A stretch of 64,000 bases of DNA from Clavelina lepadiformis (lineage: Eukaryota > Chordata > Ascidiacea > Aplousobranchia > Clavelinidae), in the NCBI RefSeq assembly GCF_947623445.1, contig NC_135248.1, positions 4,588,977-4,652,976 on the forward strand. The letters are read 5' to 3'. Below the pieces are notes generated by a model that was given only the letters and a program-made list of their open reading frames with translations, was not told the DNA's origin and ran no database searches. Shown here one piece after another: positions 1 through 64,000 of this stretch. The position numbers and the translations under genes are program-made. How positions within the stretch are numbered: position 1 is the first letter of the stretch; each line of letters begins with the position of its first letter.

Positions 1-3000
1 GGAGTATATAAATATTATAGTAAAACCAACTACAATTACACTTTCCTCCAATTCGGGGATAATTGCATATTCGGTTGAACAGCAAGCGCATAACTGCTGC
101 TGGGTGAGGCGACCGGTCAGAAAGTTTAGAAAAATGCTAAAGCTTAAACTTATTGCACGGAAAATCGCAAAAAAACGACCAACATCTTCGTGGAGCCAGT
201 GGATAAAAATATTGATAGAGATGACGAGAAGAAGCACTGTATAGCAACAAATTGCTCAAAATGATTCGAGAAATTGAAGAAATATAAAAATTAATTTTGT
301 CGTTTGAATGTTTTGAATTGTGGTTTTTAACCGTTGGATAAGTTTATGCTGGTTGAAAAATTAATGCAAATCTACAATAAAGCGGTCCGTGTTTGCAAAG
401 GCGGTAATTCTGGGTAAGATTTATGTAATGTACTTCAGTATTTTTACCGTATTTGCTATATCATGAGGGTCAACCGTACTGCTCCATGATTTTAAACATG
501 GTAACATTAATATTGCAACTTTTTTAATAACTTTTACTCTCATTCTTTTTGTATGTTTCAGTGCTACATGGCAAAATCTCTTTTTTTTTGCTAAAACGTT
601 GATGCAAGGCGATGGCAATTACCATATCAGATGGCCGGAAGCTCTTCACGTTTTGTGATCATGGAAGATCGATCAAAGAAGTCATGATGCAAACTTGAAA
701 AGTTTTTAAATTGCGACAGCATAGCATTTCACTTATCTGTGCCACGACAGAAAGACAAATAAGTCTGCAGAAAAGTATTTCTTTTTGCATCGCATCAATC
801 ATCATCAAAACATCAATCGCTAGTGTTAGAACATGAGTACCGAAATTTAATTCATTTGTTTAACATTGTGACACACAGCATTTATAATAATTTCTGTATA
901 TAACGATTACAATGCGAGATATGACCATCTGAAGACGTATTTGAAGCTCTCCGACTTTGTGACTTGCGTATGTATAATGTTGTGTGTATGTTTTTGACTA
1001 AATCACACGTACGGTCATGCCGGTTGCCATACTATCATACCACACTGTCTGCCGGCAGGTAGGAGCTACATGTGACGACACCATACTGTAAATGATTTTA
1101 ATGATTTAATTGATAATAATTTATTGGCATGATTTTAATCTATCAGCTTGGGAAATCTTTTTTCAATGGATTTGTATCAGTCGAGTTCCTAAATATTGGT
1201 TTTCAAATTTCATGATTGACTGCTAAAGCATTCATGGAAATATCAGCAAGGTATTTTACTGTAGTAAAAGTTTTAGATATTTTCTATGTGTAAAGATAAT
1301 GTAATGACCCTTTTCGCTTATGAATATATTGTTTTAAACAGAAGAGTTTGTCAGAAATATAAACCACACGCACTAACACCACTTTTTTGTCACAATTGTT
1401 TGTCATATTTAAGTTGATATGGTCATCTGTAGTGCATAAAAGAATCTAATAACAAGGTTTGGGTGCTTAAAACTTACTACTAGGTCAAATATTTCTCACA
1501 TACGCTTCAAGCGACACGGCATGTAATTGTAATGTAAACATACGACTCAAGTGCACGAAAAATGCATACTGAGTATATGTCCAGGTATCGAAAAAGATAA
1601 CACACGCCGTCGCGTCCTACCTTTTCAGTTCTGGATAAGGTGAAATGCGAAAAACGGTTTTTCGCGGTACCAAGTGACGCGCTAAACTCTGCTTGATTTG
1701 ACTAAACTTCATACCCAATTCAACCTAAAATGTTACAAGCGAGCGTCAAAAATGGCGGCATGCGCCAGAGTACATTTTCTGGAATGTTGAATCGTGACCT
1801 CATCAAGACCAAATTCTTCTCTGTATCATTCGATCTGGTCATTCTTTCGTCATAACCTCATGACGTCATAACCTACTGTACATCAGGTATATAATGTATG
1901 ATATTAATGTATTAAAATATATAGCATTAATGTATTGGGTTCGTATATGACAACATGTGCATTTTGAGAAACTTTGTATAGCTGTATAATAGCTGTCGCG
2001 AATGTTATACAAATACAGTGACGTTTGGGATAAACGCTTGTTCCAAATGATCAAGTATAGATTACCATTATTATCAGCGTAAAATCTTTCGGAATGGATT
2101 TTACCACTTTGTGCAGTTCAGCTGGTTGTTGATCATACCAATTTTTAAGTGTAACGTAAGTGACATACAGTGGCGTGTTTAGGATTGCGATGAGGGAGGC
2201 AAAAGTTTTTAAAAGCTGGGTCTAAAATCTCTATGTTTTTATTTCCCACCTAAAAGACGCTAAGCTTAAAGATTTTGGGTTTTTACGCTCCAGAAACTGC
2301 TTTAAAATGCCCTAAAATGAAATGTATTTTCATATTTACACGGCCAATAGCAGCTAGCTTATAATACACTCTTTTGAAACGCCGTGTAAAACAATTAATT
2401 AAAGTTGTATACAACAATTTTGAAATGCCGTATTCAAGCCTATTATACGTTTTCCGAAAGGTTATAGCTGATAAGCAGTCGCAAACAAGAAAATGTGATA
2501 AAAGAAAAATTAAATCGTAAAAAAATTAGCGGCCTAAAACGTTGGGTTCGTAAGGGGGTCCATGGCCCAATAGTGCTAGATGTAGTGATGTGTCAAATAG
2601 GTACGATCAAAGCTTTTCTCGGGCATAGTTGACATTGTCCTTATCACTGATTGCATCGTAGATGTTGTTAAGCACTTTCAAACACTCACAGAACTCTGAA
2701 CACTTTTCACTGTCTTAATCTCATTTACAGCAATCCTAATTGGTTGTTATCCTCAGCATGGTACAAAGTAACGCATGGTCGATGTTGCAGACGGTACAGT
2801 AGAGCAATATTAGCATTTATTCTATCGTCATTGTTCGAACATTCCAGAAAGATCGAAACATGAAATTTTTTATGAATGCAAATTATGCATTATGTTAAAG
2901 TCTGACTCAGTTCAGTTTTTTGTAAAGACTTGCCCGAACTTGTGTTTTGTTGTTTGAAAGTTCTATTACCTGATATAGACTTAAATGCCTCAGGAAAGAA

Positions 3001-3344
3001 TTGCGAAAAAGTCAACAAGTCATGCTTGCCCAACAGATCAATAAAAAACCAAAGGAGCGCCCAAGAATTAGGTGGTAAAACTACATCACTGACCTGGATT
3101 GGTCACGATCCAAGTTTTTCTTTACTCAACCTTGTAAAAAAAAAATGTTTAGGGAACTCTAAAAGCTGCTGCCCCCACAACTCTCTTGAGGGAATAAATT
3201 GGGTTCCCAAAAAAGTGTATGTGTATAGATGTTAAATATACTATATTATTAAAATTTACGTTATGTGCATGTTATAGATATTAACGATAATTGTAAACGT
3301 TACCTTCACCGATTATGCAAATATAATACCTATAAGGTTAAGAT
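1..3344. other. No gene recognised
   Basis: This stretch is AT-rich with frequent stops in all six frames. The longest open frame (2930-3235, +) begins at a TTG, has no domain I recognise and no paralogue in the window, so I do not call it. A TATATAAAT sequence at the very start (about bases 5-13) could be a core promoter, but no coding exon follows that I can support. Confidence 0.5.
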
Positions 3345-3620
3345 ACAGCAAACGTTAAAAATTTTGAGACAAAGCAATTGCTATTAACAAATCAATGAAT
3401 CTGGTTTGCCATTTTAAAATTACTACGTCGCGGAAAGACTATCCTATAGTTTTATGTCTAAAAATTATATAGATAAGTCGTTTACCCGATGTTTGTTCAT
3501 TGCAATTATATTCCTAAGATCACACGCAGTCTGAATTAAGGTGTATGACGTATACTGACGTGCCATCACAGCCTATACTGTGTTATCAAGGATTTCCTCA
3601 AAGCAACGATGGGTATATAA
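3345..3620 (+). repeat. Upstream copy of a duplicated 5' flank of 7TM gene 1
   Basis: This block aligns with about 4125-4415. Shared landmarks are the GAGACA..GCAATTGCT start, the AACAAAT.AATGAA block, GATGTTTGTT versus AATGTTTGTTG, CACRYGCAGTCTGAA, a GTGYATGACGT block, and the end TTYCTCAAAGCAACGATG. In this copy a TATATAAAA box (3614-3622) follows directly, so the block reads like a promoter. The second copy sits about 200 bp before the start codon of 7TM gene 1. Divergence is moderate, so the duplication is not recent. Confidence 0.65.
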
Positions 3621-4124
3621 AAAGACAGTACTAGGATAGCGTTGGAAAAGTTGGCAGAATCATTGAAGAAACAATTTTTGCAAATAGTCTGTTTGCCAAT
3701 TTTTTTTCGTCTGATTGTTCACCACACAGAAACAAGAGGTAGGACAGGCTACGTTAGATTCTGTAAATTTCTTGGCTTTCACGGTTGCTGCATTTTAACT
3801 ACAATTTCCTTGAGCCTACTGATTAGCACGTCCTACACATCGACGCTGAGTGTAGGAGGTGTTCCAAAATGTGTGGTTAAATTTACTGGATTGACGTGTC
3901 TGTGGAGGCATCAAGTGATTAATCGAATTTCACTAAGGTTAGAAAACAAGTACAAATTGAACCAGAATGAGTCCGAAGCTTTGAAACTAGAAAAACATTT
4001 CACAAAGATTGAGATTATAAGCAGCTCGCTAGTTTATGTAAGGGATTGATATTAACAATTAGGCCTATCCTTCACAGTTACCTTCGGCAGACTAGGGGAG
4101 TTTGATGTCAGTATGGCTAAGATA

Positions 4125-4415
4125 TACTGCAATTAAAAAAATACACTGAGACAGCGCAATTGCTGTGAACAAATTAATGAAACCGGTTTGTCCTAATAAA
4201 ATCACTAAACATGACGGAGAAGCTGATTTTATCTTTTTTCATCCTGATTTTAATTCTTTAAATTAGGTATGAAGGGCGTCCAATGTTTGTTGAAACGTCT
4301 TCATAATTTCATAATTTTAGTCTTAAAGTCACATGCAGTCTGAAGGTGGATGACGTGAGTGCCATCGTCACCTGCTTGCCATCAAAGATTTTCTCAAAGC
4401 AACGATGTTTGCCAT
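4125..4415 (+). repeat. Downstream copy of the duplicated 5' flank, next to 7TM gene 1
   Basis: This is the second copy of the block at about 3345-3620, in direct orientation about 780 bp away. It ends about 215 bp before the ATG at 4630 and probably carries the proximal promoter or 5' leader of 7TM gene 1. The strong TATA-like string that follows the upstream copy is not preserved here. Confidence 0.6.
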
Positions 4416-4629
4416 ATACAGTATTTAACAGACTTCGTGAGAAAAATGCGTTTCAGAATTAATGCGGCTTGCAGTGAGATCTCTACAAACAATTTTCAGA
4501 TTAAATCAGAGCTCTTGTGCTTTGTATGTTTCAAATTAAAAGTTTGTGTAGGTGAGAAAGGAAAGTTAAAGATTGTCTTTTTTAGTTTTCAGTGTGTGAC
4601 CTGCAACTTGCAACCGTAAAAGTCTTATA

Positions 4630-5720
4630 ATGGTTACGAATGAAACAACTATGTCTGCATTGGCATCTATGTCCACTTTTTTACCTATTACAAACGGAAC
4701 CGCTTCACCAGAACTAGAAATAAAAGAGGCTAATACGGAGAGGATTGCATCCATGACATTCATTTCTTTTGCAACCTTGCTACTCGTCTACATAATCATT
4801 GCCATTGGATATTACGGACACAAAAATAAGTTAATGAGTTTTAAAGGTAAGTCTAAAAGAGAAAAAGCGAGACGACCCCAAATGCTACTTATTGATTTGT
4901 TGCTTGATAGACAGATGTTAAACCACTTCTGTTCTTCGAACTTCAATTATACATAGTTCACTAAATGCTTTTCGTTGTTGTATCAGACAAAACAAGAGGA
5001 ACTGAAGCACTCATCAATTTTTTAACATTTCTTGCTGCATTTTTCCCACTTATTTATGCCGCTTCGGAATTGCCACTCATCGTACCTCAAAAAGAGCCTT
5101 TTTGTGCCAATTATCATAAAATAAAAATTGTCAGCTTTACAATGGCAATTTTCTTAGATTATTTTACTCTATGGTACAGAGTTTATTCAGTATTTTATTC
5201 CCATCCAGTTATAAAAACAATAATCGCTAAGAAAGCAAGATATTTAAACTACATTTCCCTAATAATTTTATTTATCATAGTGCCTATGAATTGCATCATA
5301 TTTTTGTTATCTCCTACCTTAGTAACGACATCTGTCGGTTGCTTCTCACCAGAAGGAACTGGTCAACAAAAAATCCGTTGGGTTGTTTTGGCTGCTAGTA
5401 CTTTGACCTTACAGATTCTGTTATTGATATCTTTCATTTATCCTTTACGTATACATGAACGTAAAATGGCTGATCGAGGATTCGATGTAAAGTTTACGAC
5501 ATCCGTCATAAAACGAGCTGCCATTACCGCTGGAGTGTGTGTACTTTCGGACATCCTAAATTCATTCTTCGCAATATTTTACAAACATCATACAACTTAT
5601 GTTAATTATGTTATTTATACTTCTGACCTCCTTATAAACTTGATTGCAGTTATTATGTCAGACAGGAATTGGAAAAATAAGCTATTTCCATGGCGATGTT
5701 GCGCAATGACCAGAAGTTAG
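4630..5720 (+). CDS. Orphan seven-transmembrane, GPCR-like protein, family copy 1
   Basis: Two exons, 4630-4846 and 4987-5720, joined by a 140-bp phase-1 GTAAGT..CAG intron, give 316 residues. I see an extracellular-type N terminus with NET and NGT sequons, TM1 in exon 1 (about residues 46-64), then six hydrophobic segments in exon 2. A Cys at the start of TM3 (EPFC) and another in the second outer loop (VGC) could form the disulfide typical of rhodopsin-type receptors. TM3 ends in LWYRVYS. TM7 is followed by a basic NWKNKLFPW segment resembling helix 8. The DRY, CWxP and NPxxY motifs are absent. Copies 2 and 3 in this window share the same topology, Cys pair and intron site. The 7TM assignment is firm, receptor function is inferred and the ligand is unknown. 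I do not recognise a named family. Confidence 0.85.
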
Positions 5721-6404
5721 GACACTGTCCAGTAATAGCCAGTTCAAAACAAAACAATGTCTTGTTATGAGAAAACATTTGTTCTAAGATTAAGTTTGGT
5801 TTGATGTCGTTATATCGTAAACTTCGAATCTACTGCTTGCATTTTTAGATAACCAGGACTTCGTGGTTTTGTAGCATTTCCTTCTTACAGCCTTTACTGT
5901 CCCTTACGGATGTGCAAATAATTTATTTTGTTTTAAATTGTGAGTGAACCTATTTGTCTGCTTAAAACACATTGTCCATTTTATGTTTGTTACTTAATAC
6001 CGCAATATTTACATGTGTGTGTTTTAAGTATTTTTCTATATGCATGTTTTAACAAGTGTTATATATTCACGTTTTAAATGCTTTGTATATGTAGTCATTT
6101 GTTTGTCTTACACTTTTGCATACGGATATATTTATAGTGGACCAGTTGGATGCCTTTGGAGTACCTTTGGCAAACTGCATTGGTCTGTATCCAACTTATT
6201 TTGCCTCATCCAATACATAGGCAATATACTTCAACTTAAATCTCATATGCTCTAGAGTCTAGAGTAGTGATTCATTCTAATGATTCACTTTTCATTCGTG
6301 TGATATACACCATAGTTATGTGTCGTAAACAGGTTTAGTGCTTTAAGGTATGGCCTAACGACTACCGGAAATATCTAAAGTTTACAACTTGCTCATTTGC
6401 TTAC

Positions 6405-6520
6405 CTCCGCAACCAATCATGAGTTTCTTGGTAAAGCCAAAATACGAGATCGCAATGATAATGTAATATACAAAAGCCAGAGCGACAAATGTAAATATTA
6501 GAGATATTAAATTGATATTA
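6405..6520 (-). pseudogene. 7TM-family exon 1 pseudogene, start codon deleted
   Basis: Read on the minus strand, this copies exon 1 of the 7TM gene at 13682-13877. The TM1 frame is intact, including ISLIFTFVALAFVYYIIIA and FTKKLMIGCGG, and so is the GTAAG donor. A deletion of about 115 bp has removed the ATG and the whole N-terminal segment and fused 5' leader sequence directly to TM1. No exon 2 follows downstream. Very few changes occur in the TM1 codons, so the loss is recent or sequence exchange has kept it similar. Confidence 0.85.
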
Positions 6521-6689
6521 AAAATATACAGGCCGAGTGCTGTGTACGTTTCGGCAATTATATTCCTGTGTGACAGAAAAAAGTGGTATTACTACAAACG
6601 ATCTCCATATGCAGTCTGTGTTTAAAACAACTTCGAATACTCTTTCGCACGACCTTTGCAAACATTTTGTTAATTTATCAATATTAAAA

Positions 6690-7155
6690 AAAGAGTCGTA
6701 GAAAAGTTGTTAAACTCGATTCGCAAATCAAGTCAAGTCATTTATTTTCCAAAAATCAAGTTAAGTCGAGCTTTTTGGAAGAAATGACTCGAATCAAGTC
6801 GACTCGACTGTTATTAGAAACCAAGTTGTACAAAAAGAAAAAATATCATTTTTGTGAACAAGAACGTTAAGAGTTTTAATAAAATTTGCTTTATTTGTTG
6901 CATGGTTCGCTTTCGTAGACAAATAAATTCATTTTTAGTTACACTTTAATATGTTTGGACCAAAAATCAAGAAGTTCTTATTTCCTCAATGCTAAAATAA
7001 AATCGTAATAGACCGATTCGAGGTCGAGTCTTTTCAATGGTCGGTTGGAGTTAAACCTTTTATGTAACTTTCTTGAAAAAGAATTGAATCAAGTCTTTAA
7101 AAAAAACGGACTCTAGTCGTTGCGACTTTGATTTAAAGAAATGCGAACATCCTTG
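6690..7155. mobile_element. Insertion rich in TCGAGTC/AAGTCA motifs, probable non-autonomous element
   Basis: The matching duplication at 13.6-15.7 kb lacks this sequence: homology stops near 6690 and resumes near 7155. The insert repeats variants of AATCAAGTC and GACTCGA on both strands, for example GACTCGAATCAAGTCGACTC near 6785. There is no coding potential. Terminal inverted repeats and a target duplication are not clear by eye, so the class is open. Confidence 0.5.
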
Positions 7156-8172
7156 AACACAAAAGCGTGTTATCCTTAACACTTGCTTTATACATCCTTT
7201 ATACTTACATTTACTTCGATGAAGAGCTCAAACCGACAGTCTTATTATGAAGCAAATATCTCTTTTATTCTTATATATCTCGCAAATCGGGAATACGTTT
7301 TTAGATTATCAAAATATTTTCAGACATTTCACTTTTCACAAAAAGTCTTTTGATATTGGGTTGAGTCTGTCTATACGGCAAACAAGTTGTCATCGAAACT
7401 TACACACGTCATCAAACGTGAGCTGCTACAACATACACCATGACGTAATTGATACTTATATGTAACTGGTAATTACTCTATTTATACGTAAAAGACCCCG
7501 GCATTGCCATGAACGTTTACGAAAATATTTTAAGCATAAGACGACATGCAAAGTCCAATTTGTCCTCAATATAAATTGTCAAAGAATTTTATTTTTTATT
7601 TATGCGTCAACATTTGCCTTTTCACGGCTTAAGTTTTTCCGACTTAAACTGCCTCTTATCTCTTAACGATGAGCTAAAACCAAAATAATCGGTGAAGAAT
7701 AAATTAATTTTAAAACTATTTTTCAAAATATCTTTTTCTTTGTTTTGAACTCTTTTCGCATGACGCCCGGCAAGCTCAAACGATTTGTAACCCAATGGCT
7801 TGTGCCCAGTGTCTTTATAGAAGAGATTTCATCGTCGCGAAGTCCTTTGCGTATATAGCAGCTTAACTCACAGTTGTGAAAGACAACCACTTTGTTCCGC
7901 CAATGACGTCAAAAGTTTCTTTTCCTCAACCGCGTGTTTGAGTAATTTTCAAGTGAAGTGCAAAGATAACTCTTGAAAACTATATACACAAGCTTCCTCA
8001 CGATAATAAATGAAGAGCTTTTGAACAAACTTCCTGAAGTGCAAAAAGCGCTGTAGTTTGATATTGCATAACGTTGTGGGTAACGACGCCTCTTAACGCC
8101 ATCTTAATATCACGACACCCCAGTTACTTCTCACCTGAACTAAACTGTCAGTAACAAATTCGTTGACATATG

Positions 8173-8265
8173 TTGGCTGCTTCTGCTTCGACGTTTCAGA
8201 TTTTGTTGCTAATGTTTTTGATGTCTTTACATTAACGTAAAATGGCTGATCATGGATTTCATGTG
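8173..8265 (+). pseudogene. Relic of 7TM-family exon 2 (TM5 and third inner loop)
   Basis: Thirty-one codons match 7TM gene 1 around 5398-5496. The relic reads LAASASTFQILLLM.. and then RKMADHGFHV. The gene reads LAASTLTLQILLLI.. and RKMADRGFDV. An in-frame TAA at 8233-8235 and loss of a few codons before the Arg-Lys-Met show it is dead. No flanking exon sequence is recognisable. Its strand and its sequence are closer to gene 1 than to gene 2, so a further gene-1-like copy once stood here. Confidence 0.8.
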
Positions 8266-8269
8266 GGTT

Positions 8270-11200
8270 ATAAGGGTAAGGTCTTCGTATGGTTTTACAG
8301 ATATTTCAGTTACTTTGCTGTTGTTTAACTTTGTCGGCGATTAAGGAGTTGCAACTCAAGTTTCCTTTTCAAACTTAAATCATTTTATTGATTTACTTAA
8401 ATGTATTTTTTGTTTTATGTCATAGTTACTTTACTATACAATAATATTTGGTTACGAGTGTTGTTTGCGTTTTTATTTTTATGCTGTATATGGTCATATC
8501 AATGTACCGTTTTCAGTCTAGGATCTAACACGAATTAACGAGATCTATTTTAAAGGGATTGTTATCGCCGCTCAAGCTTAAAATTTCAGACACATCAAAG
8601 TCACTTTTGCCAGTTTAAAAGTGAACATTCAGCAACTAATTCTATTATGTTACGTAATGTATCCAGCTAAATATAATGTAGACAACAGCGTTGATCTATG
8701 AATAAATGTAATTTCTTTAATTATTTTCAAGAAGAAAAATGTTGTGCTCATTGCGTTTGAAAGTAAAGACAGCAGCGAAAAGGGACAAATAAGGCAACTG
8801 GGGCACGGGCTCCAGAGCCTCACTTTTCAATTTGCTTAAAACTTGGCATGCGAAAAAGACAGACGTCCACTAACTCAAATTCCCATTAAAAATTAAAAGA
8901 AAAATAAATATTTTACAGAATCATGCAGTCATTATTGCAATTAAGTTACAACAAATCATTTACACTGCGAACTGTAATACTATTTTGAAATTTTTCAGCA
9001 TAAATACAGTCGTAAACCTACATATAAACCAAAAACCATGAGATATGAAATATGTGGAGTACAGAGCCGTGCGTAAGTATACGCCTTTCTATATATTTCC
9101 ATTAAAACGTATTTGAGAGGCTTTGGTAAAGAAACGTTTGAGAAATGTATACTGCCTTAGATATGTTTGACGCAATTGACTGTTGAAACCCTTCAAAGCG
9201 ACTTAGTTATTGGTAGCCCAACTGTAAGTTATTACGTCACGAATTATATGCCTATCTATACTAACTGGTGTTTCATTCTTTTAAACTCTCTGAGGTATTA
9301 CACGAATATGCTTATTGAGAATTTAATCAATTAAAAACTACAGCAAACCCGCTTTTATGCAAAAGTTCCCGTAATAACCTCAAACTAAAGCAACATTTTA
9401 CTAAAATACGGTAAAACATTGAGGTTTTGTCGTAATTTTTAGATTGGTAGGTTACCTGATAAAAACTTAGTGACAGCATTTTTTGCAATTCGACTTTGTC
9501 AAGTTTTCAAGATATTTATCTAATTGTGAAAATAAAAAGCGCATAAAAAGGTGTTTGAAAGTTCTTTTTCCTTGAGCCTACATCCTTGCAAAAATGAGAT
9601 AAATTCGTAAATCTTAAACGCATAGCCTAATTCATAAACGGCTAGTCGTCACCATTGTCAATTTACACTCTATACAGATTTTCATCACAACGTAATTATT
9701 CCAGTGCTAGTTAACATCAGAGAAAAAATCGAAAGGTCCAATGTTTCTTCATTGAAAACTAAACTTGTTAGCATTATTTTAATATGTTACTGTAAAAGTT
9801 TTATAAACTTTTGTTTTAAAAACGTTTTTGTAACATTTGACGTTAAAAACATGGTGTAAATAAAAAAAATTGATTAAAAATGGGTGCTAGCTCTTAATTT
9901 CATTTCTATTGACTCCACATAAATGTAAAATCATGCAGGTTATAGGTATATGCAGGTTGCTGCCAAATTTCCACCACTCAAATGTTAAAGCTTGTTTTCT
10001 TTACACACTGCAAAATGAAAGTTAATGAAAGTTTGAAAGAAAATAACAGGCCCCGTTAAAAATCGTAGGCCCGGGCTAATATTGGCCCGTCTCACACCTT
10101 TTCCACACTGGCTTGAGTGTATGGCCGGCAAAAAATGTAATAGATAATAATAGCAGTTAGTGTTTTCGATCCAGTAATCACATACACCAGACACATCCAG
10201 CAGGGTTCAGAACAGACTCCCGTAAGCAAACAAAGTTTTTGTTGTTCCGGATGGTGAGCGAAGGCAATCAAGGGAATGTGATGACAAAAAAGGAACAAAG
10301 ACGCGAAAAAGCCTACGGCCCCCAAATATTAGGTTCATAAGGGCATTTAAAACAATTGGGTTCATGAGGGGTTGACTGTAGGGACATGGCCCTCCTCCTA
10401 AATAAACTATTAGACAGGTACAGGAGCATTCTTGCTCAATTTTGAAGAGAAAGTTGCAAAAAGGTATTACATATTTCTTCGTTAAATTTTAATTCACATA
10501 CTTCACCAACATTTTGCCAAGCCCCACGTCAAGAAACATTGTTGTACAGTTTGCGTATCTTTGTCTCAGGTTTAAAGAGCTGTAATGACTTGCGTGAGTT
10601 TCGTTTCAAACTTTACTGGAAGGTGACTGGTGGGAAGGCGAGACATTGGCGTCCGTGACGATTGCATTTTTGTTAAAAGATTCATCGTTGCGGTAGAAAA
10701 AAAATCTTTGGGAAGGCTTTCTGGCCAACTTGCCAACGTTTTGTGGTAACCGTAATTAAAGCTTGTGCTGGCGTTGTTCCGGGCTGCAACGTTTGTGGGT
10801 AGAAGGTTGTTCCTGGGTGGCTTTTTTCACTGCGTTTGAAGACATTTGTCACTACCATTGCGAGGCGGCTTGTTCAGCAAGTGCTGTTGGTGATGTTGCG
10901 GAACAAACGTTTCTGCAGAAAGTTGACAGCCTCCGTGTTGCCGCAACGATGAAACAGACGATGCTGCTTGACACTGTAAAAATTGAAACAGTCGTGGCCG
11001 TTTTTCCACTTGTTCTTGCAAAATAAAAATCTGAGCTTGCATAGTTTGTAATATGTGTGCGCACTGGGCACTTGGATCGCAAGAAGAAATTAGAGTTTGG
11101 AAGATTTTTTTGCTTAAATTCATCAAAAAACTGCTGTGAACCTTTCCAGATTCGAGCCAGTGAAAGAAATCGATCTTGCTGTGTGAAAAATAAACAGAAA

Positions 11201-12279
11201 TTAACCGGGTTTGGGGGTCACCAGTGTAAACTATCTGAGACTTGATACGGGTAAAGCCGCTTATGCACTTTCTATCACTTGTAGCCTACAGTATATATAG
11301 TTCATATATATAACTAGTTCTATATATAGCAACCTATGTTGGTACCACGGATGCGGTCAGTGTAATCTGTCGTTTCCAATGTGCGATCGAAGCGCATTCC
11401 AGTTATGTCATAAATACTGCAAATGAATATAAACATCTTAGAGTGTAAAAAAATAAGAGACAGGTTGCGGCGTACGCCACAAATTTAGGTTAACTTCTTT
11501 TTAACTTGCTCCTCACTTTAAGTGCAAACCGGGTATTGAATGAGACGGTATCAGTATACGGATAATTTTCAATTACCAAAAGCGCACTTATGCGATGAAA
11601 ACAGGACAAGCAATCAACGCAAGTTTCGCTTCCCACTGCTGGCAAATCATCACATCAAAATTTTTAAAGCTTTTGAGTCATTCTGTAAACAAAGTCAGCA
11701 TTTTTATTTCCGCCTTTCGTACGATGACGTCACAATGCATTGAGCTAGTCTAGTGCAAACACAAGTACACATCATATTAACGAACACTACAGTATAACTG
11801 AATAGGCTGGAAAAAAGATTTGAAAAAATGAGCGGTGGGGTAAGTTTTGCCAAAAACAATACAAGTTAATTCAGTTATAGTGCTTTTTGGCATGAGATAA
11901 ATTTGTATTTGCACGTGCTTTCCTCAAAGTTTAGGGTTAAAAGAAAAAACCGAATCCTATTAAACGTGTAAAGCAAAATATACAACCTGAAGATATTTTT
12001 CTTAGTTGCACTACAACCATAGAAAAGACATTAAAGATACTAAAAAGCAAAATATTTTAAACAACTTTACAATGAGTAATATTCTCACGAAGGGTAACAT
12101 TTTTTAATTTTTGTTTACTTTTGTGGAATAATGAAATTTTCCAAGTACAATGATAAAATAAAGCACGAAAAATAGCATATAATTTTGTGTCTCAAAACTC
12201 TGCTTATTCGTGAGATTGAAAGAAATGTAAAGTTACACAAAACGACATTTTAGTCAAATCAGCAGTTTCATTTCCACAG
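8270..12279. other. No supported gene; one compositionally unusual patch
   Basis: Mostly AT-rich, with no domain or paralogue match. The stretch 10600-11240 is richer in GC and stays open in several overlapping frames on both strands (described in the findings). A further GC-rich patch at 10050-10400 looks like repeat sequence. The rest shows nothing I can name. Confidence 0.5.
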
Positions 12280-13877
12280 TTACACCTTCGCCACCGACGC
12301 AATTTGGCCGCTGTGGGAACTGGCTGCCACGCTGTGACTATGAAGGTTGCTGGTACCAGTCGACCCAGTTGCTTGACTGGAATACTTTCGTCCAGACACG
12401 GGCACCACGTGAATCGAGCACCGACATGCAACCATTTTCTCTTTCCAGTTTGCAGCGGATAAAACCACGGCAACCAAGTTGATGAGCAAGTTACAACTGA
12501 ACACAATGTGGTTGATGTAAACGGTTGGGTTTTTGTAAAGAATGGCGAAAACCGAGTTTAAAATATCCGAAAGCACACACACAACTGCTGTTATGGCAGC
12601 CCGTTTCAGTATGGGCATCGTAGACTTTGGGTCAAAACCTCTCGCGAGCATTTTCTGTTGCTGAACGCGTAAAGGGTAAATGAAGGAATACAGAAGCATA
12701 ACTTGAAAAGCAGTGGTGCACAAAACCAACACAGCCCACTTGATTTTATTGTTTTCTTTGTTTTGAACTGGTGAGCATCCCTTGGGCGTCGTCGCATAGG
12801 CAGGGGCGGTGAAAAACAAGACAAAGTTGCTGGTGATCGTAAGGGCAAGAAAGACAAGTGTGAGAAAGTTGATTACTCTTGGCACTCTGCTTATAATCTC
12901 CTTCAGAATAGAATTGGAGTAGAAAGCGGTGTATACTCGAAACCACAGCGCAAAATACACAGACGAAAGCGTTATGGCAAAAGAGACGATCTTAATTCGG
13001 TGATAAACGGCGCAGAACGGTTCGACTTGGGGCACGATTAACGGTATTTCGATGCCGACGTAAACAAGCACAGAAACCGCAGCCACAAGTATCATCAAGT
13101 TTACTACTGATTGTGCTCGATTCTTCTGTTCCCAACTGCGAGACCCTGAAATGTAAAGATATGATCAATATCTTTCTTAAACAAATCACTTCCGCAGCCT
13201 GCAACTATAAATGTATATGGTCGTACACTACCTCATTCCAGTATTGATAGACATAATCATCACATTGAATGTAAAACGTTAAGCAGCCTTAGCGTTATTG
13301 TTACGCAAAACGCAATAATCGTTGTGAGCAACTTACAAATAACGCACCATTGTAGTTAAGCATTAATGCATAATATTAAGCTGTGCTATGGATGCGGATT
13401 AACCATTTTATGCAACAGTTTTAGTGACGCGGTAATGTGTGTTACATTACAGTATTAGCTCATTAAATGTGCATAGATTGGTATCACAGTTAATTCGTAT
13501 CTTAGCACGGTACTTGGTTGTACATTAATTCTTACAAGTAATTGTTCTGGCAAAAAATTGTAAACAACGTGATTGGTAGCAAGTTTAATCTACGTTAGGG
13601 CTAATGTTTATGGCCCAAGGTAAGGTATGGCGCAACGACTACCGGAAATATCTAAAGTTTACAACTTGCTCATTTGCTTACCTCCGCAACCGATCATGAG
13701 TTTCTTGGTAAAGCCAAAATACGAGATCGCAATGATGATATAACATACAAAAGCCAGAGCGACAAATGTAAATATTAGAGACGCCGTTTTCAGCTTATTT
13801 GAATCGAAGTCCTCTGCAGGATATGTAGTTGCATTCGAAAACGTCTGATTTCCAACTGTTTGTGTCGTAGCTTCCAT
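12280..13877 (-). CDS. Orphan seven-transmembrane, GPCR-like protein, family copy 2
   Basis: Two minus-strand exons, 13682-13877 and 12280-13145, flank a 536-bp phase-1 intron (GTAAGC..CAG) and give 353 residues. The start ATG (13875-13877) leads an N terminus with several NxS/T sequons, then TM1. Exon 2 carries TM2-TM7, with the Cys pair EPFC and KGC, FALWFRVYT after TM3, DPKSTMPILKRAA before TM6, and AANWKEKM after TM7. The cytoplasmic tail is longer than in copy 1 and rich in Ser, Thr, Gly and His, a plausible phosphorylation region. The intron lies at the same codon position as in copies 1 and 3. Function is not established. Confidence 0.87.
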
Positions 13878-15655
13878 TATGGATCTTTTCCAATTGTTAT
13901 TAAAAACAAACAGGCCGAGTACCGTGTACTTTTCGGCAATTATTTTCCTGTGTGACAGAAAGAATCGATATTACTGCGAACAATCTTCTTATACACTATA
14001 CAGTTTTAAAACAAGTCAAAAAATATACTTTTGGATAAAAATAATCTATTCTTCAAACTTTGCCTTCTTCAATTTGTTCAGTATTAAGCGCTTAGCAACC
14101 ATCTCTGAATTCAAACTATTTGGCATATAACACAGGCTTATCGTATATCCTTTAAATTTATACCCAAATTTACTTCGATGAAGAGTTCAATTCAAGAATC
14201 TCATTATGAAGCAAATATCTCTGTTACTCCTATATATCTCGCAAATCGAGAATACGTTTATAGATTATATCAAACTATCTTCAGACATTTTAATTTTCAG
14301 ACAAAGTATTTTGATATTGGATTGAAATCTGTCTATACGGCAAACAAGTTGTCATCGAAACTTACACACGTCATCAAACGTGAGCCGCGACATGAACTCT
14401 GATGTAGTTGATCTCCACATAACTGCAAATTATTCTATTTATATTCTAACAACTCTACAACGCCTTGCAAATTCCAGAAAATATTTTAATAATAAGACGA
14501 TATACGAAAGATACAAAACTTTTCTCAATATAACTTGGCAAGTATTTGGATTATTCTTTATACGCGTTGGACATATATCTTTCCACGCTTAATCCTAACA
14601 CTTTCACATACGAAGAAAACCGGGCACAGTAGGCTAAGCTTGAGTTCATTATACGTCACTATGTTTTTGTTCTAAGCCTCAACTCATTTGCTTCGTGCCA
14701 TTCATTGGGCGCTGCGTATATAACGGTAGCGGATTGTGTTCAAAACTGTTTGGAAAAAAAGAACTGTGCCGCTCTTGCGTCAGTACTTCCCACATCGAAA
14801 ACTTATGACGACATTCAAGGAAATTGATTGCACCTTCAGATAAAACTGGCTTCCCTTTGTTTTGTAATTGCCTGAAAAGCTAAAGTGAAACCGGGAAGTA
14901 TATTCATTAGATGAAATGGACAATAAAGTGAAAACAACACTTTTCCTGCATTCCTCCAATAGTGATTACGTGCCTTAACTGTAGTTTCCTTTATTGGCAA
15001 CAGAAAGCTGATATAGCTTGTTTTGGTTGCTGCATAACACCGACGTTAAACATTGGTTAAACTACTAGGTTAACAGAGAACAATTCATTTTTTCATAGAA
15101 AATTTTGGTCATAAAGCGTTCGATATTCTATTCAGCGTACAAATTTATGTAAGAGAAACTCAAACATTGTATATGAAAAGATGAGTGGAATGGATTTTGA
15201 CATAATTCGATCTTTGTCTAGATTGATTATATAGTTTGAAAATGGACTTAAACTGCCTTCCATCTCTAAACTGTCAACTAAAACCGAAATAGTATGTAAA
15301 GCACTAATAAATTTGAAAACAGTTTCAAAATATATTTTTCTTCGTTATGAACGTTTCTTACATGACGTCAGGCACGTCCAAAGGATTTGTGACGCAACAC
15401 TGTGCGCTCACTGGCTTTGAAGAGGCCCGATCATCACGAAGTCCTTCGCATAACAACAACTTAAATCATAGTTTTCTAAATCAGTCACTTTGTTCCGCAA
15501 ATGACGTCAAACATTTATTTTTCTCATACGTGGCTAAGTAGTTTTCAAGTTAATTGCAATCTTCTAAACAATACACATTGAACGAAAGCTTTCGAAACCG
15601 AAGTTTAAGAAGCAGTCTATTGTTGTATTGCATGTTGTGTGGTAAGCATAGCTTA
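13622..15655. repeat. Segmental duplication, copy 2 (source-like copy carrying the live exon 1)
   Basis: This is the direct-orientation partner of about 6345-8090. It contains part of the gene 2 intron, the intact exon 1 and about 1.8 kb of upstream sequence. Conserved islands inside it, including TGACGTCA at 15502-15509, may mark cis-regulatory DNA of the 7TM gene, because upstream of a minus-strand gene means higher coordinates. Confidence 0.85.
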
Positions 15656-18600
15656 TTTCCTCGTCATATATGCGACGTCATGACTCATAAGCATAAATAG
15701 GATAATAGAATAATAAGTTTTAAAAAAAAATTTAGTTGCCATTATATTAGCGATAAAATTGTTCACTCAGAGGAATTTTCCAGTTAAGTTTTGATCTGAT
15801 TAGGAAGGAATCAACTACTAACTTACACCGAAACCAAATCTATCTCACAACTTCAATTAACTTAAGATAAAACCCGACTTAATTCGTTTTACTTTCTTTT
15901 GACACCACAACTATAAAACTGTCTGCTTGCAATAATTACCGCATGTTAAACTCGGAACCGGGAGTGTCAAACCAGAATCTCCGGCTTAGAAACTGACCGT
16001 GATTTCGTTCCCAGCTAAGGTAAGACAAATTATGGTGTTGATTATCTAATGCAACATCAAGTGTATCACGACCAATTCATAAAATTATCAGACACCCATT
16101 TGAATAATTTAAAGGTTTTCCCAAAAAACATTTGTTTTTAAAAAAGTTGTCAGCAATTAAGTGCATCTGAACGGAGATTATTAACTAACCCTCATCATGA
16201 TGACATACTGGGTTTCTTGCTGCTCTTAGTATATCCTAAGGTTACTATACACACGGTAAAACACAGATTTCTCCAGATTTCTGCTGAAACACTCAGAACG
16301 TCATATACAATATATGTATGATAAGGAGTAAAAGAAATACGTAAATGGCTTTATATTACAAAGTGACTATTTCACCGTAAAAAGGTCACGCAACCTGTTG
16401 TTAACGATAGGCGGTTAGGTTGGAAGAATGGGTATGCAAAAAGTTGATTTTAGCTATTTAAGGTTTTACTGGAGATATATTTTAATTAAAAGATATTTAA
16501 GATTAGGTTTAGGTTACTATGTTATAGCATTTAAGTTAGGTTAACAAAAAAATATAAAAAATAGCTTCGACGCCCTTTTTGTTCCGGTAAAATAGTAGTA
16601 GTCTTTAAGTTTATAGTATTGTAACTGAACTACCAATAAACCCCAAAAAATAAACAAGTCAAGAATTTACAGGGGATTTCCCTGAGAAGAGACTGGTGGC
16701 AACAGATAAAAAAAGACAAGACACACCAAAATTACTGTCAAGCTCTAAACGACATTCATATTATAGAAAAGAGCGACTTTTAGCAAAAGTTGTTTGGCAG
16801 CTGGACCTAATTAACCAATCATGCCTTGGCAGTCAACATGTTAACAATAAAGAAACAACGGCAAGCGTCAAGCAACGATTTTGGGCAAAGATACGTTTTT
16901 TTGTTTAAGGTCGATTTGTTTCATTAAAACAGTAATTTATTTGAGCATATTTTTTGGCGTTTAAAATCCTCTTTTGTTGACTAAAGCTGCCTACATATTT
17001 TGTCGAACGTTGTTTTAAAAATACATACATACCATAATTGGTGCAAAATCAATCAAATGTCAAGCATGTCAGATTAACCTATCAATAAATATGATTTTTG
17101 CAGCAATCGTTGCTTTCATTGCAGCCACGTGGTATTTAAAATCAACTACCTTTCTTCCTACATTGTCTTTAGCTGTGTGCTCTTTCATGCAACTTATGCT
17201 TAAACCAGGAATACGCGCAAATGGGACAGAGCGAATGTGGGGCGAAAACAGAAATAGGAATTGGAAATGCGTCACCAGCAAATGACTCACTGTGGGTCCT
17301 GAGATCATTGCGCATAGTGATGGGAAGGATGGAGTGAAAAATATGCCCGCGGAAGTTTATATGGAATAAGCTGATATGAAACGCGTTGGCTGCTTTACGG
17401 TGACTCGTAACAGTGACAACACATAACAGTAACTCGTGTTAAAGGAATAATTCTTAACCTGGGATTAATTTATCCTTGAGTCTTCAAGTAAATTTTACTT
17501 TTGCAAAGATTGAATTAACTAACTTGAAACTCGCAAATAACCTTAATAAGAGAGTACGGTGTATGAAATAAGGCCATAAAGATATTTTCCAGACGCATAA
17601 CTTAATTTTATAAAATATTTTGCAAAATTTAAAAAGATTTTATATAGCTCATAATTTTTACATGATGCAAAATGCTTATAAATGTTAGTTGCGAAGCTGC
17701 GTCTGGAAAATGTCTCTATAGCCTCATATCATATATTACTACTCTTACAAATAACCTTTCCAAAATTAGAAATGAGTTGAAAGCTTGTTATTATTCATGC
17801 CGTTAAATGACACAATAACAAGATTAGTTTTTATTCATAGACTTGCATTGTTTTATCGAAATGCAAAATATCTCTTAAACAATCTTGAAACAATTAGAAT
17901 AAATGTAAATTTTGTTCGAAAGGTGATAAATTTACTGACGCCGGCCTGGGAGTAAATAAGATGAAAAAGAATTCGCAGCATAATTGTAAAAGCAGACAAC
18001 TTTTCTAGACGATAACTGCTAACTTTAGAAGCAAACTTTGATGCTACAACTTTTAACCCAAAGACGGATGCTATCATTTGTATTAACTTGCGAAACTATC
18101 TAACTATCTGTCATTATTTTGTGAATTCTCCTTAACAGTTTACGCTTTTATTAGTAAAAAAAACTTTATCTGTAGAATTGCTAAACCATTTCAAAAATAC
18201 ATAGATGTAATTTGAAAATGGTATACATTATACTGTATAGTTACAGTAATTACAGAAGCATTAAATTTACCTTTTGAACTGTACTAGTTCTATATTCCTT
18301 CTTGCAAAGCACGTTGCTATAACATGTACAACCTACTCATTTATAGATGGTAATTCAGCAAGCATAAGCTTCATAAAACATCCACATAACAGGATGTGTA
18401 GCAGGACGGATCTCATGAATACATCTGTTTGTTTGTTTGCGCGTTTGCATTGTACTTTAGATATAATAATAATCGACACTGGTTGCATAGTGACAAGATT
18501 TCATAGTATGTTCCAATTTTAAAATAAATCAAATGTATTGTTTAAATCGGGTGGAGCAACGGTCGATCACACGAGAACATGCCAGAATATACCTAATGCA

Positions 18601-19933
18601 ATAAGTTCCGAAACTGTGTGAACTTAAAAATACCAATGCTCGTGAACAAATTATTCATTGATAAGTTCCGTACAAAATAACTCGTTGCTATATGATGCTG
18701 TTTTGACGTTGGCTTCAAGTCAACTTTTGCATGTTATTAATTCTGGTCAATCGAATAATTTTCAACAATGATATACTTTGGTTGTTAATTGTCTGGACTC
18801 TAAACTAGTGGTATGTTAGACAGGGTAGCAGGTATAATAAACCTAGGTAACCACAAGTACATGTCAGAAACATGCGGCACAATAATTAATTAATAACTAA
18901 ATTACTCCTTTGAAGTCTTTTGTAACTTCGAAAGTAAATTTACTTTTTTTAATTTACTCAAAAATTAACAAATTTTAATACGTGTTTCGTAAGGCTTCAA
19001 TAAAAGCCACTGCTTTTCGACCATAAAGGTTTGTTTCAAATTTGTTTGATTTTACATCTTTCGTTTTCTAAAAAGATATGGAAGAGTGTACATCTCTAAA
19101 ATTGTGCTTCTGAGATCAACAGAATAACTACAGAAATTGTGAAAGTTGTTAACCTACAAACAATTTCCTGACGGGCAATTTCTGATTTTTTCGCATGACA
19201 AATATTACTATATTAACGATTTTTAAATGTTTTTCAAGTTTTTCATGAACTTTATTTGGCTTCAAACAAATTAATTCAAATGTTATTGGAACTTCTTTCA
19301 ATTTTTAAAAATTTATTTTAGGCATGTTAAATTTGTTCCAACTTTTGTAAATTGTTTCTCCCAATTAACGCAATCCTTCAAACACTACTGCTAAAATGTT
19401 GCTAAAAATCTATTACATACGTAATGTAATACAATTGCATGTACATATGGAATAATGAGCCATCTAAAAAGTATTGCATTTCTGAAAAACAGCGGCAAGA
19501 GATTGTTCTAAAACCAATGAGTAGTTTTAGAACACATGCTTTTGTTTTTACTTTAACTTAAATAGGTCATAAAAACTTTCATCCATTTAATTCATATAAT
19601 CTATAATTATAATTACAAAAAACAGATGTTCGAACATTCAGTATATATAAAATTATCAAATTTTCACACGGAATTAAATCGTATCTAATATGGACAAAAA
19701 TTTCTGTATAATTGCTGCGTATCAATTGAATGACTTAAATACATTAGCAAAGGTTTCAGCAGAATGGTATAAGCAACCGCAACGAAATGAGTAATTATTT
19801 TGTACACGACGCAGATTTTCGACGGGTGAAAAAGCATTTTGCTTACTTTTTGTCAATCAACTCAGGGTATAAATTGAAATGTCACAAAGTTTCGTCAGTG
19901 CAAGGATCTGCTGGAGAAATATTCGTGAAAGTC
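15656..19933. other. No supported gene
   Basis: AT-rich intergenic DNA. The last few hundred bases before 19934 align loosely with the 5' flank of the sister protease gene, for example GAGTAATTATTT followed by CAGATTTTC, so they are probably its promoter and leader. A 64-codon ATG frame at 17091-17285 starts with a hydrophobic run but has no other support. Confidence 0.5.
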
Positions 19934-22900
19934 ATGGCAAAGGTAGTGTGTAATGCACGACGGTTTATGGTGACAATTTTCATCGTCATCGTGATAAGTA
20001 AGTCAAACACTTTAAAAACTTTTATCAATATGAGCATCTTGTTGCGAAAAAATTTGGTAGAATGTTGTCGTAAGTGTATAAGCATACACGTCTTTAGCGT
20101 TTACCGGGAGTTATAATTGTTTTGTAATATACCGATTTTGACGGAAGACTATTATCACAGGCTTAGATACCGTGAAAGCTACTGAGTTGATGATGGCTTT
20201 AAGAAGAGGAGCGTGGTCTAAATGGTCGGAGTGGGGCCCTTGCTCGACATCGTGCGGCGAGGGAGTAGAGTACAAGTAAGTGCAGGCATAAGGCTTAATT
20301 TTTGATATTAATCATTTCGACAAAATTTGTACGTTGTATGCGTGATGGTTTGTACTGAAAATTTCTAGTTACTTCTCTTACTTTGATGAACCTCTAGAAC
20401 AAGAAACTGCACCCAAGGAATGCCTGGGATAGGCAGGTGCAGCGGACTTTCCTGGGAAGTGCGTAGTTGTGACTTTGGAAGCTGTGGTAAGTCTGCAAAA
20501 TCATGAGCATGGATTCAAGTACCAATGAAGACTTTAAAGATGTAACGCATTATGTTTATAGAATATCTCATTCTTAAAAGTTTATTACTCTTAAAGCCTA
20601 GACAGAGGGTGGTTATTATTTGCAGGTACCACGAAAATATCATCAGCTATTGTTAATGCGAAAATGGTGAACATCTTGCTCGAAGGTAGTGGTACTGCAA
20701 ACACTACGGATTTCGATTTTCTTACAAATACCACAAACTCGATTTCTAGCCAATATGTTGACTGTTACAAAAAGAACAACGCCTTTGCTTACCGAGGGAT
20801 GGCTTCTTATACGCAGTCGGGATATTCCTGTCAAAACTGGCTATCACAGACTCCTCATAGTCATACTTTGTGAGCTATACTTTATGTTCTTTGATTTCTT
20901 TTGCATTTTCAGTCATTAATGGTACTGCCTGTTGCTTGATTATATAGTTAATAGTGTTGCTGAAACATATTGAGCACAGATAGGATGCTCACGATTATAG
21001 TCAAAGTTTTAGATTCGCAGATAACTTTGTAATCACTCAAAGCCTTAAAGTTAAGCTCTTTGTTTAACCTCGATATCGTTGTATTTGTAGCAATCCAACG
21101 TATTATCCGTATGGAGGCCTCGGTGACCACAGTTTCTGTAGAAGTCCAGATAATGACACTCGTCCCTGGTGCTTTGTACAATCTCAATTTGTAGTGTGGG
21201 AGTTTTGTGAAGTTCCAGTTTGTCACGGTAGGTGCTTGTGACTTGCAACAAGCTTGTTTAAATTTTCTTTGAAAAGTTTTTGTAAAGAATGAACACCAGA
21301 ACCAAAACAATATACACTGTTCAAGGAGTTCTGTACTCCAACAGGTTTGCGTATTTGCATTATGTTAAAATACTTAACTGCAAACACACAACACACAACA
21401 AACCCCTTAATTTGATTTTGATAAATAAATGAATGATTACAGAGCATATAAACAAAATACGAAACCAAAATTATAAAGTTATGTATTGGACACCTTGTAT
21501 TATAATTTTATATTCGAAGTAAAAACTATTTAACAAAAATCGTTTTTGTGTTAAACCAACTGGACGATTAAAATCGTTCCAGAAACAACGCGTCCCACCG
21601 ATTGCTTTGATGAACGAGATCCATCGAGTTATCGTGGGTTTGTGGACAAAACCGAAGATGGAACACCGTGCCTAATATGGGATTTATACAACACTTATTC
21701 TCATATATAGTAAGCACTTTCAGGTTTTAAAGAGCACACCATTTGCTGCTTATCAAAACTGTTTTATTCGAGTAAAGTAACTTACTTAAATATTGCTCAA
21801 GTAAAGGGTTTTAGTACTCAGATGGCTTGAGAATCTTTTTAAAAATTCTGTAAACTCACTGAATCAATTTATGTGTTTTTGCTGTAATCTATATAAGCTT
21901 TAAGGGGTCGATACTTGCTAAAGATTGTAATTCAACGGGGTTTTGTTCATTAAATCATCACATGCTCTTCTATGCTGTGATAAACGTAACCGTTTTAATA
22001 CTTGCTGAAGGTTGCAAGCAGCAAAACTTATTAAACCATTTTCTGCCAATACGTTATACAACAGCTCTTCGTCAAGATTCCCTGGCAAGGGACTGGGAAA
22101 TCACAATTATTGCAGGAACCCTGATGGTGACGTCAGACCTTGGTGCTTTACCACTAACCCGGACTTTGACTGGGCTTACTGTGACGTGGATAAATGTTCA
22201 GGTAAATCGCGTAGATGCGATAAATCGCCATCAAGACGAGGTTGAATATTTATCAAATTCATTTTGAAACAATTATTGGTTAAAAGTTTATTAATAGATA
22301 TCAAAGCAAAATTAAAATGTTATTGACAATACTTTTTTAAAATCGAAAGATATCACTCCTCAACCATCAACGCTTGATTGTGGAAAAGCAAAATCACCCA
22401 TTGCGCTTGATGAAACTTATCGAATTCTCGGAAGTAAGTTGATTGATGTGCAAAAAGCTTGTTACTTAAAGCTTTTATGAATGTAGTCATTTATAAGAAC
22501 GATTATAATAAAGCACTTGTTTGAAGTAAATCTGCTGTTTCTCTGCAGGTATCGAGAGCTATCCGGGAAGCCTTCCGTGGCAAGTCGCACTTTATTACTC
22601 TGGCAACCACGTTCTATTTTGTGGCGCTTCGATTATCAGCAACCGGTGGATTATTACCGCTGCCCATTGCATTTCAAAGTGAGTAAAATGTACGTGAGTG
22701 TATACAAGCACAAGCACACTCTTCGTTTGCAAAATCAACGTTGCTCTCGTTTAAGCTATTGTTGATAGCTTTTAAAGTGTTTCGCGAGGCTTTTTTCATA
22801 CTTCACTGGGTACTTTTTATAGTCCTGGTAATCCATCGTCTTACTACGGTTACGTTGGAAAGCATCAAAAATACCAGAGAGAAGACACAGAAAAACGACT

Positions 22901-23974
22901 GGATTTTTCCTACATTATTCAGCACCTAGATTATAATGAAGACAGTACACAGAATGATATCACTTTAATAATGGTAATTGTCATTCCTTTGCTATATTTA
23001 AAATACATTTGAGCTGAGAGGTATGTATAATCATCTACGCAGATGATGTTTCACGTTTTTTTGAGTAAGCTCTTTGATAAAAAATTTTCTTCTCAGTTAA
23101 TTTTCGTTAAACATAATTTTATTAATATACTGATAATGTTATGATTTGCTTTATATATTTTATTTGTTTTTACCCTTTTTTGTATTTAAGTTTACTGAAC
23201 TACTGGAATTTACTGACCACATACAACCTGTGTGTATTCCCAACAAACCGTCTCCTAACAACAGAATGACGATTATTTCCGGTTGGGGAACTTCCCAAGG
23301 TGAGGAAAATATCCTGACCTGAAGTTAATGTAAATTTAGTCAAACACGTGAGACCAGTTTCTTGAAAAAAGATTCTTGATAAATTTGATCAGGAACCGGT
23401 TCAACCAATGTGCTTCGTCAAGCGTCTGTACCAATCATAACACGACTGAGCTGCTCTTCCAAGCTCTCCGGTATCCTGGCTGGCATGATATGCGCTGGTT
23501 TTGAAGACGGTGGAAAGGACGCTTGTCAGGTAAAAAGTAATTTGAAAAATCAAATCATAATGATTTTGTTAATTTTTACAACTTTTTTACATTTTTCAGC
23601 TTACTGATTTTTCAAATTTAATTTATTAAACAGGGCGACGGCGGAGGGCCGCTAGTGGGCGTAATCGACGAAGGACGATACGAATTGGTTGGAATAGTTT
23701 CCTGGGGAATTGGATGCGCACGACCTATGCTACCTGGCGTATACACAGATGTAAATAATTCTTCATAAAATAAATGTTTGAACATAAGCAATAAACGTTT
23801 ATATTTGGCAGCATATACTTATATCAGAATAGGTAATCCTTCCAAATGTAACACTCTTTAAATCATTTTGTGAACACGTAATTTAAGCAATTGAGTATTT
23901 TGTTTTTCTAGGTGTACTATTACAAAAATTGGATTAAAGACATAATCAGCGTTTTTAGTTCTATTTCTAACTGA
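19934..23974 (+). CDS. Secreted TSP1-kringle-kringle-trypsin-like protein A, predicted inactive protease
   Basis: Fourteen phase-consistent exons give 567 residues: 19934-19997, 20161-20275, 20398-20486, 20626-20869, 21091-21227, 21583-21709, 22065-22201, 22350-22433, 22549-22678, 22823-22973, 23191-23299, 23393-23529, 23634-23750, 23912-23974. The order is a hydrophobic signal segment, TSP1 ([17 protein letters not shown], six Cys), a Ser/Thr/Asn-rich linker, kringle 1 and kringle 2 (six Cys each; both with RPWCF), then a chymotrypsin-fold domain. The activation-type site is R-ILGS. His (TAAHC) and Asp (NDITL) of the triad are present. The Ser motif reads GDGGGP instead of GDSGGP, so peptide hydrolysis should be lost. 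The Asp that selects Arg/Lys in trypsin is kept (KDACQ). The likely role is extracellular binding, decoy or cofactor (inferred). It is the tandem paralogue of the gene at 29354. Confidence 0.92.
20161..20486 (+). other. Thrombospondin type-1 repeat of protein A (two exons)
   Basis: The domain is split by an intron after GVEYK. Exon 2 carries the layered tryptophans and the CSTSC pair. Exon 3 carries RNC, GRC, RSC and GSC. This gives six cysteines, as expected for one TSP1 repeat. Such repeats bind glycosaminoglycans and are often C-mannosylated on the WxxW motif. Confidence 0.9.
23634..23750 (+). other. Exon 13 of protein A with catalytic Ser replaced by Gly
   Basis: The exon begins Gly-Asp-Gly-Gly-Gly-Pro. 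The codon for the nucleophile is GGC, where the sister gene has AGT (exon starting 33429). Both the first and third codon positions differ. The rest of the exon is nearly identical and in frame, with no stop and intact splice sites. Confidence 0.93.
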
Positions 23975-24015
23975 ACATCATATGTATTTGCACTGATGCG
24001 TTCATTTTCGTAATG

Positions 24016-24505
24016 CAGCGGTTTTTAACCGGTAGGTAATTTCCCACCAGTAAAAATTTGCAAGTTCAGGTAGGAAATAATTAACCTATCTACTTTTTGT
24101 ATACAAAAATAAATCATACCCACAAAGGAAGTTTTGTCGTAAATGATATATATTAGGCTATACGCTAGGACTTAGCCTGCTGTTTAATACGCATTCTGCA
24201 GTTTTAAGTCACTGCCTAAAAATCCCTATGAGGTGTGGCCAACTTAAATTTGAATTGATGTTAAGAAAATTTAAGAGTTATATATTACTAAACTGCGTAT
24301 ATTTGCATTTTTGGTACGCATCAGAATTGTAATGATTTGATTATAACAAATCTGCTAAATTGAAGTGTTTGGTTGGTTACATTCAATTGTGTGTGGAAAA
24401 GAGGTTTTCTGAAGCTCTGGTCAAAACCTGTTAAAAATAAAAGAAATGAAATTTGGGTTTGGTGCCATAAATGGGACAAAAGATGAAAAAGGTTAAGGAC
24501 CGCAG
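24016..24505. mobile_element. hAT-type MITE inserted in the 3' region of gene A
   Basis: The left end is CAGCGGTTTTTAACC. The right end, reverse-complemented, is CTGCGGTCCTTAACC. The flanks TCGTAATG and GCGTGATG match at six of eight bases, like an aged 8-bp target duplication. The equivalent sequence after gene B (about 33805-33835) runs straight through without the element, which is an empty site. The insertion separates the stop codon of A from the ancestral AATAAA at 24574-24579. The element itself brings an AATAAA at 24108-24113. Confidence 0.75.
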
Positions 24506-24573
24506 GCGTGATGTCTGTATGTTGTGCTCTTTCGCATAAATGCATTTGAAACCTATAATTGGTGCTTTCTTGC

Positions 24574-24579
24574 AATAAA
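24574..24579 (+). promoter_or_regulatory. Poly(A) signal of gene A (ancestral position)
   Basis: TTGCAATAAAACA here aligns with ATACAATAAAGCA after gene B (33875-33880), in matching 3' flank. It now lies about 600 bp past the stop because of the MITE insertion. Confidence 0.6.
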
Positions 24580-25090
24580 ACATCCATTGCTTGCAAATGT
24601 TTGATTAAAAGTTTTTGTTGTATACAAATGTTAAGGTATTAAGAACAATATTAGATTTATGCCAAGCAAACAAGAACAGCTTTACATTTTCTGAACGATT
24701 TTATAATATAATAAAGATGGAGAGAAAAAATTTGAAAACACAGACAGTAAAAACAAACACTAGGCCTATATATAGCTTAAAAATTTTGAACATAAATATT
24801 GCAACTTTATTACACAGCTCGTAAGCATTTAATATCATCATTTGGCGGCTGAAGCTAAAGCGAAAGATATAAGTGTAGATAAGTTGACTAAACTACACAA
24901 AATACAACTACACAAGTCGAAGAAGTAAATTGTGCTCGCCAATATGAATATGGCAAAGTTCTCGCCGATATCACACAAAATTTATTGTTCAGTTTTCTAT
25001 ACACTTTTGCTACAATAGCGCCATTTTAAGCCGTAAGATGCATTTTGTCGTGATAATATCAAATCGCATCCAACGATAAAAACTGGAACT

Positions 25091-25194
25091 AACTCACCAA
25101 CTCACCAACTCACCAACTCACCAACTCACCAACTCACCAACTCACCAACTCACCAACTCACCAACTCACCAACTCACCAACTCACCAACTCACC
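25091..25194. repeat. Minisatellite, 13 copies of AACTCACC
   Basis: There are thirteen head-to-tail 8-bp units with no visible variants, a sign of recent expansion. The homologous point downstream of gene B (about 34937-34950) has only one unit-like sequence, AATCACCTCAC. Flanking sequence on both sides aligns between the two places. Confidence 0.95.
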
Positions 25195-25239
25195 ACCATG
25201 TTTAACGATAAATTACGCAACTCGACATGCAGTATAAAA

Positions 25240-27640
25240 GTTATCAAACTTAGTCGTCCCTGGTCAAGAGCTCGCTGTTTCCACCAATCAAAAATAAAGC
25301 TCTCGATCGGCTTTGAGCGCTTAGGGTAAAAAAAGTTTAAAACTGACACATCTCGTAATGTGTACAAAGTCCATGCAAAACTGGGTGAGATCGTTGTCGT
25401 CGTGTGAGCCAGATTTATTCAGCTACCCAGACTACATTTTCAGGCACGTGTTGAGCAGTAACTGCATCGTGCTGTCGTCATCCAAAACACGCAGGCCATG
25501 CATTCTGCTTTGAATGTGTGTAATAGAATAAAATGGTCTCTGCAGTTTGCTTCCCCGCGCAACACTCACGTTGGCCGAAGTTTGCCGCTCCTCAATTGTA
25601 CAGAGTTGATCACAGGCGCCCTAACCCGGTTCACAAGCGAATAAGCCGTAACCAAGCTAGCCTGGGCAGCAAAGCTCTATGAGGGTGTACTGGGAGATGT
25701 CGTCGATGATGAATTTGCGACGTCTGGCGTGGCTTTCCTGCCAGTGCGCGTTCCATACGTGGTCCGCCAAAACAAATCGCACTGAAGCCTGAGTTCTCGG
25801 CAGGTTCTAGCAACTGCAGTACCGTAAGTACCTGAGAATGTCTAAATTTTAGTCGTCGGCTTTGTTCATTTGCAAAGACACAAAGATTTGAGTGGAGAAG
25901 AGAGAATGGCTCTGTCTGTGTGTACTACGACATATGACAGGTGCGTAATGGTGTAAACTTGAGCAAAAGCTTCTGTACGAAAACTAGCAGCCCCAGTACA
26001 CCAGCCTGAGCCAATCAGTCTTCTTATCAAGGCTGCCCGGGACGTAAGTTTCTTGAGTAGTAACTCGAGGTGTCGAAAAGCCTGACCAATCTGTCCAAGG
26101 CTACTCCAAGGTATTTCGGATCTTGAAAGAAAGGCACAGGCTCATGTTGACTTTAAGCTCACGTTATCTTGCTTACTTGCTGTTTAGGTGGAAGCTGGTA
26201 GGCTGCCGAGTTCGATTTGGCTTTGCAGCTATAACTCCATTTCTGTAAGTAAGCCGATAAGTCATGTACTGGCAAAGGGTGTTTTCCACTGTTCTCTGAT
26301 TCCTTGCCGAGAACACGATCGTTAAGTCGTTCGCGTATATATAAATATTAAGACGATATCGTGTCTGTTAGGTCATGGGCATAGATGTTAAAATAGAGGA
26401 ATGCCAAAACCAATCCTTGTGCCTAATCGAACGCCATTCTTGAATCATCGTTGCCTGCATCGCTGGCTGTGGCCGGTGGTGATGGTAAAGCTCCGTTTAT
26501 AGACAAGCTACATAACCTGTGGTAATCTATGGGAGAAGACCGAAGACCGAAGACCTTGCAGATAAAGCCGGAGTTACATGCTGCTAAGTCTGTCAGTACA
26601 GCGCCGTCCTTTTCCTTAACCTCTAAGCTGTTCGTGATGTCATAGGTCATATGAGTGACCTACGACCTGCTGTACGGTTGACTTTTACTTCGGAACCCCG
26701 CCTGTTCCCGGGAGAAGAGGGTCTTAATTGTGGGTGCTATGGAGCGTAAAATCGAGCGTTTGAAAATTTTAAAGGAGACACACAAGTAGATATAAAACCA
26801 TAAATGTTTTGGTTTTCTTGTGACTTTTGAAGCTTTGGGCCTTCTGCAAATTCTGAAAATTTGTGATAGCGCAAGCAATAAAAAAAAGACTATGCAGCCA
26901 GCCAATGGCCGGACCAGCATTGAGTATAGGTTTCGAGAAGATGCTCTCTGGGCATAGAGCCTCATCTGGATTTGTTTGATGGAAGACAGCGCGAACTCAT
27001 CTGGGGAAAATCGCCTGAGATGTTTTCACCGTCGAGTGTTTTTACCCTTGACAGGTCAGACACATGTCAGAGAAGAAGCACAGATGAATCGAGTGAGCTG
27101 ATGACCCAAATCTCATACTCGGAAATCCAACACGGCGAGTAAATAGAGCGGTAGCCGCGTGGGATACCATTTCTTGGCGCAAGTAGTAAGACGTTTAAAA
27201 AATATTGGTAAGCTTTATCCGAGTTTGTAGAAATACGTGATAAAAGACCTGATGCGGACCCGTTGGAAATAAAGCTAAAGCATTTTCAGTCGACCTTTCT
27301 GAAGTTCCTTCGCTGGGGTGCTTGAAACCGATGCCGTGAGTTCGCAAGCAGTGGTTCAGCAAGGGTCGATGTTAGAACCGGTTAAACTTCTCAAGCACAT
27401 ATCAATCTTGTAGTTAGTTGTCAGCATCATTTTCCTTCTTAATGCCAAACCAGGGTTTATTGCTGTTCTCGAGCGTCCAGAGAAAAATGTTACTTTATCC
27501 TTTGGGTTGAAGAGAAAGTTCAGGTTGTTGTTGGTTGCCCTGGAAGCCAGGCAGTCTCCGTCGCTTTTAGCGTTGTTATATCCCCAGTCAGCGTGGTGGC
27601 AGTAGAAAAAGAGCGGCGAGAAAGGTGACATTCGGAAAAG
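25240..27640 (-). mobile_element. Degenerate, 5'-truncated non-LTR retrotransposon (LINE)
   Basis: On the minus strand, pieces of one APE-endonuclease/reverse-transcriptase ORF follow in the right order but in shifting frames with stops. First is endonuclease sequence (HHADWGY, then NPKD..TFFSGR..NPGLAL; about 27631-27400). Next is the start of the RT domain (IAPTIKTLFSREQAGFR; about 26740-26690) and EKDGAVLTDLAA (about 26615-26580). Then come QGLVLAFLYFNIYAHDLTD (about 26425-26370) and the catalytic box decayed from YADD to YANDL (about 26330). The C-terminal end is HGLRVLDDDSTMQLLLNTC with a stop at 25432-25434. It starts inside the endonuclease, so it is 5' truncated. GC is higher than in its surroundings. 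It cannot encode an active enzyme. Confidence 0.88.
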
Positions 27641-28132
27641 TAGAGCTTGTACGTTAATGATGTCATAATCGTTTACACTTATCTACACCTATACAATGAG
27701 CGAACCATTTTAAATTTTCATGAACAAATGGAGAAATTCAACGACAACGGCAACTTCTCTTTTTTATATTGTAGTAGACCTATGCTGGACCCAGCTAGCG
27801 AGAATTTGGAAATAGCTAGCCTGTCTCAAAAAGTTCATTTGAAATTTAGGACCAGGATGGCAAGGGCCCAATGTATTTGGGTAAAACGTTAAATGACGGT
27901 GAACTTGCTCTAAGTCATGCCTTTAACGTTCAGGTGGTGTGTTGTGGACCTTAGGTATATTTTGTTGTTGGTCTTGTTTTGCTAAAACAACTGTTTCCGT
28001 GCCGTTTATGCTGAATGTTTTGGGAGGGGGGTCTTGAGATAAGCGCCAAGTGATTTACGGTAAGAGATAAAAATCAACCACTCACATGATTAGAAAACAA
28101 CTTCGATGATAAATAATTCACAAACCTATACC

Positions 28133-28496
28133 CAGGGTTGCCATCGGTCTCAACTCAAAAATAAGGACGACTAGGAAACGAAAGACGAATACCACCTTAA
28201 ACAGTGCACAACAGGAGAAAGCAACCAATGTTCCTAGAAAAAAACAAAAAAAAAACAAAAAAAAAACAAGACACTATCTGCATGTTCTTAATTTTGGTAT
28301 CTCTTTGGTACAACATGGTATACTAAAGGTGTGAAAATGCCCAAAATACGAACCTTTGCCCTAAAAATGAGACGAAATTAAGGACGCAAGTGAAAATAAG
28401 GAAATTTCTTAGAAAGAAAGGACAATCATACTTTCTATGACATGGACCTTTAAAATAAGGACAAATCTTAGAAATAAAGACGGTATGGCAACCCTG
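28133..28496. mobile_element. 364-bp hAT-type MITE with perfect 8-bp target duplication
   Basis: The termini are CAGGGTTGCCAT..GGTCT on the left and, reverse-complemented, CAGGGTTGCCATACCGTC on the right. The flanks CCTATACC (28125-28132) and CCTATACC (28497-28504) are identical. The interior has ATAAGGAC-type subterminal repeats and A-rich runs, and no coding capacity. Length, CAGGG termini and an 8-bp duplication fit the hAT superfamily. Confidence 0.9.
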
Positions 28497-29353
28497 CCTA
28501 TACCCATTATATACACCATAAAGATATGCTATGAGTGTACTTGTGCGAGAGTGTACGACAGAAACATTTATTTGTTATGGAAAACATTCGAAACGTCAAT
28601 ACTGCCTCTCGGTGAAAAACGCAAGAAAGGCTTTAATAATATTGTAGTATCTCACGACAACTGCTAAACAATAAAAATAAACAGAAAAAATTCAACTACA
28701 AATAATATCGTCTTACAGATGACTTTCGTTTGCAGTTTACAATTAAACACAGTAATGTTTCATTAAAAATCTTACATGGTCATAATGTCGTTATTAATCT
28801 ATATACCAATGCCATTGCAGACAAAATGTTGTGCTTGTAGACGGAATGACAAGTTGTTTAAAAGGTGCCACCAGAAAGAAAATATTGCTTTCTAAAATAC
28901 TGCTCCAGGGAAACGCTTTCAAACGCGTTCAATTGTTGTTATATGCGTGACTTTATCGTTACATTAATGAAATGAACCATATAAATGTTTGTTTATCTAA
29001 ATCATTTCATCGTAACTTTAGACAGATATTCGCATCTCGAGTACATATGAAGGTAGCTATAGTCTTCTCGCAAATCTGAAGACTTTTTATGAACAAAATC
29101 TGTGTTTATAATTGTGCGTTTACCTAACCAAATTAAAAAATTTGATTGATTACACTTTGCAAAGTAGTATAAGTAGCCATAACAAAAAGAGTAATTATTT
29201 GAAACCCGAGACAGATTTTCAACAACAGACAAAGCATTGTGTTCACTTTCTTTTTGTTAACCCACTCATTATATATAAAATAAAATGTCAGAAAATTTTG
29301 GTAGAGCAGTCTAATAAAAGAAGACAATTCGCCGGATAAATTTGACAATAACC

Positions 29354-33757
<4,404 letters not shown>

Positions 33758-33874
33758 AATTCTGTTTCAGTTTAACTTGATTTTCATTTGAACCGTTGCG
33801 TGTATATTCCCGCAACGTGTGTTTTTTCTCTTTACCTTAAAAGTACGTTGACTGTTTAATTAGTGGTTTCATAC

Positions 33875-33880
33875 AATAAA
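33875..33880 (+). promoter_or_regulatory. Poly(A) signal of gene B
   Basis: AATAAA lies 118 bp after the stop codon of gene B and is conserved in position with 24574-24579 in the sister unit once the MITE there is removed. Confidence 0.7.
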
Positions 33881-34347
33881 GCAGTTCACAAGATTAATAA
33901 GTTTTTGCTTCATACCAATGTTAGAAGCAACGTTAGTCTTCAGAGTCAAACGTAGGTTGATGTTAAACAAACAAAATGCCATATTATATGTCATGCTCTG
34001 GTTTGCGCATGAGGTGAGTTACTTACGTTACGTCACCACGAAACTTGACGTCACGTCACAGCGCACGTCCAGTTATTTTAATAAGGTGGCGCCTATGGCC
34101 CATATACATCGTTAATATTTTGATTGGGAAAAATATTAAGAATGCGAAAAGTAACAGCAAACAGCAAATTTCGACATACCTGAGATTTTTAGATGTAGGT
34201 ATTGCCACGTTATAACACAGTTTTCAAGCGTCCAAACTCGTTATTTGGCTCCTGCAGCTTATAAGCACAAAGTCTTTATTTTGAAGTAAACAGCACAAAA
34301 CACATACTGTAGTCAAAGAAGGAAGTAATGCAAAGACCTTACCAATA

Positions 34348-34826
34348 CAGTAGGCGCCGCTTATCATGACCACCTTGGGACCAGGCCATTTTGGTCATAA
34401 TGTCCGAATGGCGTCACAATAACGGAAACTGTCACAGTATTGTTTAATCACACCAGCATCAATGGACTATGACGTAAAATAACAATATGTCAAATTCATC
34501 ATTTATTTCAATAACGTTGAACAGTAGCATTAAAATTAAAATGAACGTTAGTAGATGAATGGGAATACAAGTGGCGCAATTGCCACTGTCAAGTTGCATT
34601 ATTGACACGAAACATTGATATATAAAAATCTGAAAAATTGGAAAAAGTGGTGATAATATCCGAAGACTGGTCATAGTAAACGGGGAGTTTTATATGGCAA
34701 AATTCGAGACCGTACCAAAATGATCATATAGAGTACTATACATATATAGTACGTCATTGTTTAGCAGTTGACGTCATATACAGCAGTCGTCATAATATCC
34801 GTGGTCACATTAAGCGGATTCCACTG
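34348..34826. mobile_element. 479-bp MITE with mariner-like ends in the 3' flank of gene B
   Basis: The left end is CAGTAGGCGCCGCTTATCAT, then GACCACC. The right end, reverse-complemented, is CAGTGGAATCCGCTTAATG, then TGACCACG. The left flank ends in TA; the right flank starts CATA, so a TA target is possible but imperfect. The 3' flank of gene A runs from ..GCCAATA into ATGGCAAAGTTCTC near 24940-24965 without this sequence, which shows an empty site. Confidence 0.72.
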
Positions 34827-35059
34827 CATAGCAGGCAAATACTTCTTTTTAGATATTTTTTTGTATAACTGCTCAACATTATAAGCCATAAGATGTATTT
34901 CGCACATCGCGTTCTGGGATCCGAATCAAAATTTAATCACCTCACTAAGCCACGGTTAACAATAAACCGACATTCAGCATAAATTTCACCAAGAAAACTT
35001 AACTAAATTACCTGTGAAATAGGTTTACTGGCGTCTCATTTCTATGAAAAATGTAAGAA

Positions 35060-35500
35060 AAACTTTCAGAATCGTCTAACCATGAGTAAATAACTCAAAA
35101 CTTGAAGTATGAATAAAAAAAGTAGGAATGATATCGTCATGATTTTCATTTTAAATAAAATTAGATACAGAGGATTGACTTTTTTTAAACACAGGGAATT
35201 GGAGTATATACAGTAGAGCTCACACAACGTTCTTGTTTCAGTAAAGATCTAACAATACGATAACATTGCTACTAATTTACCAATGCTATTGTAAACAAAA
35301 TGTACTGTATGTAGAAGAAATAACAAGCCTTCTAAAAAGTGCCTCTAGAAAAGAAGTTCCCTTCTGAAATATTGCGCCAAGGAAACGCTGTCATACTCAT
35401 TCAATATTTTGCGGATAAATGTCTTCGTTTTAACATTAATAAAATAAGTCAAAATCTTTTTGTTTTATCCATATTTGTTTTTTCATTTACTGCATGTTAG
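35060..35500 (+). repeat. Orphan copy of the protease-gene 5' flank downstream of gene B
   Basis: This aligns with about 28620-28990, upstream of gene B. Shared blocks include ACCAATGCYATTG..ACAAAATGT, the TAGA.G.AATRACAAG block, and CCAGGGAAACGCT versus CCAAGGAAACGCT. It follows the 3' flank of B at about the spacing expected for another tandem unit, but no TSP1, kringle or protease exon follows it. Confidence 0.6.
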
Positions 35501-37401
35501 CCTATAGGAGTATAGGTAGAACGAATAAAGAACCGCGTAAAAATGGCACCACTAAATTAGTTTTATCGCAAAAAAGTTGCGCCAAGAATTGGTTTCACTT
35601 TAAAGTATAAAGAAAAGTTTTTATCTGTTCATTAAAGCACGTTGTAAGGTCTTTGCAATTTTATAAACTATATATAGTGTTCCACAATCCACATATTGCG
35701 TCTTTTCACTATCGACTTTACTGACCACGTCTGAACGCAGTTTTAATGAGCCTCCGTATCGTAAGAAAAGAAAAAAAATCGACCAGTAGAATTTAGCCTT
35801 ACAGAAGCATTCCACAGATTAGATACAGGCTGCTGTTGTTCCTTTTCTAAAATGGCCTTAAATCTTGGCTGTAGCACTACAGTATTGCACAGGAAAAATC
35901 GTGCGTTCAAAGCTCTTTACAATAAAACAGTTCCCGATTGCATGCGTTTTTGTTATATTTATGGCAAATCGATGAAGACGGACGAGTTCAAGTCAAGTAC
36001 TGTAAAGAAAAGGTTCTTGATCATTGAAATTTTCGATGGAATAGACAAATTAAAAAATTTACAAAGCTACAAGAAACATATTTGTAATTTTTCGATACAA
36101 TGATGAATTGAATCGAACAAATATGAATTGAAACAATGAATTCTTTCCTTAATTCAGTAAGACTTTAAATGCGGTAGCGCTATCAAAGAGTTACATCACT
36201 CTAAACTTCGTGTGCCGTCGGCTTTTCTGGGTATACTGTAGGTAAGTAACCTACGTAACGTGGACAAAAGTTGACAAAAACGACCCAATACTGCTTGGAA
36301 TAACAGCATATTTAGGAACACAAGCTTAAAAGCCCTTTGCTTACAGCATGCTGCAACAGAGGATTTGAGTAAAAGTCAACGCAGTATCGCTATCAATGCG
36401 ATACCACACAGTACGGGTTGAATCGGAACAAGCAGAGTACAGCGGCAGCGAAAACTGAACAGTTTTTATCCGACGAACGATTTCTCATCTGAGGTTATGA
36501 AAATATTTTTATGATGAAGTATTTTCCACTTTTCCAGCAAGTAATTATGTTAGCTTTACTGCCGCATACTCAATGTACGGGATTTCTTGCTCGACGCGTT
36601 TGATATTTCAAGCTAATACACCTTATGAAAACATATTTTAAACACTTGAAATGACATCGTTATCTAATTTCCTAATCTTTCGACCCGCCGTCTGACATGT
36701 ATTAGAAACACTTGCATTACCCTTCGCTTTAATTGGCGTTAAATGCAATTGGGTTGTTTTGATTGTCTTTTCGTTACCGGTTTGAGCAGGACAGGCAGCC
36801 CACAAAACACCAATAAAGGATAAAAAATAGTTCTTCATTATGTACATAACATATTTTAATAACACATAACAAAGATATAGGACTTGTGCATGTTGCAGTT
36901 AATTTATCTCAAGAAATCGGACAATGAAAATAGCCATATTGTTCTTGGAAACCAGTGACTTTTAACTTTTTATTGTTTTATTCCTTTTGACAAGTCCTCG
37001 AGTATCAATGTAAGACTGTAAATAACATTTAATTAACATTATTATTTTATTGAGTTATAACTAACTTACCAGCAGGCTTTAATATGATGTATCAGTTCTT
37101 GTCAATGGCTAGCTTTCCAGCAAGTTTCAATCAACATTGGGGAATTTCAATCGACTGAGTTTTGATTGGTATGCAGTAGTTAAATTTTTTTAAATGATTC
37201 AACAATCGAAAATGTTTATACTTAACTGAAACCGATGTATCGGTGAAAGGTAAATGTTATGAAAAGATACGTTTTTGACCACGAAAACATATGAACTTAC
37301 GGGAAAAGTCCTTTTCGAAACTGTTTTGTCTGTATTCGAATTTTCCTGTGAGGTCTATACTTTTAGCATGAGCGAGTGGGTTTTGATGTGAGTACAGGAA
37401 G
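35501..37401. other. No supported gene
   Basis: AT-rich DNA without recognisable domains. An 83-codon ATG frame at 35852-36103 (+) has ordinary composition and no match I recognise, so it is not called. Confidence 0.45.
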
Positions 37402-37409
37402 TTATATAA

Positions 37410-37907
37410 CAGGGGTGGCCAGACCTGCTTCATGCTCGAGCCGCATATAACAAAATCCAGTTTTAAAAGAGCCACAACACAAACACAATAAAAAACACGA
37501 ATTTATTCACTCACAACGAAGTGTAGCTATTGATTAACATTAGTGCTGCGTGGTGATACTATGAGTCTCCACCTGGGCTTCACCAACTCTTTTTGCAATT
37601 ATTAGTATAACTGTAACCAAGACTTAAAACTAGGTCAGCCCTGACTTACAGCTTCAATCTGGCAGTTTACTTAACTACAGTGTACAAGTTAGCACACTTC
37701 TGTACAATAATGTACTTTTCGGAGTGTAATTTGATTATTGCTAACAATGAATCCATTGTTACTACGTTGTGGTAGAACGCATTGTTTCATAATCTGATCA
37801 AACAACTCTTCTAGATCGTGAAAATGCATGTCTAATTCATCAATGCTACTGGAATTCATTAAAGACCGCAACCAAAGGCTCACAGAGCCGCAGTTTGGCC
37901 ACCCCTG
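37410..37907. mobile_element. 498-bp hAT MITE with perfect 8-bp target duplication
   Basis: The left end is CAGGGGTGGCCAGACCTGC. The right end, reverse-complemented, is CAGGGGTGGCCAAACTGCGG. Both ends continue into GAGCC-type subterminal sequence. The flanks TTATATAA (37402-37409) and TTATATAA (37908-37915) are identical. No transposase frame is present. CAGGGGTGGCCA termini with an 8-bp duplication are diagnostic of hAT elements. Confidence 0.94.
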
Positions 37908-37915
37908 TTATATAA

Positions 37916-39380
37916 GAATATCTTTAGGTTTTGAAACACATTGCAATAAACCGTTTCTCAATACATATTTGTCCTGTTACAAATATATTAATTGGATTAA
38001 CGGTACGCGCTTGATACGTTTTTTGCCAGCGCCAACCCAAGCGTATTTCCTAAATTGGCCCAAAGTTGGAAATACCCACCCCAACCACAAGTTGCAAAAT
38101 TTCATAAAATATAATGTACAAGAAACCGCTCAACCGAGACCGACAAAAAATAACGTTGAGGCACGTACAAGATTAAGAATGCCGATCCGCAACGAAGGGT
38201 GCACGTACGCTCAGGGTAATAAAACTTTTCAACGTCAGTTCCATCACGTATTCATGGAGTCATTTGGAAGAAAAACATGTCTTGGATCTGCAGTCAATAC
38301 CCGTGCTGTGAGTCATAAGCAGGCACTAATGTGCATGTGATGCAAGAAACAGAAAAAAAACAACCAAAAGCATTGGCACTTCTGTGGTTGCTTCAAACCA
38401 AAATGTTTTTAACGGAAATTGAAAAAGGCAGAGTATTATTATAAATGGATGGACGGATATTACGCCATCATTTCAATACACACAACCGGGTCGAAAATGG
38501 CTCCTTCTCCTGAATGAGCACTAGTCGTGATACTTACTAACTATTAGAAAGCACAAAGTTACGTATCAATTTTCTACAGTCGCTTATATTGTGCCAGAAG
38601 ATTCGGGTATATAGTAACGTTCAGCTGTAAAATGAAATTTAATGACCTAAGAATTTAGTCGCAGAAAGAGGAAGTGCTGTTAGATACTTAAGCTACGTCC
38701 CACAAATTGCTGGGCTGTAAGCGTTATGGGTAACACTCAACTCGGCCATTCATCAAAAGTAGCAAATCGAGTGACGTTTTGTCGTAAAGGGAAATTACGC
38801 AAACAAGGAACACTACAGAAAGTCCATGGATCATAATAAATAACTTCGCTCAACAAGTGAAGGCGCAGACGAAGCCCTGCGTTTTGAAAACGCAAATGGC
38901 CGTATGCTGAGACTGACGCATCCAGGTATGGCTTGTTTACTTAGTTACAAGAGTCCATCCGACCAGTTCAGAAAAGCAAAAAAGTTCCTTTGAGGCCGCT
39001 CATGGTGTGAAAGCAAGGACCACTAGGAAGGTGATAATTGTTAGCAGCTGAAAATAATTTCAAACTGCTGCTCTCGCAAGAAAGGGGTTATTCATGAAAG
39101 CCGAAATTTTGTTATAATGGTTCAGGCAAGAAGTACAGTTTTATAAGGGGCAGAAAAGAGTATTTTTAACTTCAAAATGTTCCAAATAAACTATAAAATA
39201 TCAAATTAAAACAGCTTTTGTTTTTGCTACTCTGATTGTAAACGTTGCCACCAGTAAAATATGAATTTTATTTCTTTAAACAGACTGAAAAGCAAACGTA
39301 TGCTCATCTAAGTTCACAAGTAGGCGAGATTTAACAGAAAAGATATAGCACTCAGAGCATTGTTATAACCAGTTGTAGAA
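37916..39380. other. No supported gene; upstream region of 7TM gene 3
   Basis: An open frame of 170 codons (37828-38340, +) starts inside the hAT element and runs past its end. It has no domain features and I judge it to be chance. The last few hundred bases before 39381 should hold the promoter of 7TM gene 3, but no clear TATA element was seen. Confidence 0.45.
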
Positions 39381-41532
39381 ATGAATGAAGACGCGAACAC
39401 AACATCAATGGAGAATACGAGCAGTGGTGGCCAGGATTGGGACTTGGAGAAAGTCGAATCACAGAGATTGACTTCTTTCATATTTTCTGTCTCAATGGCT
39501 GTTGTTGGCAGTTACCTTGTTATTGTGACTTCGCGACACGCATGGCTAAACACACCTTGCTCATCCAAAAGTGAGTTGTTGACAAGGGAAAGCCTAAAAC
39601 AGTCGTTTTCCTTGTTTTTATTTATACCTATTTGTGGATGTTGCTCAGAATAGGTCAGTAGTTTTTGACCTGGGGTAAATTTCATCTATCCAAGGGGTTA
39701 GTTTAAGCTACTAATTTAATATAGTTGCAAATATAAAATTTTTAAAATATAATCTCAATTTGATAAAAATAAATTAGAGTGGTTGGATTTTGTTATTAGT
39801 CTGCTGGTGAACGAGACAACAATCAAATTAGCTTTCATTTAAACGTTTCCATTTTTTATCGAATTTATATAGGCCTACTCTTAAACGTGTAATATCATTA
39901 ATATGTAATGTTGAAAGGTTAAAACAATCGGCAAAAATGTCTTTTTTGTGGGAGTAAACTTGCTGTAGAACACTTGCGTATGGGTAAATGAGAGGAAAAA
40001 GGTTAAGACCTCTGCTGATAGACCGTCACCCACTATAAACGCATCAGCTAAAACGTTTCTTTCATTGTTTTGAGAATCCCGTTTTTATGGTCGAATACAT
40101 TAGGCTACAGTAGTCCTAACAAGAGAAGTACTATGACGTTCAAAGCATTTGAGGTAATTCGTTCAATTCGTTTGGGTTTCAACTGTAGCCTAATGACGAA
40201 AACCAAAACCAACATTTTCAAACCAGACAAATGGCAACTTTATACAAAAGCAATTAGACTCTAAACATAGAAATGACGTGGGTTATGACTGTCGCTATCA
40301 AGTTACAGTTTCTCAGTCTTTATCACACAGTACCCACAAGTCGTAACAATGGGAGAATTGGCCAGTGACTACAAAATGTGTCGAAAAGGTGAGTCCAATA
40401 CTCGACGCCATCAAGCACCGGGGGATGAGAAGTTTAGGTTCTCAATCTCTTATTCCAAAGGCACTAATGAGAAGAGAATAGCTCGTCTCTCGACCGCCTT
40501 TTGCCTTCGATAAAACACCAACCCATGCTATCAACCTAGGTGGTTTTGAGAGGGTTTTTTCGAAATGTCCACAGCGTAGGATTCCACTTGCATCTGACGA
40601 TTGCCATGCGAGCGCCTTAACCACTACGACCAGGCCATAAAATATCTTGAAATGTACTCAATTATTACCAAGCTACCGCATAAATCAAGGCTATACATTT
40701 ATTTGCAGATTCATCAGATAGACAAGAAAACACTAGCTCGATCGTTGTCAAGGGAACAAAGTTGGTTAATATACTAATCTGGGTTGTGTCATGTTTCTAC
40801 CTACTCTACATCGTTATGGAGATCCCGCTGATATACGTCCAGGAGGAGCCGTATTGCGTCATCAATCATCGGATTACTACCATTAGTGCAATCATCATCC
40901 TAACGTGCGTTTACTTTGCGCTTTGGTTCCGGGTTTACTCCATTTTCTACCGTCACCCCGTTATAAAAAGAGGTTCCAGCCGTTCCGTGCGGATTATCAG
41001 CAAGCTAACTGTGATCATATTGGGAGTTATGTTCGTCGTGAACTCCGTGACCTTTCTCACATCACCACCTTACATCACTGAGGAGGTGGGATGCGTCAAG
41101 CTTCCGGACCCGGGTCACACAGTCGTCAAATGGGGCTTGCTGGTTACGAGCACTGTCGTGTTCCAAGTCACTCTGTTAGGGCTCTTTGTTTATCCGTTGA
41201 TAATGCACAGACGAAACACACTCCATCACGGCTTTGACTCTAAATTAGTGATGCCAGCAATCAAGCGAGCGTTCGTCACTGCGTCAATTTGCATAGTGTC
41301 GGATGTTCTTAACTCGATTTACGCGATCGCCAATAACGAGTCGTTGACTTACATCAGGCACACGGTGTACGGTTGTAACTTGGCCATCAATCTCATCGCG
41401 TTAATTTGCTCGAATGCCGACTGGAAACAGCGGCTCTTCCCCTTTGTCACAGGAATAAAATCACAAGATTCTGTTGCAAAGAAAAATGAAAGGTGCGGTG
41501 TGCGATCTGTCTCTCAAGCATGCCCCGCATGA
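39381..41532 (+). CDS. Orphan seven-transmembrane, GPCR-like protein, family copy 3
   Basis: Exons 39381-39570 and 40709-41532 are joined by a 1,138-bp phase-1 intron (GTGAGT..GCAG) to give 337 residues. The N terminus has NTT and NTS sequons, and TM1 lies in exon 1. Exon 2 encodes TM2-TM7, with the paired Cys (EEPYC and VGC), ALWFRVYS after TM3, SKLVMPAIKRAF before TM6, and NADWKQRLFPF after TM7. It is the most diverged of the three copies, its codons are richer in GC and it stands about 26 kb from copy 2, so it split earlier. The intron contains a tRNA-derived SINE. Receptor function is inferred from topology only. Confidence 0.87.
40440..40640 (-). mobile_element. tRNA-derived SINE fragment in the intron of 7TM gene 3
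   Basis: On the minus strand the head reads GGCCTGGTCGTAGTGGTTAA, then GGCGCTCGC, which is a tRNA-like A box. About 30 bases later comes CAAGTGGAATCCTACGCTG, a degenerate B box. It lacks a cloverleaf with paired stems, so it is not a working tRNA gene. The body continues toward lower coordinates for about 120-200 bp; the 3' limit is not defined. Confidence 0.65.
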
Positions 41533-43046
41533 CTCGGTGTGGTTCATTATCTCTATTTATCTTTAAGATATATGCAACTTTATGATTATTTTTGGTGCAT
41601 GTTGTTTTTTAAGCGTTTATTTTTGTAGCAGTTTGTATCAAATACAATATTTATTTTTAAATGACAAATGTTTGAACGTTTGTATGATATTCTTTGTTAG
41701 CATGGTAGCGGTGTTGATAAAAGTAACGTAACTGCTTCTTCAAAGTGTTTTTACCTATATTTTGGTAATGTTTAGAGTCTTTATAGACCTACTACAGCAA
41801 ACCTTTTTTATTTGTGTGAAACCATCTAACTGTGTCGGTATCCCTAGCTGACTGAGCATTTTGCAACGCAAAATCTTCCAAATAAAACTTGTAGTCTTGT
41901 CCGTCAAGTGTTATTGTGACGTCAACGAGTATATTCGTAAAAATAGAAAACAATCAATCAATTACACATTTAATAACACTACAATAGTAAGTTTTCTTTC
42001 ATGCCTTTTCTTGGGTGTAAATAAGTCGAAGAATGACACCACTAAACTAAAAAATCTTGTATATGCTGAGAATTAACAAAATATTGATTTAAAACGCCCT
42101 TTGAACAGAAGCTATAGCACTACAGCACACCTCCCACATAAACAATCGCCCCCAATGACGTAAAAGGACAATAAGGTCGAGCTCTGTTCTATATGCTTGT
42201 TATCCAAATTTTCCCATGAACTGTGGCAAGTCAATATTGTTGTGATCGAATGAATAGCCTATTTGAACGATAAGTTTCCATTAAAGGGAGGACTTACAAT
42301 ACCAAATGTTATGGCGGTTCGCTTCGGTATTTATCTGTCTACAGCCGCGGTTGGTAAATAACTACGTCAGCTGAACGCAGGTGTTCCACGATCTGCCAAT
42401 TGTTTCATTGCAAAAATAAAAGCACAAAAGCTTGGCATGAAGTAAAGGCAATGTATGCAATAAAACATTGCGATCGTCACTCTTGGCAAATTCTAGCGAT
42501 CTTTCCATTGAAAGTGTTCAATAAAGCGCGCTGGAGGTCGTCTAAGCCGGTAATCAAGCGAAAATAACACCCGACCTTTAAACGTGATTCTAACTATCGC
42601 CTTTGCCAGAGCCTGAAATTTCTTCGACATATCACGTTTCCCGCCATGATAATTACGTCACCGACAAAAATTTTCGAACAACTTACCCAAACGAGAGCAG
42701 TCGATTAAGCACTAGGTAATTTTGCGCTGGACTTCCTAAGGTTTTTCCCAGAAGCTCGCGTCATTTTTACAGAAAACGGCTTCGAGTTGCGTCCGAAACT
42801 GAGGTTGTCAAAGCGAAAAATGCTGAATTCTGTGTTCTAAAATGAATGAATAAACCAATGATAGGGTTGTAGGGGGCTAGTTCTCAACACAAAAAAGACT
42901 GTCAATCCTAATCGGCCACGAACAAGCTCCTGTTTAATAATATCAATAATAACAGTGTTTAGCACCGTTCCATTTACGCACGGGCAGTGTTGCATTTACA
43001 CTGAAATAAAAACAACAAACTGCAAAACTTTTTCAGTAGACCAAAT
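41533..43046. other. No supported gene
   Basis: This is the 3' flank of 7TM gene 3 followed by AT-rich intergenic DNA. A 71-codon frame at 41861-42076 does not start with ATG and shows no domain. Nothing else can be supported. Confidence 0.45.
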
Positions 43047-43052
43047 TTTATT
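43047..43052 (-). promoter_or_regulatory. Candidate poly(A) signal
   Basis: AATAAA on the minus strand, 177 bp past the stop codon of the candidate microprotein and about 1.25 kb past the ZSWIM8 stop. It could serve either. Confidence 0.35.
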
Positions 43053-43228
43053 TCAATTAATTCTCATTGGACAAACGAAACGCCGCATTTGTATAAGGTC
43101 GAGTTAAATGTTTTTTTTACTGTAAAAATAAGGTTAAAACACAAATTACTTTAAAAGAAAAACCAAGTGTCATACCAGGCACAGTGCCCCTTTGCTAGTC
43201 TATAGAAGCCGGAGGTAGGATTTTAAAA

Positions 43229-43405
43229 TCAGGGATCAAGACTACTCGAGCCTTTGCCAGCCAAAGCGATAATAACAGCGACATAACAAGCGCACAAAAC
43301 GACACAAATAATGATGAACTGTACATAGATACCGATGGGAAATGTGTGGAAAGAATTGTACAGCAGCGACAGTTTGTATATCAATTTCGTGCTAGCACTG
43401 TGCAT
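43229..43405 (-). CDS. Candidate 58-residue single-pass membrane microprotein
   Basis: An ATG frame on the minus strand ends at TGA 43229-43231. It has a short basic/polar head (about residues 1-25), one strong hydrophobic helix (IYVQFIIICVVLCACYVAVI, about residues 29-48, followed by IALA) and a short Gly/Ser tail. A poly(A) signal follows at a natural distance. It lies about 0.9 kb beyond the ZSWIM8 stop on the same strand, so it might also be in a long ZSWIM8 3' UTR. No family is recognised. Length and layout resemble small membrane regulators in general, but no specific function can be given. Chance is a real alternative. Confidence 0.35.
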   Translation of the reverse strand: MHSASTKLIYKLSLLYNSFHTFPIGIYVQFIIICVVLCACYVAVIIALAGKGSSSLDP

Positions 43406-44296
43406 TTATGAATTTTTCAGCGTGCCTATGATTCTAAGTCTTCAAGATACTGTTCTGGTATGGCATTGATGTATAAATGCTTGAGTGTTCAAAAATCAAG
43501 CTTTTTTTTTAAAGGCCTAACAGATATTACAAAAGCGACGACAAACAGCAAATAACGGAGCACAACATACAAATATCTTTGCAGGAATCATAACCTAGAA
43601 AAATTGCCTAAGCATTTTCATAAGAGTCTTCACTAACTGGGTTAAGCTGTAAGCGGGGAGCTCGAAATTTGATGACGAAATCACAGGGTTCGAGCGTACG
43701 CCATGAAGCGGCAAAGTTCAATTCATTGGTTAAACTATAACACCAGTTGGTGATACGGAAAACGCGGAAAAATAAAACAGAAAACGACAAGTTTGACTTG
43801 TAAACCGAAATATAAATCAACAACGCAGGTTTCCCTACCGGAGCGAAACTCTTTGCAATGTTATAAGTTGAGAAATGTAAATCACTAGAGACCTGAGCGA
43901 AAAAGCATTTCAAGTTAAAATGCCAGCTAACTACAAGGCAACTGTACATCATGGGCTTCACAAAGTAAATGCGCCACCGCTACCTTCACTAAAGGATACG
44001 ATATCGCCTTCGAGGAAGCCGTTAGCGTACATAACGATTAAGGCAAAACTTGATAAGGCTAAGCCATACAGTTATAGCATTACCTATTTCACTTATACTA
44101 TTAATAACGTCTGTGAACTTTGGAATATTTCGTAGCTAGCACGTAGTATGCAATATCACCGTATCGCTCGCCCTACCCTTGACGGTAAAAAAGTAAACGA
44201 TAGAAAAAATAGAGTGGAATACATACAACAAGCAATACGAAAGAAAGTCGCATAGATCGGTGAAAAAATTTTTTTCTTAAATAAACTAACTACTAT

Positions 44297-64000
<19,704 letters not shown>

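What the first reader, a model, noticed from the sequence alone, without database searches (positions are those of the whole stretch)
23634..23750. Upstream protease paralogue has lost its catalytic serine
Gene A encodes GDGGGP where gene B encodes GDSGGP. The codon is GGC versus AGT, two differences in a codon set in nearly identical sequence. His and Asp of the triad, all domain cysteines, every splice site and the full frame are intact. That fits a maintained pseudoprotease rather than a decaying gene. An active and an inactive secreted protease side by side suggest a regulator/enzyme or decoy pair.
Basis: partly seen in the sequence, partly recalled or inferred. Interest (0 to 1): 0.75.

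Follow-up and report, generated by a model that had tools for sequence, protein, structure and literature searches.

The report
Sea-squirt plasminogen duplicate without catalytic serine
In the light-bulb sea squirt, one of two neighbouring plasminogen-like genes has recently lost the amino acid that makes the enzyme cut, which looks like a fresh parallel to known inactive plasminogen relatives, but whether the dead copy has a job or is simply drifting is not yet shown.

Summary
The window is from Clavelina lepadiformis. Genes A (19934-23974) and B (29354-33757) are tandem 14-exon genes for TSP1-kringle-kringle-trypsin proteins, named plasminogen-like in public records. A encodes GDGGGP (GGC, 23640-23642), B GDSGGP (AGT). 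His57, Asp102, Asp189, 26 shared cysteines and all GT-AG introns stand. B and six of six other tunicate proteins compared have Ser. Genome-wide, the exact motif carries Gly at 2 of 94 sites. Artefact is unlikely: assembly QV 67.4.

New: codon 195 lies inside a gene-conversion tract (23385-23771, 14 mismatches in 387 columns; 0 of 2000 permutations). The loss most simply post-dates conversion, so an intact frame is weak evidence of maintenance. A's protease domain, outside the tract, evolves faster than B's (99 of 100 bootstraps); its TSP1/kringles do not (59 of 100). That fits selection kept on the binding domains.

Best reading: a young plasminogen-family pseudoprotease working as a non-catalytic binding competitor, like apo(a). 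Recurrent loss in this family is known (HGF, MST1, LPA, PLG-2). New member of a known kind; polymorphism or drift not excluded.

The parts
19934..23974 (+). Gene A, 14 exons, 567 aa: hydrophobic signal-like start (by eye), TSP1, kringle 1, kringle 2, trypsin domain; catalytic Ser replaced by Gly
   Evidence: Splice model; Pfam Trypsin, Kringle (2 stretches), TSP_1 above cut-off; contained letter for letter in public protein P0002
23634..23750 (+). Exon 13 of gene A, the stretch named in the finding
23640..23642 (+). Codon 195 (chymotrypsin numbering, recalled) of A: GGC, Gly
22421..22433 (+). Activation site of A, R|ILGS; the Ser19 codon is 22433 plus 22549-22550 of exon 9; B has R|IVGG
22665..22667 (+). 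His57 codon of A (CAT), intact
22956..22958 (+). Asp102 codon of A (GAT), intact
23518..23520 (+). Asp189 codon of A (GAC), trypsin-type specificity residue, intact
23385..23771 (+). Gene-conversion tract shared with B (33180-33566): exon 12, intron 12, exon 13, start of intron 13; contains codon 195
   Evidence: 14 mismatches in 387 columns against 27% mismatch over the whole gene; 0 of 2000 permutations; intron 12 93.3% identical, neighbouring intron 11 65.9%
20161..20486 (+). Exons 2-3 of A, TSP1 domain
20626..22201 (+). Exons 4-7 of A, kringles 1 and 2; the Thr-rich linker between the kringles of B is missing in A
29354..33757 (+). Gene B, 14 exons, 582 aa, same architecture, triad H-D-S intact, R|IVGG
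   Evidence: identical to public protein P0001
33435..33437 (+). Codon 195 of B: AGT, Ser
19868..19874 (+). TATA-like sequence TATAAAT upstream of A; a TATATAAA lies in the aligned place upstream of B (from 29272)
   Evidence: function inferred only

Best explanation
Gene A is a young, catalytically dead plasminogen-family paralogue (S195G) lying head-to-tail beside its active-looking sister B. Supported by the sequence: tandem duplication of a TSP1-kringle-kringle-trypsin gene; divergence; later gene conversion that made exons 12-13 (and, judging by few silent differences, exons 8 and 9) nearly identical again; then Ser195 to Gly, and probably Gly19 to Ser, in A only; faster protein evolution of A than B in the protease domain but not in TSP1 and kringles. 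Inferred: the protein is secreted and folded, can still be clipped at Arg15-Ile16 and still has the S1 pocket (Asp189), but cannot form an acyl-enzyme; it works as a non-catalytic competitor, using kringles and TSP1 to occupy the same matrix or cell-surface sites as B, and possibly its substrate-like pocket to hold B's canonical inhibitors or substrates. Probabilities (judgement): truly Ser-less in this genome 0.97; no useful protease activity 0.93; loss after the conversion 0.85; kept for a non-catalytic role 0.5; decoy/competitor specifically 0.35-0.4.
For: Intact 14-exon frame and triad otherwise; domains above Pfam cut-offs; B and six of six other tunicate proteins have Ser; tract and permutations, sliding identity with a sharp left edge at 23385; A branch longer than B branch in the protease domain outside the tract in 99 of 100 bootstraps (0.179 against 0.028 substitutions/site), against 59 of 100 in TSP1+kringles (0.213 against 0.188), and a larger A share in protease than in the N-terminal part in 98 of 100 pairs; in both kringles of A the acidic pair D-x-D and the W, F, W positions of the plasminogen lysine-binding groove are present (alignments; roles recalled); same outcome repeatedly in this family: HGF/MST1 and PLG-2 of birds and coelacanths (PMC6337849, passages and section 11), apo(a) (PMC11555715, passages), three shark and one bullfrog plasminogen-like proteins; Gly is the commonest replacement of Ser195 among serine peptidase homologues of the beetle Tenebrio, 26 of 101 replaced (125 homologues, 24 with Ser; PMC11172050, passages).
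Against: No expression, protein or population data. The loss is young, so intact exons prove little. Pairwise dN/dS is fairly high, 0.45-0.58 over the gene by three methods. The site-count version of the rate test is weak: A-derived 29, B-derived 17, unresolved 26 over six stretches, p = 0.10; protease 13 to 4 (10 unresolved), p = 0.049; TSP1+kringles 16 to 13 (16 unresolved), p = 0.71; difference between the two parts p = 0.21. The cationic position of the lysine-binding groove (Arg before the second Trp in plasminogen K4) is Val in K1 and Asp in K2 of A, so lysine binding is uncertain; B lacks it too. The stretches upstream of A and B are only 62% identical (143 of 231 aligned), no more than several of their introns, so a conserved promoter is not shown. 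Fast protease-domain evolution also fits simple relaxation with no function.
Confidence: 0.42

Rival explanations
1. A is simply a recently inactivated duplicate that is drifting; it has no job and will decay or be overwritten by the next conversion from B.
For: Loss is young. In a simulation, a neutrally drifting A stays free of stops, frameshifts and splice hits with probability 0.087-0.386 over nine settings if the loss fell at a uniform time since conversion. Among columns where A and B differ and the tunicate outgroups are invariant, three in the protease domain are departures of A alone (positions 19, 195 and B residue 446) and none of B alone.
Against: TSP1 and kringles of A evolve no faster than those of B; if the loss fell right at the conversion, full intactness has probability 0-0.11 in the same simulation.
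Confidence: 0.28
2. Gly195 is one allele; other haplotypes of A still carry Ser, so this is a null polymorphism rather than a fixed pseudoprotease.
For: The assembly is one haplotype of one individual, not fully phased, and the same paper cites two mitochondrial clades in the western Mediterranean (PMC10884593, part 1 of 3 read); nothing here samples a second allele.
Against: A second deviation (ILGS) and protease-domain acceleration outside the tract suggest a longer history of relaxed constraint in A.
Confidence: 0.17
3. A is a ligand in the manner of HGF/MST1: the protease fold has become a receptor-binding surface switched on by cleavage at Arg15-Ile16.
For: Arg-Ile cleavage site and cysteines kept; HGF and MST1 are the standing precedent (PMC13194640, passages; PMC6337849); a worm HGF/plasminogen protein, SVH-1, has both roles (PMC11305532, start of abstract in the search listing).
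Against: The loss is recent and the protease domain is still 88% identical to that of B; no receptor is known; G19S could impair the switch (inference).
Confidence: 0.1
4. Assembly or sequencing artefact.
For: Paralogues about 96% identical here could be mis-merged in principle.
Against: 117-fold HiFi, QV 67.4 (PMC10884593); A and B are 5.4 kb apart and differ strongly on both sides of the tract; the DNA search found two copies of the stretch in the genome, A's and B's.
Confidence: 0.03

Closest known systems
Apolipoprotein(a), LPA (primate duplicate of plasminogen)
   Same: Neighbouring duplicate of a plasminogen gene; kringles followed by an inactive protease domain; inactivated in a variety of ways in different primates (PMC11555715, passages)
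   Different: LPA expanded kringle IV and lies head-to-head with PLG; human apo(a) keeps the triad but lost the activation Arg and eight residues; A keeps the Arg and lost Ser195; A has TSP1 and only two kringles, and no lipoprotein partner is implied
HGF and MST1 (plasminogen-related growth factors)
   Same: Plasminogen family, inactive trypsin domain; Tyr at 195 in all 8 HGF-type rows listed
   Different: Old (already inactive in lampreys), more catalytic residues lost, PAN domain and more kringles; A has lost one triad residue, recently
PLG-2 of birds and coelacanths; plasminogen-like proteins of sharks (P0053, P0247, P0057) and bullfrog (P0037)
   Same: Extra plasminogen genes that lost catalytic residues (PLG-2 by PMC6337849); the shark and frog ones lost Ser195 itself (G, G, N, N)
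   Different: Vertebrate; the shark and frog ones have PAN and several kringles and the shark ones also lack the residue at 189; separate events. The two bird rows that I looked at, P0238 and P0259, keep GDSGGP, so I did not see PLG-2 itself
Serine protease homologues of arthropods
   Same: Ser195 to Gly in an S1A domain (26 of 125 in Tenebrio); some act as cofactors or regulators (recalled, and titles/abstracts in the listing)
   Different: Related only through the S1A fold; no kringles (recalled)
Tunicate plasminogen-like proteases (Phallusia P0003, Ciona P0004/P0076/P0028, Styela P0062/P0069)
   Same: Same family; TSP1, kringles and trypsin in most of the longer ones
   Different: All six keep H-D-S

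Membership tests
Plasminogen-like kringle proteases of tunicates | Kringle(s) followed by an S1A trypsin domain, best matches to plasminogen | tested here: met
   Pfam; best named matches are plasminogen-like/plasminogen (queried with B); kringle hits to plasminogen first
S1A serine protease (active) | His57, Asp102, Ser195 | tested here: not met
   H and D present, residue 195 is Gly in A; all three present in B
Serine pseudoprotease | S1A fold with a catalytic residue missing | tested here: met
   Trypsin model match over 2-220 of 220 positions, Gly at 195; fold inferred from sequence, no structure model could be made
Serine pseudoprotease | Protein made, and shown to lack activity and to act otherwise | not testable with these tools
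   No expression or enzyme data
HGF/MST1 | Orthology to vertebrate HGF/MST1 | tested here: not met
   A's nearest relative is B, 77-79% identical, then tunicate plasminogen-like proteins
Apo(a)/LPA | Kringle IV expansion, derived from vertebrate PLG | tested here: not met
   Two kringles and TSP1; duplicate of a tunicate gene
Maintained duplicate | Purifying selection on A after the loss | tested here: inconclusive
   Kringle/TSP1 rates of A and B alike, but no closely related species and loss too recent

The most novel reading that the evidence does not exclude
Gene A is a fixed, expressed, non-catalytic plasminogen relative that regulates its active neighbour B, so that tunicates have independently re-invented the enzyme/pseudo-enzyme split that vertebrates have as plasminogen/HGF-MST1-apo(a), and here it is caught within a fraction of the pair's silent divergence after the loss, in an active-site exon that gene conversion has homogenised and could homogenise again.
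Probability: 0.35. Interest if true: 0.62.

Novelty: new member of a known kind. Interest (0 to 1): 0.45.

Why it matters
If A is fixed and expressed, it is a natural, very young example of how a pseudoenzyme is born: one triad residue gone, active-looking sister next door, gene conversion able to undo or spread the loss. It would add a tunicate to a family in which a 2019 survey identified no plasminogen-related growth factor orthologues in lower chordates (PMC6337849, section 11), and it would make testable why plasminogen genes lose their catalytic centre so often. If A is polymorphic or unexpressed, it is an ordinary dying duplicate.

Tried and rejected
Considered and rejected: a decayed pseudogene (no internal stop, frameshift or broken splice dinucleotide); a reading error (two differences, QV 67.4). 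The double difference in the codon is not in itself evidence of selection (probability 0.165 in exon 13). A conserved promoter as evidence for maintenance was dropped: upstream identity 62%, within the range of the introns. The A-to-B rate test by site counts was only suggestive; the tree-based bootstrap was stronger but rests on distant outgroups (six for the protease, three for the N-terminal part), on unfixed random seeds, and on public models of which P0003 looks wrong at its C-terminus. YN00 failed on the tract (division by zero); the tract's dN/dS is from the other two methods. A search with A's trypsin domain scored 7919 candidates and listed 120, mostly transmembrane serine protease 9 and ovochymase; apart from A, B and Phallusia P0003 it listed no tunicate protein by name. 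A profile search with the shark and frog pseudoproteases (120 of 1859 listed) added one further Ser-less plasminogen-like protein (P0247) and a baboon apo(a) with Arg at 57 (P0255). No codon-level outgroup was at hand, so no branch dN/dS for A. The triad tally gives 194 of the 204 proteins chosen (10 gave no alignment); 5 of the 194 had position 195 unaligned. Direction of the conversion (A to B or B to A) could not be decided. The 8 ORFs of the spacer and flanks given to Pfam had no match above cut-off. PMC12373286 and PMC2527998, passages only, said nothing about these two genes.

Full report
What is there. The window is G000:C9:4588977-4652976 of a genome held as 209,060,895 bases in 95 contigs. 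Gene B's protein is identical to a public protein named plasminogen-like of Clavelina lepadiformis (P0001), and gene A's 567 residues are contained letter for letter in a second one (P0002); the genome paper gives 210.1 Mb and nine chromosomes (PMC10884593, part 1 of 3 read). A (19934-23974) and B (29354-33757) lie head-to-tail, 5.4 kb apart. Each has 14 exons, all introns GT-AG, and encodes a signal-like start (by eye), TSP1, two kringles and a trypsin domain. The public model of A starts at 19787, upstream of a TATA-like sequence at 19868, so the start at 19934 is more likely (inference).

The observation. Codon 23640-23642 of A is GGC, Gly; B has AGT, Ser, at 33435-33437. His57, Asp102 and Asp189 stand in both. 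B and six of six other tunicate proteins compared have Ser. Over the genome, the exact motif behind AR is found with Gly at 2 places, with Ser at 56 (AGY) and 36 (TCN); the reversed control pattern gives 1 in each search. A DNA search found the exon 12-13 stretch twice, in A and in B. With 117-fold HiFi and QV 67.4, an error is unlikely.

A second deviation. The activation site of A reads R|ILGS, that of B R|IVGG. Ser at position 19 was seen in A alone among 186 proteins (plasminogens, HGF, factor XII and others) where the position aligned. Of the columns where A and B differ and the tunicate outgroups present (at least four) are invariant, A alone departs at six, B alone at one, both at two.

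Gene conversion. Over the gene the pair is 72.8% identical in 3751 aligned columns; from 23385 to 23771 it has 14 mismatches in 387, and 0 of 2000 permutations reach this score (261; best permuted 51). The tract takes in intron 12 (93.3% identical), while introns 1 to 11 lie between 46% and 72% and intron 13 at 79%. Exons 8 and 9 also have few silent differences (1 in 21 and 1 in 30 sites) against 0.17 to 0.42 per site in exons 2-7, 10 and 11, so conversion was probably patchy. Since codon 195 differs inside the tract, the simplest order is: conversion while both had Ser, then loss in A. A small unconverted island (at most 58 bp, 23607-23664, by the differences) around the codon cannot be excluded.

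What an intact frame is worth. Taking a divergence of 0.035, 0.067 or 0.08 for the tract as the clock, with three indel settings each, a neutrally drifting A would be free of stops, frameshifts and splice hits with probability 0-0.11 if the loss came right at the conversion, but 0.087-0.386 if it came at a random time since. So intactness leans against decay without excluding it.

Rates. In a protein tree with six tunicate outgroup proteins, the branch to A is 0.179 and to B 0.028 in the protease domain outside the tract; in TSP1 plus kringles, with three outgroups, 0.213 and 0.188. A is longer in 99 of 100 bootstraps for the protease and 59 of 100 for the N-terminal part; A's share is larger in the protease in 98 of 100 pairs. 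Simple site counts point the same way but weakly (29 A-derived, 17 B-derived, 26 unresolved, p = 0.10; protease 13 to 4, p = 0.049; TSP1+kringles 16 to 13, p = 0.71; difference between parts p = 0.21). Pairwise dN/dS is 0.45-0.58 over the gene and 0.14-0.19 in the tract.

How it most likely works (inferred). A should be secreted, disulphide-bonded like B and cleavable at Arg15, with an S1 pocket but no nucleophile. The kringles of both genes keep the D-x-D and W-F-W positions of the lysine-binding groove but not the Arg before the second Trp (A against plasminogen; B by the alignment; roles recalled). I therefore favour competition with B for matrix or cell-surface sites or for inhibitors, in the way speculated for apo(a) and plasmin (PMC11555715), at about 0.35-0.4. 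Drift, a segregating allele, and an HGF-like ligand are the rivals. The upstream stretches of A and B are 62% identical, which shows no more than common descent.

Against what is known. Loss of catalysis recurs in the plasminogen family: HGF and MST1, PLG-2 in birds and coelacanths (PMC6337849, passages and section 11), apo(a) in primates by different substitutions (PMC11555715, passages). In my own tally, 22 of 194 proteins did not read H-D-S; 5 of the 22 had position 195 unaligned, 4 kept Ser but not His or Asp as aligned, 8 were HGF-type with Tyr, and in 5 Ser195 was Gly or Asn: A, three shark and one bullfrog plasminogen-like protein (names). The 2019 survey identified no plasminogen-related growth factor orthologue in lower chordates but lists two lancelet kringle proteases with trypsin domains predicted non-functional. 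I found no paper on a Ser-less tunicate plasminogen in the listings of searches, some of them cut (20 of 23, 12 of 34, 12 of 133 and 10 of 21 shown in 38, 50, 53 and 65), in an open-licence library that holds only part of what is in print.

Verdict. A real, well-placed and young loss; an instance of a known kind, with a useful evolutionary setting and an undecided function.

Noticed in passing
G000:C1:8547410-8557376 (L055, L056): A second neighbouring pair in the same genome: trypsin-type exons with GDGGGP and AASC in place of AAHC (Ser195 and His57 both gone) about 9 kb from a set with AAHC and DSGGP. That each set is one gene is assumed from spacing.
   Followed up: partly
P0053, P0247 (basking and white shark), P0057 (smooth-hound), P0037 (bullfrog): Plasminogen-like proteins that lost Ser195 (Gly, Gly, Asn, Asn); the three shark ones also lack the residue at 189. 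The basking shark has a Ser-bearing plasminogen as well (P0035).
   Followed up: partly
window 31292-31348 (B); exon 6 of A starts at 21583: The Thr-rich linker between the kringles of B (19 aa; Thr-rich linkers also in Phallusia and Ciona) is missing from A, whose exon 6 is 57 nt shorter.
   Followed up: partly
window 19787-19933: The public model of A (616 aa) adds 49 residues upstream, across a TATA-like sequence at 19868; probably a wrong start.
   Followed up: partly
window 27356-27682 (minus strand): Weak match to Exo_endo_phos_2 (E 0.0065, 16.8 bits, below the cut-off of 27.4) in the spacer between A and B; perhaps a decayed retroelement.
   Followed up: no
window 25091-25195: Perfect tandem array of AACTCACC, 13.1 copies, between A and B.
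   Followed up: no
window 22304-22690: Exons 8 and 9 of A and B have few silent differences although intron 8 is 70% identical; probably further conversion tracts in the protease half.
   Followed up: partly
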